Positions 1 through 64,000 of a stretch of 64,000 nucleotides of DNA are shown piece by piece. The stretch is from the NCBI GenBank assembly GCA_013287135.1, contig JABDEK010000017.1, forward strand, positions 1 to 64,000, written 5' to 3'. Source of the DNA: Acidobacteriota bacterium (GTDB lineage Bacteria > Acidobacteriota > Terriglobia > Acidiferrales > UBA7541). The first letter of the stretch is position 1. Every line of letters starts with the position of its first letter. The position numbers and the translations under genes are program-made. Below the pieces are notes generated by a model. The model ran no database searches and had not been told where the DNA came from. It worked only from the letters and a program-made list of their open reading frames with translations.

Positions 1-472
1 CGGATACTTTTCCCTCGTAACAAATGACGGTGGTCTTGTTTGTAGTGTAGGCAACATAGAAGTCGGTTCCGATCACACCAATCACCGCGTTAGGCGTGGT
101 GACCTGGAATTTACCTGCGGGCTGTGTGATCTTCACCACCTGACTGCGTACCTTGCCGAAATTCATCTCAAGGGAGGTTTGTTGGGAAGCACCGTCATGC
201 TGCACGATGCGAAGTTCGCTCTCAGAGCCTAGGCTCAGAATTGAACCATCGTCCAATCCGGCGCGCACCCGCCCTGAATGCGTGGTCTTCAACACATCGT
301 TCCATTGCAGGTCCTCTTTCACTTTCGCAGGCTGAGAATTGCGAGTAGCGGCCGGGATCATGGCGCTGATCTGGCCGGCGTGTTGGGCGCCTGTCTGTGG
401 GTTGGCCAATACCGGTAAAGAACATAGCAGCAAACAAAGCGGTCCCGCCAAAATGCGTTTCAACAGATTCAT
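1..472 (-). CDS. FecR-domain secreted protein, partial (C-terminus outside window)
   Basis: This gene runs off the left edge, so the ORF track does not list it. Reading the minus strand from an ATG at 472 gives about 157 residues with no stop. The start is a signal peptide (MNLLKRILAGPLCLLLCSLP...LAN). The rest matches the FecR domain: a signal-like VRAGLDDGSILSLGSES stretch, then FGKVRSQVVKI and FQVTTPNAVIGVIGTDFYV, the typical FecR core followed by an EGKVS strand. In Acidobacteriota such proteins are common as free-standing periplasmic proteins, not only as sigma regulators of iron uptake; no sigma factor or TonB gene is visible here. Its true length and C-terminal domains are unknown. Confidence 0.82.
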   Translation of the reverse strand, partial: MNLLKRILAGPLCLLLCSLPVLANPQTGAQHAGQISAMIPAATRNSQPAKVKEDLQWNDVLKTTHSGRVRAGLDDGSILSLGSESELRIVQHDGASQQTSLEMNFGKVRSQVVKITQPAGKFQVTTPNAVIGVIGTDFYVAYTTNKTTVICYEGKVS

Positions 473-652
473 AGTTTTTCCCTGTTCGAAGCAAATTTCC
501 TAAGTTCAATCTTCGCATCGGACTTATGAAAGTCAACGTGGGAACATTCGGGATGTCGCTTATATGCTTACATCCGATACGCAACGTCCATCGCCATTGT
601 TCCTCTAGCCGTGTGATTCGGATGCAGAGCTCGTGTTAGAGTCTCGTCAGAC

Positions 653-1141
653 ATGCTGGCCTATCTTTGTGGTCCAATCGAATTCGCCGAAGACGGTGGC
701 AGACTCTGGCGGCAGAAACTCGCGCCTTTCTTGCGAGAGCAACTGGGCCAGCGCGTTTACGATCCGGCAGAAGACGAATTGAAAAACCTTACCGGGGAAG
801 AAGCCGCCCATTTTCGCGAATGGAAGACGAATGACATTGAACGCTTCCGCCGCACTGTTCGCAAAATCATAGCCTTCGACCTAGACCTGATCGAAAACAA
901 AGCAGATTATGTGATCTGCTTCTGGCCTTCGGCAAATGCGCAAAGTGGCGGCACTCCAGCCGAACTCACCGTAGCTTATCGCAAAGGCATTCCGGTTTAT
1001 CTGGTGACCCCGATCCCGCTGGAAGAGGTAAGCGGCTGGATGCTTGCGTGCTCCGACCATTTGTTCAAGTCCATCGAAGAGTTAAAAGAATTTCTGGCGC
1101 TAAAGTTTTCGCGTGAGAAACAAACTCAACTCTGGAAGTAG
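653..1141 (+). CDS. Nucleoside 2-deoxyribosyltransferase-like protein
   Basis: The 162-residue protein opens with AYLCGPIEFAEDGG, the first strand and loop of the nucleoside 2-deoxyribosyltransferase-like fold. It later has FDLDLIENKADYVICFW and SGGTPAELTVAYRKGIPVYLV, where the GTxxEL segment supplies the usual catalytic glutamate. Relatives cleave or transfer the N-glycosidic bond of (deoxy)nucleosides, but many members of this fold have no known substrate. It stands alone, 137 bases before yjjX on the same strand; both could act on nucleotide pools, which is inference. No clear ribosome binding site precedes the ATG. Family assignment is fairly safe, substrate is not. Confidence 0.65.
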   Translation: MLAYLCGPIEFAEDGGRLWRQKLAPFLREQLGQRVYDPAEDELKNLTGEEAAHFREWKTNDIERFRRTVRKIIAFDLDLIENKADYVICFWPSANAQSGGTPAELTVAYRKGIPVYLVTPIPLEEVSGWMLACSDHLFKSIEELKEFLALKFSREKQTQLWK

Positions 1142-1279
1142 GTCCCGCAGTTTCTTCCAGCGCTAACCCCCGCGACTATCCTCGCTAATTGTCAGAAATA
1201 TATTCGCCTAAGAATTCCGCGTCATCAGCGTAGAGAACTTCTCGCCGCTAAATCCTTATCCTGATAAAATCCGCGCCGC

Positions 1280-1882
1280 ATGGGGAAAATTATCATCGCC
1301 GTTGGAAGCGTGCGTCTGGTGAAAATGAATGCGGTCTCCGCAGCGCTCAGGTCCTTCGGCTCCTTCTTGAATGCGAGTTCGGAATTCGAGATTGAAGGAA
1401 TCGATGTTCCGAGCGGCGTCCGACATACTCCCCTGACCCGTGAAGACACCATGACTGGCGCGCGTCAGCGAGCGGAAGCCCTACTGAACATGGCGCGAGA
1501 AAAAAATGCGCCCTGGGAATATTTTGTAGGCCTCGAAGGAGGGTTGGAGGTCGTTCACGACGGTTCCGCTCGATTGGTCTTTCTTGAGAATTGGGCCTAC
1601 GTCGCAGACCGAAGCCGGCTGGGGTTTTTCGGACAGTCCGGAGCGGTGCCGCTGCCGGATACGCTCGTTAGGTCGGTGCTGGATCAAGGTGTGGAATTAT
1701 CAGAAGCGATCGATGCTTTTGCAGGCAGTCACGGCATACGTGACGCGCAAGGGGCGTGGGGAATCCTCACGCATAACCTGATTACGCGCCAGGACGCTTT
1801 CCAGGCTGCGGTCATCAATGCCTTCGCGCCGTTCTTTAATAGCGAGATATATTCGCAGCATTGCAAGCGCGGGATTGGCTAG
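1280..1882 (+). CDS. yjjX: Inosine/xanthosine triphosphatase (YjjX/DUF84 family)
   Basis: The 200-residue protein matches the YjjX family of non-canonical purine NTP phosphatases. It has the N-terminal IIIAVGSVRLVKMNAV strand-loop (usual form S.N..K..AV), the variable-purine loop GIDVPSGVRHTPLTREDTM and the family core YFVGLEGGLEV. Known members hydrolyse ITP and XTP and so keep deaminated purines out of nucleic acids; length is normal for the family. The gene is followed 138 bases later by the insertion sequence, so its downstream neighbours may have been separated from it. Confidence 0.85.
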   Translation: MGKIIIAVGSVRLVKMNAVSAALRSFGSFLNASSEFEIEGIDVPSGVRHTPLTREDTMTGARQRAEALLNMAREKNAPWEYFVGLEGGLEVVHDGSARLVFLENWAYVADRSRLGFFGQSGAVPLPDTLVRSVLDQGVELSEAIDAFAGSHGIRDAQGAWGILTHNLITRQDAFQAAVINAFAPFFNSEIYSQHCKRGIG

Positions 1883-2020
1883 CGTGGCGTGTAGACGAAA
1901 TGCGACAGCTAGCTGGATCAGCTGGATCCAGCTATCTCGGAAGGTAAGCACTACCTCGCATCAATCAGACCTGACGGCTGGGCCTTTCCCTCTGAGCTGA
2001 GGTGGTAGAGGAACCGTGTT

Positions 2021-2030
2021 CTATTTTCGC
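2021..2030 (+). repeat. Candidate left terminal inverted repeat of the IS
   Basis: CTATTTTCGC, exact reverse complement of 3723-3732. It lies 53 bases upstream of the first ORF of the element. The match is short, so chance is possible, but its position flanks the transposase unit as expected. Confidence 0.4.
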
Positions 2031-2043
2031 TTTCAGAAAAAGC

Positions 2044-2080
2044 TTGCATTTTCGGTGTAACTTGTAGTATTAGTGCTACA
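2044..2080 (+). promoter_or_regulatory. Promoter with overlapping palindromic operator-like site before the IS ORFs
   Basis: TTGCAT at 2044-2049 and TAGTAT at 2065-2070 (15-base spacer) resemble -35 and -10 boxes. An inverted repeat TGTAG-N8-CTACA at 2063-2080 overlaps the -10 and ends two bases before the ATG at 2083. There is no room for a ribosome binding site, so the mRNA may be leaderless or nearly so. The palindrome could be a repressor site or a host sequence at the insertion point; both readings are inference. Confidence 0.4.
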
Positions 2081-2082
2081 AT

Positions 2083-2436
2083 ATGAAGCAAGAACCCCAC
2101 GGCCCTCGGTCCGCTCGTCTTCGCCAACGCAAGTTTCATCTGCTCCACCGTTTCCCCATCCCACCCGATCTGCTGCCCGGAACCCTCACCCGCAGTTTCA
2201 CCCGCTGCGGGAATCCTCGCTGCCATTGCGCTCACGAGAAAGGCCATGAGGCTTGGACACTCACCTTCATGGTCAAGGGCCGGCGCCGTGTAGAGCGCAT
2301 TCCCCGGGATTGGGTGGAGGAGGTCGAGCAACGCGTCTCGGCCGGGCGCGAATTTCAAGACGCCGTGCGCGAAGTGCTGGCAGCCAACGCGGAGCTTTTG
2401 ATCTTGGCCCGCCAGCAGCGCAAGAAAAAGAGGTAG
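2083..2436 (+). CDS. DUF6788-type zinc-finger-like protein, first ORF of the IS
   Basis: The 117-residue basic protein carries the DUF6788 signature: a cysteine knuckle RCGNPRCHCAHEKGHEAW (C-x4-C-x-C followed by H-x3-H), then a strand-rich segment with MVKGRRRVERIP and a helical C-terminus ending in a lysine run. The family is commonly found beside DDE transposases, and the knuckle suggests a nucleic-acid-binding zinc site. The ATG follows the promoter region directly with no ribosome binding site; an in-frame stop at 2071 excludes an upstream start. The 3' end, AAG AAA AAG AGG TAG, may be a -1 slippage site that joins this ORF to the transposase. Confidence 0.7.
   Translation: MKQEPHGPRSARLRQRKFHLLHRFPIPPDLLPGTLTRSFTRCGNPRCHCAHEKGHEAWTLTFMVKGRRRVERIPRDWVEEVEQRVSAGREFQDAVREVLAANAELLILARQQRKKKR
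2424..2430 (+). other. Candidate -1 ribosomal frameshift site G_AAA_AAG
   Basis: In the DUF6788 frame the last codons are AAG AAA AAG AGG TAG. The AAA_AAG pair is a known slippery tandem in IS elements and dnaX. A -1 slip here enters the transposase frame (GAA AAA GAG GTA GCG), which has no ATG, GTG or TTG between 2433 and about 2570 although that stretch looks like genuine transposase N-terminus. Confidence 0.45.
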
Positions 2437-3632
2437 CGCTCCTGAAGAGCTCGACGCCACGCCGGGTATGGAAGTTCGTCATCCAGCATTTTCAGCTGTC
2501 AGCTTACTTCCGTTCTCCCGGCGATGGGCGTGCCAGCCACAAGATTTCAGCGAAAGATCTGCTGTGGTCGATGGTCCTGGGCACGATCTTGCGGCAATGG
2601 GCTTTCCTGGCCATTGAGTCGCTGGTGGGATCGCAAGCACGAAGGAACCTCAGCATCAGCCGGAAGTTCGGCGATGATGCTTTGGGGTATTTCACCGAAC
2701 GGTTAGATCCGGCACCCACGCGGGCGACTCTGGCTGCCGTGCTCCACCGCGCCAAGCGCAACAAGGCTTTCGAGGACTGCCATTTCGTCGGCCTGGCCCT
2801 GGATGGCACGACCGGCGGACGACGGCGAAAGAAGGGATGTTCCTTGTGCCGTCCCTACCACCATGCTCAGCAAGAGATCCTTGGCTATCGTCATCACTTG
2901 GTCCTGGCCGCCGTGGTTGGTGGTGACCTCACCCTACCGGTGGATGTCGAGCCCTATGGGCCGGGCGACAGCGAATACGCAGCAGGGCAGCGCTTGTTGC
3001 GTCGCGTGCGCGCGAACCTGGGGGCGCGCTTTATTGATTACGTGGTTGTCGACGGAGGATTTGCCACCGCCCCTTTTCTGCACGTGGCCGCAGAAGCGGG
3101 TTGGCCGGTGGTCGCCCGGCTGAAGGACAATCTGCCCGAATTATCTCGAGCGGCTGAGCGGCGCTTCCGCTCCCGACCGCCGGACCTCGCGTTCCAGGAG
3201 GGCACCGATCGCGTGGAGATCTGGGATGCAGACGATTTTGATCCTTGGGAAGGATTGCAGTGGGACACCGTGCGCGTCATTCGTTACCGCCAACATCATC
3301 GGAACGGTGAAGTTGTCGAGGCCTATTGGCTCACCAATTTCTCGCATCAGATGAGCCGTCGCTGCCTATACTACATGGCGAAGAGCAGATGGCAGATTGA
3401 AAATGAAGGCTTCAACGATGCCAAAAACCGCTACGGACTGGAACACATTCGCCATCATCATGAACGCAGCCTGCTCATCGTGTGGCTGCTAACCTGTTTG
3501 AGTCTCACGCTGGAGCGGCTCTATCGTTTGCGGTATCTGCATCGCGGGTCGCATCCGACGCGCACCGCCATTGACCTGTACCGTCTTCTGCTTCTCGGCC
3601 TATCCATCCCGGTCGTCACCGATTCCACTTGA
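2433..3632 (+). CDS. DDE transposase (IS4-like), second ORF, probably made by frameshift
   Basis: About 399 residues after leaving the DUF6788 frame. The catalytic triad is visible: D in VGLALDGTTGG, D in YVVVDGGFATAP, and E in SRWQIENEGFNDAK. The last segment resembles the Y-R-E-K signature of IS4-type transposases. YWLTNFS and the C-terminal helix LLIVWLLTCLSL are also typical. The track starts this ORF at a TTG at 2253, but the first 60 residues there are a low-complexity Gly/Arg shadow of the DUF6788 gene; protein-like sequence begins near 2433 with VALLKSSTPRRVWKF. No stop interrupts it, so the element could still be active. DNA-level copies elsewhere in the genome would test that. Confidence 0.8.
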   Translation, partial: VALLKSSTPRRVWKFVIQHFQLSAYFRSPGDGRASHKISAKDLLWSMVLGTILRQWAFLAIESLVGSQARRNLSISRKFGDDALGYFTERLDPAPTRATLAAVLHRAKRNKAFEDCHFVGLALDGTTGGRRRKKGCSLCRPYHHAQQEILGYRHHLVLAAVVGGDLTLPVDVEPYGPGDSEYAAGQRLLRRVRANLGARFIDYVVVDGGFATAPFLHVAAEAGWPVVARLKDNLPELSRAAERRFRSRPPDLAFQEGTDRVEIWDADDFDPWEGLQWDTVRVIRYRQHHRNGEVVEAYWLTNFSHQMSRRCLYYMAKSRWQIENEGFNDAKNRYGLEHIRHHHERSLLIVWLLTCLSLTLERLYRLRYLHRGSHPTRTAIDLYRLLLLGLSIPVVTDST

Positions 3633-3722
3633 GATCGGCGGGGTCGCTTCACTGTACCCTGAATTTTTCCACGCCGAGCCCGGCAGATCGCACGGGCGTC
3701 TCGACATAGCGAAATTCACCCC

Positions 3723-3732
3723 GCGAAAATAG
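3723..3732 (-). repeat. Candidate right terminal inverted repeat of the IS
   Basis: GCGAAAATAG, exact reverse complement of 2021-2030, 90 bases after the transposase stop. The 256 bases between the transposase and tdk otherwise hold only the IS tail and the tdk leader; I see no gene there. Confidence 0.4.
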
Positions 3733-3888
3733 GCCGCGACCGCGGCGCGCGCTTGCCCCAGCGCATTACTCAGGTCGAAAACGACTCCTCAGAGCTCGGC
3801 GTCACCAAATTTCCGAAACTGCTGAGCTGGATCTGGAGCGCTCAATTTTCAGCAAAGTATGTGCTAGCCTAACGGCAGGAGACGAGGC

Positions 3889-4512
3889 GTGGACATTGTG
3901 AAAGGGAACATGGGCTGGATAGAAGTTGTAGTCGGACCAATGTTCTCCGGCAAAAGCGAAGAGCTGATTCGGCGACTGCGGCGTGCTGAGATTGCGAAAC
4001 AACGCGTTCAGATTTTTAAGCCGGTAATCGATCAGCGCTACGCGAAGAACGGAATCGTCAGCCATTCCGGCCTCGAGCTGGATTCAGAGCTGGTGAAAAC
4101 GGGCGAAGAGATTCTCACAATGGTCGCGCCGCGCACCGAAGTGGTTGGAATTGACGAAGCACAATTCCTTGGTGAGAGCGTTGTGGAAAGTTGCGTGAAA
4201 CTCGCCGATCTAGGCAAACGAGTGATCGTCGCGGGTCTCGACACGGATTTCATGGGACGTCCTTTCGAGCCCATGCCGCGTCTGCTCGCTGTAGCGGAAG
4301 AAATCACCAAGCTGCTGGCCATTTGTATGCGCTGCGGCAATCCTGCCGTGCATACGCAGCGACTAGTTGCCTCCGAAGAACTGATAGTTGTTGGTGCGGG
4401 TGGAATGTATGAAGCGCGCTGTCGCCGCTGCTTCGAACCGCTTTTGGCGGCGCAGAAGATAGAAGAAGAAAAAGGCTCCGCTCCCCCGAAAGTTCGGGCT
4501 GCGATCAGTTAA
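3889..4512 (+). CDS. tdk: Thymidine kinase (type II)
   Basis: Phosphorylates thymidine to dTMP in the salvage pathway, in the cytoplasm. The 207-residue protein has the P-loop [17 protein letters not shown], the Walker B-like [10 protein letters not shown] with the catalytic Glu, the substrate loop [14 protein letters not shown], and a four-cysteine zinc site CMRCGNP...CRRCF in the lasso region. The track's GTG start at 3889 has GGAG eight bases upstream; an ATG at 3910 would trim seven residues and begin [12 protein letters not shown], closer to the usual family start. Its stop overlaps the convergent nagZ by eight bases. Confidence 0.93.
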
Positions 4513-5596
4513 GTTTTCCAAGTTTTTTCGCGAGCTGCGAACGTATTTTCTCCGCGATTGCCCGGTGTTGTTTACGTCCCACCACTTCGAGTGCGGGCGG
4601 AGTCTGATCTGTTGGCTTCAATTTTTGCCGCAGGCGCTCGATTCGGTCATGGCTCGTGCGCCATTCCCAGTCGTCAAATTCCCCTCGACTCCGCGCCAAG
4701 GAGAGACGTTCGAGCGTAGGTTTCACTAGTTTCCAATCGTGGCAGAGCAGCGCCATGTCACTGCCCGCTTGAAAAGTCAGTACAGCGGATTCCGCAGGCG
4801 TCCAGGTATTGGCTATGGCTCCCATGGCTAAATCGTCGGCCAGAATCACGCCGTCGAACTTCGCGCCGCGCAAAATGCCGCTGAGCACCTGGCACGAAAG
4901 ACTTGCAGGAAATTTAGCGTCAATTTCCGGAAGAAAAATGTGTGCGGTCATAATCATGGGGACCTTCGCGGATATAAGCGCCTCAAATGGGATGAGCTCG
5001 GCAGATTTCAGCCGCTTCAAGTCGCCCCTAAAAACCGCTGAGTCCAGGTGCGGATCGACGGTAACGTCGCCGTGGCCTGGAAAATGTTTCGCGCATGCCA
5101 GGACTCCTCCTTTGGCAAGCCCGCGCGCGAAAGCCACGCCGAGACGCGAAACTTTTTGCGGATCCGAGCCGAAGCTGCGGCCAAGCGTCACCGGACTGTC
5201 CGGATGCGCGTGCAAATCAAGCATGGGCGCAAAATCCAAGTTGCACCCGACACTGCGCAACTCACGCGCAAGCGCCACAGCCTGTCTCTCGACCATTTCT
5301 GCATCGTCCAATTTGCCCAAATCTTCTGGTGACACCCATTGCGTGAAAGGTTCCGGCAGCGAGAATCGCGTGCCGCCTTCTTGATCGATTCCAAGGAAGA
5401 GCGGATGGCCTGCGGCGGCCTTAATTTCATCTGTGAACGCTCGTAACTCCGCGGGCGCGCTAAAATTTCTTGGGTAGAGAACCACGCCGCCCAGACCTTG
5501 CGCCAGGAGGTCGCGCAATTCGCTCGGTATTTCACGGCCATGAAAACCTACAATTAATTTTTCGAGCACTTCGGCTGACACTCGCGGTGGAGTCAT
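4505..5596 (-). CDS. nagZ: Beta-N-acetylhexosaminidase NagZ (GH3)
   Basis: Removes N-acetylglucosamine from anhydro-muropeptides during peptidoglycan recycling. The 363-residue, single-domain protein has the GH3 barrel landmarks [29 protein letters not shown] (general acid/base His loop characteristic of NagZ) and [13 protein letters not shown], which carries the nucleophile Asp. No signal peptide is seen, in line with a cytoplasmic NagZ. The C-terminal tail of roughly 60 residues is basic and unremarkable. It is divergent from the GHMP kinase gene 90 bases away, so the two share an intergenic promoter region. Confidence 0.9.
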
Positions 5597-5686
5597 CGGC
5601 TCATCTGTTATGATGCGCGAGTTCTTTAGAACTCATAGTGTTTCGTCACCACATTCAGAGTAGCCGCCAAGGAGTTTTCAAACAAG

Positions 5687-6697
5687 ATGCGTATCGAAGC
5701 GCGTGCTCCCACAAGAGTCGATCTGGCCGGCGGGACGCTGGACATCTGGCCGCTGTATTTATTTCACCAGCCCGCGTTTACCTTGAATTGTGCCATCAGC
5801 TTGTACGCCTCCTGCACGCTGGAAACGCGCCGAAACAGTAAGTCCCTCAGGCTGATTTCGCTCGACACAAATCAAAGCGAAGAATTCTCGTCCTGGGGCG
5901 CGCTAGCGGATTCCTCACACTGCCGACTTCCGCTGCTGGCGCAATTTGCGAAGCATTTTCATTTCTCGCGAGGTTTGACCATCACGACCAATTCTCAGGC
6001 CCCGGCTGGCGCTGGCATTTCCGGCTCAAGTGCGCTGGCCGTGGCGCTTTCGGCTGCCTTTGATCGATTCACCAACTGGGGTGCGAGCCGCGTTGACTGG
6101 ATCCATCTAAGCCGTGATGTCGAATGCGTCGTTTTGGGTGTTACGACCGGGACGCAGGACCATTACCCCGCAGCTTTCGGCGGCGTTAGTCTGATTTCGT
6201 ACGGTCTCGGCGGCGAAAGTCGTTCGGAGCTTGGCGCTGACACTGACGAACTCGAAAAGCGATTGGTCGTCTGTTACACCGGCAAGCCGCGCCGGTCCGG
6301 GATCAACAATTGGAAAATCGTGAAGGCTCACATCGACGGCGACCGCCAGGTTTGGCGAAACCTCGAAGAAATTGCAAAGATCGCGCAAGAAATGCCCGCA
6401 AGCATCCGCGCCGGCAATTGGAAGGAAGCTGGGCGATTGTTGCGCGCGGAATGGAACCACCGCAGACGCAATCTGCCCACGATTTCGACGCCGACCATAG
6501 ATCGCATCATTGCGCAAGCGCGAAAAGCCGGCGCGCTCGGCGGAAAAGTTTGCGGAGCCGGTGGTGGAGGTTGCGTGGCGCTGCTAATCGAGCCTGGCTC
6601 GCGGGCTCGCGTGGAAGAAGCCGCGACCTCAGCAGGTGGACAAGTGCTGCCTGTACGAATCGACCGCCGCGGTGTTCGAGTACGGCTAGTACACTGA
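5687..6697 (+). CDS. GHMP-family sugar kinase
   Basis: The 336-residue protein has all three GHMP kinase motifs: RVDLAGGTLDIWPL at the N-terminus (substrate side), the ATP-binding loop APAGAGISGSSALAVALSAA, and KVCGAGGGGCVALLI near the C-terminus. It most resembles the heptose/fucose kinase branch (HddA-like), but the substrate cannot be read from sequence. The start codon has AAGGAG upstream with a long spacer of about 12 bases. The divergent nagZ neighbour suggests a sugar released in cell-wall recycling; that is inference only. Confidence 0.75.
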   Translation: MRIEARAPTRVDLAGGTLDIWPLYLFHQPAFTLNCAISLYASCTLETRRNSKSLRLISLDTNQSEEFSSWGALADSSHCRLPLLAQFAKHFHFSRGLTITTNSQAPAGAGISGSSALAVALSAAFDRFTNWGASRVDWIHLSRDVECVVLGVTTGTQDHYPAAFGGVSLISYGLGGESRSELGADTDELEKRLVVCYTGKPRRSGINNWKIVKAHIDGDRQVWRNLEEIAKIAQEMPASIRAGNWKEAGRLLRAEWNHRRRNLPTISTPTIDRIIAQARKAGALGGKVCGAGGGGCVALLIEPGSRARVEEAATSAGGQVLPVRIDRRGVRVRLVH

Positions 6698-6833
6698 CGT
6701 TTCCGCTTTTGCGCGCCGGCAGGGGAATCCTGTTGCGACGGGCCGCCACTCACCTGCAACCATCCAAGCTTGCCGCGAATCCATATTCATCTGATCGTCA
6801 AAATACAATAAAATAGGCTCGGAACGGGCATCC

Positions 6834-7721
6834 ATGTACATTCGCTGCATTCTCGTAATTGTGGCTACGATGGGTATCAGTGGTGACATCGCTGATGTCA
6901 ATCGCTACCGCACGCCGGTGCTTCCGGACACGCCGGACATTGCTACGGCGCCCAGCTCCGTTCGCTCCGTGGACTTATATGGTCCTGGAATGTTTATTTC
7001 CGTGGGGCCGCAAGCCTCCAACAAACAGGCTCCGCTCCAACCGCAATCTCGGTTGGAAATTATCCGCTACGTTTCAGGGGAGTTTGCCAAAACGGTGTCG
7101 CCGATTCCCGGCGGACGAAGGGGATTCAGAATTCCGGTGGGCGAGAAATTAAACCAGGTTGAGTTGAGAAGGGCGCTACACCGTGAGGGCGCCGCGGTGA
7201 ACGCGGGCGAAACTGTACAAGTCACCAGTGTGGAGTTCCGCACTAGAGAAATTGTCGTCCAAGTGAACGGCGGAGGCAAAAAGCATTTTAATGTTCGCGA
7301 ACACCTGCAGGTCGGCATCGGAGGTTCACAAGCCCCGGGAGTGGGGCCCACCGGCCCACAAGAGAAACCAGGTGCTACGCTGATCCTGGATTATGGTGGC
7401 CCTATTCCGGATTTGAGCGCGGATGACGTAATGACGGCGTTGCAAGCATTCTTAAGCTTTTCCAAAGAGCAATCGGCTGCAGTGAATTGGGTGGATACCT
7501 TGCCCGCTCAATTTAAGGACGCCATCAAGGATCAGAAGGCAGTCGTGGGCATGGATCACGAAATGGTGCTGGCGGCGCTCGGACGTCCGGATCACAAAGT
7601 TCGCGAGCGCGATCCAGACGGTGCCGAGACGGAGGATTGGATTTACGGGAATCCGCCGGCCAGGACAGTCTTCGTCACCTTTAATGGCGATAAAGTAATC
7701 CGCGTGAAAGAATACGAGTGA
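6834..7721 (+). CDS. Conserved protein with BamE/SmpA-like C-terminal domain
   Basis: I do not recognise the full 295-residue protein. The N-terminus has a short hydrophobic stretch (YIRCILVIVATMGISG) that may be a signal peptide. Residues 235-295 resemble the BamE/SmpA fold: VVGMDHEMVLAALGRPDHK, then DWIYGNPPARTVFVTF and a final strand, the pattern in which a helix pair with MxxxxVxxxxGxP precedes a small sheet. The middle holds a Pro/Gly-rich linker. It ends only 107 bases before gap, but a promoter lies between, so it is probably a separate unit. Confidence 0.6.
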   Translation: MYIRCILVIVATMGISGDIADVNRYRTPVLPDTPDIATAPSSVRSVDLYGPGMFISVGPQASNKQAPLQPQSRLEIIRYVSGEFAKTVSPIPGGRRGFRIPVGEKLNQVELRRALHREGAAVNAGETVQVTSVEFRTREIVVQVNGGGKKHFNVREHLQVGIGGSQAPGVGPTGPQEKPGATLILDYGGPIPDLSADDVMTALQAFLSFSKEQSAAVNWVDTLPAQFKDAIKDQKAVVGMDHEMVLAALGRPDHKVRERDPDGAETEDWIYGNPPARTVFVTFNGDKVIRVKEYE

Positions 7722-7726
7722 CCGCG

Positions 7727-7755
7727 TTGACTTTTTTCCCCGCGCACCCTAGCAT
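7727..7755 (+). promoter_or_regulatory. Sigma-70-like promoter of the gap-pgk-tpiA run
   Basis: TTGACT at 7727-7732, a 17-base spacer, and TAGCAT at 7750-7755. It begins five bases after the stop of the preceding gene and leaves a leader of about 67 bases to gap. Confidence 0.55.
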
Positions 7756-7828
7756 CACCAGTCGGTAAGTACCTCGAGTACGCTTCGAGTTCGTCGTCCG
7801 CATTTCATTCGAGCTGCCGGGAGGCCTC

Positions 7829-8833
7829 ATGTCGATCAAGGTTGGGATTAACGGATTCGGGCGTATCGGGCGCAACATTTTTCGCGCCGCGCTGGAAGAT
7901 CCGTCTATCGAAATTGTCGCCGTCAATGACATCACCGACTCGAAAACGCTGGCCCATCTGCTCAAGTACGATTCGATTGTGGGCAACCTTCCCAATAAAG
8001 TTACGCATACGGAAGACTCCATCGCCGTTGACGGGAAAAGCTTCAAAGTTTTCCGCGTGAAGGACCCCGCTGAGCTCGATTGGACGTCCGTGGGGGCCTC
8101 AATCGTTGTCGAATCTACCGGGCTTTTCACCAAAGGCGCCGATGCACGCAAACACATTCGCGGATCTGTGAAGAAGGTGATCATTTCCGCGCCCGCCACC
8201 GACCCCGATGCCACTTTCGTTCTCGGCGTGAACGACAAATCCTACGACCCTGCCAAGCACCATGTGATTTCGAACGCCTCCTGCACCACAAACTGTCTGG
8301 CCCCGGTCGCGAAAGTAATTCACGAAACTTTTGGAATTAACGTGGGAACGATGACCACGGTGCATTCCTATACGAACGACCAGAAACTTCTGGATCTACC
8401 GCATCCCGATCTCCGACGTTCGCGAGCTGCCGCTCTTTCGATTATTCCCACCTCCACGGGAGCCGCAAAGGCGCTTCATCTGGTGATTCCGGAACTTAAG
8501 GGAAAATTGGATGGCTATTCGCTGCGCGTGCCCACTCCCAACGTCAGCGTGGTGGACTTGACCGTAATGACGGATAAACCCGCAACGGTGGAATCGGTGA
8601 ACTTGGCGCTGAAGAACGCGGCCAACGGGCCGATGAAGGGTATTCTCGCTTATACCGAAGAAGAATTAGTTTCCATCGATTTTCGCGGCAACCCACACTC
8701 CTCCATCGTCGATTCTGGATATACACGCGTGGTGGGCGCAAACTGCGTAAAAGTTTTAGCGTGGTACGACAACGAATGGGGCTACTCGAGCCGCTGCCGT
8801 GATCTGATCAAAATTCTAGCTGCCAAGCTTTAA
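7829..8833 (+). CDS. gap: Glyceraldehyde-3-phosphate dehydrogenase, type I
   Basis: Oxidative phosphorylation of glyceraldehyde 3-phosphate to 1,3-bisphosphoglycerate with NAD(P). The 334-residue protein has the Rossmann start VGINGFGRIGRNIFRAAL, the catalytic cysteine in ISNASCTTNCLAPV, the THDQK-type segment HSYTNDQKLLDLPHPDLRR, and the C-terminal WYDNEWGYSSR. A GGGAGG ribosome binding site precedes the ATG at normal distance. First gene of a glycolytic run that continues with pgk 36 bases later. Confidence 0.97.
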   Translation: MSIKVGINGFGRIGRNIFRAALEDPSIEIVAVNDITDSKTLAHLLKYDSIVGNLPNKVTHTEDSIAVDGKSFKVFRVKDPAELDWTSVGASIVVESTGLFTKGADARKHIRGSVKKVIISAPATDPDATFVLGVNDKSYDPAKHHVISNASCTTNCLAPVAKVIHETFGINVGTMTTVHSYTNDQKLLDLPHPDLRRSRAAALSIIPTSTGAAKALHLVIPELKGKLDGYSLRVPTPNVSVVDLTVMTDKPATVESVNLALKNAANGPMKGILAYTEEELVSIDFRGNPHSSIVDSGYTRVVGANCVKVLAWYDNEWGYSSRCRDLIKILAAKL

Positions 8834-8869
8834 GCCATTCAGGAGAACGCCGCACGTCTGTTTGAGAAC

Positions 8870-10084
8870 ATGAATAAGCTTTCCATTCGCGATCTTGAAC
8901 TACGCGGCAAACGTGTGTTCATACGTGTGGACTTCAACGTTCCCATGGCCGGCGATAAAGTAGAAGACGACACACGCATTCGCGAAACGCTTCCCACCTT
9001 GCGCTATGCAATTGATCAGCGAGCGAGGTTGGTGCTGGCTTCCCACTTGGGCCGTCCAAAAGGAAAAATAGACCCAAAATATACGCTCTCACCGGTAGCT
9101 AACCGCTTGCGCGAACTCCTCGACCAGCCTGTGGCCTTTGCCTCCGATTGTGTGGGCGCTGATGCCGAAGCAAAAAGCAAATCCTTGGGCGATGGGGAAC
9201 TTCTCCTTCTTGAGAATGTGCGCTTCCATCCGCAAGAAGAGGCTAACGACCCGGAATTTTCTCGGCAACTCGCGCAATTGTGCGATGGACTTTTTGTTTG
9301 CGATGCTTTCGGCTCCTCTCATCGCGCGCACGCTTCGGTAGTGGGTATCACTAAATTTGTTCGCCAGGCCGCTGCCGGTCTCCTGATGGAAAAGGAACTC
9401 GCCTATCTCGGAAAAGCGATATCGAATCCCGATCGTCCATTCGTCGCCATTTTAGGGGGAGCAAAAGTCTCCGACAAAATTGAAGTGGTGCAGAATTTGA
9501 TGAAGCTTGCAGACACTCTGCTGATTGGCGGAGCCATGGCTTACACTTTCCTGAAATCACAAGGCCTGCCGATAGGGAAGTCGCTCGTCGAAAACGATAA
9601 GCTTGATCTTGCTCGCGGCCTGCTGGAAGACGCGCGTCGTCGCCATTTCCGTTTTTTGCTTCCCGTAGATCACGTGGTTGCGGAATCTCCCAATTCGGCG
9701 GAAACAAGCATTGTAGACATCGCGAAAACGCCGGAGAACTTGATGGGCCTCGACATCGGGCCCCAGACCATCGCTGTGTTCAACGAACAAGTTACAGGCG
9801 CTCGCACGATTGTATGGAACGGTCCGCTGGGAATTTTCGAGAAACCTGCGTTTGCCCAAGGAACTTTAGCAATGGCGCGCGCCGTAGCGGCAGCTTCTGT
9901 TGCGGGCGCCACTTCGATTGTTGGCGGCGGCGATTCCGTCGCAGCAATCGAGCAGTCCGGAGTCGCCTCGAAAATTTCTCACATTTCGACGGGGGGCGGT
10001 GCTTCGCTTGAGTTTCTGGCCGGCGAAAATCTTCCGGGCGTTGAAGCGCTCACAAATAAATCGGGAAGCCAAAAGGATTTCTAA
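8870..10084 (+). CDS. pgk: Phosphoglycerate kinase
   Basis: Transfers the acyl phosphate of 1,3-bisphosphoglycerate to ADP. The 404-residue protein shows the N-terminal signature [13 protein letters not shown], the substrate loop [10 protein letters not shown], the hinge-region [13 protein letters not shown], and the nucleotide-binding [19 protein letters not shown] at the C-terminus. Its TAA is immediately followed by the TTG of tpiA, so the two are co-transcribed and probably translationally coupled. The ribosome binding site is weak. Confidence 0.97.
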
Positions 10085-10837
10085 TTGTCTCGCCGCCCTG
10101 TAATCGCCGGGAATTGGAAGATGTACAAGACCAGGGCAGACACCCGGCAATTTTTCGAAACATTTAAACCGCTTGTCGCCGCCTCGCGTCATTGCGACAT
10201 CACTATTGCGCCGCCTTTCACGGCGCTCTCCACTGCCGTCGATGCCGCCGCTGGAACCGTGATCACCATTGCGGCCCAGAATGCGCACTGGGAACCCGAA
10301 GGCGCCTTCACCGGCGAAGTTTCCATGCCAATGCTCGTGGAGACTGGCTGTCGCGGCGTAATCATCGGACATTCCGAGCGCCGCCAGTATTTCGGCGAGA
10401 CGGACGAGTCTGTGAATCGCAAACTCAAGGCCGCACTGCAGGCTGGGCTTACCCCTATTGTGTGTGTGGGAGAGCTGGCCGCGGAACGCGACGCCAATCT
10501 GACTCAGGCGGTATTAAGGCGCCAATTTGAAGGCGGTTTTGCCGCGTTGACCGATGTGGAGTTCTCGCGTATTCTTTTAGCTTACGAACCGGTATGGGCG
10601 ATTGGCACGGGGCGAACAGCTACGCCGGAAATCGCGACAAGCGCGCATGGTTTCCTGCGCGAGTTAGCCCGGAAGCGATTTTCGCCCGAATGTGCCTCCG
10701 CACTTCGCATCCTCTACGGGGGTAGCGTCAAGCCCGACAATATAAAAGGGTTGATGGCGCAGGAGGAGATCGATGGCGCGCTTGTAGGCGGAGCGAGTCT
10801 GGACGCGAAGTCGTTCGCCGCAATCGTGAATTTTTAG
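10085..10837 (+). CDS. tpiA: Triosephosphate isomerase
   Basis: Interconverts dihydroxyacetone phosphate and glyceraldehyde 3-phosphate. The 250-residue barrel has AGNWKMYK (catalytic Lys), IIGHSERRQYFGETDE (catalytic His), and the loop-6 segment AYEPVWAIGTGRTATPE with the catalytic Glu, then LYGGSVKPDNI. The TTG start abuts the pgk stop and is preceded by AAAAGGAT at a suitable spacing; no in-frame ATG lies before the first conserved residues. Confidence 0.96.
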   Translation: MSRRPVIAGNWKMYKTRADTRQFFETFKPLVAASRHCDITIAPPFTALSTAVDAAAGTVITIAAQNAHWEPEGAFTGEVSMPMLVETGCRGVIIGHSERRQYFGETDESVNRKLKAALQAGLTPIVCVGELAAERDANLTQAVLRRQFEGGFAALTDVEFSRILLAYEPVWAIGTGRTATPEIATSAHGFLRELARKRFSPECASALRILYGGSVKPDNIKGLMAQEEIDGALVGGASLDAKSFAAIVNF

Positions 10838-10881
10838 AGCCAACTGCCGGTAGCTCGGCGGCAGCACGGATGGAGTTCTAA

Positions 10882-11313
10882 ATGTCGTCTTGGACAAAGT
10901 GGGGATTATCTTTACTCGTCGCTATCGCCCTTATTTGGGTGGGCTGGCGAATGACGTTTATTTTGGTGACTCTGCACGTAGCGGTTTGCTTCGTGCTGGT
11001 AATCGTCATCATGTTGCAGAGTGGTTCGGCTGCTGATTTGGCCGGAGCTTTCGGCGGCGCCGGTAGCCAAACCGCCTTCGGTCCTCGAGGCGCGGCGACT
11101 TTTCTGTCTCGCGCCACCACATGGTGCGCCATCGTATTTATGATGACCTCGCTGACGCTATCGGTGAAGCGCGCTCCGTCAGAAGCGGCGGGCGTTCATT
11201 CAATTATGGAGGATACGCAGCACCCGGCATCGAAACCGGAAAAGCCTCCTGTTCCCAGTGGCGGACAGATTCCCTTGGCTCCACCGGCTCAGCCGACTGC
11301 TCCAAAGAAGTAA
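10882..11313 (+). CDS. secG: Protein translocase subunit SecG
   Basis: Accessory subunit of the SecYEG channel. The 143-residue protein has two membrane segments (about 25-45 and 77-97) separated by the family's Gly/Ala-rich loop MLQSGSAADLAGAFGGAGSQ with QTAFGPRGAATFLSRAT, which is diagnostic. An extra N-terminal hydrophobic stretch and a Pro-rich cytoplasmic tail make it longer than E. coli SecG. Position between tpiA and a tRNA-Leu gene is a common bacterial arrangement. Confidence 0.93.
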   Translation: MSSWTKWGLSLLVAIALIWVGWRMTFILVTLHVAVCFVLVIVIMLQSGSAADLAGAFGGAGSQTAFGPRGAATFLSRATTWCAIVFMMTSLTLSVKRAPSEAAGVHSIMEDTQHPASKPEKPPVPSGGQIPLAPPAQPTAPKK

Positions 11314-11349
11314 GAAAATGCGTTAGATTTTTGGAAGTAGCCCCCCATT

Positions 11350-11436
11350 GCGGCTGTGGCGGAATTGGCAGACGCACCAGCTTGAGGGGCTGGCGGTCGC
11401 AAGACCGTGGTGGTTCGAATCCACTCAGCCGCACCA
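11350..11436 (+). tRNA. tRNA-Leu (anticodon GAG)
   Basis: An 87-base class II tRNA including an encoded CCA. The acceptor arms GCGGCTG and CAGCCGC pair perfectly; the anticodon stem CCAGC/GCTGG encloses the loop TTGAGGG with anticodon GAG at 11384-11386, reading CUY leucine codons. A long variable arm (CGGTCGCAAGACCG) and a T arm with TTCGAAT complete it. It lies 36 bases after secG and is probably part of that transcript. The 126 bases after it hold no gene. Confidence 0.96.
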
Positions 11437-11562
11437 ACACTTAAACTCAAACGTACGCAGCGCTTCGCGATTCCTTAACGTGGATCAAACCTGTTTCTGA
11501 AAGAGGGGCCCAAGAACAAAATTTATGGCGGGTATTTTATTTAAGGTAAGCGTAGCGTGGAG

Positions 11563-12189
11563 TTAGTCCCAGAAGTCGTCGCGGTCCAGAAGTTCTACAC
11601 CGATTTGTCTCCGTCCGTCGCCGTCATATCGACAGTAAACTACGCGCGCTTGTGCCCGGCTGCCTTTATCTCTTCGGCACAGAACAACTCTGCCGCCGGC
11701 TTCGACCGCATGCCGGCACACTAATCCCGCGCCATGTCGGCTGGTTGTTACGGTCCAGGTTTCTTCTTCCCATGTGCGGGCGGGATCTTCGCGGCGGAGC
11801 CAGACTGGCACAGAAGCAGTGAGGCGCGGGCTGCGTCGGATCCGCTTGCTTAATTCCGACGCGCGCAGAAGAAACTCAAGCAACTGCGTCTTGGTTTCTC
11901 CGTCGACAGGTTGAGGACCGTCAGAAATTCGCCGCGCTTGTTCCACGCTCGAATTCAAGAATTTCCTGAAGGACTCGATTTCAGAATCGGCAGGCTGGCT
12001 TTTCAATCTGTCGTTACGCGACTCCAGTTCTTGAAAGCAAGCGGCCAGGAAATGCTCGGTGCAAAGGCGCTTGGCGTCAAAATCCGCGGCTGCCGGTTCT
12101 CCGCACGAGCCAGAACTACAAACGGCGTCCTCAATTGTCTGTGGCACGTTTTGTGATTCTATTTGGTTTTCCACGGCACGCCCCTGCAA
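11563..12189 (-). CDS. PilZ-like domain protein
   Basis: The 208-residue protein has a charged, helical N-terminal half without recognisable family and a C-terminal half resembling a PilZ domain, the c-di-GMP-binding barrel. The RxxxR element is RRSPR; the second motif (normally D/NxSxxG) reads TTSRHG, so the first acidic or Asn residue is lost and binding is uncertain. CPRD-type strands such as VLCRRDKGSRAQARVVYC and IGVELLDRDDFW fit the fold. It follows the larger PilZ gene by 15 bases and likely shares its transcript. Confidence 0.65.
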   Translation of the reverse strand: MQGRAVENQIESQNVPQTIEDAVCSSGSCGEPAAADFDAKRLCTEHFLAACFQELESRNDRLKSQPADSEIESFRKFLNSSVEQARRISDGPQPVDGETKTQLLEFLLRASELSKRIRRSPRLTASVPVWLRREDPARTWEEETWTVTTSRHGAGLVCRHAVEAGGRVVLCRRDKGSRAQARVVYCRYDGDGRRQIGVELLDRDDFWD

Positions 12190-12204
12190 TCTAACAAGTT
12201 CATC

Positions 12205-13605
12205 TTACTTCTCTTTCGGCGCTTTTCCCATTCCCTTGGCAAGTTCTGAAATCGCGCCACCCACAAACTCCAGATGGCTGCGGCTGTAAGTAGCCAATTC
12301 GCTCGCAAAGTGCTGGGAAGTCTCAGCGGCTTTTTCTTTAAGCGAACTTAGCGCTTTGTCCAAAATAGGCTGAAACGCTTCGCGGAAGTGGCTTTCCGCC
12401 TCAGCCGAATATTTCTGGCCCGAAGCGCGGAGATTGTTCAGAGCGACCTGCGTAGCTTGCTTGCTCTGAGCTTCCAATTCTTCTTTAGCGGCATCGAGCT
12501 TTTCCCGAATTGCCGTCTCGAACTGCTTTTCAAAACGCGCGTAGGTTTCTTCGATTCGCACCGCCGATTTTTCCACCGATCGCTCGACAGCCTTTTCCAG
12601 TTCATCCTTGCGCTTGGTCAAATCGGTCGAAACCTTCAACGCGTTATCAATGCTGGGCGCCATCTGCTCTTTCATGCGCGCCACGATTCGAGCCACGCCT
12701 TCCTTTCGAGACGCTTCGATCACTCCCTGCACGCGCTCCGTCGCTTTTGCCGCCAGTCCCACGGAAGTATCTTCGAGCTCGCGAGTGCGCTGTTCCACTC
12801 GTTCCAAGGCCTGTTGTATGTCGGTTTCCAGTTTTTTCTTCCACTGGCCGTAAAGAATTCGCGCGCTTTCCTGGCTAGCTTTATTCAATTGTTTGATGGA
12901 CTGTTCGATCCACGGTCCTGCCTGCGACGCGCTCGTTTCCGATAGCACTTGCTTGGCTTCTTCGCGAAGTGTGGCGCGCAATTCAACCAGCATGGATGCC
13001 GCTTTCTCGCGAACCGAAGACGCTGCTGCTTCAGCGAGCATGCCTTCCATGTGCTGCTGGAAATCGTTCATCAACTGTCCAACCGGTCTGGCTGAAGAGG
13101 GCGCCGACGCAGGCAATTCAACCTGTCGCGCGCTGCTCGCTTTTGCGCGCTTGTCTTCCACCAGGATCCCGATCGATTCAGGACGTGGCACCGCAAACGG
13201 TTTCGACTTTGACGTATCCATTTCCAGGTTACGAGGTCCGGTAAAAGGCAGCCAATCCTGGGGAGGAGAATCGATGTCCCAAATATTCCCGGGCGATTCC
13301 AATTCCACAGCAGTCTGAAAAAACCCAGTAGGATCCTTCGGACGATCAACCCACTTCACGCGCCCGCGCGCCGATATTGGCGCAGAATTTGGTTTCGAAT
13401 TTTTTAGTTCGAGAACGACCAAGGCATTCGTCAACACCTGGTGCTTTGAAAGATATTTGAAGCCATGGCAGCTGATAGCCACAGTGGACACTTCTTCACT
13501 GTAAGGACCTCGAAACGAATCCACTCCTTCCACTTTCAGAGGAATGGCGTGTTCTACTCGCGTGCTGCGCCGCGCTGGCCGGAAGGCAGCCGAGCTATTG
13601 GACAT
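12205..13605 (-). CDS. PilZ-domain protein with long coiled-coil region
   Basis: 466 residues. The N-terminal 120 residues look like PilZ: RRSTR, then VSTVAISCHGFKYLS, where ISCHG stands in for the D/NxSxxG loop, then RGRVKWVDRP. From about residue 170 the protein is almost entirely helical and rich in Glu, Lys, Ala and Arg (AKQVLSETSASQAGP, KRKDELEKAVERSVEKSA), as in apolipoprotein- or MCP-like coiled coils. No membrane segment or signal peptide is evident. Architecture suggests a c-di-GMP-responsive scaffold; no partner is identified. First gene of a two-gene unit. Confidence 0.7.
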   Translation of the reverse strand: MSNSSAAFRPARRSTRVEHAIPLKVEGVDSFRGPYSEEVSTVAISCHGFKYLSKHQVLTNALVVLELKNSKPNSAPISARGRVKWVDRPKDPTGFFQTAVELESPGNIWDIDSPPQDWLPFTGPRNLEMDTSKSKPFAVPRPESIGILVEDKRAKASSARQVELPASAPSSARPVGQLMNDFQQHMEGMLAEAAASSVREKAASMLVELRATLREEAKQVLSETSASQAGPWIEQSIKQLNKASQESARILYGQWKKKLETDIQQALERVEQRTRELEDTSVGLAAKATERVQGVIEASRKEGVARIVARMKEQMAPSIDNALKVSTDLTKRKDELEKAVERSVEKSAVRIEETYARFEKQFETAIREKLDAAKEELEAQSKQATQVALNNLRASGQKYSAEAESHFREAFQPILDKALSSLKEKAAETSQHFASELATYSRSHLEFVGGAISELAKGMGKAPKEK

Positions 13606-13809
13606 ATTCGTCTCTCAGTACTGGGAAACTTAGCATAAGTCAGCCGGCAGGAGATTGGCGGGCAAATCCACATTAGAATTTTCTAAGAGTTACTACCAGC
13701 GTAGTCGGCCGAGTGCGCTCGCTAATTTAACGTCATAACGAACCTGCGCTATTATGGTGAGTGATCGCGTCGGGAGTGTAGTTAGTCGCACCTAAAAAGG
13801 GTCATCTTC

Positions 13810-14520
13810 GTGGGTTCCACCATCCTGAAAGCTCTTCTAGAACACCACTCCGGTTCGCAGAAACTCGACTGGGAAATCGAACAGAGGTCGGTTCCGCGTC
13901 GAATATTTTTGTTATCGCCCGTCAACGCTGCCGGCGTCCGCGCGAAAATGATTACCAGCGACAGAGCGAAATTTCAGTTAGCCGTCCAGTTGCGCGAACA
14001 AGGTTTGCCTTTGGGCGACCTATTCAGCTTCATCAGCGGGCTCTATTTTCGTGGAAAGATGGCCTATGCCGACGCATTCGGCGGAGCTTCATCTATCACA
14101 CCGAGCGCCTACGTCATTATGGCCGGACGCGGACTGATTCCGCCGCACACGATCGTGCGGCCAGAAGATTTGAAAAAGCTTTCAGGAGTACCCATCGATC
14201 ACCGAAACGCACGGTTTCGCGAGCCGCTTGAACGCGATGCTAGCGCGCTTCTCAAAACCTTGGGTCCCGATTGTGAAGTTGTGCTTTTAGGAAGCATCGC
14301 AACTCCGAAATACGTGGAACCCTTGCTCGGAATCTTCGGAGAACGTTTGCTCTTTCCGTCCGAGTTTGTGGGACGCGGAGATATGAGCCGTGGTGGCTTG
14401 ATGCTCAGATGCGCCCGCGAAAACGTTCAACTAACCTACGTGCCGGTTGCCAACGCGCAGCGTCACGGCCCCCGACCACCAAAATTGCCGAAGCCTCCGC
14501 GCCGCAAGGTGCGTGATTGA
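13810..14520 (+). CDS. Conserved protein of unknown function
   Basis: I do not recognise a named family. The 236-residue soluble protein begins its conserved part with RRIFLLSPVNAAGVRAKM and contains LGDLFSFISGLYFRGKMAYA, a GLIPP element, CEVVLLGSIATPKYVEPLL, and FVGRGDMSRGGLMLRCA. These invariant-looking Gly/Asp/Arg runs suggest an enzyme fold, and I recall similar hypothetical proteins in several phyla. A GTG start at 13810 has AAAGGG upstream. The C-terminus is a basic Pro-rich tail. It stands alone before the oxidase operon. Confidence 0.6.
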   Translation: MGSTILKALLEHHSGSQKLDWEIEQRSVPRRIFLLSPVNAAGVRAKMITSDRAKFQLAVQLREQGLPLGDLFSFISGLYFRGKMAYADAFGGASSITPSAYVIMAGRGLIPPHTIVRPEDLKKLSGVPIDHRNARFREPLERDASALLKTLGPDCEVVLLGSIATPKYVEPLLGIFGERLLFPSEFVGRGDMSRGGLMLRCARENVQLTYVPVANAQRHGPRPPKLPKPPRRKVRD

Positions 14521-14607
14521 GTTTCACTTTACAGTTTACGATTCGATTTGACGCCTTTTTATCGGATTCAGGTGGCTCGCTTTGAAATCTTTCCCTCACA
14601 ATCACTC

Positions 14608-14635
14608 TTGATATTCGGCACCGCTTGTATATGAT
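14608..14635 (+). promoter_or_regulatory. Candidate promoter of the cytochrome oxidase operon
   Basis: TTGATA at 14608-14613, a 16-base spacer and TATGAT at 14630-14635, 65 bases before ctaC, in a 180-base gap that holds nothing else recognisable. Confidence 0.5.
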
Positions 14636-14700
14636 GCCGTTGGAAAATTAGAACGCAATTCCATCGAGCGCTTCCTGCGCACGGTGCAACGGGAGTAGTG

Positions 14701-15540
14701 ATGCCACTTAGGAATCGCAACAGCGAGAGCGGCTCCGCAGCGACAGCAGGCCTGCTGGCGCTTCTAATAGTGATTCTTGTTGCGGTGACCGTTTATGTTT
14801 TTGCCACCAACCTCTATCCGCCTCCTCCGACCATAACAGAAGTGGGTAAGGCGGTGGATCATCAGTACTTCCTCACACTGTGCGTTACCGGAACCGTTTT
14901 TATTCTTTCTCAGCTGGGACTTGCTTATGCCATATGGCGCTTCCGCGATCGCGGGCAACCAGCGCATTTTACTCGTGGCAATAACACCTTGGAGATGGTC
15001 TGGACCACGGCGACGATCATTCTTTTCCTCGGCCTCGGTTTACTGGGGCGCAAAGCTTGGGCCGAAGTGCGGTTTACTCCCGCGGAGCCGGATGCGGTGC
15101 GAGTAGAAGTTACCACGAACCAATTCGTGTTCAACTTCCGCTACCCGGGTCCGGATGGAAAATTCGGTAGGCTCGATCCAAAACAAGTAAGCGCCTCCAC
15201 CGGAAACCCGTTGGGCATTGATGAAAATGATCCCGCCGGAAAAGACGACATCGTGATGCCCACGCTAACCGTTCCGGTGAATCATCAAGTCGAGTTGCTC
15301 ATCCGTTCCCAGGACGTGATTCACAATTTTTACGTTCGCGAGTTGCGCCTTCAGCAGGACTCCGTTCCAGGGATGGTCATTCCTATCCACTTCACCGCGA
15401 ACCAAACGGGCCATTACGAAATCATGTGCACCCAACTTTGCGGGCTGGGACATTATCGTATGCGCAGTTTTCTTGACGTCGTATCGGAAGCCGACTACCA
15501 GAATTTCCTGAAGCAACAACAACAGGGCGCCGCCCAGTGA
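14701..15540 (+). CDS. ctaC: Cytochrome c oxidase subunit II
   Basis: Carries the CuA centre that accepts electrons from cytochrome c, in the membrane with its C-terminal domain outside. Two N-terminal membrane segments (about 17-37 and 58-80) are followed by the cupredoxin domain with TNQFVFNFRYPG, DVIHNFYVRELRLQQDSVPG, and the CuA loop CTQLCGLGHYRMRS containing both cysteines, His and Met. No fused cytochrome c domain follows. The track starts at a GTG (14698), but the ATG at 14701 is better placed from GGGAG. First gene of the operon. Confidence 0.95.
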   Translation: MPLRNRNSESGSAATAGLLALLIVILVAVTVYVFATNLYPPPPTITEVGKAVDHQYFLTLCVTGTVFILSQLGLAYAIWRFRDRGQPAHFTRGNNTLEMVWTTATIILFLGLGLLGRKAWAEVRFTPAEPDAVRVEVTTNQFVFNFRYPGPDGKFGRLDPKQVSASTGNPLGIDENDPAGKDDIVMPTLTVPVNHQVELLIRSQDVIHNFYVRELRLQQDSVPGMVIPIHFTANQTGHYEIMCTQLCGLGHYRMRSFLDVVSEADYQNFLKQQQQGAAQ

Positions 15541-15568
15541 ACCCGACCCATATGTCAGGAGGCCATGC

Positions 15569-17332
15569 ATGAGTTCGCACGCCCACACCGGGCACGCGGT
15601 TGTAATAGAACCAAGCGGGTTTATTCGCAAATATATTTTCAGCGTCGATCACAAAGTTATCGGGATTCAATATTTCCTTCTCGCTCTCACCGCCGTGTGC
15701 GTCGGAATCGTCCTCTCGCTATTAATGCGTTTTCACCTGGTCTATCCGGGAGCGCATCTCCCCTTTGTCAGCGGCGGAATACTCACTCCTGAACAATACC
15801 TCGCGCTGGTCACCATGCACGGCACGATCATGGTGTTTTTCGTTCTGACCACGGCTCCTCAAGGTGGCTTCGGTAATTATTTTCTTCCCATTCAAATTGG
15901 CGCTCCAGACATGGCTTTCCCGCGCCTGAATATGCTGTCTTTCTGGGTCACGTTTCTCGCTTTCGTCGCGATTCTCGCAGCGTTTGTGGTTCCCGGCGGC
16001 GCACCAATCAGCGGCTGGACTGGCTACACTCCGCTTAGCGGCATGGGCGAAGTCACCGGGCCCGGCGAGGGCTGGGGCCAGACCCTGTGGATCATCAGCA
16101 TTTCGCTCTTTTGCCTGGCATCTCTGCTGGGTGCTCTGAACTTCATCGCCACTACGATTGATTTACGCGCACCCGGCATGACTCTTTTTCGCATGCCGCT
16201 CACCGTATGGGGCTGGTTTGTTACCGCGATTCTCGGCCTGCTCGCTTTCGGCGTGCTTCTAGCTGGCGGAATACTGCTCCTTCTTGACCGTTCAGCGGGA
16301 ACGAGCTTTTTCCTTCCTGCCGGCCTGGTTGTAAACGATCAGTTGCAACCTCACAGCGGAGGGTCTCCGCTCCTCTGGCAACATCTGTTCTGGTTCTTCG
16401 GGCATCCCGAGGTTTACATCGCTATATTGCCCGGCATGGGAGTGGCGTCGCATGTTCTTTCCACTTTTGCGCGCAAACCTGTGTTCGGATATCGCGCGAT
16501 GGCTATGGCCATTTGCGCCATTGGTTTCCTGGGCTTTATGGTTTGGGGCCATCACATGTTTCTCAGCGGTATGAGCCCTTATTCAGGCTTTACATTTTCC
16601 GTGCTGACCATGTCGATTGGCGTTCCTTCCGCCATTAAGACCTTCAACTGGATCGGAACTCTGTGGGGCGGCAAAATTCAGTTTAAATCGCCCATGCTCT
16701 TCGCCCTGGGCTTCGTTTCGCTGTTTGTCAGCGGCGGACTTTCCGGCTTGTTCCTTGCTCAGCCCGCCGTGGACAACATGCTTCACGCTACCTACTACGT
16801 CGTAGCGCACTTTCATTTGGTGATGGGTGTAGCGGCCATCTTCGGAATTTTCGCCGCCACCTATTTCTGGTTCCCGAAAATGTTTAGCCGCATGATGAGT
16901 GAACCTCTGGCCAAGCTTCACTTCTGGTTCACATTTGTGGGAGCCTATTGCATCTTCATGCCCATGCATTTTGTGGGAATTGCGGGCGGCATTCGACGCT
17001 ATGCTGATTCCACTGGCACTACCTACGCAGCCGTTCTTCAGCCGCTGCATATGTTCATGACCTACGCGGCGTTTATCACCGGAGCAGCTCAACTGATTTT
17101 TCTTTTCAATTTTTTCTGGAGCTTGAAGCATGGCGCCATCGCAGGTAAGAATCCTTGGAATGCCACCACACTCGAATGGATCACGGACTCACCGCCTCCC
17201 ATCGACAATTTCGGCGGCCATTACCCCAGCGTATATCGTGGTCCCTATGAATTCAGCGTTCCAGGCTACCAGCAAGATTTCATTCCGCAGAATTTGACGC
17301 CAGAGCAAGCGGCGCAGTTAAAATTAAAATAG
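15569..17332 (+). CDS. ctaD: Cytochrome c oxidase subunit I
   Basis: Catalytic subunit with heme a, heme a3 and CuB, twelve membrane helices. Heme/CuB histidines are in VTMHGTIMVFF, FWFFGHPEVYIAILPG, WGHHMFLSGM and HFHLVMGVAAI. The glutamate in GHPEVYI and the D-channel residues around NYFLPIQIGAPDMAFPR mark an A1-type proton-pumping oxidase. 587 residues, normal length. AGGAGG lies six bases before the ATG; 28 bases separate it from ctaC. Confidence 0.97.
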   Translation: MSSHAHTGHAVVIEPSGFIRKYIFSVDHKVIGIQYFLLALTAVCVGIVLSLLMRFHLVYPGAHLPFVSGGILTPEQYLALVTMHGTIMVFFVLTTAPQGGFGNYFLPIQIGAPDMAFPRLNMLSFWVTFLAFVAILAAFVVPGGAPISGWTGYTPLSGMGEVTGPGEGWGQTLWIISISLFCLASLLGALNFIATTIDLRAPGMTLFRMPLTVWGWFVTAILGLLAFGVLLAGGILLLLDRSAGTSFFLPAGLVVNDQLQPHSGGSPLLWQHLFWFFGHPEVYIAILPGMGVASHVLSTFARKPVFGYRAMAMAICAIGFLGFMVWGHHMFLSGMSPYSGFTFSVLTMSIGVPSAIKTFNWIGTLWGGKIQFKSPMLFALGFVSLFVSGGLSGLFLAQPAVDNMLHATYYVVAHFHLVMGVAAIFGIFAATYFWFPKMFSRMMSEPLAKLHFWFTFVGAYCIFMPMHFVGIAGGIRRYADSTGTTYAAVLQPLHMFMTYAAFITGAAQLIFLFNFFWSLKHGAIAGKNPWNATTLEWITDSPPPIDNFGGHYPSVYRGPYEFSVPGYQQDFIPQNLTPEQAAQLKLK

Positions 17333-17353
17333 CCGCGAGACGCAGGAACTTTT

Positions 17354-18025
17354 ATGCCAGGCAGCGCTGTTACTGAAGAAGTCGAGCTAATCGGCGCCGG
17401 AAAAGGCGGTGGCGGAGATTCGTCCCGTGACGAGGGTGGCTCCGGCGGGGGCGGCGACGATTGGGAAGGTTCGTCCGGCTCCGCTCGCGTGCCGCAGCGC
17501 GCTTATGTTACTGGAATGGTCATCGCGCTCAGCGGCATTCTCATGTTTTTCATGGCGCTGGTGAGCGCCTACATCGTTCGCAAGGACATGCCCAACAGCG
17601 CCTGGGTACAACTCAACGTCCCGCGCATTCTTTGGCTGAACACTCTGATTCTGATTGCCAGCAGCTTCACACTCGCTCGTTCCCGCAGCCGCTTTCTCGC
17701 CAACGACGACGCAGGTTTTCGTCACTGGTGGGGCGTCACCACCATCCTCGGAATTTTCTTTTTGATCGGTCAAATAATCGCCTGGTGCCAACTCGCTGCG
17801 GCCGGACTTTTTCTGGCCACCAATCCGGCCAGCAGCTTTTTCTACGTTTTCACCGCAGCGCACGGCCTTCACCTTTTGGGCGGTGTTCTGGCCCTTCTTT
17901 TGGTGGCGTTCAGGCCAACTCATAAGCTCACTCGCAGCACGGCGACTGAAATCGTTTCGATGTACTGGCACTTTATGGACGGACTTTGGGTCTTTTTGTT
18001 TTTACTCTTCCTTCTGGGACGGTGA
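17354..18025 (+). CDS. ctaE: Heme-copper oxidase subunit III, with Gly-rich N-terminal extension
   Basis: The 223-residue protein has the subunit III helices, with AYIVRKDMP after the first, AAHGLHLLGGVLALLLV and the C-terminal SMYWHFMDGLWVFLFLLFL. About 45 residues at the N-terminus are a Gly/Ser/Asp-rich low-complexity stretch (GKGGGGDSSRDEGGSGGGGD) that normal subunits III lack. It lies between subunit I and a second subunit III-like gene three bases downstream. Confidence 0.88.
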   Translation: MPGSAVTEEVELIGAGKGGGGDSSRDEGGSGGGGDDWEGSSGSARVPQRAYVTGMVIALSGILMFFMALVSAYIVRKDMPNSAWVQLNVPRILWLNTLILIASSFTLARSRSRFLANDDAGFRHWWGVTTILGIFFLIGQIIAWCQLAAAGLFLATNPASSFFYVFTAAHGLHLLGGVLALLLVAFRPTHKLTRSTATEIVSMYWHFMDGLWVFLFLLFLLGR

Positions 18026-18028
18026 AAA

Positions 18029-18661
18029 GTGAGTGATGCGGAATTCGAAGGCATAGTTGAGTCGCCGTGGTCGGGAGGTGCTTCTCCCTTCGCCATCAAC
18101 TCCAAAAAGTTGGGGATGTGGCTTTTCATTGTTTCCGATTCACTCACGTTCTCGGCCTTGCTTGTCAGTTACGCCTACGTCCGTCTTGAGACACCCAACT
18201 GGCCCAGACCTTTTGAGATTTGGCCAGCCATCGCGAAATCGTCGTTCATGACCTTTGTTTTGCTCTCCAGTAGCTTGACCATGGTTCTGGGCGTGAACGC
18301 CGCTTTCCAGGGCGACCGCAAGAAAACAGTCCGCTACCTGATTGCCACTATAATTTGCGGAATTGCTTTCGTGCTGATCCACGCCACGGAATGGGTCACG
18401 CTGTTCGGCGAAGGTGTGACGCCCTGGGGAAATCCCTGGGGTGTGCCGTTGTTTGGCGGCACGTTTTTCGGACTCACCGGCCTTCACATGCTGCACGTGA
18501 CGATCGGCGTCGTGTATCTCGCAATCATTGCGTGGGGTTTTGGCAAAGGGAAGTACACTGCCGAGCATGTGGAAGTAAGTGGCCTCTACTGGCATTTCGT
18601 TGACTTAGTCTGGATGTTCATATTCCCCATGGTTTATTTGTTGAGCGTGAATCCGAAGTAA
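18029..18661 (+). CDS. Second heme-copper oxidase subunit III-like protein
   Basis: 210 residues with the same fold as its neighbour: LGMWLFIVSDSLTFSALLVS, GLTGLHMLHVTIGVVYLAI, and VSGLYWHFVDLVWMFIFPMV. The two share motifs but are not a recent duplicate. A tandem of subunit III proteins may replace the seven-helix subunit III of other oxidases. GTG start three bases after the ctaE stop, so translation is probably coupled. Confidence 0.88.
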   Translation: MSDAEFEGIVESPWSGGASPFAINSKKLGMWLFIVSDSLTFSALLVSYAYVRLETPNWPRPFEIWPAIAKSSFMTFVLLSSSLTMVLGVNAAFQGDRKKTVRYLIATIICGIAFVLIHATEWVTLFGEGVTPWGNPWGVPLFGGTFFGLTGLHMLHVTIGVVYLAIIAWGFGKGKYTAEHVEVSGLYWHFVDLVWMFIFPMVYLLSVNPK

Positions 18662-18679
18662 CAAGGAGAGCACTGCCTA

Positions 18680-19009
18680 ATGAGCGCGCAGGGACACGCC
18701 GAACTCACGCACGAGCATTCCGTTGGCACCACCAAGCTTTTTGCCACCGTTTGGGTATGGTTGCTGCTGCTGACGGCCTTGGAAGTTTTTCTCGCTTACG
18801 AGAGACTCGAGGTCCATCTGATGATCACGATTCTGGTCGGCCTTTCAATTATTAAGGCCGCTTTGATCATGTCCTACTTCATGCACCTGCGCTTCGAACG
18901 TCTGGGACTATTTCTACTCCTGGTTCCAGCCATGGTATTCTGCATTTGCATGATGTTGCTTATGTTCTTTCCGGACAGCATCCGGCTGATGAACCTGCGG
19001 CCGCATTAG
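18680..19009 (+). CDS. ctaF: Cytochrome c oxidase subunit IV (prokaryotic type)
   Basis: 109 residues with three membrane segments. After a His-rich N-terminus come FATVWVWLLLLTALEVFLAY, MITILVGLSIIKAALIMSYFMHLRFE (the K-A-x-L-I-x-x-Y-F-M-H-L motif diagnostic of this family) and a last hydrophobic helix. AAGGAG precedes the ATG by nine bases. This small subunit stabilises the oxidase. Confidence 0.88.
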   Translation: MSAQGHAELTHEHSVGTTKLFATVWVWLLLLTALEVFLAYERLEVHLMITILVGLSIIKAALIMSYFMHLRFERLGLFLLLVPAMVFCICMMLLMFFPDSIRLMNLRPH

Positions 19010-19038
19010 CGGCATTGTTTTATCTTGTGGTTGTCCAT

Positions 19039-19284
19039 ATGAAGAGCTATCTGACAATTCGATTCGCGATTGTTCTCTTCCTGGCCTTGGTAATCCTGAG
19101 TGCGTTGCTGGCGCCTTCGGCGTTGGCGCAAGGCTGCGCCATGTGCTACCAGAACGCTTCGGCCACCGGTGCGCAGGGAAGTCAGGCGCTTCGTCAGGGC
19201 ATCCTCATCCTCTTGTTTCCCGCGTTGACCGTCTTTAGCGGTATCTTCGGCCTAATTTACCGTCGCCGGAACGTCGCGCGCTGA
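19039..19284 (+). CDS. Small membrane protein with CxxC motif after the oxidase genes
   Basis: 81 residues. A first hydrophobic segment acts as signal or anchor (FAIVLFLALVILSALLAPSALA), followed by GCAMCYQNASATG with two cysteines, and a second membrane helix ending in a basic RRRNVAR tail. The track begins the frame at 18946 inside ctaF; the ATG at 19039 is the sensible start. The CxxC right after a predicted cleavage or membrane edge would lie outside the membrane. Role unknown; position suggests oxidase assembly or a redox function. Confidence 0.65.
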   Translation: MKSYLTIRFAIVLFLALVILSALLAPSALAQGCAMCYQNASATGAQGSQALRQGILILLFPALTVFSGIFGLIYRRRNVAR

Positions 19285-19291
19285 GCGCGCG

Positions 19292-20449
19292 ATGTTTGCC
19301 GACCGCACGAACTGGAATTTGAAATCCAATCGTCTCAGTGAAGCTCTTGCCCAGCATCGTGCAGCCAATAAGCCGCTGCTGGATCTGATAGTTTCCAATC
19401 CCACCGGATGTGGTTTTGTGTACGATCGAGGAAGCATCCTACAATCCCTGGCAAATCCAGATTCGCTTTCTTATGACCCCAATCCCAAGGGCTTGCTCGT
19501 CGCTCGTCAAGCAGTGGCCGAGTATTATGCGGCCCACGATATCGCCGTCCCGGTTGAGAATATAATTCTCACCACCAGCACGAGCGAAGCATACTCATAC
19601 GTGTTCCGAATTCTTTGCAATCCCGGCGACGAACTTCTGATCCCGGAGCCAAGTTATCCTCTATTGAGTTTTCTCGCGGACATCAACGACGCAAAACTTG
19701 TTGGCTACCCGCTACTGTACGACCACGGTTGGCAGTTCGACTTTCACGCTCTCCAGCACGCCATAACACCGCGTACTCGCGGAATCATCGTGGTCAATCC
19801 CAATAACCCCACGGGACATTTTTGCAAAGCTGACGAAATGAGAAAGTTGAACGAAATTTGTTCATCTCGCCAGATCGCTATCATCGCCGATGAAGTCTTC
19901 CTGGATTTCCATCTCGGTTTCAAGCGGCCTTCCAGTTTCGCGGCAAACGCGGCAAGTCTTACATTCACGATGAGCGGCCTCTCCAAGATGGCAGGTCTTC
20001 CTCAAATGAAAGCCGCCTGGCTGATCACCACAGGTCCGGAGGAATTAAATGCTTGGGCCCTTTCGCGTCTCGACGTGATTGCCGATACTTTCCTGTCGAT
20101 GAACACGCCTGTACAGCTTGCTATTCCTCGTTTTCTGGAACTTCGCCACGGATTTCAAAATCAGTTGATGACGCGCGTGCGCAGAAATCTGACAAAGCTC
20201 GACGCGCAGCTGGCGGCACAGAGTTCGTGCTCCCGATTAGAATTAGAAGGAGGTTGGTACGCGACACTTCGTGTTCCGGTTACCCGCTCGGATGAGGACC
20301 TAACCATCGAGCTTCTAAATACCCAGGGAATCTACCTCCATCCCGGCCACTTTTATGACTTTCCCACCGATGGATGTCTAATTGTCAGTTTAATCACGCC
20401 TGCGGAAGAGTTCGATGAGGGGATAAAACGTTTGCCGTCAGTGTTTTAG
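19292..20449 (+). CDS. PLP-dependent aminotransferase, class I/II
   Basis: 385 residues. Fold type I markers: TTSTSEAYSYVFRILCNPGD, the NPNNPTG cofactor motif in VVNPNNPTGHF, the Asp/Tyr-bearing IIADEVFLDF, and the Schiff-base lysine in FTMSGLSKMAGLPQ. The specific amino donor is not evident, though the family includes aspartate and aromatic aminotransferases. The start lies eight bases after the small CxxC gene, without a clear ribosome binding site, so it may be coupled to the oxidase operon. Confidence 0.85.
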   Translation: MFADRTNWNLKSNRLSEALAQHRAANKPLLDLIVSNPTGCGFVYDRGSILQSLANPDSLSYDPNPKGLLVARQAVAEYYAAHDIAVPVENIILTTSTSEAYSYVFRILCNPGDELLIPEPSYPLLSFLADINDAKLVGYPLLYDHGWQFDFHALQHAITPRTRGIIVVNPNNPTGHFCKADEMRKLNEICSSRQIAIIADEVFLDFHLGFKRPSSFAANAASLTFTMSGLSKMAGLPQMKAAWLITTGPEELNAWALSRLDVIADTFLSMNTPVQLAIPRFLELRHGFQNQLMTRVRRNLTKLDAQLAAQSSCSRLELEGGWYATLRVPVTRSDEDLTIELLNTQGIYLHPGHFYDFPTDGCLIVSLITPAEEFDEGIKRLPSVF

Positions 20450-20506
20450 ATTTCAAAACGTATTCGCTTTCATGGTGCAGCAAGACCGCATCGACGTCCG
20501 CGGTAC

Positions 20507-20764
20507 TTATCCGCGCAACCGTCCTGGTGGATCCGCCGTAACAGGAGTTTCGATTTTTAATTCTGGCCCTTCATGATCAGGCAGTTTTGAAGGAGGAAGC
20601 TGTGGAATCCCAACTCCCCGATTCATTTCAAGATGTTCTTTTGCGCAACGCGGGCAATATCCTTTCCCAGTTTCTTCGTCCCGCTGGCTGGCCAGTTCGT
20701 AGCATTCGCAAATACAATCGCAATACCCGGTTGTTGAAGCAGTCTTAATCGGAACCAATCCCAT
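20507..20764 (-). CDS. Small cysteine-rich (zinc-ribbon-like) protein
   Basis: 85 residues from the ATG at 20764, which has GGAGGA at ideal spacing; the track's longer start at 20824 lacks one. Cysteines occur as GYCDCICECYELAS and GYCPRCAKEH, enough for a metal-binding knuckle. The tail is Pro-rich. I do not recognise the family. Confidence 0.6.
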   Translation of the reverse strand: MGLVPIKTASTTGYCDCICECYELASQRDEETGKGYCPRCAKEHLEMNRGVGIPQLPPSKLPDHEGPELKIETPVTADPPGRLRG

Positions 20765-20839
20765 CTGAATTCCTCCGTCGCAGGATACTACCCGGTGGCG
20801 TTGGGGGACGCAAGGCAGGAACATCGCGCGTGGTAGCTT

Positions 20840-21919
20840 CTAAACGTGTTCGAGTTGCGCAAGCCGGAATGGATCGCCAACCTTGTCGTGAAGCTCCAGC
20901 CAGACGCTGTCCGGCTGGGACAAAAAGACTTCTACGACTCTCGGATCGAATTGTCGTCCAGAATATCGTCGAATTTCTTCGCGCGCCACAGAGATCGGCA
21001 TGGCCTTGCGATACGGACGATCCGAAATCATCGCATCGAGGGTATCGGCCACAGCGAATATTCTCGCTCCGAGAGGGATCTGTTCTCCCTTCAGGCCGCG
21101 AGGATATCCGGATCCGTCGAAGCATTCCTGGTGAGTTAGCACGATCTCCGCCGCGTCTTTCAGAAAAGGAATTCGCTTCAGCACCGCGAACCCGATCCCA
21201 CAATGGGTGCGCATGATCTCGCGCTCTTCAGAGGTTAGAGGTCCAGGTTTCCGCAGAATGCTATCTGGAATTCCCATCTTCCCGATGTCATGCAAAAACG
21301 CGCCGCGCGCGATGTGCCGCATGAGCCCCTTGTCCACACCCATGAGCTTGGCCATCGTTATGGTAAACGCAGTCACGCGTTGGCAGTGACCCTCGGTCTC
21401 CGCATCCTTCGCATCCAACGCTCCGCCCAACGCCTCCAGCGTGTAGTCGTAAGATTGTTCCAAGTCTTGCAGCGCAATCGATAGCTGCTGGGTGCGCTCC
21501 GCCACTAGGTGTTCGAGATCGCTTTGGTACGTCCGATTTTCCAGCACGAGCTGCCGATGCTCCAACGCGCGTCGCACACTCAGATGCAGCTGATCCTTCT
21601 CAAACGGTTTTAGGATGTAGTCGTAGGCTCCCGCGCGAATCGCTTCCAACGCGATGGAGATGTCGTGCATGGCCGTAACCATAATCACCGGCACATCAGG
21701 GTCCTGCGCGCGCAATTCCGAAAGTAAACGGATCCCATCCATTTCGGGCATCACGATATCGCTTAAAACCAAATCAAACGAATCATTGCTAAACGCTTCG
21801 AGCGCAAGCAGCCCATTCGGGCACACGGTGCAGCGATAGCCTTGCGCATCGAGCAGTGTCGACACTACTTCTCGAATCGCTTCTTCGTCATCCACCACCA
21901 GGATTTTTTCTCGTTCCAC
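20840..21919 (-). CDS. Response regulator with HD-GYP c-di-GMP phosphodiesterase domain
   Basis: RpfG-type protein. Receiver domain, residues 1-120: KILVVDDEEAI, phospho-acceptor Asp in LVLSDIVMPEMDG, IMVTAM, and KPFEKDQL. A coiled linker joins it to the HD-GYP domain with AKDAETEGHCQRV, HDIGKMGIPDSIL, THCGIGF, and HQECFDGSGYPRGL, all catalytic residues present. It should hydrolyse c-di-GMP under control of an unknown histidine kinase. I prefer the GTG at 21919 (GGAG seven bases upstream) to the track's TTG at 21964, which overlaps a TATACT-like -10. The PilZ proteins in the window could be downstream targets. Confidence 0.88.
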   Translation of the reverse strand: MEREKILVVDDEEAIREVVSTLLDAQGYRCTVCPNGLLALEAFSNDSFDLVLSDIVMPEMDGIRLLSELRAQDPDVPVIMVTAMHDISIALEAIRAGAYDYILKPFEKDQLHLSVRRALEHRQLVLENRTYQSDLEHLVAERTQQLSIALQDLEQSYDYTLEALGGALDAKDAETEGHCQRVTAFTITMAKLMGVDKGLMRHIARGAFLHDIGKMGIPDSILRKPGPLTSEEREIMRTHCGIGFAVLKRIPFLKDAAEIVLTHQECFDGSGYPRGLKGEQIPLGARIFAVADTLDAMISDRPYRKAMPISVAREEIRRYSGRQFDPRVVEVFLSQPDSVWLELHDKVGDPFRLAQLEHV

Positions 21920-22039
21920 GGGCCCACTCCGGGATGTATCCCCCTTAAGTATAATCCACGCCAAATCCCGTTCCGCTCGACTTGTTATGGCAGAGTGCTA
22001 GTTTGCGCAATGCCTTAACGAGAACCTGTTACAGGCGAT

Positions 22040-22576
22040 TTAATTATTCTCCTCAGGAAGCTCCAGTTGTTCCATCGCGTTTTCTGCGTCAGCCGAAAGA
22101 TTCGCGATCAAATTTGTGAGATGTATCAGAGGGCCAATGAAAACCGGCCTTCCGACGGCAACGCACCCCGAGAGCAAGCGATAAGAGACACGAAAACGTA
22201 ATCTGCGCCACGTGCGAAATACCTGGTTACGTCTTGAAAGATTCGGAGTGAGCGACGCGACCGCCTTGGCGAACTGTTCAGTGCGCGCAAAATCCGCAGC
22301 CACACCGCGTAAAAAGCGCGCCACGATTTGTCGTCGCTCTTCCCGCCACATATGCTCAACCTCCTCCGATGTATTGCGGCGCACATATCGAGTGTCAGCG
22401 GACGCCAAAGATTGCCGCAACTGAGGCAGATGTTGAGAATGCACGGGAAGCAAGTTTTCTATCTTGGTTTCGAAACCAGTCGATATTTCCTCCGCTAAGG
22501 GTTTGCCTAGAAAGCGCAACAATCCGATCAACATGCCGGCTAGAGCTACTGCGCCGAGAAGCAGGAATGTATTCAC
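22040..22576 (-). CDS. Membrane-anchored protein of unknown function
   Basis: 178 residues with one N-terminal membrane helix (TFLLLGAVALAGMLIGLLRFL) and then an Arg-rich, helical soluble part including VEHMWREERRQIVARFLRGV. A second, weak hydrophobic segment near residue 145 may only be an amphipathic helix. No family recognised. It is divergent from the next gene, which is also unknown, across 190 bases. Confidence 0.55.
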   Translation of the reverse strand: MNTFLLLGAVALAGMLIGLLRFLGKPLAEEISTGFETKIENLLPVHSQHLPQLRQSLASADTRYVRRNTSEEVEHMWREERRQIVARFLRGVAADFARTEQFAKAVASLTPNLSRRNQVFRTWRRLRFRVSYRLLSGCVAVGRPVFIGPLIHLTNLIANLSADAENAMEQLELPEENN

Positions 22577-22765
22577 GCGCTAGCACCAATGTTGCGAGCC
22601 TTTTGCAACTAAGGCCTCGCGCAAGAACTGCATGAATCGATCAGGAGCTCGATTATCTGCGCATTAGGCCAATCATTAAACTGTTAAATGCTCCATTATT
22701 TACCGAATGGATGTTGACTCGGAAGCCCACAGACGATAGTATCCTCGCGGGTTAACGGAGTTGCT

Positions 22766-23215
22766 GTGGAGTCACTCGAGCGTTTTGCGCAAAATCAGCG
22801 CATCATCGAACACTTCGCCCTGCACTGGCTAGTTGGCGTCCCTACCGATCTGGCGCGCCTCCATCACGTCGCAAGCCTTTGCAACGTTTCTACGGGTACT
22901 TACCGTCACCCAGGCTTGCGCGGAGCCTTTTCTGATCCGGCTATCCACCAGGCTTTGCAGTATTGTCATGAAGAGCTCTTTGATAAGGTTTTGGAGAAAA
23001 CGCTCCAGGAGCAGGAAGAGGACCTGCGCCAGATGTTTTGCAACATCGCCGCGCCCGCTTTCGAGATTGCCAGCCGATGGCTCGAACTTGAATGCTTCCG
23101 GATGTGGGTTCCCATCGGCACTCCCGCCTACCTTCGCGAGTTGTTCTGCTCCAATCTCCGTGTCATCCTCAACTCCATCGTTGCTGAACGCTCGATGGTT
23201 TCCACAGCCGCTTAA
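22766..23215 (+). CDS. Soluble protein of unknown function
   Basis: 149 residues, mostly helical, no signal peptide. Features include VPTDLARLHHVASLCN and a Glu-rich helix LEKTLQEQEEDLRQMF. GTG start with GGAG five bases upstream supports translation. Not recognised. Confidence 0.5.
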   Translation: MESLERFAQNQRIIEHFALHWLVGVPTDLARLHHVASLCNVSTGTYRHPGLRGAFSDPAIHQALQYCHEELFDKVLEKTLQEQEEDLRQMFCNIAAPAFEIASRWLELECFRMWVPIGTPAYLRELFCSNLRVILNSIVAERSMVSTAA

Positions 23216-23339
23216 GCTTTTCTGATCCTGCAGCGCCCATGACCTGAGCTCCCGCCTAAGAACCGCCCGGAAAACCTGTTATTCTGGATTGTCATCCAAG
23301 TTCCTGTATCTTGTTTGTCCAATGTGTCGGAGGTGAATA

Positions 23340-24803
23340 TTGAAGCAGTTCGGTATTTTAATTCTCGCGATCTCATGCGGACTTTTTGCTGCCGCTCAGC
23401 AGCGTCCTACCGCGAAGTCAGTGCTTCCAGCACAGACACCACCTCCGCAAGTGGCCACTCCTTCCAATCCTGAATTCCTGAAAGCTGCGGACGACGTGCT
23501 GGCGCAAATGAGCCAACTACTGGACTTGCCTATTAAGGAGCCTCTCAAAAAGAGTCTTCGCTCAAAGCAGGAAATTCGCGACTATCTCATCCGCGAGGAA
23601 AAAGAAGACAGAACCGATCAAGAACGCTATGCCGACTCAAAAACCCTTCAAGCCTTCGGATTAATTCCCAAAGACTTTCCTCTGGATTCGTTCATGCTCG
23701 ATGTTCTTACTGACCAGGTCGCCGGCCTGTACGATCCGAAAGCGAAAGAATTTTACATCGCTGATTGGATCCCAGCCGACGAACAGCGCGAGGTGATGTC
23801 TCACGAATTGACTCACGCGCTCGAGGACCAGTCGTTTCACATCGATCCATGGATTAAGGCCGCTCGTCCCAATGATGACGCTGAACTCGCGCGCGAAGCC
23901 GTCAGCGAAGGCTCGGCGCTTGCCGCTATGGTGGATTACACCATGCGGGACCAGAACGTCGGCGTCCGCGATCTGCCGGACGTCTCGCTGATTATTCGTT
24001 CCGGCGCCGTGGCCGAAATGGACAAAGACCCCAAGCTCTCAAAAGCTCCACCTTATATTCGCGACGAGTTGCTTTTCCCTTATCTGGCCGGGACCGGATT
24101 TTCACAGGAATTCCTGAAGGCCCATTCAGGCTGGAAAGATCTGCATCTGATTTTTCAGAATCCGCCTGTTTCCACTCAGCAGATCATTCATCCCGATCTT
24201 TATTTGTCGAACGTTAAACCCGAAGCCGTCACGCTACCCGATTGGAAAAATCTTGCTCCAGACGATTGGAAGCTTCTGGAAGAAAATGTCTTGGGAGAGT
24301 TTGGCTTTGGCGAGGTTTTGAAACAATTTCTCGGACCGGAGCGCGCGGACATGACCTCGTCCGCTTGGAAAGGCGACCGCTACGCCCTATTTGAGAACGC
24401 AAAAAACAAAAATACTTCGCTGGTGTTTCGCATCGTCTTGGACAATGCGGATGACGCAGCGCGCTTCTTCGGCCAGTACAGCGAATTGCTCGAGCTCAAG
24501 CACCCGGACCGCAAGGAACTCTACCGCCGTCCCAACTTTTTCCAGTTTCAAACTGATGCGGGCGGAGTCTTTCTACACTGTGCCACAACAAGCTGCTTGG
24601 TTGTGGAGAATGCCACTCGCGAAACTTTTGAAAATATTAACCGTGCGGTAGCGTTGCCCGCTGCTCCCGCTCCAACTGCTGCAGATTCCAAACCCCCGCA
24701 ATCGATCACCTGGCGGCGCCCACTCGAATCTGATTTTCGAAATTGCAAGGAAGGCGAATGTCAAACTTCCGCAAGTCTTGTCACCGCCAACTTTAGTCGT
24801 TGA
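23340..24803 (+). CDS. Secreted HExxH metallopeptidase-like protein
   Basis: 487 residues with a signal peptide (FGILILAISCGLFAAAQQ). Around residue 155 lies VMSHELTHALEDQSF, an HExxH zinc-binding helix, followed by the candidate third ligand in LAREAVSEGSAL. AGLYDPKAKEFYIADW precedes it, as in gluzincin-like secreted proteins of Acidobacteriota. TTG start with GGAGGT five bases upstream. Substrate unknown; it may be a housekeeping periplasmic protease. Its 3' end overlaps the convergent phosphatase gene by 11 bases. Confidence 0.7.
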   Translation: MKQFGILILAISCGLFAAAQQRPTAKSVLPAQTPPPQVATPSNPEFLKAADDVLAQMSQLLDLPIKEPLKKSLRSKQEIRDYLIREEKEDRTDQERYADSKTLQAFGLIPKDFPLDSFMLDVLTDQVAGLYDPKAKEFYIADWIPADEQREVMSHELTHALEDQSFHIDPWIKAARPNDDAELAREAVSEGSALAAMVDYTMRDQNVGVRDLPDVSLIIRSGAVAEMDKDPKLSKAPPYIRDELLFPYLAGTGFSQEFLKAHSGWKDLHLIFQNPPVSTQQIIHPDLYLSNVKPEAVTLPDWKNLAPDDWKLLEENVLGEFGFGEVLKQFLGPERADMTSSAWKGDRYALFENAKNKNTSLVFRIVLDNADDAARFFGQYSELLELKHPDRKELYRRPNFFQFQTDAGGVFLHCATTSCLVVENATRETFENINRAVALPAAPAPTAADSKPPQSITWRRPLESDFRNCKEGECQTSASLVTANFSR

Positions 24804-25812
24804 GAGATATTCCGGCCGGGTCCGTCCGGTGGATCACCATCATGGTCTGATCGTCCGCCTGCCGCGTTCCCGACGAAAAGCTGTTTACATCCTTCAGGCA
24901 AGCCGCCAGTAATTCCTGCGGCTTCCATCCGTGGCGTTCGCCGGCTACGCGCATAATCCGCGACACGCCGTATTCCTCGCCTTTCGCGTTTGCCGCTTCC
25001 AAAATCCCGTCGGTATATAAAACCAAACTGTCGCCTGGCCCAAGGTTTACACGGTCGATCGTGTAAGTACTCCTCGCAAACATTCCGAGCGGAAGTCCGG
25101 TCGAAGAAATCTTCCTCACACCATTTTTCTCGATGACAAGAGCGGGGAAATGCCCGGCGCTTCCGATTTCAATTTCGCCCGATGCGCCGGCGCGTCCGCA
25201 GACGAGTGTGGCGTATTGTCCCGCAATCGTACTTTCGCAGAAAACGTGATTGGCTCTTTCCAGCAGGCCGTCAAGTTCCAATCCCACTCCGGAAAGCGAC
25301 CGGAACATCGCGTGCAGATGCGTCATTAGGAGCGAAGCCGCCACGCCTTTTCCGGCAACATCTCCGAATAAAAAAACGAGCTTGCCGTCGCCGTTCGCTG
25401 GCGGGATTAAATCGCAGTAATCGCCGCTCACCAGCCCCGCCGGTTTGTAGTGATATTGGATGTGCCAATCGTTGAATCGTACATTGGCTTGCGGAAGCAG
25501 GCCGCGCTGGATTCGTGCCGCCAACTCCATATCGCGCTCGAGTGCGCGTTGCTCACCGCTGGTCAGGTGGTCCAGGCAAAACCGCACGAGCGGGTCTGCT
25601 AGCAGACGATCCTTCTCCACCGTGTCGTTGCAGGTCGGACAAATTCCATACGTTCCGTCGTCCATTCTTTGCAGCGCCGAATTCACTTCGCTCAACGCGT
25701 CTATGAAAGGTGCTGAAGGAAGTTCCGGCGTTGCAGACGAAATCGCCAAAGTTATTTCCTCGCGTCTTTTCTCAAGCTGCTCTCGAATATAAGGATCGGT
25801 CACTCCGGGCAT
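24793..25812 (-). CDS. DksA/TraR-type zinc finger fused to SpoIIE-family PP2C phosphatase
   Basis: 339 residues. The N-terminal 80 residues resemble TraR/DksA proteins: a helical arm (REQLEKRREEITLAI), then YGICPTCNDTVEKDRLLADP and FCLDH, where the last ligand is His. A linker ELAARIQRGLLPQ leads to an RsbU/SpoIIE domain with SGDYCDLIPP, FLFGDVAGKGVAASLLM, LGPGDSLVLYTDGILEAAN and DDQTMMVI, the metal-binding aspartates all present. It should dephosphorylate a Ser/Thr target such as an anti-anti-sigma factor; none is seen here. The ATG at 25812 has GGAGGAG; an alternative at 25872 would overlap mrfB. Confidence 0.82.
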   Translation of the reverse strand: MPGVTDPYIREQLEKRREEITLAISSATPELPSAPFIDALSEVNSALQRMDDGTYGICPTCNDTVEKDRLLADPLVRFCLDHLTSGEQRALERDMELAARIQRGLLPQANVRFNDWHIQYHYKPAGLVSGDYCDLIPPANGDGKLVFLFGDVAGKGVAASLLMTHLHAMFRSLSGVGLELDGLLERANHVFCESTIAGQYATLVCGRAGASGEIEIGSAGHFPALVIEKNGVRKISSTGLPLGMFARSTYTIDRVNLGPGDSLVLYTDGILEAANAKGEEYGVSRIMRVAGERHGWKPQELLAACLKDVNSFSSGTRQADDQTMMVIHRTDPAGISLND

Positions 25813-25855
25813 GGTTCTCTCCTCCACTTCCGAGGTTCTCGCAGCTCTGGCGGTG

Positions 25856-27298
25856 CTATTCGATTCGGGCATGGTATCCCCCGGGTTTCTCTCTACTATT
25901 CGATTCGCAAGGTTGGGCTGCGGATTCCACTACTACCGATTTCAGCGGCAAATTTGCGGCTTTGCGCTCAAGCCGCGCTAATCGACGTTCGAACCGGCCT
26001 CGCAGCTGCTGATAAGCCCCCGTTCCAATAATCCCCGAACGCTTGGCCTGCTGAACTGCATTCAACGCCTCGCGCGAAATTTCAGCAGCCCGCTGTGTTT
26101 CTCCGATGTGGCGTTCGTAATAAATCGCCAATTCTTCGTACGCTTCAATTCCTTCGCGCGAATTTCCAAGCATGCCTTCCCAAAGATCGCGCGCGAGCGT
26201 CAGATCGCCTTCGCGCTTCGCAAGCCGCGCCAGTGACTTCTTCGCAGCCCTATTGCTCTCCAGAGGCAACTCCGACAATGCGATCGACTGCTCGTAGTGC
26301 TTGCGGGCCCGTTTGGTTTCGCCGCGCCGCTCGCATATCCGCGAAAGTCCGAATAGCTCAAACCCGTCTTTTTCCTCAATCCCATGTTCTGCCAGCAGCG
26401 ATACGATTCGGCTCGAAAGCGCGGCCAGGCCGCGTAGGTCCATTTGATTGTGCAAGAAAATTGGCACGAGCGGTTCCGGAGGCCCCCCGCGTAAAAAATC
26501 AAAATAAGTCTCCGGGATCGATTCCGACACCAAGTCAGGCCCGCGATTCCACCCCAACACGTGCCGTTCAAGTTCCCACAGGCGAACAGAACCGATCCGC
26601 AGCCGCCAAAGGTTTCGCGCCGGGTGCAGAAAATCCAGGTGCGCTTGTGGCGTGGGAGGCCGCAGCTTTCGGGTCATTCGATAGCGTGTCTCAAGCAATG
26701 GCCAATCGAACGATTTGCCATTGTAAGTCACCAGGACGCAGCGCTCAGCCATGCGCTCCGCCAGCGTCACCAACAGCGCGTGCTCGTCGCCATGGTCGCG
26801 CATGAAAAATTGTTCTACTTGCAGTCCGCCCGCATCCCACCACGCGATCCCCACCATGAATGGATAGGTTCCCGTCCCGCCCATGATCCCGGTAGTTTCG
26901 GTATCCAGGAAAAGCCATTGCCGCGGGTTGGCAACCACCTCCGGAGCGCCCGGCACCAACAAGCGCAGCGCCGACGCATCCACTCTCTCGTCAGCCATGC
27001 CGTGGCCCAAGGGCGAGCAATCCGTTTTCACGCCGTTCGCTACATCCGAAAACCATTTTCGCAACGCCAGATGCTCGCCATATTGGTTCCGTACCATCTT
27101 GGCGCCGAGAAGTTCCGCCAACCGCTCTGCGCCTTCGGGAATATTCGGAGAATATCCGAGCCGTTGCTCGACGAAGCTTTCTGGGAACCGACCGGACTTT
27201 GCCATCTGACCGGAACTCACGGGATTTTGCGCACCCGCGTTGGAGGTTTTCTGCAGCGCCTTCACTCGTGCGAACCGATCCAGCAATGTCTTACTCAT
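25856..27298 (-). CDS. mrfB: MrfB/YprB-type RNase H-like exonuclease
   Basis: 480 residues. The DEDD exonuclease core is visible: WLFLDTETTGIMGG, GDEHALLVTLAERM, CVLVTYNGKSFDWPLLETRY, and HLDFLHPARNLWR, with a later DLRGLAAL helix. The C-terminal part has helical repeats (KRARKHYEQSIALSELP) resembling TPRs. In Bacillus subtilis MrfB (YprB) works with the helicase MrfA in repair of mitomycin-type DNA damage. Its ATG overlaps the mrfA stop by four bases (ATGA), the same operon order as in Bacillus. Confidence 0.82.
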   Translation of the reverse strand: MSKTLLDRFARVKALQKTSNAGAQNPVSSGQMAKSGRFPESFVEQRLGYSPNIPEGAERLAELLGAKMVRNQYGEHLALRKWFSDVANGVKTDCSPLGHGMADERVDASALRLLVPGAPEVVANPRQWLFLDTETTGIMGGTGTYPFMVGIAWWDAGGLQVEQFFMRDHGDEHALLVTLAERMAERCVLVTYNGKSFDWPLLETRYRMTRKLRPPTPQAHLDFLHPARNLWRLRIGSVRLWELERHVLGWNRGPDLVSESIPETYFDFLRGGPPEPLVPIFLHNQMDLRGLAALSSRIVSLLAEHGIEEKDGFELFGLSRICERRGETKRARKHYEQSIALSELPLESNRAAKKSLARLAKREGDLTLARDLWEGMLGNSREGIEAYEELAIYYERHIGETQRAAEISREALNAVQQAKRSGIIGTGAYQQLRGRFERRLARLERKAANLPLKSVVVESAAQPCESNSREKPGGYHARIE

Positions 27299-29724
27299 GC
27301 GCAGAGATGCTCCAAAAGTCTTAGCGCAACTTCCTTAGTCCTCTCGCTCTTCTCTCCGGCGGGTCCCACGCACGACGGGCATCCCTGCTCGCACGGGCAC
27401 GCCAAGATCAATTCGCGCGTTCGCCCCAACAATAAATCGTGAACATGAAACAGCGGCTCGCTGAATCCAATTCCGCCAGGATAGGCGTCGTACAGATGCA
27501 AATTAGGCTCAAAGAATTCTTTCATCTGCGATGGGTCGGTCATTGCCGTTGTGAAATCGTGCCAATCCTCTTCGATTCCAGGACTCGCCGGCCGCTCGCC
27601 TACGGCAGTTCCAATGTCACGCTTGTCGCACATCAGCAAAAGCGCGGCCATGGACTCTAGCGCGTACAGCAAGCCGAAAATCCCGCTCTGCCGGTCAGAC
27701 AACGCAAAAGGCAATGAAGCAAGCAGCTTGCGCTCCAGCGTGATCCAGAACGACGTCGTGTGCATCTCGTTTTCCGGTAACTCAAGTTTCCCAGCGCCCA
27801 CATTTTCGTTGGTAAAAAATTTGATCTTCTTAAATCCCACAACTTGCGAACGCACCAGCACGTCGCCATGCGCGCGAGCCGCAGGTCCCGCGATGCGTTG
27901 CTCCTCCGCAATTTCCAGCACCCGAACTTGCGTGTAGCGAATAGCGTCCGTGAAATAATCCACGTTCACGCGCTTCACATAGGCCTTGCGCTGGTCAAAA
28001 TCCAGCCGCTCCACGTGATACTGCTGCCCCTGATGGATGTATATGGCCTTCGGATACACGGTGGTCAACGCGGAAGAAAAATCCACTTCTCCAATCACTT
28101 CAGGTTCACCTTCGTTTTCGCCCGTTACGTCGATGATCACAAAATTGTCCGAAGTGACCGATCTCAAGCTCACCGTGTCTGCGGGATAAGCCTGCTGAAT
28201 CCAATGCCAGTTTCCGCCGCTGCGATGGAGATATCCTGCTTCCGCCAGCCGTTCGCAAATTGGCTGCCAAGGGACACGACCAACGCTTTCGTCTGGTGCA
28301 AGAGGTAGTTCGAAAGCCGCGCACTTCAAGTGATTGATCAAAATTTCCAAATTGTCCGGCTGCACGTAGGCGTGCTCGGGCGAGCGGCCGAAAAAATAGT
28401 CCGGATGCTGCACGATAAATTGGTCGAGCGGCGCGGAGGAGGCCACGACCACCGCGCAAGATGCTCCGCTCCGTCTCCCCGCGCGCCCAGCGCGTTGCCA
28501 CGTGGCAGCAATCGAACCCGCGTATCCCGCCATCACCGCGGCATCCAGCGAACCGATGTCGATTCCCAACTCGAGAGCGTTGGTGGCGACTACTCCCCGC
28601 ACCTGGCCCTCGCGCAAGCCGCGCTCGATTTCGCGCCGCTCGCCTGGCAAATATCCTCCGCGATATCCGCGCACCGGTTCCGGTTGCCCGGGTCGCGGGC
28701 GGTTGGCCTGTTGCAGATACGTAAGCAAAACCTCGGTGTGCAGCCGGCTGTTTGCAAAAACGATCGTTTGCAAATTCCGCGCGAGAAGTTCCTTCGCCAC
28801 ACGCGTAGTCTCATTCAGGTAGCTGCGCCGAATTCCCAGGTTGCGGTTCACCATCGGTGGATTGTAAAAAACAAAAAGCTTCTCCGCCGCCGGCGCTCCG
28901 TTTTCTTCCACCACTTCCACTGGGCGTTCAATCAGTTGCGTCGCGAGTTCTCCTGGATTGGCAATGGTCGCCGAGCAAGAGATAAACTGAGGCTTCGAAC
29001 CATAAAACTCCGCGATACGCGCCAGCCGCCTGAGCACATTCGCTAGATGGCTTCCAAACACCCCGCGATAGGTATGCAGCTCATCCAGCACCACATACTT
29101 CAAATTTTCAAATACGCGCGTCCACTTCGTGTGGTGCGGCAGAATTCCCGCGTGCAGCATGTCCGGATTGGTCAGAATAACGTGGCCGCGCTCGCGTATC
29201 GCTTTGCGCGCGTCGCTTGGGGTATCGCCGTCGTAGGTAAAGACCCCAAAACAGTCGTCAAGCAGGGTTGAGAGATCGTGCAGTTCGGCAAGTTGGTCCT
29301 GAGCTAAAGCCTTGGTGGGGAAGAGGTAAAGGGCGCGTGCGTCCGCATTTTCGAGAATTGCGTTTAGCACCGGCAAGTTATAGCAGAGCGTTTTTCCCGA
29401 AGCGGTCGGCGTAACCACCACAAAATCCTTGCCGGACCTCGCTAACTCCGCTGCCGCGCCTTGGTGTGAATAAAGCTCCTTGATGCCTTTGGCGCTGTAC
29501 GCATCAGCCAATTCCGGCCGCACCCACCCCGGCATGGGAACAAACTGCCCTGGGCGCGCTGGAATATGCCGCACGGCGGTTAACACTTCATGCGCCCTAT
29601 AGCGGCCCGCCAGCGAGCTGAGGACCTCATGGACGGTATGTATAGTCGCTTGCGGGGGCCTGGCCGGTCGCGCAAATCCCCTTGGTTCGAGTGCCAAATC
29701 TTTCACGCCCGGTTCGGTTCTCAT
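27295..29724 (-). CDS. mrfA: MrfA/YprA-type DEAD/DEAH helicase with C-terminal cysteine cluster
   Basis: 809 residues. Superfamily 2 motifs: LYSHQGAAAEL (Q-like), VVTPTASGKTLCYNLPVL (I), YLFPTKALAQDQLAEL (Ia), VVLDELHTYRGVFGSH (II, DELH), ISCSATIANP (III), ATNALELGIDIGSLD (V), TWQRAGRAGRRSG (VI). The C-terminal domain ends with the four-cysteine CPCEQGCPSCVG typical of MrfA. In Bacillus it is a 3'-5' helicase that loads onto damaged DNA. First gene of the mrfA-mrfB unit. Confidence 0.9.
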   Translation of the reverse strand: MRTEPGVKDLALEPRGFARPARPPQATIHTVHEVLSSLAGRYRAHEVLTAVRHIPARPGQFVPMPGWVRPELADAYSAKGIKELYSHQGAAAELARSGKDFVVVTPTASGKTLCYNLPVLNAILENADARALYLFPTKALAQDQLAELHDLSTLLDDCFGVFTYDGDTPSDARKAIRERGHVILTNPDMLHAGILPHHTKWTRVFENLKYVVLDELHTYRGVFGSHLANVLRRLARIAEFYGSKPQFISCSATIANPGELATQLIERPVEVVEENGAPAAEKLFVFYNPPMVNRNLGIRRSYLNETTRVAKELLARNLQTIVFANSRLHTEVLLTYLQQANRPRPGQPEPVRGYRGGYLPGERREIERGLREGQVRGVVATNALELGIDIGSLDAAVMAGYAGSIAATWQRAGRAGRRSGASCAVVVASSAPLDQFIVQHPDYFFGRSPEHAYVQPDNLEILINHLKCAAFELPLAPDESVGRVPWQPICERLAEAGYLHRSGGNWHWIQQAYPADTVSLRSVTSDNFVIIDVTGENEGEPEVIGEVDFSSALTTVYPKAIYIHQGQQYHVERLDFDQRKAYVKRVNVDYFTDAIRYTQVRVLEIAEEQRIAGPAARAHGDVLVRSQVVGFKKIKFFTNENVGAGKLELPENEMHTTSFWITLERKLLASLPFALSDRQSGIFGLLYALESMAALLLMCDKRDIGTAVGERPASPGIEEDWHDFTTAMTDPSQMKEFFEPNLHLYDAYPGGIGFSEPLFHVHDLLLGRTRELILACPCEQGCPSCVGPAGEKSERTKEVALRLLEHLCA

Positions 29725-29822
29725 TACTTAGTCCCCCATGCGGCCATCCGGCCAGAGCTTCGCCCTAGTTTTAATTTTCGCCTTTTATTCGCTTAAGCTA
29801 GCACAGGAGAAGGCTCAGTACA

Positions 29823-29843
29823 ATGATTGTCAGCACGAATTGA
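29823..29843 (+). other. Six-codon leader ORF overlapping the start of the next gene
   Basis: ATG ATT GTC AGC ACG AAT TGA, with AGGAGAAGG about nine bases upstream. It overlaps the TTG start of the 195-residue gene by 17 bases in another frame, so it could control it by reinitiation, or may mark a sequencing or frameshift difference. Confidence 0.3.
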
Positions 29844-30414
29844 TCCGGAAGAAGCGAAAGAGCCAAAAATTCGCCTCCGTCCAGTGCCCAGGCCGGTAAA
29901 TATAAAGATTGGTGGCACCTTGACATCCGAGGCCGCCTACCGCTATAGAACATATATGCCTAGTTCATATCTGATTTTTGATTTCGGAGGAGACGAGCAG
30001 AACGCTCAACAGGCTCGCCATAAGCTGGAAAGCTGGAAACAGGGTTTTCGGCTCGGAGACAAACTAGCTATTAAATTCGAGCGCTATCAAACCGAACCGG
30101 ACGAGGATGAGAAAGCCGAAGAAATAGAGGGAGCTTCCAAAGAGCCCGCTGGTGAAGGGAGGCGTGGCGGGAAGAAAAAGTCACCCACGAAAGGCCGCAA
30201 ATCGAAAGAATCCGGAGACGATCAAAGCGATGCTAGCGGCAATGTTCGCCTAATCGTCCGACTCAATTTTTCCGACCATGAAAAGCTGTCTTTGCAACGT
30301 TGGCTCGATCGAATTCCCACCGAAGAGCCATTCAAGGCTGTGGATGCCAAAATCGTTCGCCACAACGATCCGGACTTCGCGACGACCAACCAACTGTTTG
30401 AGGAACTGGCATAA
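29827..30414 (+). CDS. Unknown protein with a charged Lys/Glu-rich linker
   Basis: 195 residues, no signal peptide. Two compact halves, YMPSSYLIFDFGGDEQN with a helix after it, and VRLIVRLNFSDHEKLSLQRWLD, flank a low-complexity charged linker. The LIVRLNFSDHEKL segment looks like a PilZ-type or ribosomal-like strand-loop but I cannot assign it. The track's TTG start at 29827 lies inside a six-codon ATG ORF (29823-29843, MIVSTN) that has a better-placed ribosome binding site, AGGAGAAGG. Confidence 0.5.
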   Translation: MSARIDPEEAKEPKIRLRPVPRPVNIKIGGTLTSEAAYRYRTYMPSSYLIFDFGGDEQNAQQARHKLESWKQGFRLGDKLAIKFERYQTEPDEDEKAEEIEGASKEPAGEGRRGGKKKSPTKGRKSKESGDDQSDASGNVRLIVRLNFSDHEKLSLQRWLDRIPTEEPFKAVDAKIVRHNDPDFATTNQLFEELA

Positions 30415-30629
30415 GTGTTTAGTTGAAGAACCGCTTTACTAGCGCCAGCCTGTTCAAAAGCTTTGGAAAACCTGCATATCCTGTACAATCAGGTCTTTTA
30501 GGGTAGAAAATGCTTGGAAACTATTAGATTCATCTAGCGGACGCGGAAATATCCGCCTGGCGATGGTTCAAAAAAATAAGCCATTCTTTTACATGGAGTT
30601 AGGCTGCGAAACAGTTGCGCATTGAGGCC

Positions 30630-30658
30630 TTGAAAATTCGTGGATTTACTGGTACTAT
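30630..30658 (+). promoter_or_regulatory. Sigma-70-like promoter before the 89-residue gene
   Basis: TTGAAA at 30630-30635, a 17-base spacer and TACTAT at 30653-30658, 51 bases before the ATG at 30709. The remaining 215 bases back to the previous stop contain no gene I can support. Confidence 0.55.
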
Positions 30659-30708
30659 GTCCTGGTAAATCAAGCAACCTGCGGTTATTTCCCGCATCAA
30701 ACCAAATT

Positions 30709-30978
30709 ATGAGCGAAAAAGTGAAAGGCAGGGGACGACTAGTTCCCGCACAAGCAACTGGTGTTGAGTATAAAGTGGAATTCGGTATTGATATAGTCCC
30801 CGAAACGTCGCAATACGGTCGTGGACTTAAGCCAACGCGCTGGGCGAAATGTTCTGTACGGTCGGCCCATGCGCAGAGGTTTCCAGACGGCACATACTTC
30901 TTGCATGCCGACGACGGTCGGGTACACCAACTGAAGGCCATCGGCGGTAAGTGGCATTGCCTCGCATTGGCTGCCTAA
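30709..30978 (+). CDS. Small unknown protein
   Basis: 89 residues from the ATG at 30709; the track's start at 30640 lies in the promoter region and reads implausibly. The sequence is basic, with FGIDIVPETSQYGRGLKPT and the C-terminal DGRVHQLKAIGGKWHCLALA, which looks like a small beta-barrel. No ribosome binding site is clear, but a good promoter precedes it. Not recognised. Confidence 0.45.
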   Translation: MSEKVKGRGRLVPAQATGVEYKVEFGIDIVPETSQYGRGLKPTRWAKCSVRSAHAQRFPDGTYFLHADDGRVHQLKAIGGKWHCLALAA

Positions 30979-31109
30979 ACTTCCTTCGCGCGGCAGACGT
31001 CAAAGACGATTTGTACGTCCGCCGCGCCATTATTCTCGAGCCCAGAATCATCGACGCCGACAAGTGTTGCGTAGAAGTTTGCTTGTCCGATTCGCAATCC
31101 GGAAACAAC

Positions 31110-32441
31110 TCACTTCGCGGCCGTAGGAGGTTGCTCGTCCACGACTTGTGAGACAGGCGAAAGGGGCATATTAACCTCGATCGTTGTTCCAGTATCGGCC
31201 GACTGAATCGCAAACATTCCGCCCTGTTCTCTCACACGTTCTTGCATGCCCGCTAGGCCGACCCCCACATGCGTTCCGTCTTTCAGAAAACGTTCTAGTG
31301 TCTGCGGCGCAATTCCGGTGCCGTAATCTCGCACTCGAAGAACCGCGTTGTGATTCACAATCCGAAGCGATACTTCCGCGCGGGAAGCCTTGGAATGGCG
31401 ATGAATATTGGTGAGAGATTCTTGCAAGACGCGAAACAGAGCTAACTCCGCAGCATGCGGCATCCGCTCAGGCTGGTCCGGGATATCAACTGACACTTCA
31501 ATTCCGCTGCGTTTTGACAATCCTTCGACATACCATCGAGCCGCAGAAGCGATACCGATGTCGTCGAGAAGCGGCGGGTGCAGCAGATAAGAAATCGTGC
31601 GAGCTTCTGCCAGAGACGCGTCGATCGATTTCAAACATTCATTCACCACACTGTCATCCGGATTCGAAGTCGCCAGATTGGAGAGGGACAATTTCGCCGC
31701 CACTAGGTTTTGTCCCAACCCATCGTGAAGTTCCCGCGACAGACGTCTGCGCTCTTCGTCTTGAAGGCGAAGAACACGAGCGCTGAGTCTGTGTGCGCTA
31801 GCTTCCGCCTGTTCTCGCGCGGACAGTTCTTGCAATAGCAACTGATATTGAATCCAGAAAAAACTCACTGCGACCGCAAACGCCGAACTCAAGATGATCA
31901 GGAAAACCACGAAGAGTGTGTTGGAACGCCGCAAACGCTGATGCAAGAGCGCATCCTCTTCATGCTCCATCTGCTGCATCACTTTGTCGATTTCAGTAGC
32001 AACCGCCACGTTGTCGCGGCTTAAGATAGCCTGCTTGACGTCGTCGCCTTGCCCGGATTTGCGTAAATTGATGCCCTCCCTGAGAACCTGCAATCGGCGA
32101 TTCGCAAGCTTCTCAAGTTGATCGCATAAGTCCTGTTGCCTCGGATTGTCTCTGGTCAAGTAGCGAATGTTTTGCACGTCTTTTCTGGTCTGCTCATCCT
32201 TCGAAGTGAACAGTTGCACAAATGATTCATCGCCAGAATTCACATAGTTCAGCCGAGCGCGGGCCGCTTCGGAGAGCACGAATTCCACGTCGCTTATGTC
32301 CAGCTCTACCTGATAGGAATGCGTTACCCATTTTGCGCTGCTGGAAAGACGCGCCATGGTGATGGCGGCCCCTAAGATACCCATTAAGACCAGTGAGAGA
32401 GCCAATGCTAGGGCTAGTTTCGCGCGCTTACGGGGCAGCAT
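31110..32441 (-). CDS. Sensor histidine kinase, CHASE3 sensor and HisKA_3 type
   Basis: About 443 residues from MLPRKRAK. A first membrane helix (10-30), an extracytoplasmic helical domain of about 150 residues with RARLNYVNSGDESF and IRYLTRDNPRQQ typical of CHASE3, a second membrane helix (FVVFLIILSSAFAVAVSFFW), then the NarL/DesK-type kinase: EERRRLSRELHDGLGQN (phospho-acceptor His), LTNIHRHSKAS (N box), VRDYGTGI and GVGLAGMQERVREQGG. No partner regulator lies next to it. The start in the track (32480) adds 13 residues ahead of the basic N-terminus. Confidence 0.85.
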   Translation of the reverse strand: MLPRKRAKLALALALSLVLMGILGAAITMARLSSSAKWVTHSYQVELDISDVEFVLSEAARARLNYVNSGDESFVQLFTSKDEQTRKDVQNIRYLTRDNPRQQDLCDQLEKLANRRLQVLREGINLRKSGQGDDVKQAILSRDNVAVATEIDKVMQQMEHEEDALLHQRLRRSNTLFVVFLIILSSAFAVAVSFFWIQYQLLLQELSAREQAEASAHRLSARVLRLQDEERRRLSRELHDGLGQNLVAAKLSLSNLATSNPDDSVVNECLKSIDASLAEARTISYLLHPPLLDDIGIASAARWYVEGLSKRSGIEVSVDIPDQPERMPHAAELALFRVLQESLTNIHRHSKASRAEVSLRIVNHNAVLRVRDYGTGIAPQTLERFLKDGTHVGVGLAGMQERVREQGGMFAIQSADTGTTIEVNMPLSPVSQVVDEQPPTAAK

Positions 32442-32674
32442 GTCAGAAATGCACTTGAGGAACTCGAATTCCGCACACACGATTCATGTCAAAACTATAG
32501 CATAGCAACTAGCACCTCTAGGGTAGCGCCGGAGAGGTCTTGTATCATCAAGCCGACGCAGAAGAACTTATAGTTCGGGACCTGACATCTTGCTCGGCGC
32601 TTTGAGCATCGAAAAGTGCGTTATGACAGAATGCCACAGGATAATCGGCTTATATTACGTCGCGAGGTTTTAAG

Positions 32675-33484
32675 ATGAATTGTAGAGTGGCTAGAAAGGT
32701 GATCTTGTTCGGCTTTTTTTCGGCCGTCGTGCTGGCGGCCCCGGGGATATTACCAGCGCAGGAGACGCAAGGACCGCTTCCCGCGACGCCTCCGCAAGCC
32801 CCGCCACTCGAACCCGGCCCGCTCGCGCATTCAACCGATGGAGTTAACACCAAGCCAATGCCTCCTCGAACTGCCATCGTGGGGGCCTGGAAGCTTAATA
32901 CTGACCAGAGCGACGATGGGCGACGAAAGTTGGAACAGGCGCAGGCCAAGAGCCAAAACAGCGCCGGAAAGAGCGGAAATCCACGTACAGGCGGTGGTAA
33001 CCCCTATCCAGGTGGAGGTGGCGGCGGTAATCCTTATCCCGGCGGCGGAGGGAATACCTATCCTGGCGGTGGTGGGCGCCAAGGTGGAATGAATTCAATA
33101 AGCGATGCCGACCGCTCCGAGCTTAGGGAGCTGACCGATCCTCCGGAGGCTCTCAGCATCGTCCAGAAAGATCCTAAGGGAGCGGAAGTCGATGTGACTG
33201 ATGACTTGGCGCGCAAAAGAGTCTTCTTGACCGATGGCAGGAAAGTGGCGAAGTCCAGTGATGATACCTATCAGGAGATAGAGGCCAAGTGGGACGGTAG
33301 AAGTTTGGTGAGCGACGAGAAAACTTCGCGAGGCAAATTTTCGCGAACTTTTGAATTGGCGCCCAATGGGCAACAGCTATACGAAACAATCCGCATTGAC
33401 GCTAGCGCGTACGGGGCAGCTCGCTCGGCCCCCCAGGTCTATATCCAATACGTTTACGACGCGGACCAAGGCGAAGCTAGATAA
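32675..33484 (+). CDS. Secreted protein with Gly-Asn-Pro-Tyr repeats
   Basis: 269 residues with a clear signal peptide (VILFGFFSAVVLAAPGILPAQ). A Pro-rich stretch leads to VGAWKLNTDQSDD, then a repeat block of four PYPGGGG-like units (about residues 108-135), and a C-terminal domain with DDLARKRVFLTDGRKV, SRGKFSRTFELAPNG and a final beta strand YIQYVYD. Similar proteins occur in Acidobacteriota; function unknown. GAGG lies seven bases upstream of the ATG. Confidence 0.65.
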   Translation: MNCRVARKVILFGFFSAVVLAAPGILPAQETQGPLPATPPQAPPLEPGPLAHSTDGVNTKPMPPRTAIVGAWKLNTDQSDDGRRKLEQAQAKSQNSAGKSGNPRTGGGNPYPGGGGGGNPYPGGGGNTYPGGGGRQGGMNSISDADRSELRELTDPPEALSIVQKDPKGAEVDVTDDLARKRVFLTDGRKVAKSSDDTYQEIEAKWDGRSLVSDEKTSRGKFSRTFELAPNGQQLYETIRIDASAYGAARSAPQVYIQYVYDADQGEAR

Positions 33485-33558
33485 CTCTAGCCATTGGCCG
33501 AGAATTTCGGCAATAGAGACACAAGTCTCCCTACTCCTTCTAGCGAGCTCAGAGTCTG

Positions 33559-33735
33559 TTACATTTGGTGAGCGACTACGCTTTTTGCCCGAGGGTCGAA
33601 AAGTACATAATGCGCCTCGGAACTAGCGGCTAGGTGGGCGAGACGTCCGCGGGCCTCTTGAAGTTCTTCGATGTTTTCAACCCAAACAAATCTATTATCC
33701 GAGAGTCTTTTGAAAATCTGGTAAGGTGCCTGCAT
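33559..33735 (-). CDS. Short unknown gene missed by the ORF track
   Basis: 58 codons on the minus strand from ATG 33735 to TAA 33559, below the track's size limit. The product reads like real protein: YQIFKRLSDNRFVWVENIEE, a helix LQEARGRLAHLAASSEAH, and a final strand YVLFDPRAKSVVA. I recall similar short proteins in acidobacterial genomes with the same F-D-P-R-ending strand. The ribosome binding site (GGGG) is weak and distant. The rest of the 400-base gap between 33485 and 33885 holds nothing I can support. Confidence 0.5.
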   Translation of the reverse strand: MQAPYQIFKRLSDNRFVWVENIEELQEARGRLAHLAASSEAHYVLFDPRAKSVVAHQM

Positions 33736-33885
33736 GGCGGTTTTGTCCCCGTAATTTTTCGCTAAATAAAATCAACCAACGTTTCCAGTCTGCCCGTTGG
33801 ACGAATAATTCTCCATACAATATTTCCTGTAGGTATCGACAGAATTTGTATGGATAAGTAGATCCACTTGATCTTCGGCTCGAGA

Positions 33886-34251
33886 TTAGGAATCTCTGAG
33901 CGGTCTCGTAGATTCCGCGGAAGCGCAAGCGTTCACCTGATCCTGATTGCGTTCGCGCATGTAGAGAAACATCGGAAAAGCAAGAGAAACACCCACCAAC
34001 AGCAGGGCAAGAATCGGCAGCCAGCGGCCGCCAATACGCAGCCGGGAACCCTCCTTCCGCATGAAGACCACCAAAGCTACGGCTGACACAAAAACGTCCA
34101 TGCCAAAAAAGGCGCTGACGCGATTTGCGAAAAGCTGATCAAAGAACAGCGACATGTTCAGGCCGTTCTGCGCCACCCAGGGCACGAATTGCCAGTAGGT
34201 CAGCGCTAGGCCGAGAAAACACAGAATGAGATAGACAGTTTTCAGTTTCAT
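33886..34251 (-). CDS. DUF2834 membrane protein
   Basis: About 121 residues with three membrane segments: VYLILCFLGLALTYWQFVPW, then the family's conserved loop LFFDQLFANRVSAFFGMDVF, VSAVALVVFMRKEGSRL, and LPILALLLVGVSLAFPMFLYM. The first-loop F-D-x-L-F-x-N pattern is diagnostic for DUF2834, a family of unknown role. The ATG at 34251 has GAGGTGG five bases upstream; the track uses a GTG three codons earlier. Confidence 0.78.
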   Translation of the reverse strand: MKLKTVYLILCFLGLALTYWQFVPWVAQNGLNMSLFFDQLFANRVSAFFGMDVFVSAVALVVFMRKEGSRLRIGGRWLPILALLLVGVSLAFPMFLYMRERNQDQVNACASAESTRPLRDS

Positions 34252-34474
34252 GGTCGCCACCTCATGTGCCGATCAGCTTGTCCAAACAGAAGTCGGCTCC
34301 AAACCTTACAAGACCTTCTGCATATACGAACGGCAAAGGTAAAAAGACTCGTCGGTTTTTTTCATATAACTCTTCGAGACTCGGTCCCGGTGCCAACGCA
34401 AGAGAAAGGCGTCCCTCATGAGGCGGGGTGTGACAATGGTTGTTATCGCTAGGGGTTAGCCGGGCCAATTCGGC

Positions 34475-36127
34475 GTGTGTGATACAATTGAATCTCCTTT
34501 GCTCTCCGTTAACAACATCTCGATGCGCTTCGGTCCTCGAATACTGTTCGAGGATGTCACCTGCGCGTTCCTCACGGGCCGGCGTTACGCCATTACCGGG
34601 CCGAATGGCGCCGGAAAATCCACGCTCATGAAGATCCTGACGGGCGAAATTGAACCTTCCAAGGGCGACGTTACGCGGCCGAAGAAGCTCGGAATTTTGA
34701 GCCAGGATCAGTTCGCGTTCGACGGATTTCGCGTAATCGACACCGTAATCATGGGCAACAAAGCTCTATGGAAAGCTTTGCAAGAGCGCGACGCTCTGTA
34801 CGCGAAGCCGCACGAGCAATTGACAGACAAAGACGGAATGCGCTTGGCGGAACTGGAAGGAATCGTCGGTGAAGAAGGCGGCTACACGGCCGAAGCGGAT
34901 GCCGGAATCCTGCTCGATGGTTTGGACGTGGACGATTCGTTGCACGAGCGCAAAATGGGCGAATTGCAAGGCGGCCAAAAAATCCGCGTGCTGTTGGCCC
35001 AGGCTTTATTCGGCAGTCCGCCAGCCTTGCTCTTGGACGAGCCTACCAACCACTTGGACTTGGATTCAGTCCACTGGCTACAAGATTATTTGTGCGAGTA
35101 CGAGGGTGTGTTGATCGTGATTTCGCACGATCGCCATTTTCTGAACAGCGTCTGCACACATACGGCGGATATCGACTATCAGACCGTGATTATGTACAAC
35201 GGCGGATACGACGACATGGTGGTGGCCAAGACCTCCATCCGCTCGCGCATCGAATCCGAAAACGCGCAACGCGAAAAGAAAATCGCGCAATTGAATGAAT
35301 TCATCGCTCGGTTTTCGGCAGGCACGCGTTCGGCGCAAGCTACCTCGCGCAAGAAGGAAGTGGAACGCTTGCAAACCGCGGAACTGGCGAGGTCCAATAT
35401 CGCGCGGCCGTACATTCGCTTTCAAATGGATCAACATTCTGGCCGCCATCCGCTGGAAATCAAGAGCATCGCAAAATCCTACGACGGCGTGAAGGTATTC
35501 TCACCGTTTTCCGCAAGCGTGGCGCGCGGAGAAAAAATCGCGCTAACCGGCCGCAATGGCGCAGGTAAGACCACCCTGCTAAAATCTTTGGTACGAAATG
35601 CGACAGGGTACATCGACGATGTCGATCGCCAATTCCCCGTGGATGGCGGGACCGTCGTCTGGGGCCACAACGTAGCCGCTGGATATTTCGCGCAAGACCA
35701 CAGCGATTCGATCGTGAAAGGCACCACGGTGGTGGAATGGCTGCATCAGTTCAAGCCGCAGGCCACCCAAGAAGAACTGCGCGGAGTGCTGGGGCAGATG
35801 CTCTTTAGCGGCGATGATGCCCTGAAGCCCACTCAGGCACTTTCCGGAGGCGAATCGGCGCGCCTCATTTTTTGTAGGTTGATGCTGCAACGGCCGAATG
35901 TGCTAGTGCTAGACGAGCCAACCAACCACTTGGATTTGGAGTCGATCAACGCACTGAATATTGCGCTGCAAAAGTACGACGGCACAGTATTACTCGTAAC
36001 GCACGACTATGACGTGATCGACGAGGTCGCCACACGTATCTGGCACTTTGTGGCTGGTGGCAAGGTTGAAGATTTCAAAGGCCCGTACGCAGAGTATCTT
36101 GTCTATGCGCAGGAGAAGGCTTCCTAG
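34475..36127 (+). CDS. ybiT: ABC-F ATPase (YbiT-like)
   Basis: 550 residues, two ABC domains and no membrane segment, so a ribosome-acting ABC-F protein rather than a transporter. Domain 1: GPNGAGKSTLMKILTG, LQGGQKIRVLLAQALF (signature variant LQGGQ), LLLDEPTNHLDLDSVHWL. The inter-domain linker has the R/K-rich helix ARFSAGTRSAQATSRKK. Domain 2: GRNGAGKTTLLKSL, LSGGESARLIFCRLML, VLVLDEPTNHLDLESIN. The short linker and absent C-terminal extension resemble YbiT. GTG start with poor ribosome binding site, so the true start could be a few codons later. Confidence 0.85.
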   Translation: MCDTIESPLLSVNNISMRFGPRILFEDVTCAFLTGRRYAITGPNGAGKSTLMKILTGEIEPSKGDVTRPKKLGILSQDQFAFDGFRVIDTVIMGNKALWKALQERDALYAKPHEQLTDKDGMRLAELEGIVGEEGGYTAEADAGILLDGLDVDDSLHERKMGELQGGQKIRVLLAQALFGSPPALLLDEPTNHLDLDSVHWLQDYLCEYEGVLIVISHDRHFLNSVCTHTADIDYQTVIMYNGGYDDMVVAKTSIRSRIESENAQREKKIAQLNEFIARFSAGTRSAQATSRKKEVERLQTAELARSNIARPYIRFQMDQHSGRHPLEIKSIAKSYDGVKVFSPFSASVARGEKIALTGRNGAGKTTLLKSLVRNATGYIDDVDRQFPVDGGTVVWGHNVAAGYFAQDHSDSIVKGTTVVEWLHQFKPQATQEELRGVLGQMLFSGDDALKPTQALSGGESARLIFCRLMLQRPNVLVLDEPTNHLDLESINALNIALQKYDGTVLLVTHDYDVIDEVATRIWHFVAGGKVEDFKGPYAEYLVYAQEKAS

Positions 36128-36266
36128 GAATTCCGCAGGAAAAGCTTTACCGCGAAGTGAACGAGTTCCTTCATATCAATAGCTTGATTTTTAATCGAGT
36201 CTGAGTGTTTGAGTAACCCTGCCGCAGTCTTTTCGGGTGTAAACTGGTTTCATCGGAGAAACACAG

Positions 36267-37454
36267 ATGGCGGGAACGATTTCGGTTGAGCAAATTCACG
36301 CTCGATCTGCTGAGCGCGCCTACGCCGAGACTGCGACGATCCCCTGGTACATTTGGTGCTGCCTGGCGTCTGTGGTTTCCTCTGTGGTCGGAAGCGCCTG
36401 GGACATTTCCTGGCACGAAAGCATTGGCCGCGACTCTTTCTGGACTGCTGCGCACATGCTCATTTATTTGTCTGGCGTGCTGGCTGGAATTTCGTGCGGC
36501 TATCTGATCCTCTCCACTACGTTCCGCAAAAACTCGCCGCTCTACGACGTTTCGATTTCGATGTGGGGATTTCGCGGACCATTGGGCGCCTTTATCTGCG
36601 CGTGGGGCGGCGTCGCCATGATCGCTTCGGCGCCCTTCGACAATTGGTGGCACAACTCCTATGGGCTCGACGTAAAAATTCTGAGCCCACCCCACGTCTT
36701 GCTGGCTTTGGGCATGATCGGAATCCGATTTGGATTGCTGGTAATGGTCCTGGCGGAAATGAATCGTGCCGAAGGCATCTACCGCCAGAGGCTCGAGCGC
36801 ATTTTATTTGTTACCGTCGTTTTTCTGATGGGCATGACGGTCGGAATCGCGCAAGAGTTCACAAACCGTGTATTCATGCACGGAGCAAAGTTTTACCTGG
36901 TGATAATGATCGCCGCGCCCATTTGGATAGCCACCGTCGCATGGGTCGCCAAACATCGCTGGGCCGCCACGATCATGACGGCGATGTACACTGCTTTGCA
37001 CTTGTGTTTCGTTTGGGGGTTCCCATTGATTCCCGCAGAACCCAAACTCGGTCCCGTGTATCAGCACATCACCCATCTCGTTCCACCGGATTTTCCGGCG
37101 CTGTTGATTATTCCCGCTATCGTCTTTGACCTGTTGCGGCAGCGCACCGCTGGTTGGAGCCGCTGGAAACAAGCTGCTATATTGGGAGCAGCTTTTCTCG
37201 TGAGCTTCGTCGCAGTGCAATGGCCTTTTGCCATCTTCCTTATGTCTTCCGCTTCACGAAACGGAATTTTCCAGACCACCAATTTTCCCTATTTTGTTCC
37301 GCCCACATCGCCATGGGTCCGCAATATTTACATTCCCACGGAGCATACTCCCGCGCAATTCTGGATTCGTATGCTGGTCGCGTTGTGCGTGTCGATTCTG
37401 ATGGTGCGTATCGGCATGGCCTGGGGTGAATGGATGCGGCGAATCCGCCGATGA
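36267..37454 (+). CDS. Polytopic membrane protein with two D-x3-H-x12/13-H motifs
   Basis: 395 residues, about nine or ten membrane helices. I do not recognise a named family. A motif occurs twice: WDISWHESIGRDSFWTAAH (D46, H50, H63) and FDNWWHNSYGLDVKILSPPH (D125, H129, H143), each with D and H at the end of one helix and H at the start of the next. The spacings, D-x3-H-x12-H and D-x3-H-x13-H, equal the CuC (Asp156/His160/His173) and CuD (Asn227/His231/His245) sites of PmoC from Methylococcus capsulatus, as I recall them. GGAGAAAC precedes the ATG; the stop overlaps the next ATG (ATGA), so the two products are probably made together. Function is inferred only. Confidence 0.75.
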   Translation: MAGTISVEQIHARSAERAYAETATIPWYIWCCLASVVSSVVGSAWDISWHESIGRDSFWTAAHMLIYLSGVLAGISCGYLILSTTFRKNSPLYDVSISMWGFRGPLGAFICAWGGVAMIASAPFDNWWHNSYGLDVKILSPPHVLLALGMIGIRFGLLVMVLAEMNRAEGIYRQRLERILFVTVVFLMGMTVGIAQEFTNRVFMHGAKFYLVIMIAAPIWIATVAWVAKHRWAATIMTAMYTALHLCFVWGFPLIPAEPKLGPVYQHITHLVPPDFPALLIIPAIVFDLLRQRTAGWSRWKQAAILGAAFLVSFVAVQWPFAIFLMSSASRNGIFQTTNFPYFVPPTSPWVRNIYIPTEHTPAQFWIRMLVALCVSILMVRIGMAWGEWMRRIRR

Positions 37455-38938
37455 AGGAATTCAAGCGTCGGCTAACTCTCCTTTTGATTCTGTTCGTCGC
37501 AGCTGCGATTCCTGCGCTCGCCCACGTGGGCAGCCCGGACGTTTATTACGAAGGCGATGCCGGCCCTTATCATCTCTTTGTCACCGTACGAATCCCGCAG
37601 GTGGTCCCGGGCGTGGCGGAAATCGAAGTCCGGTGCCAGAGCGGCGATGTGAGCGCCGTACAAATCGTTCCATTGCGCTTGAGCGGACCTGGATCTACCT
37701 ATCCACCTACACCGGATTTCGCCGTGCGCTCTAAGGACGACCCGCAATTTTTCACCGGCAGTCTTTGGCTGATGGAATCCGGCGCCTTGCAGGTGCGCAT
37801 CACGGTCGATGGTGCGAAAGGTAAAGGGGAACTGTCCGTTCCGGTGGCTTCGTTTGCGCAGCGCACCTACCCGATGCAGAAGCCGCTGGCCGGAATGATG
37901 ATTGTGCTGATGCTGATTCTGGGTATTGGAGTGATTTCGATAGTCGGCGCGGGCGCGCGCGAAGCCAGCTTGGAACGCGGCGAAACGCCAGGACCCGCGA
38001 GCGCGCGACGCGCTAAGATCGCTATTGCAGTGACGATTATTTTGGTGGCAGGACTTATCTACCTTGGCAAAGCCTGGTGGGGCGCGGAGGACGCAAACTA
38101 CAAAAACCGCGTAGCTTTCTACAAGCCGCCAACAGCGGAGACCACCCTGGAAAACGGTAACCGTCTGGTGATTCGCGCGAAGAGCGAGAACCCCACGTGG
38201 TCGGCCAAAATAAATATGGGCGAAGTAATTCCAGACCATAACCACCTGATGCATTTGTTTCTGATCGAACTGCCGGGCATGAGCCGCATGTGGCATCTTC
38301 ATCCCACGCTTTCAGAGGGCGGCGCATTTGCGGACGATTTGCCGGACATGCCTGCAGGGCACTATGAGGTTTTTGCGGACGTAGTGGATGCGCGAGGATT
38401 CCCATGGACGCTGGTGGGAACCGTCGATCTGCCGCAAATCAACAGTGGCGCCCTACGCGGCGACGACTCCAGTTGGTCCGGAGACACGATCGGTTCACGA
38501 CAACATCAGCTGGTGTCGCAGCTTCCCGACGGTAGCCGAATGATATGGGAGCGCGCAGCCGGTCCGCTGAAGGCCAATACCGCGATGGATTTCAAGTTTA
38601 GCGTACAAGGCAAAGACGGAAAACCAGCGCAAGATTTGGAACCTTACATGGGAATGGCAGGCCACGCGGAATTTGTGCGCTCAGACTTGAGCGTTTTCGC
38701 GCACGTACACCCCGCAGGTTCAGTACCGATGGCGTCACTCGAGATGGCGCAAGCCGGATTGCTGGGCAATATGTCTTCGATGCCGAGCGGGATGGCAATG
38801 GCGCCAACGAGGGGAACGATGCCGGCTCAAGTAAGCTTTCCTTACGGTTTCCCCAAGCCGGGAGATTACCGGATTTTTGTGCAGGTCAAGCGTGCGGGCC
38901 AAGTGGAAACTGGAGTCTTCGACGCTCACGTACAGTAG
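37451..38938 (+). CDS. Periplasmic/membrane protein with N-terminal His and two HxHP domains
   Basis: 495 residues from MKEFKRRL. A signal peptide with AIPALA cleavage would leave histidine as residue 1 (HVGSPDVYYEGDAGPYHLFV). The N-terminal domain of about 120 residues is followed by two membrane helices (MMIVLMLILGIGVISIVGAG and IAIAVTIILVAGLIYLGKAW), then two copies of a His-rich domain: DHNHLMHLFLI...RMWHLHPT, and GMAGHAEFVRSDLSVFAHVHPA, plus a Met-rich stretch. Domain-helix-helix-domain layout and a free N-terminal His resemble PmoB, but the HxH sits in the C-terminal part. Copper handling is an inference. The track start at 37430 lacks sense; 37451 overlaps the previous stop. Confidence 0.75.
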   Translation: MKEFKRRLTLLLILFVAAAIPALAHVGSPDVYYEGDAGPYHLFVTVRIPQVVPGVAEIEVRCQSGDVSAVQIVPLRLSGPGSTYPPTPDFAVRSKDDPQFFTGSLWLMESGALQVRITVDGAKGKGELSVPVASFAQRTYPMQKPLAGMMIVLMLILGIGVISIVGAGAREASLERGETPGPASARRAKIAIAVTIILVAGLIYLGKAWWGAEDANYKNRVAFYKPPTAETTLENGNRLVIRAKSENPTWSAKINMGEVIPDHNHLMHLFLIELPGMSRMWHLHPTLSEGGAFADDLPDMPAGHYEVFADVVDARGFPWTLVGTVDLPQINSGALRGDDSSWSGDTIGSRQHQLVSQLPDGSRMIWERAAGPLKANTAMDFKFSVQGKDGKPAQDLEPYMGMAGHAEFVRSDLSVFAHVHPAGSVPMASLEMAQAGLLGNMSSMPSGMAMAPTRGTMPAQVSFPYGFPKPGDYRIFVQVKRAGQVETGVFDAHVQ

Positions 38939-38998
38939 TTCACAAAGTTATTTGCAGCCTGCCCGTAATCGCCGAGCCGACTAAATTTTCCGCGCGAG

Positions 38999-39247
38999 CT
39001 ATTGCACGCGTTCTGTTTTCGCCGAGGACTGCTTCTCATCCTCCAATTCGTGTTCCGCCTCGAACCAGTCGTCTAGGTTGTACCCACCACAAACGCCGCC
39101 GTGCTTCGAGTGAATCCGACAAGCCCGCAGTTGAATTTCGTCCAGCGTAGGGTGATGGCTTTCGGGATGTATCTCGAGTTCGTTTTCAGCCGTTCCTAAA
39201 TGTTTATCAAGACCATGCGAATGATTTCTCGATGAAATGTGACTCAT
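38999..39247 (-). CDS. DUF2934 protein
   Basis: 82 residues. The His-rich N-terminus is followed by the DUF2934 core: LDEIQLRACRIHSKHGG and YNLDDWFEAEHELEDE, matching the A-Y-x-I-x-x-R-G...DW-x-x-A-E-x-E-L pattern. A small family typical of Acidobacteriota and Proteobacteria with unknown role. AAGG lies six bases before the ATG. Confidence 0.72.
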   Translation of the reverse strand: MSHISSRNHSHGLDKHLGTAENELEIHPESHHPTLDEIQLRACRIHSKHGGVCGGYNLDDWFEAEHELEDEKQSSAKTERVQ

Positions 39248-39699
39248 ACTGGCCTTCTTTCTAGCAGCTACTACTCTTCAACTCATTTTCGCCTGCCATA
39301 TTATTGGACGCGCCATTCATCGAAGCGGTTGCCGTTTCGCGTCCTCTCGCTGATGGAAGAAAGTCCACAACGAAGCGCATCTTTCGCTAGATTTTACAAA
39401 ACGAGCGCGACTGGTCGAAATCAAAACAATACCTGCAGCTTTCGCTGGATTGAGATTCTGGCGGAGCCTATTCTGCGGGCTGCATAGATTCGTTCAGCGT
39501 TGGCGGCTTTGTCCCAAAAAGGGAGTGACGGCGCACGGTGGTCCTCGCGGGGCCTTGCAGTTTGACCACACTGGAAGCCGCCGTTCGCCGCCCGCCGAAA
39601 CACCCTCCTTTCTCCTTCGTTATTTTGGCCCCATGCCGCGCGATTCGATATAATGCAACTTGCTCAAAATCCTCTCGGATTCGCGGATGAAGCTACGGC
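39248..39699 (+). other. Non-coding interval
   Basis: 452 bases between the DUF2934 gene and the E1 gene. Two track ORFs lie here (39239-39487 plus, 39421-39603 minus) but neither reads like protein. The only feature I can support is the promoter near 39625-39654. Confidence 0.5.
39625..39654 (+). promoter_or_regulatory. Sigma-70-like promoter of the fused E1 gene
   Basis: TTGGCC at 39625-39630, an 18-base spacer and a consensus TATAAT at 39649-39654, 46 bases before the ATG at 39700. Confidence 0.55.
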
Positions 39700-41856
39700 A
39701 TGCCGACACAGACAAAAACGAAGACCGCAAAATTTGACGCTGCAAAGTATCAAGGACTCGATCGCGACACCCTCATTCGAATTTATCGTCTGATGTTCCT
39801 ATCGAGGCGTCTGGACGATCGCGAAATCCAGCTCAAGCGGCAAAACAAAATCTATTTCCAGATCAGCGGCGCCGGCCACGAAGCTGCGTTGGTGGCTGCC
39901 GGTCTGGTCCTGAAGCCCGCTTACGACTGGTTTTTCCCGCACTATCGTGACCGGGCCCTGATGCTCGCTCTCGGCGTAACCGCTTACGAGATGATGCTCC
40001 AAGGCGTCGGCGCCAAGGATGACCCTGCATCGGGTGGACGCCAGATGCCCTCCCACTGGGGCAGTCAGCGGCTCAACATCGTTTCGCGTTCTTCGCCCAC
40101 CGGGGTGCAATTCCTTCACGCTGTGGGAGCCGCGGAAGCTTCGATCTACTTCCAGAAATATCCGAAAGCACTTGAGCAAGCCCGCAAAGGGCCGCTCGGC
40201 GATACGGTCGAATACAAACCGGACGACGTGATGTACGTCTCCGCCGGCGACGGCACTACTAGCGAAGGCGAATTCTACGAAGCGCTGAACACTGCCAGCA
40301 TGGAAAGTCTTCCGGTTCTGTTTCACATTGAAGACAACGGCTACGCAATTTCTGTCCCGGTAGAGCGCCAAACCCCCGGCGGAAATATTTCCAAGCTGCT
40401 CGGGAATTACCCGCACATGCATATCGAAGAGTGCGACGGCACCGAGCCGCTGGAAAGCTATGCAGCCATGAAACGCGCCGTCGAGCATTGCCGCGCGCGC
40501 AAAGGTCCTGCGTTGGTGCATTCGCACGTGATTCGCCCCTACTCGCATTCCCTTTCCGACGACGAAAAGCTCTACCGTTGCGATGCCGAGCGCGAACAAG
40601 AATCGCGTCGCGATCCCCTCCCGAAGTTTGGCCTGTTCCTCGTTCGCGAAGGTATTCTCGAGGAAAGTGAGCTTAACGCCCTGGAAGCCGAAGTCGATCG
40701 CGAAGTTGGAGAAGCTACGGACCGCGCTCTCGCCGCCGAATTGCCGTCCCAGGATTCCATCTATCACTGGGTCTATTCCCCTGACGTTGACCCGCGCGGA
40801 AGCCAATTTGACGTCCAGCCCAAGTTTGAAGGTGAACCCAAGACCATGGTCGAAATGGTTTCCGCTACGCTCCTCGACGAGATGAACACCGATGAGCGCA
40901 TCGTTGTCTTCGGTGAGGACGTGGCTGACTGCAGCCGCGAAGACAGTCTGTCTTTGGTGAAAGGGAAGGGCGGAGTATTCAAAGCTACCGCCGGCTTGCA
41001 GCGCAAGTTTGGCTCATCGCGAGTTTTCAATTCGCCGCTCGCCGAGGCCAATATTGTCGGTCGCGCCGCTGGAATGGCTCTGCGTGGCATGAAGCCGGTG
41101 CCCGAAATTCAGTTCTTCGATTACATATGGCCGGCCACTATGCAGCTGCGCAACGAGGTTGCTACTCTCCGTTGGCGCTCAGCCGGACATTTCAAGGCTC
41201 CTATGGTGGTGCGTGTCGCGATCGGCGGCTATCTCACCGGCGGCGCTATTTATCACAGCCAATGCGGCGAAGTTAGCTTCACCCACATTCCAGGTCTACG
41301 CGTGGTGATGCCTTCCACTGCGCTGGATGTATGCGGCTTGCTGCGCACTGCAATTCGCTCCGACGATCCCGTTCTGTTTCTCGAGCACAAACATCTCTAC
41401 CGCCAGCCATACAACCGCTCGCAATACCCAGGCGCGGATTTCACCATTCCGTTCGGCAAAGCGCGCGTCGTCCGCGAAGGTACGGACGTGAGCATCATCA
41501 CCTACGGCGCCGTCGTCCATCGCGCCGAAGTCGCCGCCGCGGAATTGTCGCGCGCCGGAATTTCCGCAGAGATTATCGATCTGCGCTCGCTCAGTCCTTA
41601 CGACTGGGACGCGATTGCCGCAACCGTCCGCAAAACGAATCGCGTCATCGTGGCCTACGAAGATACTCTGTCCTGGGGGTATGGAGCGGAAATCGCCGCG
41701 CGCGTCGCTGATGAGTTATTCGAGGAGCTCGATGCGCCTGTGCGCCGCGTCGCTGCTACCGATACGTTCTGCGCCTATCAGCCCAAGCTAGAAGATGCAA
41801 TTCTGCCCCAGACAGAAGATATCGTGCGCGCGGTTCGCGATCTGGCAGCTTTTTGA
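39700..41856 (+). CDS. Fused branched-chain 2-oxoacid dehydrogenase E1 (alpha-beta)
   Basis: 718 residues combine both E1 subunits. The alpha half has [29 protein letters not shown], and the thiamine-diphosphate motif [18 protein letters not shown] followed by [10 protein letters not shown]. The beta half begins near residue 380 with [15 protein letters not shown] and has [30 protein letters not shown] and [10 protein letters not shown]. The order is that of 2-oxoisovalerate dehydrogenase (branched-chain amino acid breakdown, branched fatty-acid precursors), though pyruvate cannot be excluded. No E2 or E3 gene is nearby. Confidence 0.88.
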
Positions 41857-41934
41857 AACTTTTTGAGTGGTAGGATCGTATGCATCCATAGGAACCCGTG
41901 CGATCAGAATCTCTTTCGCGCAGGAGGCTGAAAA

Positions 41935-42300
41935 ATGATTTGCAATCACTGCAAGCGGGAATTAACCGAGCATTCCAATTTCTGCTACTACTGTGGAGCG
42001 CCGCAGCGCGTGGCTCCTTCGGGAGCTCCGCCCGTCCAGAAGCGACTCGTGCGTTCGTCGATCGATTCCAAGATCGCAGGTGTGTGCGGCGGTATCGCCG
42101 AATATATGGATGTGGACTCCACCGTGGTGCGGCTTGTGTGGGTTCTCATCACGTTTTTTACCGGAGTCGTGCCAGGCTTGGTTGCCTATCTGGTCGCTTG
42201 GCTGGTTATGCCGGAAGCGCCGGCACTGGTGGTAGAACCAGTGAACGTCACCGCTCCGCCTGCTTCTTCGCCAAACTTCACGCAACCCGCGTCAAACTGA
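41935..42300 (+). CDS. Zinc-ribbon PspC-domain protein
   Basis: 121 residues. An N-terminal ribbon [19 protein letters not shown] (two CxxC) leads to a PspC domain: [25 protein letters not shown] and [20 protein letters not shown], with two membrane helices. PspC relates to the phage-shock envelope stress response; the zinc-ribbon form is common as a stand-alone protein. AGGAGG precedes the ATG. Confidence 0.82.
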
Positions 42301-42391
42301 GTAGGGCCGGTAAGATTTAGCCGATCTACTTCACGGCAAGCTTCGGAAATCGAGGCGGCCTTCCACGCTACTAGCGGGGACTAACTCGGCC

Positions 42392-42835
42392 CTAATCTCT
42401 TCCCTTGGTTCTGCTTTTCTTCGGGAAATTGCCCTTGTTGCTATAAATTGCGTGATCCAGCGATATTAATCCGGCTCCGACTCCAGCCAGCGCGAATGAG
42501 CCCACCGCGCAAGCCAACGGGAATTCGTAGTTATGTACGTTCATTGGATTAGACAATAGGCCATGTACTTTCACCAAAGCTACCGCCATTTCTGCCGCAA
42601 GGAGTAATCCTGCTATTCGGGTGAACAATCCTGCAATCAACAGAATCCCGCCAAAAAATTCAAACACGCCGGCAATGTAAGCAAAGTAAGCGGGGAATCC
42701 CATCTTCACGAAAGCTTCGACAGTTTGCTGCGGGTGGGTGAAAAGTTTAGGGTATCCATGAAATATAAAAATAACTCCTAAAGCTAGACGCAAAAAAAGC
42801 AGTGCGATCGGCTTGAGCTTCTCCAGGCCTTCCAT
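42392..42835 (-). CDS. DoxX-family membrane protein
   Basis: 147 residues, four membrane segments, with the family's first-helix FLRLALGVIFIFHGYPKLF, GFPAYFAYIAGVFEFFGGILLIAGL and LLAAEMAVALVK. Length and topology are standard. AGGAG lies before the ATG at 42835; the track start (42922) adds 29 residues of no DoxX character. Biochemical role of most members is unclear. Confidence 0.83.
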   Translation of the reverse strand: MEGLEKLKPIALLFLRLALGVIFIFHGYPKLFTHPQQTVEAFVKMGFPAYFAYIAGVFEFFGGILLIAGLFTRIAGLLLAAEMAVALVKVHGLLSNPMNVHNYEFPLACAVGSFALAGVGAGLISLDHAIYSNKGNFPKKSRTKGRD

Positions 42836-43002
42836 GTGCTTTCTCCTGACAATTAAATCGTTCGCAATTGTATCAGAACGGCCATATCGCATCGGATGCC
42901 TCGGCGTGCCTGGAAACCGCATCTCACACTGCGAGCAAATGATGTACCGTCATTAGTGTAAAATTCCGTCTTATATTCTAAGGGTCGAAAGTAAAAGGAA
43001 AA

Positions 43003-44016
43003 ATGCAGGCTCGCAACGCAATGCGGAAAGTGTTGATAGGTTTAGCGGTGTTGTTGATTATCGGCGCGGCCGCTTACCTTCGCTACCATCACACCAAAGA
43101 GCCCATAGAAGTCGGCTACGCGGGCAACCGCGAAGTAACGCTTTGGAGCACATCCGCGCAGGTGCGCGAACCTGTAGCCACCATAAATTATGGTGAAAAA
43201 CTCGATGTGCTCCAGCGTTTTCAAGATCAGGTACAGGTGCGTACCACAAATGGAACCACCGGATGGATACCCGATCGCGATTTGCTTTCGGCCGATTTAT
43301 GGCAAACATCGAAGGACCTGGAGAAGAGGGGCGCAGCAATGCCGGTGGAAGCGGTCGGTCACACAAAAGTTCTAAGCAATCTCCACATCGCGCCTGGCCG
43401 CGACTCACTTCGAATCCGCCAACTGAATAAAGACGTTCCGCTGGAGGTGCTGGAGCGTCAGCCCGTGTCCGTCGCCTCCGTGAAAGCCACAGGCGCGGCG
43501 GACGATTCCAGCGCCGCGTCTGGAAAGAAAGAGGATTGGTGGCTCGTTCGCGCCCACATTGCAGATCAGACCACCATCACCGGTTGGCTTGTGAGACGGT
43601 TCATCGACCTTGACGTACCGGCGCCGCTTCCGGACTACGCCAGCTCGGCCGGCATGCGCATCGTCGCATGGCTCGAGCTGAATCGCGTCGCAGTTGCGGG
43701 GAAAACCTTAAAGCCTCAATATCTTTTGGTGGGCACGCATGGAGCAGAGGGCCAGCCGTGCGATTTTTCTCTGATGCGCGTGTACACCTGGGGCGAAAAA
43801 AAAGAGCGATACGAAACCGCGTTCGTGGAAAGTGACGTATGCGGCAAGCTGCCCATTAAATTGCAAAAGGCCACCACGCCGGGCGGAGAAGTGAAATTCG
43901 AATTCGAGAATTTGACCGGGAAAGGCTCTGAGCCGCGCACCTACGTAATGAGGCAAACCGTTGTTCGGCGCGTCCGTGAAGGTGGCGAGCCTAAACCCCA
44001 CAAGCGCAAGCGTTAA
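43003..44016 (+). CDS. Membrane-anchored protein with two SH3b-like domains
   Basis: 337 residues. One N-terminal membrane segment (VLIGLAVLLIIGAAAYL), then an SH3b-type domain with REVTLWSTSAQVREPVATI...GTTGWIPDRDLL, a second with HIAPGRDSLRIRQLNKDVPLEVL...ITGWLVRRFIDLD, and a C-terminal beta domain with a conserved-looking WLELNRVAVAGKTLKPQYL. SH3b domains usually bind peptidoglycan or proteins at the envelope. AAGGA precedes the ATG. Confidence 0.7.
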   Translation: MQARNAMRKVLIGLAVLLIIGAAAYLRYHHTKEPIEVGYAGNREVTLWSTSAQVREPVATINYGEKLDVLQRFQDQVQVRTTNGTTGWIPDRDLLSADLWQTSKDLEKRGAAMPVEAVGHTKVLSNLHIAPGRDSLRIRQLNKDVPLEVLERQPVSVASVKATGAADDSSAASGKKEDWWLVRAHIADQTTITGWLVRRFIDLDVPAPLPDYASSAGMRIVAWLELNRVAVAGKTLKPQYLLVGTHGAEGQPCDFSLMRVYTWGEKKERYETAFVESDVCGKLPIKLQKATTPGGEVKFEFENLTGKGSEPRTYVMRQTVVRRVREGGEPKPHKRKR

Positions 44017-44081
44017 TCAGAGCGCTTCATCGCCTTCCATTTCACCGAAGCTTGTTCCTGAAGTGCGCTAAATTTGTTCTT

Positions 44082-45020
44082 ATGCGCGATTGCAATTCCT
44101 GTCTCGGCATCTCCTTGATTCTTTTCTGCTTTCTTTCGATTACCGGGTGCTTGCAAACCGAAACCCAAGCGGTCCAACAAAAGCCGCCCGCAGCTGCGCT
44201 CGAATATTTGGGAGCATGGGGCACGAAAGGCGAAGGCCCAGGCGAATTGCAAGATCCTGTGAGCATCGCTGCTGACAACCTTGGCAACGCCTATATCGCA
44301 GATCCCGGCACAGGGTTCATTCACAAATTCGCATCGCATGGAAAAGCGCTGCTATCGTTCCAGGAAGATGGACTCAAACATCCCCAATCAATCGCGGTGG
44401 ATAGCGGCGGAGCAATTTATGTGACGGATCAAGCGCGCTGTAGCGTTTTCATCTTTCCTCCCGGGGGCGACCATTATCGAGAGCTAAGACTAAGAACGCG
44501 CCCGAGCGCGGTAAACTTCTTAAGTGTCGTGGTGGCGGATGACGGTCTGATTTACGTCTTCGATTCTGACGCAGCGAAAGTATTTGCCTACAACTCACGT
44601 TTCCGGCTGGAGCAAACCTGGGTACTTCCAGCAAACGGTCCGCGCCCCGCAAGAATTCCGGGTCCAATTGAAACCGGTCATGACGGGTTTCTCTACATCG
44701 GCAATTCTTCCGGTAATATTTCGAAATTCACGCGCGATGGCCATTTCGTTTCGGAAATAACCCCGTCGGCTAATCAGGGCAAATGGAATCCCACCGATGG
44801 CTTCGCGGTTTCAAACAATTTAATTTTTGTAATGGATAGTGACGGCCGAATGCTTCATATCGTGGACAGCGAAGGCAAACCCAAGATGGACGTCGATCTT
44901 GCTCCGGAGCTCGGACAAGGGTCGCGTCCCGCGCCACCGCTCGCGGTCAGCGCACGGCATGAATTGCTCGTGCTCGATGCGCCGGAGCGTCGTGTTCTCC
45001 GCTATCGCATAAATTTCTAA
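44082..45020 (+). CDS. NHL-repeat beta-propeller lipoprotein
   Basis: 312 residues from MRDCNSC. A lipobox (FCFLSITGC) follows a hydrophobic segment, so the protein should be lipid-anchored. Repeats of the NHL type run through it: LQDPVSIAADNLGNAYIADP, LKHPQSIAVDSGGAIYVTDQ, VVVADDGLIYVFDSD, IETGHDGFLYIGNSSG. Such propellers bind proteins or glycans. The track's TTG start at 44052 lies ten codons upstream; ATG 44082 is nearer the signal. Function unknown. Confidence 0.72.
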   Translation: MRDCNSCLGISLILFCFLSITGCLQTETQAVQQKPPAAALEYLGAWGTKGEGPGELQDPVSIAADNLGNAYIADPGTGFIHKFASHGKALLSFQEDGLKHPQSIAVDSGGAIYVTDQARCSVFIFPPGGDHYRELRLRTRPSAVNFLSVVVADDGLIYVFDSDAAKVFAYNSRFRLEQTWVLPANGPRPARIPGPIETGHDGFLYIGNSSGNISKFTRDGHFVSEITPSANQGKWNPTDGFAVSNNLIFVMDSDGRMLHIVDSEGKPKMDVDLAPELGQGSRPAPPLAVSARHELLVLDAPERRVLRYRINF

Positions 45021-45102
45021 CAACATTTAGACTGCTTTCGACCAGCCTCGCGTAGCGATATCATCCACCAGAATTCGGAATCGTCCGAATCAGGAGAACC
45101 AT

Positions 45103-46128
45103 ATGCCTTTGCTGCTGACCGAAGCGGACGTGAAATCGGTGCTTACCATGCCCCTGGCGCTGGAATGCGTGCAAGATTCGTTCCAAGGTCTCGCCGATGG
45201 CTCTGCGCTCCTGCATTCGCGCCAGCGCCTGCACCTGCCGTCGAAAAGCTATTTGCATTACATGGCCGCAGCCGATGGCGCGAGCGGCTACCTGGGGCTG
45301 AAGATTTATACCAGTTCCCGCGAGGGTTTGCGTTTTCTCATTACGCTCTTCAGCATGGAGTCAGGCGATTTGTTGGCGTTGATCGAAGCGGATTTCATGG
45401 GCCAAATGCGCACTGGCGCTGCGAGTGGTCTAGCCACGCGGCTATTAGCGCGTGAGGACGCGCGAACACTCGGCATGGTTGGAACAGGCCTGCAGGCACG
45501 AACGCAGTTGCAGGCGATTGCGCAAATCCGCAAGTTGACAGAAGTCCGCGCCTTCAGTCGTGAGTCAGCAAAAAGAGAAATCTTTGCTAAAGAAATGACG
45601 GAGGCTCTCAAAATTCCGGTGTCGGCTGCTGAGTCTGCGGAAGCTGCCGTGCGAGGGGCGGACATTATCGTAACTTCTACCACCAGCACGAACCCCGTAG
45701 TGGAGGGCCGTTGGTTGAACCCCGGCGTGCACATCAATGCCATCGGCGCGAATTTCCCGCAGAAGCGTGAGTTGGACGCCCAGGCCGTAAAACGATGTAA
45801 CGTAATCGTGGTCGATTCGCGCGAGCAATCGAAACTGGAAGCAGGAGATATAATTCAAACTTGCGGTGAAGATGCGCAGCGATGGGCCGAGGTACGAGAA
45901 CTCGCCGACATCGTTAGCGGAAAAGTGACCGGACGCACGAATACAAGCGAAATTACGCTCTTCAAATCGAACGGGATTGCTATCGAGGACGTCGTAGTTG
46001 CGGGACGAATATACGAAATGGCACGCGAGCGCGGAATCGGTCGACAAGTTCCCATGTGGCAGCAAGCCGAACCGGAAAAACGCGTGCGGAGTCTCAGTTC
46101 AGAGGCACTATTGAAAGCCCAGTTCTAA
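45103..46128 (+). CDS. Ornithine cyclodeaminase / mu-crystallin family protein
   Basis: 341 residues. NAD-binding Rossmann fold GMVGTGLQARTQLQAI, with the family's substrate-side segments GYLGLKIYTSS, GQMRTGAASGLAT and HINAIGANFPQKREL. Members include ornithine cyclodeaminase, alanine dehydrogenase and ketimine reductases; exact substrate cannot be told. AGGAGA lies before the ATG. Its stop overlaps the end of the convergent anti-sigma gene by four bases. Confidence 0.85.
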   Translation: MPLLLTEADVKSVLTMPLALECVQDSFQGLADGSALLHSRQRLHLPSKSYLHYMAAADGASGYLGLKIYTSSREGLRFLITLFSMESGDLLALIEADFMGQMRTGAASGLATRLLAREDARTLGMVGTGLQARTQLQAIAQIRKLTEVRAFSRESAKREIFAKEMTEALKIPVSAAESAEAAVRGADIIVTSTTSTNPVVEGRWLNPGVHINAIGANFPQKRELDAQAVKRCNVIVVDSREQSKLEAGDIIQTCGEDAQRWAEVRELADIVSGKVTGRTNTSEITLFKSNGIAIEDVVVAGRIYEMARERGIGRQVPMWQQAEPEKRVRSLSSEALLKAQF

Positions 46129-46364
46129 GCGCGTGGGCGACCGAGTTTCTTTACCAACGCGTCATGCAGACGGTGTCGCGTATCTTCAGAAAGCGGGGCG
46201 GGTTCAGAGTTGCAAAAGATCTGGATCGTCTTCTTGGTCGTATCCACAATCAGCTTACAATTCTTGCACTTCGCCAAATGTACTTCGATGGAGGTGCGCA
46301 GTTCCGAGTCCAATTCCTCGTCCAAATAATCTTCCAACTCAACAACAAGCGTCTTGCAATTCAC
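46125..46364 (-). CDS. Zinc-finger anti-sigma factor
   Basis: 79 residues. A helix-rich protein with the ZAS motif H-x3-C-x2-C in VHLAKCKNC; the usual first ligand is taken by an earlier Cys, CKTLVVELEDYLDEEL. It is translated with the sigma gene (four-base ATGA overlap), which supports a cognate pair. It is short, without a membrane helix, so it would act in the cytoplasm as an RsrA/ChrR-like redox or metal-sensing partner; the trigger is unknown. Confidence 0.78.
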   Translation of the reverse strand: MNCKTLVVELEDYLDEELDSELRTSIEVHLAKCKNCKLIVDTTKKTIQIFCNSEPAPLSEDTRHRLHDALVKKLGRPRA

Positions 46365-47017
46365 TGATTTTCACTCCGTCGAAAGTATCGGTCTAGTTTC
46401 TGGCGCAGCTTCAACCGCGCTCGCAACAGCCGCGATTTCACGGCCGGCACCGAAAGCCCCAGCGCCTCAGCCGTCTCTTCTGTTGATAATTCTTCGATGT
46501 CGCGCAACTGAAAAACGATTCGGAAAGGAGGATCTAAATCTGCGATAGTGCTGTTCAGGATGCCGGCCAGCTCGCTTTGCTTGTAGCGCTCTTCAGGAGA
46601 AGGGCCCCAGTCTTCGATTTCGCGTGGTATCAAATCATTCCCGGTGTTCACATCTTCATCGATGGAAACCTGATTGGGACGCCGTTTGCGCAACTTCATC
46701 AGCGCCTGATTCACCGCGATGCGCACTAGCCAGGTATAAAAACGCGAGTTGCCCTGGAATCCGGAAAGGTGTTCGTAAGCTTTCAGAAAGGCTTCTTGCA
46801 TCACGTCTTCCGCGTCTTCGCGGTTCTGCGTGATGTTCTGAGCCAAACGGAAAATTTTGCGCTCGTAGCGGCTGACCAGTGTTTCGAAAGCGGAGATGTC
46901 CCCAGCTTTGGCCGCAGCCACCAGTATCGGCTCGTCTTCCTTCACTACCTGAGAAGGAAGCGGCGCCCGCGTTTGCGGCGACTTTTCGCCTGTAGCGTTC
47001 ATTTTCGGAGTGCTCAT
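46361..47017 (-). CDS. ECF sigma factor (RpoE-like)
   Basis: 218 residues with region 2 (FETLVSRYERKIFRLAQNI, DAEDVMQEAFLKAYEHL, FYTWLVRIAVNQALMKLRKR) and region 4 (LDPPFRIVFQLRDIEELSTEETAEAL, VPAVKSRLLRARLKLRQ). A 30-residue N-terminal extension is charged. Pairs with the downstream anti-sigma factor. Its target promoters cannot be read here. Confidence 0.9.
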   Translation of the reverse strand: MSTPKMNATGEKSPQTRAPLPSQVVKEDEPILVAAAKAGDISAFETLVSRYERKIFRLAQNITQNREDAEDVMQEAFLKAYEHLSGFQGNSRFYTWLVRIAVNQALMKLRKRRPNQVSIDEDVNTGNDLIPREIEDWGPSPEERYKQSELAGILNSTIADLDPPFRIVFQLRDIEELSTEETAEALGLSVPAVKSRLLRARLKLRQKLDRYFRRSENQ

Positions 47018-47165
47018 TTAGACGATACTCGCGCGAGGAAGGGTAGCACAGTTTGAACGACGTCCGCGCCTCGCAGGTGGAAGTTTGGATGCCTGCCCGA
47101 AGGCCGCGGATGCAAGAATCTCTCTCAAATCCAAAACTCAGTCCACTCTTGGTACGAACCCAGGC

Positions 47166-47194
47166 TTGACAGCCCGTCTGACGGGCGGTATTCT
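47166..47194 (+). promoter_or_regulatory. Near-consensus promoter of the TetR/acyl-CoA cluster
   Basis: TTGACA at 47166-47171, a 17-base spacer and TATTCT at 47189-47194. The spacer contains a perfect inverted repeat GCCCGT-CTG-ACGGGC. A likely start point is near 47201, inside the next palindrome. Confidence 0.65.
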
Positions 47195-47200
47195 GTTTAT

Positions 47201-47218
47201 CGAACGAACGTTCGAACG
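47201..47218 (+). promoter_or_regulatory. Palindromic operator, probably bound by the adjacent TetR regulator
   Basis: CGAACGAACGTTCGAACG, inner arms CGAAC/GTTCG perfect, outer CG/CG matched. It overlaps the predicted transcription start and ends 17 bases before the regulator's ATG, where TetR repressors usually bind. Confidence 0.55.
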
Positions 47219-47235
47219 GATTGTCGTGCTCGCCT

Positions 47236-47913
47236 ATGCCAAGACTCTCTATCGCTCAGCGCGAGCCTCAGGAAAAGCTTCAAGTCATTTTGAGGCATGC
47301 TGCCCAGGTGTTCTGCGATAAAGGCTACGAGGGCGCTTCCATCCGCGATATCAGCCGTTCCAGTGGAGTTTCGTTGGCCGGCCTCTATTACTACATCAAG
47401 AGCAAGCAAGAGCTTTTGTATCTGATTCAAATCCACACTTTTGAAACGATCGTCGCGCGCCTGGAGAAAAGACTTCCTGAAGCCGCCACTCCTGTAGAGA
47501 AACTGCGCATCCTCGTCCACAATCATCTCGATTATTTTCTACAGCACCCTGTGGAGATGAAAGTCCTCGCGCACGAGGACGAGGCGCTCGAAGGCGCGTT
47601 CCGCAAAGAAGTCCTGGAAGTCAAACGACGCTACGTGAAAATTGCTCTCGGAATTTTCGAACAGATGCGGCGAACCGGCTTGGCCCGGCAATTAAATCCG
47701 CGAGTAGCGGTGCTGACGCTTTTCGGGATGATGAATTGGACCTACACGTGGCACCGCTCCGAAACAGATCCCAAGGCGGATGCGTTGGCTGAAACGATCG
47801 CCGGAATGTTTTTGCACGGCGTAACAAACGGGTACGGAAACGGCAGTCCAAGATTGCTCCGTTCTGCTGCGGAAACCTTGCGGAACCGGCGCGCGCGGGC
47901 GGATAATCTTTGA
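47236..47913 (+). CDS. TetR-family transcriptional regulator
   Basis: 225 residues. The N-terminal HTH reads ILRHAAQVFCDKGYEGASIRDI, then SGVSLAGLYYYIKSKQELL, a typical TetR DNA-binding domain. The ligand domain (FLQHPVEMKVLAHEDEALEG) is of the type found in acyl-CoA-sensing regulators. The start at ATG 47236 is preferred to the track's TTG. It probably represses its own promoter and the downstream cluster, with an acyl-CoA or aromatic CoA inducer; inference. Confidence 0.85.
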   Translation: MPRLSIAQREPQEKLQVILRHAAQVFCDKGYEGASIRDISRSSGVSLAGLYYYIKSKQELLYLIQIHTFETIVARLEKRLPEAATPVEKLRILVHNHLDYFLQHPVEMKVLAHEDEALEGAFRKEVLEVKRRYVKIALGIFEQMRRTGLARQLNPRVAVLTLFGMMNWTYTWHRSETDPKADALAETIAGMFLHGVTNGYGNGSPRLLRSAAETLRNRRARADNL

Positions 47914-47945
47914 AATCGAACGCTTTGAAAAATCTGGAGGAAATG

Positions 47946-48755
47946 ATGCCAACGATGCAAGCCGTGGAACAGAAGCAGCTGATTAATTACAGTGTGGAAG
48001 CCGGAGTGGCGATTATAGAAATGGACGATCCGCCGGCGAATACTTATACCTACGAAATGATGCAGCAGATCGACACCGCTATTCTGAAAGCGCGTATGGA
48101 CGAAAACGCGCACGTAATAGTTGTCCGCGGCAAAGGCGACAAATTTTTCTCCGCTGGTGCAAGCATTCCGATGCTTACCAAGGCCGATCCCACATTCAAA
48201 TATTATTTTTGCCTGCATGCCAACGAGACCCTTAGCCGCTTCGAGCAAACTCCCAAGCTAGTGATCGCGGCCCTCAACGGCCACACCGTGGGTGGCGGCT
48301 TGGAAATTGCCCTGGCTTGCGATATTCGCATCGCCAAAAAGGAAGGCGGAAAGATTGGATTGCCTGAAGTGAATCTCGGCGTGCTTCCTGGTACCGGCGG
48401 AACGCAGCGTTTATCGCGCGTGATTGGCCGCTCGCGAGCCCTGGAGTTAATGGCCACTGGACGCACCTTCAGTTTCGAAGAGGCCCTCGAATTCGGCCTG
48501 ATTCATCACATTTACGAGCGCGAAAACTTTTGGGAAGAAGTGATGGCCTATGCAAAGCAGTTCTGTCCGCCAAACAAAGCTTCGCGCGCCGTCGGACGCA
48601 TCAAGCGCGCCGTCGTCACCGGTTCGGAAGTCGGATTCGGAGAAGCGCTGGGCATCGAGCGCGAGCTACAGCAGCTTTTGTTCACCAGCGAAGACGCCAA
48701 GGAAGGTCTGAAAGCCTACGTGGAAAAGAGGCAGCCAGAGTTCAAAGGAAAGTAG
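47946..48755 (+). CDS. Enoyl-CoA hydratase (crotonase family)
   Basis: 269 residues from the ATG at 47946, best spaced from GGAGG. The oxyanion loop is GGGLEIALACDIRIA with Glu, and GLPEVNLGVLPGTGGTQRL supplies the second Glu, so both catalytic glutamates are present, as in true hydratases. Catalyses water addition to 2-enoyl-CoA. It follows the TetR gene with a gap of 32 bases. Confidence 0.88.
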   Translation: MPTMQAVEQKQLINYSVEAGVAIIEMDDPPANTYTYEMMQQIDTAILKARMDENAHVIVVRGKGDKFFSAGASIPMLTKADPTFKYYFCLHANETLSRFEQTPKLVIAALNGHTVGGGLEIALACDIRIAKKEGGKIGLPEVNLGVLPGTGGTQRLSRVIGRSRALELMATGRTFSFEEALEFGLIHHIYERENFWEEVMAYAKQFCPPNKASRAVGRIKRAVVTGSEVGFGEALGIERELQQLLFTSEDAKEGLKAYVEKRQPEFKGK

Positions 48756-48818
48756 TAGTAAGCAGTTCGATAGTTCAGCGAAATACACGACAAACTACTG
48801 GGGAAACTAAAGGACTGA

Positions 48819-49331
48819 ATGCGCACACTGCCGGACTACCTTCGCAAAGGAATGAAAATGATTTTGGTCGGCGCCAATCCGGGCGACCGTTCGGCCCGCG
48901 TCGGCCATTATTATGCGGGGCGAGGCAATCAGTTCTGGCCGGTGATGTATGAATCGGGAGTGATTCCCGAACCGCTGGGCTATGAAGATGACCGTCGTCT
49001 GCTGGAATTCGGAATAGGCATGACGGATTTAGTAAAGCGCCCCACGCGCGCGGTGGAAGAAATCGAACGGCAGGAATTTTCCGAAGGAAGAGTCCTGCTG
49101 GCGCAAAAGTTGGAAGACCTGCGGCCCCGCGTGATCGCTTTCAACGGGAAAATGGTTTACACGAAATTTACCGGCCGGGCATGCAAGCTGGGTTTGCAGA
49201 AAGAAAAACTCTACGGCGCGTATGTTTTCGTGTTGCCCTCCACCAGCGGTTCGAATTGCTCCACTGATCGCGGCGTGAAGACGCGTTATTTCAAGAAGCT
49301 CGCTGCGCTGCTGAAAAGTTTGAAGGACTAG
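48819..49331 (+). CDS. mug: Mug-type mismatch-specific uracil/thymine DNA glycosylase
   Basis: 170 residues. The uracil-glycosylase motif A-like MILVGANPGDRSA with N of NPG as catalytic residue, then HYYAGRGNQFWPVM, IGMTDLVKRPT, and motif B VLPSTSGSN. Removes uracil or thymine opposite guanine. Its gene is an odd guest between two crotonases; AAAGG lies before the ATG. Confidence 0.84.
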   Translation: MRTLPDYLRKGMKMILVGANPGDRSARVGHYYAGRGNQFWPVMYESGVIPEPLGYEDDRRLLEFGIGMTDLVKRPTRAVEEIERQEFSEGRVLLAQKLEDLRPRVIAFNGKMVYTKFTGRACKLGLQKEKLYGAYVFVLPSTSGSNCSTDRGVKTRYFKKLAALLKSLKD

Positions 49332-49343
49332 GGAGTCACCGCT

Positions 49344-50159
49344 ATGGCGGCAACCACGCAACAAAATCCCACAAACCAATTCGTGCTCGAAGAGCGCGAC
49401 GGAAATATCGTCACCCTGCGCCTGAATCGGCCTGATCGCCTGAATGCATTGAATGTCGAGCTTGGCCGCGAGCTCGTGCATGCGCTGATACGCGCTGGAG
49501 AAGATAAAGGCGTTTCTGCTATCAGGCTCATCGGAGCCGGACGCGGCTTTTGCGCCGGCGGCGATTTGGCCTTGCTCCAGGACCTGCGAAAACGCAAGGA
49601 TGCCAAGGAACTCGAAACTTTACTGGTTGCCGGAAAAGAGATCTGTCTGGTCATTGCAGGAATGCCAAAACCTGTGGTCGCAGCCGTGAACGGTCCAGCA
49701 GCCGGTGGGGGAATGAATCTCGCCATCGCCTGCGACATCCGAGTTGCTTCCGATCAGGCCAAGTTCGCCGAAGGCTTCGCGCAGATCGGCTTGTATCCCG
49801 ATTTCGGCGGCACATTTTTCCTGCCGCGACTTGTAGGGCGCGCTCGCGCGGCGGAATTATTCTGGACCTCGACGAAGCTTTCGCCAGAGGACGCCCTCAG
49901 AATGGGAATAGTTTCTCGTGTCATTCCAGCCGCGCAATTCGAGGAAGAGTCCAAGAAAGTTACCCAGGATGTGGCTGCCGCGGCTCCTCTGTCGGTTCGA
50001 GACTCGAAACACGCCATGACCACCGCGAATCGCGTCGATCTCACGGCCGCGCTCGACGAGGAAATACGCCTGCAGATTCACTGCTTCCAGTCCGAAGACT
50101 GCATGGAAGGGCTTAACGCTTTTATCGAGAAGCGTAAGCCGAATTTCAAAGGCCGCTGA
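49344..50159 (+). CDS. Crotonase-family protein of the PaaG/isomerase type
   Basis: 271 residues. GRGFCAGGDLALL and GGGMNLAIACDIRVA mark the crotonase fold, but the first catalytic Glu is Asn. LYPDFGGTFFLPRLVG carries Asp at the position used by PaaG and delta3,delta2-enoyl-CoA isomerases. So it is more likely an isomerase than a hydratase. It precedes the diiron oxygenase gene, which fits a ring-epoxide isomerisation role, as inference. Confidence 0.82.
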   Translation: MAATTQQNPTNQFVLEERDGNIVTLRLNRPDRLNALNVELGRELVHALIRAGEDKGVSAIRLIGAGRGFCAGGDLALLQDLRKRKDAKELETLLVAGKEICLVIAGMPKPVVAAVNGPAAGGGMNLAIACDIRVASDQAKFAEGFAQIGLYPDFGGTFFLPRLVGRARAAELFWTSTKLSPEDALRMGIVSRVIPAAQFEEESKKVTQDVAAAAPLSVRDSKHAMTTANRVDLTAALDEEIRLQIHCFQSEDCMEGLNAFIEKRKPNFKGR

Positions 50160-50224
50160 TTGTGAGCTTGCTTGAAAACGCTTTTATGAAATTAATTGAT
50201 TTGCAGGATGGGAGGAATTCATAA

Positions 50225-51343
50225 ATGTCCGCAACACGTATCGCAACTTTCGATGATTGGGTGGACTTATTTCGCGTTTGGCGCAGCGACATTGGCGTGA
50301 ATTATTCTGAAATTGACAGCTACCATTTTGAGGCCAAGTTCGGGCCCACACGCTCGAACGAAATTGAATTTGGCGCGTTCAAAGGACGCCCAAAGTGGCG
50401 CCGGCTGCTGGATATTCCAGACCAGCGCATTCGCGACGGCCTGATGAACTTGATCATTTACCAGGGCGACACGGAATTTGCTTCCGTCGAACAGCAGCGC
50501 CGCTTGTTCGAGCATTCGCCAACGGAGCACGACCGCAAATCACTTTGCCGCGTGGTAACCGAAGAAATGCGTCACGGCTGGCAGATGTGCCATCTGCTCA
50601 TCAATCACTTTGGCTACAGCGGAAAAGTGGAAGCGCAAAAAATGCTGGAACGCCGCGCGTTTGAATCCAAACGACTGCTGGGCGCATTCAATCAGGAAGT
50701 CGCAAACTGGCTCGACTTCTTCACCTACACGGATTTCGTGGACCGCGATGGAAAATTTCAGCTCACCATGCTGAGCTATTCAGCGTTCGAGCCGTTGGCG
50801 CAGTCCATGAACCCGATGTTGCGCGAAGAATCGTTCCATCTGGGCACCGGGCACGACGGCCTCAAACGCATAGTGAAGGCGGAAGTCGTGCCGCTGAACA
50901 TCGTTCAGAAGTACGTGAACAAATGGATTCCGGTTAGCTACGATTTGTTTGGCGTGGACCAGTCGAGCTCGGCGCACTGGTTTTACGTTTGGGGACTGAA
51001 AGGTCGCTACGACGAAGCTCAAACGCAAAAAGAAGCTGACCTCGGTCACATGAACGAGCACAATCGCCATTTGTATTTTCTGGAATGCGAGAAACTGATT
51101 GAGCAAATCAACAAGCACGTTCCCGAGGGCGCGGAACCCCTCTATGTTCCGCACATGAAGTTCAACCGTCATATCGGCGAGTTTGCAGATCAGCCATACA
51201 GTGTGACCGGCGAACTCTTATCGCCGGAGAAATATGCCGAGCACGTGAAAGAAACGCTGCCGCAGCCGGAAGATATTAAGCTCGTTAACGATATACAGGA
51301 CAACGAGCCGAAGTGGGTAGCGCCCAAAGGGAACATGGATTAG
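50225..51343 (+). CDS. PaaA/BoxB-family diiron protein
   Basis: 372 residues, between PaaA (about 310) and BoxB (about 470) in length. Ferritin-like ligands: E in YQGDTEFASVEQQ, E-x2-H in VTEEMRHGWQ, a further acidic residue around WLDFFTYTDFVDRD, and E-x2-H in LREESFHLGTGHDGL. PaaA and BoxB epoxidise phenylacetyl-CoA or benzoyl-CoA rings. PaaB, PaaC, PaaD, PaaE and BoxA genes are absent nearby, so reductase and partner would lie elsewhere. GGGAGG precedes the ATG. Confidence 0.72.
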   Translation: MSATRIATFDDWVDLFRVWRSDIGVNYSEIDSYHFEAKFGPTRSNEIEFGAFKGRPKWRRLLDIPDQRIRDGLMNLIIYQGDTEFASVEQQRRLFEHSPTEHDRKSLCRVVTEEMRHGWQMCHLLINHFGYSGKVEAQKMLERRAFESKRLLGAFNQEVANWLDFFTYTDFVDRDGKFQLTMLSYSAFEPLAQSMNPMLREESFHLGTGHDGLKRIVKAEVVPLNIVQKYVNKWIPVSYDLFGVDQSSSAHWFYVWGLKGRYDEAQTQKEADLGHMNEHNRHLYFLECEKLIEQINKHVPEGAEPLYVPHMKFNRHIGEFADQPYSVTGELLSPEKYAEHVKETLPQPEDIKLVNDIQDNEPKWVAPKGNMD

Positions 51344-51407
51344 GTGGCCGCCACGATAGCGGGGCTTCTCTAATCAAAAACAAGCTTTCTGTGGAGTTTG
51401 GTGACTC

Positions 51408-51746
51408 ATGCCTGAAGACCTCTACGCAAATATGGAAGTTGCTCCCCGCGAGGTGAAAGATAAGCTTGCCCGCGGCGAGAAAATCCTCTTCGTCGACGTT
51501 CGCGAGCAATGGGAATATGACACGTCGCACATCGAAGGTTCGGTGTTGATCCCTCTTCGCGAAATTCCTGCCAACTTGCCGCGGCTGGAATCTGCGGACG
51601 AAGTCATACTCTTTTGTCACCATGGTATGAGAAGCATGGATGCCGCAGCCTGGTTGCGCTCGCAAGGGGTCACGGGCGCGCGCTCGATGGCGGGCGGGAT
51701 TGACCTCTGGGCTACTGAGATTGATCCGAAGATACTGCGCTACTAA
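51408..51746 (+). CDS. Rhodanese-domain protein
   Basis: 112 residues, a single rhodanese domain with ILFVDVREQWEYDTSHIEGSV and the active-site loop FCHHGMRSMDAA containing the catalytic cysteine. Sulfur transfer or a related role. The gene lies 65 bases after the diiron gene, and could supply a redox or sulfur partner; inference. Confidence 0.85.
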   Translation: MPEDLYANMEVAPREVKDKLARGEKILFVDVREQWEYDTSHIEGSVLIPLREIPANLPRLESADEVILFCHHGMRSMDAAAWLRSQGVTGARSMAGGIDLWATEIDPKILRY

Positions 51747-51774
51747 ACTTTGGGAATTGCGAGGCGAATAAACC

Positions 51775-52167
51775 ATGGCCGCCAAAAAGCCGGCTAAGAA
51801 AACTCCGAAACCAGCGAAGCATGCGCGAACAAAAGTAAAATTTCTGCATAAGCCTTCCTGTACCATCTGCCGCAAGGCTCGCAGTTATTTGGAAAAACGC
51901 GGGTTTGGAATGGAATTTCGCGATCTCGGCAAGGAGCGGTTGAGTGCCGAAGAACTCGAGAAATTAATCGGTGACCGCGATCACACCCAGTTTCTGAATA
52001 CGCGAAACGAACTTTACCGCCGCAAAAATATGAAGGAAAATCCGCCGTCTCGCAGCGAAGCCATTCGATGGATGGCTGCCGAACCAAATCTGATTCGGCG
52101 CCCGGTCATTATCGCCAGCGGCCGTGTCGTCCTTGGATTCGACCAAGAGGGAATCGCCCGGTTATAA
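51775..52167 (+). CDS. ArsC/Spx-family thioredoxin-like protein
   Basis: 130 residues. A basic N-terminal extension of about 20 residues, then the ArsC fold: FLHKPSCTICRKARSYLEKR (CxxC), a helix, DHTQFLNTRNEL, and the C-terminal RRPVIIASGRVVLGFDQ. Arsenate reductase, Spx and YffB all share this fold; with CxxC and no Arg triad visible it may be a redox protein. The next gene overlaps its 3' end only if the track's long start were used. Confidence 0.78.
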   Translation: MAAKKPAKKTPKPAKHARTKVKFLHKPSCTICRKARSYLEKRGFGMEFRDLGKERLSAEELEKLIGDRDHTQFLNTRNELYRRKNMKENPPSRSEAIRWMAAEPNLIRRPVIIASGRVVLGFDQEGIARL

Positions 52168-52217
52168 GCCGTAAATTCAGCGCGGCTCTTGAGCGCCGTT
52201 CTGCAGAGGAATCCGGA

Positions 52218-53066
52218 TTGCCGCCGATCATCGACATTCACATCCATATTCAGCCAGACCAGATGGTGAAGCCGGCGGCGCACGAATTGATTCGTCACGG
52301 CCGTCGCGATTACGATGAAATAGTCAAATATTCTGCCAGCCCGAAAGATTTCCTGAACTTCTTAGATAGCGCGGAAATCGAGCGCGCAGGGATTATCAAT
52401 TACGTCAGCCCGGACGTGATTGGTTTCACTTCCGAAGTCAACGACTGGTGCGCGAAATATTGTTCCGCCGATCCGCGCCGCCTGCTGGGTTTCGGCTCTG
52501 TGCATCCGAAATATGTTGAGAATGCCGGCGCGGAAGTCAGACGCTTGAAGAAAATCGGTATACGCGGGCTGAAAGTACATCCCTCCCATCAATTATTTGC
52601 GCCCAATGAATATCGCTGCGGCCTGGGCCCTCTGCGCGCGATGTATGAGACGGCCCAGGAAATTGGCTTACCGGTGATGATTCACACCGGTACTTCAATT
52701 TTCCCCGGTGCGCGAAATGTGTACGCGCAGCCCATGCTGGCCGATGACGTAGGTGTCGACTTCCCTGATCTCGTTGTAATTTTGGCGCATGGCGGACGTC
52801 CCTTGTGGATGAATGAAGCATTTTTTCTGGTTCGCCGTCACCCAAACATGTACATGGACATCTCCGGAATTCCTCCGCAAAAGTTGATCGAGTATTTTCC
52901 GCGTATCGAGGAAATCGCCGACAAAGTTTTGTTTGGTACGGACTGGCCTGGGCCGGGCGTTCCCGCAATACGGGGAAATATCGAAAAGTTTCGTGCGCTC
53001 CCAATTTCACAGCTCACCCAACAGAAAATTCTGTACGACAATGCAACGCGCCTTTTTCCCGTCTGA
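52218..53066 (+). CDS. Amidohydrolase family 2 protein
   Basis: 282 residues from the TTG at 52218, which has AGAGGA seven bases upstream and removes a 100-base overlap with the previous gene. Metal ligands: IIDIHIHIQP (H-x-H), PVMIHTGTS (His), VVILAHGGRPLW (His), LFGTDWPGPG (Asp). The family includes decarboxylases and hydratases of aromatic breakdown, which suits the cluster. Substrate unknown. Confidence 0.83.
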   Translation: MPPIIDIHIHIQPDQMVKPAAHELIRHGRRDYDEIVKYSASPKDFLNFLDSAEIERAGIINYVSPDVIGFTSEVNDWCAKYCSADPRRLLGFGSVHPKYVENAGAEVRRLKKIGIRGLKVHPSHQLFAPNEYRCGLGPLRAMYETAQEIGLPVMIHTGTSIFPGARNVYAQPMLADDVGVDFPDLVVILAHGGRPLWMNEAFFLVRRHPNMYMDISGIPPQKLIEYFPRIEEIADKVLFGTDWPGPGVPAIRGNIEKFRALPISQLTQQKILYDNATRLFPV

Positions 53067-53079
53067 CTGAGGTTGATGA

Positions 53080-53949
53080 ATGGAAATAGAAACAATCGCG
53101 GTGATCGGCGCGGGGACCATGGGCCGTGGAATCGCCTACGCCGCTGCACTCGGTGGCTATCGCACCGTGCTCGAAGATGTGTCCCTTGAAATGTTAGAGC
53201 AAGGAACTGCTTACATTTCCCAGGCGTTGGAAGACGGCCGAGCGCGCGGAAAAGTGACACAAGAGCAGAAAGACAAAGCCCTCGCCAATCTGACCACCTC
53301 TCGCTCGGTGGAAGACGTTTGTCGTGAAGCGGACTTACTGATCGAAGCGGTCCCGGAAGAAATGGAAGTGAAGCTGGAAATCTTCACAATTTTCGATAAA
53401 TTTGCCAAGCCTGACGCGATTCTGGCCAGCAATACGTCATCACTGTCCATCACCGAAATGGCTTCCATCACCTTTCGCGCCGAAAAGTGTATCGGAATGC
53501 ATTTTTTCAATCCGGTGCCCAAGATGAAGCTGCTGGAAATCGTACGCGCACTCGAAACTTCGGAGGCCACGCTGCGAGCCTGCGTGGAAGTCGGGCGCCG
53601 AATGGGCAAAGAAGTCGTCGTGATTCGCGAATCCCCGGGATTCGTCACCAGTCGCATGAATGCCATGATTGGCAACGAAGCTTTTTACATGCTGCAGGAA
53701 GGCATTGCCACCCCCGAAGACATCGACAAGGCCTTAAAATTGGGACTGAATCATCCCATGGGCCCATTCGAACTAGTTGACTTGGTAGGACTGGATATCC
53801 GCCTGAATATTCTGGAATACTTGCATAAAACATTGGGAGAAAAATACCGCCCGTGTCCGCTTCTAGTTCAATATGTAAAGGCCGGGCGCACCGGACGAAA
53901 ATCCGGTCGCGGCGTGTACGCGTACGGCGATAATGGCGTCAAGAAATAG
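53080..53949 (+). CDS. 3-hydroxyacyl-CoA dehydrogenase (HBDH type)
   Basis: 289 residues. NAD-binding VIGAGTMGRGIAYAAALGG, catalytic region ASNTSSLSITEMA and GMHFFNPVPKMKLLEIV, and the C-terminal helices LGLNHPMGPFELVDLVGLD. Oxidises 3-hydroxyacyl-CoA to 3-oxoacyl-CoA. Together with the hydratase and isomerase it completes a beta-oxidation-like sequence. GAGG precedes the ATG. Confidence 0.92.
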   Translation: MEIETIAVIGAGTMGRGIAYAAALGGYRTVLEDVSLEMLEQGTAYISQALEDGRARGKVTQEQKDKALANLTTSRSVEDVCREADLLIEAVPEEMEVKLEIFTIFDKFAKPDAILASNTSSLSITEMASITFRAEKCIGMHFFNPVPKMKLLEIVRALETSEATLRACVEVGRRMGKEVVVIRESPGFVTSRMNAMIGNEAFYMLQEGIATPEDIDKALKLGLNHPMGPFELVDLVGLDIRLNILEYLHKTLGEKYRPCPLLVQYVKAGRTGRKSGRGVYAYGDNGVKK

Positions 53950-54002
53950 TCCATGCATCCAGCACATTGCGCTGCTCAGACCAGGAAGGATTTTTCTCCA
54001 AG

Positions 54003-54533
54003 ATGAAATTTGCCGAACGAATTCAAATCGTCGAAGGCGACCTGACCGAAATGGAGGTGGACGCCATCGTCAACGCCGCGAACAATGACTTGCAGCTTGG
54101 CGGCGGTGTCGCCGGCGCAATTCGGCGAAAGGGCGGTCCGGAGATTCAGAAAGAATGCGACGAAATCGGCCAAGTTCCCGTTGGCGGAGCGGCAATCACC
54201 ACCGGCGGCAAATTAAAAGCGCGTCATGTGATTCACGCTGCTAGCATGCAGCTTGGCGGAAAAACTTCCGCACACTCGTTGCGCAGTTCGACCGCCCATT
54301 CGCTTCGTATAGCCGCCCAAAAAGGACTCAAGACCATTGCCTTTCCGGCGGTCGGCACCGGTATCGCCGGTTTTCCTTTGCGTGAGTGCGCGGAAATTAT
54401 GTTGCGCGAAGTTGCTAGGCACTTCGAGCAGCCCACCTCGCTCGAGACAGTTACTTTCGTTCTTTTCGATAAAGAGGCGCTGGCAAGTTTCACCAGTGTT
54501 TGGACCGAATTTCAAGCGAGCGGCTTCCAATGA
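54003..54533 (+). CDS. Macro-domain protein
   Basis: 176 residues from MKFAERI. ADP-ribose-binding motif VDAIVNAANNDLQLGGGVAGAI, and the second loop FPAVGTGIAGFPL. Such proteins remove ADP-ribose or O-acetyl-ADP-ribose groups. The track's start at 53967 adds 12 residues without merit. It overlaps the next gene by four bases (ATGA). Confidence 0.88.
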   Translation: MKFAERIQIVEGDLTEMEVDAIVNAANNDLQLGGGVAGAIRRKGGPEIQKECDEIGQVPVGGAAITTGGKLKARHVIHAASMQLGGKTSAHSLRSSTAHSLRIAAQKGLKTIAFPAVGTGIAGFPLRECAEIMLREVARHFEQPTSLETVTFVLFDKEALASFTSVWTEFQASGFQ

Positions 54534-54802
54534 GCGATTTACTCACAGACAAAGTCCGCCACCAGCTCGTACGCTACGAACACCCTCTGTTTGATTTCGA
54601 AGCTCGCTCCACAGGAGAAGGTGTGGAAGTTGAAATTCGCTACAAACCAACAAACGCGGAAGTTCACAACTATACTTTTCAGCTACAGCCACGCGAGATA
54701 GAAAATTCGCAATTTCCGTGGACCTTCCAGAAGCAGCTTTACGATTGCCTGCACGATTACATCATCGAGATGTTTACCCGCAATCCTCAGCGCGTGAATT
54801 AA
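54530..54802 (+). CDS. Small unknown protein between macro and MidA genes
   Basis: 90 residues from the ATG at 54530, overlapping the macro stop by four bases, and its TAA overlaps the next ATG by one base. It has a beta-rich part VEVEIRYKPTNAEVHNYTFQ and a helix WTFQKQLYDCLHDYIIE. Not recognised, but tight coupling on both sides suggests a functional gene. Confidence 0.6.
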   Translation: MSDLLTDKVRHQLVRYEHPLFDFEARSTGEGVEVEIRYKPTNAEVHNYTFQLQPREIENSQFPWTFQKQLYDCLHDYIIEMFTRNPQRVN

Positions 54803-55935
54803 TGGCTTCGCGCAGCGAGCCCACGCCACTCGCGCCGCTCCTCGCTGAGCAAATTCGCTCGCATGGCCCCATCACCTTCGCCGAATACATGGAGGCGTGC
54901 CTCTATCATCCGCTCCACGGTTATTACACGAAGCCGGAGCAGCATCCCAAGCGCGATTATTTTACGAGCGTTGAGGCAAGCCCGCTTTTCGGACGATTGC
55001 TGGCACGCCAGTTTCATGAAATGTGGCATCTGCTCGGACGTCCCGATTCTTTCTGGCTTGTCGAAGTGGGCGCCGGTCCCGGCCATTTAGCAAAACAGAT
55101 TCTCGATTGTGCCGCTGCTTCGTGGCCGGATTTTTACGAAGCGCTGCGCTTCATTGCAGTCGAGCGATCAGCGTCGCGCCGCGCTTTGCAATCTAAAGCT
55201 CTCGGCACCCATATCCAAGGCGCCAAATTCGTATCACAACAAGCATTGCCCGACGAAATCCCGTGCGGCTGCATTTTCTCCAACGAGCTGATCGATGCCA
55301 TGCCCGTCCATCGGGTAATCCGTGAAGGCAACAATCTCCGGGAAATTTATGTCGGCTTAGCCAAGAACGGACGATGTGATGAACTGGGGGATCTGTCTTC
55401 CGATGCACTCGAAGAATATTTCTCAGGTCAGGGAATTTCCTTGCAAGAGGAGCAACAAGCAGAAGTAAATCTCGCCGCATGTCGCTGGATCGTTGAAGCT
55501 GGCGAGAAACTCAAGCGCGGATTCGTCATAACCATCGATTACGGCCGCGAAGCGCGCGAGCTGTACGACGAACGTCACATGCGCGGCACTTTGTTAGCCT
55601 ACGAACGCCACCGCGCCACGGAAAATGTTTATCGCGCTCCGGGCGAGCAGGATCTAACGGCCCACGTCAATTTCAGCGCGCTGGATATCTACGGACAAAA
55701 GAGCGGCCTCGTTCGCACCGGCTTCGTTTCCCAATGCAATTTCCTGTTGGCTCTCGCGCGTCACGGCGATTTCGCGGATTTACAATCGGACGAGTTGAGC
55801 GCGGCGGAACAAACCCAACGCCGGCTTCTCTTCAAGACCCTAATTAATCCGGAAGGCATGGGCGAGACGTTTCAAGTTCTTATTCAACACAAGGGAATCT
55901 CGCCGCCCAGCCTAGCTGGCTTAGAACCGCTCTAA
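54802..55935 (+). CDS. SAM-dependent methyltransferase, MidA/NDUFAF7 family
   Basis: 377 residues from MASRSEP. Family markers: TFAEYMEACLYHPLHGYYTK, SAM-binding WLVEVGAGPGHLAKQIL, FSNELIDAMPVHRV, FVITIDYGREARELY, and HVNFSALDIYG. In mitochondria the relative methylates a complex I subunit; bacterial targets are unknown. One-base overlap with the previous gene (TAATG). Confidence 0.86.
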   Translation: MASRSEPTPLAPLLAEQIRSHGPITFAEYMEACLYHPLHGYYTKPEQHPKRDYFTSVEASPLFGRLLARQFHEMWHLLGRPDSFWLVEVGAGPGHLAKQILDCAAASWPDFYEALRFIAVERSASRRALQSKALGTHIQGAKFVSQQALPDEIPCGCIFSNELIDAMPVHRVIREGNNLREIYVGLAKNGRCDELGDLSSDALEEYFSGQGISLQEEQQAEVNLAACRWIVEAGEKLKRGFVITIDYGREARELYDERHMRGTLLAYERHRATENVYRAPGEQDLTAHVNFSALDIYGQKSGLVRTGFVSQCNFLLALARHGDFADLQSDELSAAEQTQRRLLFKTLINPEGMGETFQVLIQHKGISPPSLAGLEPL

Positions 55936-55945
55936 CGCCACACCA

Positions 55946-58075
55946 TCATGGCCGTTTCTTCAGAACAGGCTTGTTTGGATCCACATCTGTTGTAGGGCCT
56001 GCGGTTGTAGTCGGCGTTGGAGGCGGTGTACCAGCAGGCGCAGCGTCTAGTGCGGCATCGCCGGTGTATGGTCGCTGCAAAAATTTTCCAGCCTCTTCCT
56101 GTGCTCCCGCGGTGTCGTCGCCCAGATGTTGCGCCAGACTGTACTCGTTCACAGCGCGCTCGCGCTGTCCCAAAATATCGTAAATTTTCCCGATATAGAT
56201 GTGGCTCCAAACGTCCACCCATTTTGGGTCCAAATCACCGCCCAGCGCCGCTCGAAAAGCGTTTGCCGCAGACTGATAATTTTTCTGATTGAACATGGCT
56301 TCGCCCATGCGGAAGTGCGCGAGCGAATTGCTGGATTGCAGATCCAGCGCATGCTGGTATTGCTGTATGGCTTCGTAATATTGGCCATTCTCAGCAAAGC
56401 CTTCGCCACGCGCCACGAAAGCGCGTATGCGCAGTCGCGCGCTGGATTTCAGCATGTTGTTGTTCGGATCGATCACGATCCCGTTCGGTTTCGGCCGTCC
56501 GAAAGTATCGATTTCGAATTGCTGCGTGGTTCCCGTCACCAGGATTTTCTTGTATTCAGGATTTCCTTCCGTGTCCACGCGGAGTTCCACAGGCATACGA
56601 AACGTATCGAGATCCTGATGAATCTTTCCAACAACTTTAAAGCCTTTTCTCGTTCTATAAACGATGAACTCCAGCTTGAATTCCGGAATGCCCGTCGAAT
56701 TTACCCACTGCGAAAAAAACGAAACTAGATTAATAGGAGGCTCGCCCTTCTTCGGAGGCGGAACTCTTGCAATAGCCATCTTTTCGAATTCTGAAACGGT
56801 CGCGTTCTTGCCTTCATATTTCTTGTAGAAATCGTGCAGCAGAGCATTGAACGCATCGTCGCCTATTTCCGTGCGCAGCATGTGAAAAACCAGAGCGCCT
56901 TTATCGGCAACCACCGAGCGATATTCATTCGAAAATGTCTGCAAGCGTCCGGCCTGTGAAATGGGAGCAGTGTCTTCATACATCAGCGCGCCTACCGCAA
57001 AATCTTCGAGCGCTCTATGCAGGCCTGCGCTTCCGTCGCTCTGCTCCGCATACATAGCCTCGGCGTAACGCGAGAGCCCATCGGTGAGCCAAGTGTCAGA
57101 CGAAGTTGCCGGTAGAACGCGGTCGCCCCACCATTGCTTGGCGGCAAGTTGCGAAAGCAAACGATCGTTGGCTTTTGTAGTCCATTGACGAGCGCTGATC
57201 AACAGCAGACCGGGCGCCGCATACCCTGGCAGCGTGCCGTCAGGCATTTGCGCAATCGTAATCGGTGGAGGCCCGCTCTCCTGAATTGGTCCAAACGCGT
57301 CTGTGAAATAAAGCGCGATATGCGCTAAAGAATTTCCGTAAGCCGTAGCAGTCGTAGCTTGAACCGGCGGTGTGAAGACCGAAACCGTCAATCCTTCCAC
57401 TTGAATTGGATTCAACTGAAGCGGGCCCGCCACGAAAGTTCCCACCGGCCCAGGGCGATCGCAATGAAACACGTACGAAGCCTGCCCCGGCCCTTTTCCA
57501 ATGCCAGGTTGCATCGTAGGGGGATCCGCTTTGCCTGTGCCGGCTACGTACATCGTATCCGGCGTGATAATCTTAAAAGTTCCGGTGTAGCGATTGGCCG
57601 GATAATTCGTCAGCGGAAACCACCGCGCGGGTAGCAGCAGGTATGCTGAATTTTTATCTACAGAGGCGAAGCGCACGCCTTTCGTCGGACTATCGTCCTC
57701 GCTGGAAATCGGCCCGGTGTAATCGAATTCCAGGCTCATCGGTTTCCCCGGAGCTACGGCATCAGGGAGCCCGATTGTTAGCAGCAGCGGGTAAGTTCTG
57801 TCGCGCTCGAATTCCAACGGCTTGCCGCCGATGAGCTTAACCGAGTTCACTTTCAAATCCTGGTGTAACTCCACGACCACCGTGCGCGAAACTTCATTGG
57901 CGATAAAATCCACCCGGGCCAGAGCGGAGATCGTCTGATCGTCCGGATGCAGCAGCACTTGCACGTCGTAATGGTCTGCGCGAAAAGGGAAACGATGCGG
58001 CGTTTGCGCTGTCGCGGCGGCTGCCCAGAGGAGCGACAGGGTCAGTGGAATTAGCAGCCGATGAATTTTGAGCAA
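55946..58075 (-). CDS. Degenerate M1-peptidase-like protein with C-terminal TPRs
   Basis: 709 residues. Signal peptide, an M1 N-terminal beta domain, and a core resembling the M1 fold: LLSQLAAKQWWGDRV (306-320) aligns with HELAHQWWGN, so HExxH is SQLAA and zinc-binding is lost; LTDGLSRYAEA aligns with LNEGFA but has Asp in place of the ligand Glu; GAMEN is GYAAP. From about 555 come three TPR-like repeats (YYEAIQQYQHALDLQSS), then a Pro/Thr tail. It is probably a pseudo-enzyme with a binding role. TTG start with GAGG upstream. Confidence 0.78.
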   Translation of the reverse strand: MLKIHRLLIPLTLSLLWAAAATAQTPHRFPFRADHYDVQVLLHPDDQTISALARVDFIANEVSRTVVVELHQDLKVNSVKLIGGKPLEFERDRTYPLLLTIGLPDAVAPGKPMSLEFDYTGPISSEDDSPTKGVRFASVDKNSAYLLLPARWFPLTNYPANRYTGTFKIITPDTMYVAGTGKADPPTMQPGIGKGPGQASYVFHCDRPGPVGTFVAGPLQLNPIQVEGLTVSVFTPPVQATTATAYGNSLAHIALYFTDAFGPIQESGPPPITIAQMPDGTLPGYAAPGLLLISARQWTTKANDRLLSQLAAKQWWGDRVLPATSSDTWLTDGLSRYAEAMYAEQSDGSAGLHRALEDFAVGALMYEDTAPISQAGRLQTFSNEYRSVVADKGALVFHMLRTEIGDDAFNALLHDFYKKYEGKNATVSEFEKMAIARVPPPKKGEPPINLVSFFSQWVNSTGIPEFKLEFIVYRTRKGFKVVGKIHQDLDTFRMPVELRVDTEGNPEYKKILVTGTTQQFEIDTFGRPKPNGIVIDPNNNMLKSSARLRIRAFVARGEGFAENGQYYEAIQQYQHALDLQSSNSLAHFRMGEAMFNQKNYQSAANAFRAALGGDLDPKWVDVWSHIYIGKIYDILGQRERAVNEYSLAQHLGDDTAGAQEEAGKFLQRPYTGDAALDAAPAGTPPPTPTTTAGPTTDVDPNKPVLKKRP

Positions 58076-58160
58076 GAAAACCTCTCAAGAAGGCTATCTA
58101 CTTCTATCTAAGATACATGAGCGCCGCAGGCAGTTGCCCGCGACAATCCGCTGAAAAAGG

Positions 58161-59294
58161 TTACAACATCTGTGCAAAAATGTCCGCTGCGCGCTCAATT
58201 GCTCCACCCGGACCCAGCTTCGCGCGCACTCCCGCCAGATTCGTTTTCATCTCATCGCGAGCTCTCGACGATTCCAGCATCCTGCGAACTTCGCTTTCCA
58301 CCGCTTCCGGCGTGAAATCGTCCTGTATCAACTCGCGGACAACGCCCGTTCCGGCTATCAGATTCACCATGCTGAAGAACGGCGTCCGGATCATGCGCCC
58401 AAGTAGGAATGCTGAGACCGAAGAAACCCGGTAGATCACCACCATCGGCGTGCCCAGAAGGGCAGCCTCGATCGTGGCTGTTCCGCTAGCTACAATCGCG
58501 CAATCCGCTGCGGCCAACGCGTCATAAGTGGCTCCCGTTACGTGCTTAATATCTGTGCCAGAACCGGCGGAAGCTGAGAAAAAGTCCGCTGACAAATTGG
58601 GTGCCACAGCCAGCACAAACTGTATGTTGCTGTTGCCTCGTTTTAGCCTCCCGCACGCGCTCAGAATCCGGCCATAATTCTGGCGGATCTCATTCCGACG
58701 GCTGCCCGGTAGGATCGTAATGATAGGCTTGTTCGCGTCCAGCTCGTGCAGCGCTGCGAATTCCGCGCGCGTCATGCTCGGCCGCACGACATCCACTAGG
58801 GGATGGCCTACGAAACTCACCGGCACGCCCGCGTCGCGGTAAATCTTCTCCTCAAACGGAAATATCACTACCATCCGATTCACTCGCAGTTTTACGGTCC
58901 GAACTCGCCCCGCGCGCCAAGCCCAAACCTGCGGACCAATAAAATAACCAACCGGAACATCAATTTGCCTCATCCGCCGGGCGACGCCTAGATGCGTTCC
59001 CGGCGAATCCACAAGAATGGCAAGCGCAGCATGGCGTCGCTTCGCTTCGCGCTTCAGGCGGTTTTGAACGCCTATAACCGTTGGAATCTTGTGAAGCACT
59101 TCAGCGATGCCCACCACTGCCACTTCATGGTAGTCCGCAATTAATTCCACGCCCGCCTCGGCCATGCGAGGCCCGCCCATTCCGAAGAACCGAGCGTCTG
59201 GGCCAAGCCGCTCGCGCAAAGCCGTGGCCAGCCGCGCGGCGTACATATCGCTGGACGCTTCGCCCGCGGAAATCAAAATTTGTTTTTCAGTCAT
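58161..59294 (-). CDS. lpxB: Lipid-A-disaccharide synthase
   Basis: 377 residues. Joins UDP-diacyl-glucosamine and lipid X in lipid A synthesis at the inner membrane. Motifs: ILISAGEASSDMYAARL (usually GEASGD), VGIAEVLHKIP, YFIGPQVWAWRAGRV, IFPFEEKIYRDAGVPVSFVGHPL, and LPGSRRNEIRQN. The usual IDSPDFN loop reads VDSPGTH, a notable departure. Other lipid A genes are not in the window. Confidence 0.88.
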   Translation of the reverse strand: MTEKQILISAGEASSDMYAARLATALRERLGPDARFFGMGGPRMAEAGVELIADYHEVAVVGIAEVLHKIPTVIGVQNRLKREAKRRHAALAILVDSPGTHLGVARRMRQIDVPVGYFIGPQVWAWRAGRVRTVKLRVNRMVVIFPFEEKIYRDAGVPVSFVGHPLVDVVRPSMTRAEFAALHELDANKPIITILPGSRRNEIRQNYGRILSACGRLKRGNSNIQFVLAVAPNLSADFFSASAGSGTDIKHVTGATYDALAAADCAIVASGTATIEAALLGTPMVVIYRVSSVSAFLLGRMIRTPFFSMVNLIAGTGVVRELIQDDFTPEAVESEVRRMLESSRARDEMKTNLAGVRAKLGPGGAIERAADIFAQML

Positions 59295-59381
59295 GGAAGG
59301 CGCGGATGCAGACGGATTGCAGCGGGGTCGATATGCAGGAGCTTCTCAAAATAATTCGCGAAAGCAAACTGCAGCCAGTCG

Positions 59382-61259
59382 CTAGTCATCGGCTGGAAGA
59401 GCATGCGGATATCCCGGCCCGCCACCCCCCACCGGTGTGGCCAATTCCTGCTCTTTGTATTGAAGCTGATACAAGCGATAGTAAATTCCGCGGAGCCCCA
59501 GAAGCTCTTGGTGCGACCCCTGCTCGCGCAACCTGCCTTTGTGGAAAACGAGAATGCGGTGAGCGTGCTGAATCGTGCTAAGCCGATGAGCGATTACCAC
59601 CGCCGTACGCCCTTGCAGCAGCCGGTCGAGTGCTCCCCGGATCAAAAGCTCGGTCTTGGTATCCACGCTCGAGGTCGCTTCGTCCAGAATCAAAAACTTC
59701 GGATCGTGAGCTAGGGCGCGAGCAAAACTCACAAGCTGGCGCTGGCCCACCGAAAGCGTCGAGCCGCGTTCGGTGACCCGCGTTTCCACTCCTTGAGGTT
59801 GTGATTCAAGAAAGGGACCAAGCCCCACTTCGCGCAACGCGCTTTCAGTCGCCGCGCGAGTAATTCTCTCAGTGCCAAGCTTCACGTTCGATGCAAGCGT
59901 CCCGGTAAACAAGAAGGGATCTTGCAACACGATGCCGAAGAGTCGGCGCAATTCCTGCAGTTCCATGGTCCGAATATCCACGCCATCGAGCAGAATTTCG
60001 CCGCGCTGAATATCGTAGAACCGTAGCAAGAGCTGAATGATGGTAGTTTTGCCCGCGCCCGTGTGTCCGACGATTGCCAGCGTTTGCCCCGGATCAACCC
60101 GGAAAGAAACGTCGCGCAGCACCCAATCTTCCTCTTTCGGCGCAGCGCCGCCAGTGTACGCGAACCAAACATTGCGAAACTCGATTTCCCCGCGCGCAGA
60201 TGGTAACGACCAGACTTCGGCAGGCGACACGATCGTAAATGGCTCATCCAGAAGTTTAAAGATTCGTTCGGACGCCGCCATGGCAGTCTGCAAAATATTG
60301 AATTTTTCGCTCAAGTCCTGGATCGGCCGGAAAAACCGTTGGGCATAGAGCATAAATGCCAGCAGGACGCCGATCGGAATGGTCCCGGCAATGGCCCTAA
60401 GTCCGCCCACCCAGTACAGCAACGCGAGGCCCGCCATGCTGAGAAATTCCACCGCGGGGTAGAAGAATGAGAAGGCGTCGATAGCTTCCTTGTACGCTTC
60501 CATATGCTGGCGATTCAATTCCTCAAATTGTTTGCGCGATTTCCATTCGCGGTTGAAGAGCTGCACGATGGCCATTCCGCTGATATGTTCCTGCAGGAAT
60601 GCGTTAATCCGCGCGATGGCAGTGCGAATGCGGCGATTCGCGTTGCGCACTTTGTTGCGAAAAAAATACGTCAACAAAATCATGAACGGCAACGGTGACA
60701 GTGTTGCGAATGCGAGAAATGGATGCCACTTGAATAAAATTGCGGCCATGGCAAATAGGAGAACGAAATCGTTCAACATGGCCACCACACCCGAAGCGAA
60801 AAGATCGTTTAAAGCATCCACGTCCGTAGTCGCTCGCGTTACCAGGCGCCCTACAGGGCTGCGGTCAAAAAAACTCATGGGCAGTCGCTGCAGATGTTCG
60901 AAGATTTCCTTGCGCAGGTCGTACATCGTTTCCTGGCCCACCCACTGCATGATTCGCACTTGCGCGTATTGCAGTCCGAAGCTGCCCAACAGCGCTCCCG
61001 CAGACGCGGCCACCACCCACAGCAGACCCATCAGCGCTTTATGCTGCGTAATCGTGGAATTAAATCCAGGAACGATGTATTTATCCACCGCGATGTGGAA
61101 CAGGTAGGGCGAGACGATTTCCATCGCCGTGACGCCCAGCGTAATTGAAACCGCCGCAACCACATGCCAGCGATACGGGCGCAGATATTTCATCAATCGC
61201 CGCGTCAGCGCCGAGTCGTAAAGCTTGCCTAATTTCTCTTCTTCGCGGAAATCGCTCAT
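59382..61259 (-). CDS. ABC exporter subunit, canonical Walker B (heterodimer partner)
   Basis: 625 residues: six membrane helices, then a nucleotide-binding domain with Walker A GHTGAGKTTIIQL, Q-loop VLQDPFLFTG, signature LSVGQRQLVSF (variant of LSGGQ), Walker B FLILDEATSSVD with the catalytic Glu, and H-loop VIAHRLSTI. It overlaps the next upstream gene by four bases (ATGA). Pairs with it to form a heterodimeric exporter of the BmrCD/TM287-288 type. Substrate unknown; lipid or drug export possible. Confidence 0.88.
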   Translation of the reverse strand: MSDFREEEKLGKLYDSALTRRLMKYLRPYRWHVVAAVSITLGVTAMEIVSPYLFHIAVDKYIVPGFNSTITQHKALMGLLWVVAASAGALLGSFGLQYAQVRIMQWVGQETMYDLRKEIFEHLQRLPMSFFDRSPVGRLVTRATTDVDALNDLFASGVVAMLNDFVLLFAMAAILFKWHPFLAFATLSPLPFMILLTYFFRNKVRNANRRIRTAIARINAFLQEHISGMAIVQLFNREWKSRKQFEELNRQHMEAYKEAIDAFSFFYPAVEFLSMAGLALLYWVGGLRAIAGTIPIGVLLAFMLYAQRFFRPIQDLSEKFNILQTAMAASERIFKLLDEPFTIVSPAEVWSLPSARGEIEFRNVWFAYTGGAAPKEEDWVLRDVSFRVDPGQTLAIVGHTGAGKTTIIQLLLRFYDIQRGEILLDGVDIRTMELQELRRLFGIVLQDPFLFTGTLASNVKLGTERITRAATESALREVGLGPFLESQPQGVETRVTERGSTLSVGQRQLVSFARALAHDPKFLILDEATSSVDTKTELLIRGALDRLLQGRTAVVIAHRLSTIQHAHRILVFHKGRLREQGSHQELLGLRGIYYRLYQLQYKEQELATPVGGGGPGYPHALPADD

Positions 61260-63208
61260 TCGCGTGCGAGCTCTTCTTCCAGAAGTTGTTTCTGATACAG
61301 ATCCGCGTAATAGCCGTTATGCGCGAGCAATTCGTCGTGTGCGCCGCGCTCGATGATGTAGCCATCGCGCAAAACGATGATCATGTCCGCGTTCTTCACC
61401 GTCGAAACGCGATGCGAAATCAGAATCGTTGTGCGTTGGCTCATCACGTCGCGCAACCGGCGCAAGATTCTTTCTTCCGTATCGGTGTCCACGCTCGCCA
61501 ATGAATCGTCGAGTATCAATATTCGAGGCTGGCGCAGAATTGCACGAGCCAAAGACGTTCGCTGCTTCTGACCGCCTGAGAGCGTAATGCCGCGTTCGCC
61601 CACCATGGTGCCGAACCGCTGTGGAAAGCTCTCGATTTCACCGGAGATGCTGGCGATTTCGGCCGCCTCGAAGACTTGTTCCTCCACCGCATCGGTAACG
61701 CCGAACGCAATGTTCTCGCTGATCGTTTCGCTGAACAGGAACGTGTCTTGCGGCACGTACCCAATCGCGCTGCGAAGTTCACTAAGCGGATATTCGCGGA
61801 TGGAACGTCCATCGATGAACAAAGTACCCGAAGGCGCTTCCCACAAACGCGCGATCAAAGCCGCTAGTGTAGATTTGCCGCTTCCGGTTGGTCCCACTAC
61901 GGCCAGCGTCGAACCTGCCGGAACGTGCAAATTAATGTCGTGAAGAACCGGCTCGCCCGGCAGCGTTTCTGAGCCCGAAGTCGGATACGTAAACGTGAGG
62001 TTCCGGAATTCAATTTCGCCGCGAATATTTGACTTTTCTTGCGCCGGCGGCACGTCGCCATTCGGGCGCATATTGTAACGATCCGACGGTGTGTGCGTTG
62101 GAGCCGACGCGTCGCGAATCCCGGGCTCCGCGTTCATGATGTAATTCAGCCGCCCCATGGACGCCGCGCCGCGTTGAAAAATATTCGTCACCCAGCCCAG
62201 CGCAATCATCGGCCACACCAGTTGGATCAAAAACATATAAAACGCGTTGAACGTCCCCAGCGAAACGCGATGATCGATTACTTGTTTGCCGCCCAGCCAC
62301 AACAAGATCAGCACGGTCATGCCGATTAGCGTGGACAGTCCCGGAAAAAACAGACTCCATGTGCTGATCAGCTTGATGTTGCGGTTCACGTAATCGCGGT
62401 TGGCTTCGTCAAATTTCTCGACTTCTTGCTTCTCCTGCGCGTACGCGCGAATCACACGCACGCCCGTCAAGTTTTCCTGCGCCCGAGTGGACAGCACGCC
62501 CAGCGCCGCCTGTATCTGCTCCGAAAGCTGATGAATGATCTGTCCGAAGTAGCGCGTTACAATCGCTACGATCGGCACTGGAATCAAAACCCATGCGGTC
62601 AGCGCTGGCGAAAGTTTCAACATAAAGAAAATCGCCAGCACCATGGTTGAGATCGTCGTCGCGCTGTACATAATCCCCGGCCCCAGCACCATGCGCACCG
62701 CGTTCAAATCATTCGTCGCGCGCGACATCAAATCGCCCGTGCGGTTGCGCACGTAAAACTCAGGCTCAAGCAAAACTAGCCGCGCTAGTAAATCGTTGCG
62801 AAGGTCGTATTCAATCTCGCGCGAAACCCCGATCAGTATCCATCTGGTCCAGAACGAGAAAAATCCTTTGGCCAGCATCACCCCCACAAGAATCACGCAG
62901 TAAATTCCCAGAGCGTGGCGGCTGAACGGTGCGTACACCGAAAAAAATGGCGATAGCAGAGATCGCGAAAATCCATTCAAAGTGGAAAGCGCTCGCGGCG
63001 AACCCTGCAGCAAATCCGTAATCATTCCGATAATGAGTTGCGGCAGCGCGCCAACCAGGCCCATCAGCCCAAGGGTCAAAAGTCCCAGCGCGGTCATTCC
63101 CTTGTAGCGCAGCACATAGGGAACCAGCGACTTCATCTCTTTCCAGCCGGAAGTCTGGGGCTTCGGCTTCCGCGCCGTGGCAACTACAGGTTGGGCCATC
63201 GCACTCAT
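61256..63208 (-). CDS. ABC exporter subunit, degenerate Walker B (heterodimer partner)
   Basis: 650 residues: about 35 N-terminal residues, six membrane helices, and a nucleotide-binding domain with Walker A GPTGSGKSTLAAL, Q-loop VPQDTFLFSE, canonical signature LSGGQKQRTSL, Walker B ILILDDSLASVD (Asp in place of the catalytic Glu) and H-loop ISHRVSTV. Its start overlaps the lipoprotein stop by one base. Confidence 0.88.
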   Translation of the reverse strand: MSAMAQPVVATARKPKPQTSGWKEMKSLVPYVLRYKGMTALGLLTLGLMGLVGALPQLIIGMITDLLQGSPRALSTLNGFSRSLLSPFFSVYAPFSRHALGIYCVILVGVMLAKGFFSFWTRWILIGVSREIEYDLRNDLLARLVLLEPEFYVRNRTGDLMSRATNDLNAVRMVLGPGIMYSATTISTMVLAIFFMLKLSPALTAWVLIPVPIVAIVTRYFGQIIHQLSEQIQAALGVLSTRAQENLTGVRVIRAYAQEKQEVEKFDEANRDYVNRNIKLISTWSLFFPGLSTLIGMTVLILLWLGGKQVIDHRVSLGTFNAFYMFLIQLVWPMIALGWVTNIFQRGAASMGRLNYIMNAEPGIRDASAPTHTPSDRYNMRPNGDVPPAQEKSNIRGEIEFRNLTFTYPTSGSETLPGEPVLHDINLHVPAGSTLAVVGPTGSGKSTLAALIARLWEAPSGTLFIDGRSIREYPLSELRSAIGYVPQDTFLFSETISENIAFGVTDAVEEQVFEAAEIASISGEIESFPQRFGTMVGERGITLSGGQKQRTSLARAILRQPRILILDDSLASVDTDTEERILRRLRDVMSQRTTILISHRVSTVKNADMIIVLRDGYIIERGAHDELLAHNGYYADLYQKQLLEEELARE

Positions 63209-63822
63209 TATCGAATCTGCGACTCCGGCGTCTCCAGCGAAGGCAGCTCACCGAGAAAATTCTCGAATGTTCTATCTAACGATTGGTACCGTTTCACTTT
63301 CGGGTTCCAGCGAATTCCCACCGGCAAGACGTGCCCGCCTTCGCCCTTGGGAGACGTCAGCGGCGTAAAATACATTTCCAGCCCTTTGTCGTGCTGCTCG
63401 TATTGCAACCGCCAGCCATTCACCGGAGCCAGCGGCGTTCCGCCCAGAAATCCCTTGGTGTTCTTCAGGTGCTCGTCGCAAAGGAAAATCTGTTTCCAGG
63501 CAGCGCCTTCATTCTGAACTATCACTGCCCGCGTAAGCAGTATGCCTTCTGCCGACACTCCTGGAGGGGCCGCCTTCAAGCGGTTTATAGCCAGAATCTG
63601 TTGCGGCCCGCTCTTGGAAAGATCGCCAAACGCCAAAACTTCCGTCTCCGAGCCCAGCGCTAGTTCCGCCGGTTTTTGTATATCGGCCGGAATCGCAGGC
63701 TTAGCCGGCACCGCTGGAGCGGCCGGTTCTTCCTTCGCGGCAGGAGACGTCGGAGCCGAACTACCGCAGGAAAGCATCGTAAGAGCCGTAAAGGCTAGCG
63801 CCACAAGTCCGATTGTTTTCAT
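63208..63822 (-). CDS. Secreted lipoprotein of unknown function
   Basis: 204 residues from MKTIGLVALAF. Lipobox FTALTMLSC, then an Ala/Pro-rich linker and a domain with ELALGSETEVLAFGDLSKSG and LPVGIRWNPKVKRYQSLD. The track start at 63939 adds 39 residues that overlap the next gene's C-terminus. One-base overlap with the ABC gene and its position suggest it may be an accessory of the exporter; inference. Confidence 0.68.
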   Translation of the reverse strand: MKTIGLVALAFTALTMLSCGSSAPTSPAAKEEPAAPAVPAKPAIPADIQKPAELALGSETEVLAFGDLSKSGPQQILAINRLKAAPPGVSAEGILLTRAVIVQNEGAAWKQIFLCDEHLKNTKGFLGGTPLAPVNGWRLQYEQHDKGLEMYFTPLTSPKGEGGHVLPVGIRWNPKVKRYQSLDRTFENFLGELPSLETPESQIR

Positions 63823-63842
63823 GATTTCTTTGCGCGGCTCGA

Positions 63843-64000
63843 TCAAAGCGTCGACGCCCCAAGCGTGATCGTCACCACTTTTTTCGACCAAGCGTCGCAC
63901 GATACTTCCAGCACCTGCGGCACACCCGCGCCGGCCCAATCAAATGAGTACAACGATAATTCTAGCTGTTCGCTTCCTCTCACGGAAGGACTCTCAGATT
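63843..64000 (-). CDS. C-terminal part of an unknown gene, cut by the window edge
   Basis: The ORF track does not list it. Reading the minus strand from the right edge gives 51 residues ending at TGA 63843: SVRGSEQLELSLYSFDW, then VPQVLEVSCDAWSKKVVTI and a short tail. It reads like coding sequence with a beta-rich end. Its start is outside the window and the family is not recognisable from so little. It ends 21 bases before the lipoprotein start. Confidence 0.55.
   Translation of the reverse strand, partial: SESPSVRGSEQLELSLYSFDWAGAGVPQVLEVSCDAWSKKVVTITLGASTL

Follow-up and report, generated by a model that had tools for sequence, protein, structure and literature searches.

Can a membrane protein that carries the metal ligands of PmoC be a relative of PmoC when it is encoded with an exported partner and no PmoA, and what might such a pair do? 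The question is raised by two adjacent genes, here called P1 and P2, in a 64,000-nucleotide stretch of an acidobacterial contig (assembly GCA_013287135.1, contig JABDEK010000017.1), referred to as the window. Where the active copper of methane and ammonia monooxygenases lies is under dispute; CuC and CuD, the favoured sites, are both in PmoC, a subunit that is difficult to examine separately from PmoA and PmoB. A PmoA-less PmoC relative with every ligand position could show what these sites do alone, and its family may serve as an outgroup for the copper membrane monooxygenase (CuMMO) family. In addition, a role for the pair would give a first function to a module found in over a quarter of the sampled Gemmatimonadota genomes.

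The gene pair and its conserved motifs

The two open reading frames and their coordinates (Table 1) are those given in an earlier note on this DNA, and P1 has the two motifs which that note had read in it, with spacings of x3 and x12 in D46-H50-H63 (site 1) and of x3 and x13 in D125-H129-H143 (site 2). The corresponding ligands of PmoC are Asp156/His160/His173 for CuC and Asn227/His231/His245 for CuD (PMC12576850), as given in the note. As also claimed, the two sites are separated by 79 residues in the window protein compared with 71 in PmoC; the distance is 71-73 in PmoC/AmoC and 70-71 in five of the actinobacterial relatives described below. Used singly as queries against Pfam, NCBIfam and the PDB, the two window proteins yielded no useful match and no recognised family. 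The upstream flank encodes an ABC ATPase with two nucleotide-binding domains and the downstream flank an E1-dehydrogenase/transketolase protein, both of which look unrelated to the pair, and the close relatives of the window are acidobacterial MAGs from palsa soil.

Table 1 Features of the P1-P2 locus (positions in the window)
Feature	Position	Strand	Basis or remark
ORF1 (P1), polytopic membrane protein, remote PmoC/AmoC homologue	36267..37454	+	395 aa
P1 site 1, D46-x3-H50-x12-H63, CuC-equivalent	36402..36455	+	invariance, alignment with AmoC D-H-H, model helices
P1 site 2, D125-x3-H129-x13-H143, CuD-equivalent	36639..36695	+	invariance, alignment with AmoC N-H-H, model helices
P1 periplasmic loop, E197 to H205	36855..36881	+	family and actinobacterial alignments
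ORF2 (P2), exported membrane-anchored partner	37430..38938	+	502 aa from first ATG; 495 aa from 37451
ATGA overlap, ORF1 stop and likely ORF2 start	37451..37454	+	sequence
H32 of P2, predicted first mature residue	37523..37525	+	preceded by ALA; invariant in aligned homologues
P2 domain 1, residues 32-150, beta domain	37523..37879	+	model; hhalign E 8e-4 against actinobacterial fused domain
P2 membrane hairpin, residues 151-230	37880..38119	+	model helices 151-178 and 189-230
P2 domain 2 with H270, H272, H275, H289, H291	38123..38437	+	invariant in 41 homologues
P2 domain 3 with H412, H425, H427	38492..38935	+	invariant in 41 homologues

In an alignment of 81 P1 homologues with 39-83% identity to the window protein (A1), gathered through whole-genome searches and from 80 loci in the genome collection, all six ligand residues (D46, H50, H63, D125, H129 and H143) were 100% invariant (81/81), so that the free variation which the earlier note had named as telling against its reading was absent. 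W45, W49, G54, R55, D56, W127, W128 and P142 are invariant in the 81 members as well, and six actinobacterial relatives, although much more divergent, keep the six ligand positions in alignment. H205 is invariant across the close family (81) and lost in more divergent members, and E197 is shared with the actinobacterial relatives. The divergent P1 of genome G117, from another acidobacterial family (E 2.7e-81), has neither E197 nor H205 and retains WDIQWHRCIGRDSTWTLPH and FDDWWHRVYGLDVSVFSPPH. Both motifs, in order and within 120 amino acids, occurred in 0 of 916 non-family ORFs compared with 9 of the 9 AmoC/PmoC proteins examined.

P2 adjoins P1 at about 90% of the loci, and the two genes overlap in 50 of the 63 homologous loci where this could be measured. 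For the window itself, the ATGA overlap described in the earlier note holds if ORF2 starts at 37451, which gives the better signal peptide; the program-made ORF starts at the earlier ATG at 37430. Seven loci (L015, L017, L018, L019, L024, L037 and L075) have P1 without an adjacent P2; five of these copies fall in a well-supported clade of eight that includes the gene of the window. In four of the seven assemblies there is another P1 as well, and that one is accompanied by P2. The window's own genome has, at a contig end, an additional incomplete P1 with 47% identity (G000:C94:4-663; L011, L170). In one acidobacterial P1 an in-frame TAG was found (L110/L154, G213:C1:1381464-1382615), possibly reflecting a pseudogene or a sequencing error.

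Predicted structure of P1

The AlphaFold2 model of P1 (pLDDT 91.7) contains approximately 10 membrane helices, a number above that of PmoC, as had been noted. In the model the two sites form two like hairpins: at site 1, helix 27-52 closes with D46 and H50 and helix 61-86 opens with H63, and at site 2, helix 106-132 closes with D125 and H129 and helix 141-167 opens with H143. Arg and Lys are more frequent in the proposed cytoplasmic loops (0.18) than outside (0.08), which places both sites on the periplasmic face. When the model was compared with the PDB by Foldseek, no significant global match was obtained; PmoC/AmoC chains (7s4m, 9cl2, 7yzy and 9leg) were within the top 50 matches, the highest probability among the matches listed being that of 7s4m_C (0.87; E 0.69, rmsd 15 A). 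A search of a viral structure library gave no match.

Relationship of P1 to PmoC and AmoC

Several comparisons support the view that the resemblance of P1 to PmoC reflects homology by common descent and not chance, because profile matches are reciprocal, the alignment stands well clear of shuffled controls and the ligands are fully conserved. First, AmoC was the commonest Pfam match across the 81 P1 members (10 members, best E 9e-5). The best members score 19-24 bits, below the gathering cut-off of 26.7. With the Pfam AmoC model, 297 Acidobacteriota genomes yielded one canonical AmoC, three P1 members and one seemingly unrelated gene. Second, when sequences were ranked by the P1 family HMM, eight of nine AmoC/PmoC proteins came straight after the family's own members and before decoys drawn from the 7,824 ORFs of the homologous loci, and all nine did so with a wider family model. 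In the converse search with an AmoC HMM, at least the first 30 non-AmoC matches all belonged to the P1 family. When the whole genome of the presumed AmoC-bearing acidobacterium, judged from the same contig number and place, was scanned with the P1 model, the sole match (E 0.005) overlapped the AmoC gene.

Third, the profile-profile comparison proposed in the earlier note was run with hhalign against AmoC. The P1 family aligned over 88 columns with the six ligands in register (score 40, E 9e-5), and the wider P1 alignment gave a score of 47 (E 6e-6), compared with scores of at most 22 for 150 column-shuffled AmoC profiles; these E-values are those of single comparisons, with HH-suite probabilities of 56-85%. 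Only about 90 residues are covered by the alignment, and a PDB profile search with the P1 family missed PmoC. PmoC/AmoC (PF04896) is nevertheless the best relative of P1 by both HMM and profile-profile comparison. The sites have the same order and spacing in the two groups (D-x3-H-x12-H and D/N-x3-H-x13-H), the W, R, D, T and P residues around site 1 are held in common, and the placement of the sites in helix hairpins and on the periplasmic side is alike; in site 2, Asn227 of PmoC is replaced by Asp in P1. The suggestion of a remote PmoC relative is thereby supported, and P1 represents a new, apparently undescribed PmoC-related family; word searches of open-access text found no publication on the module. 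Searches of viral contigs found no AmoC.

P2 resembles PmoB in architecture

In the model of P2 (pLDDT 87.6), a helical hairpin separates a first beta domain from two more. As the earlier note had described, the order of a periplasmic domain, two helices and further periplasmic domains is that of PmoB/AmoB, and in both proteins a signal peptide ends directly before a His, in P2 after ALA, which would leave H32 as the mature N-terminus. The idea of a PmoB-like partner holds for these two features and fails for homology. Profile comparison with PmoB detected none (hhalign probability 0.2), and 41 P2 members gave no PmoB/AmoB match in Pfam, the likeness being one of architecture only. Compared with the PDB, the P2 model gave only generic Ig-like matches. 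Domain 1 lacks the His-x-His of the CuB site of PmoB, and alignments of homologues revealed no conserved His in it besides H32. PmoB of Verrucomicrobia likewise lacks the CuB ligands (PMC6572826). After the hairpin, P2 has two His-rich domains, which are of one domain type (hhalign E 6e-6), in contrast to the one plain cupredoxin of PmoB/AmoB.

P2 also shares exported beta domains with His motifs with the YtkA-, FixH- and CopC-type copper-associated domains. However, this likeness is sporadic and weak (weak YtkA and FixH matches in single P2 members only, and a weak CopC-type PDB hint for domain 1), and the membrane partner of P2 is PmoC-like, with no CopD match for P1 reported in the profile searches. 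P2 may be frameshifted in a close relative of the window, where its end is found in a different frame from the rest (L016:10317-10598, L003:91-372).

The pair and the CuMMO family

PmoA (PF02461) was not found in any of 22 genomes examined that bear the pair, of which two are single contigs; this agrees with the earlier statement that PmoA is missing and shows that the pair is not a scattered CuMMO operon. Of the features that mark a CuMMO, the pair has a subunit C in which both ligand sets, CuC and CuD, are complete (Asp for Asn once). Neither the operon nor the 22 genomes contain PmoA/AmoA, P2 agrees with PmoB/AmoB in architecture alone, and of the CuB site, which combines a mature N-terminal His with a His-x-His in domain 1, only H32 is present. 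The pair is thus outside the CuMMOs, because it has no PmoA, no detectable PmoB homologue and no CuB site and P1 scores below the Pfam cut-off. The earlier note's point that this is not a normal methane or ammonia monooxygenase stands, and any CuMMO-like working of the pair would so far be by analogy only. The canonical AmoC/PmoC gene found in Acidobacteriota is at the end of a 3.3-kb contig (L094/L168, G104:C71:2614-3270); PmoA was not found in its assembly, perhaps solely because of the contig end.

Actinobacterial relatives

Relatives of P1 on actinobacterial plasmids were found by tblastn. They match the P1 family strongly (hhalign E 7e-27), and this branch by itself also matches AmoC, with a score of 36 compared with 23 for shuffles. 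The shorter inter-site distance applies to five of the six; in the sixth (L147) the ligand residues are aligned and the spacing is altered. In five, an AHDPGQG segment and a beta domain follow the membrane part in the same chain, and the moderate alignment of this domain with P2 domain 1 suggests a fusion of P1-type and P2-type parts. The plasmid copy of Rubrobacter marinus seems split (L144:8001-9016), with the motif region unannotated and a separate hypothetical gene after it.

At most of these loci the neighbours are genes for Cu P-ATPases, multicopper oxidases, CsoR/CopY-type regulators, CopC, DUF305, YHS and cupredoxin proteins, and most of six control windows from the same plasmids had no copper genes. 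Two of the six were themselves other metal islands (copper and metal in Streptomyces mirabilis, mercury in M. chubuense), so that the copper-island association is only partly specific and is suggestive, not proof.

Possible functions

We lean towards a role of P1-P2 in handling periplasmic copper, and infer all three elements of this reading, namely copper as the metal, a complex of P1 and P2, and the handling role. P1 would hold two tri-residue metal sites where two helix hairpins reach the periplasm, and from the same side the membrane-anchored P2 would offer its free N-terminal His together with its two His-rich domains. P2 could capture periplasmic copper and hand it over to P1, whose membrane sites might hold, oxidise or move it, and the two proteins would then form a small membrane copper module working without PmoA. 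The copper-resistance genes around the actinobacterial relatives are suggestive of such a role. Against it count the seven P2-less P1 loci, the lack of a significant Foldseek match to PmoC, and the lack of a conserved copper gene beside the pair in the Acidobacteriota and Gemmatimonadota loci. Besides P2, no neighbour is conserved in these soil phyla, where the neighbouring gene families are scattered.

Copper handling is preferred over a catalytic role, in which the pair would be a PmoA-less copper membrane oxygenase or oxidase with O2 at the CuD-equivalent site and P2 replacing PmoB; this we regard as possible but doubtful. Both PmoC metal sites are complete in every P1 member, even in the copies without adjacent P2, the non-ligand W, R, D, T and P residues around site 1 are kept and the architecture of P2 is PmoB-like. 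CuD is the currently favoured active site (PMC12576850). However, PmoA, whose helices help to form the CuMMO membrane core, is absent, no conserved redox partner was found nearby, and the actinobacterial relatives lie beside copper-resistance genes and not catabolic genes. Slightly more doubtful still is the broader proposal of a lineage sister to the CuMMOs, a minimal PmoA-less copper membrane oxygenase that is common in both Gemmatimonadota and Acidobacteriota: P1 alone would bear the catalytic copper and P2 would be a PmoB-like feeder. In G117, a single-contig genome, the pair is directly preceded and overlapped by a gene with CxxCH motifs on the minus strand (L169:10718-12037), which resembles a di-haem cytochrome c peroxidase/MauG and is a possible redox partner.

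It is improbable that P1 binds another metal, with the pair acting as a periplasmic module for metals in general: Asp/His sites suit, for example, zinc as well, zinc is seen at the PmoC site in some crystal structures (PMC12576850 discusses zinc occupation) and site 2 has Asp for Asn, but P1 is homologous to a copper-binding protein and its relatives are set in copper islands. It is very improbable that an unrelated membrane protein has acquired two short motifs by convergence. The short alignment, the weak overall fold match and the additional helices could speak for this; against it stand the reciprocal matches ahead of decoys, the far lower shuffles, the conserved non-ligand residues, the identical motif order and the PmoC-like spacing of 70-71 in the divergent branch.

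Distribution

The pair was found in 42 of 150 Gemmatimonadota and 16 of 297 Acidobacteriota genomes, and its acidobacterial bearers include cultured ones such as Acidipila, Granulicella, Bryocella and Silvibacterium. It was also present in the phylum of an Eisenbacteria locus (2 of 47 genomes) and in that of a Binataceae locus (1 of 118). A Pseudomonadota home for L060 was rejected, as its phylum sample is the same Acidobacteriota set. In the tree, the P1 copies of L019 and L029 cluster with acidobacterial copies.
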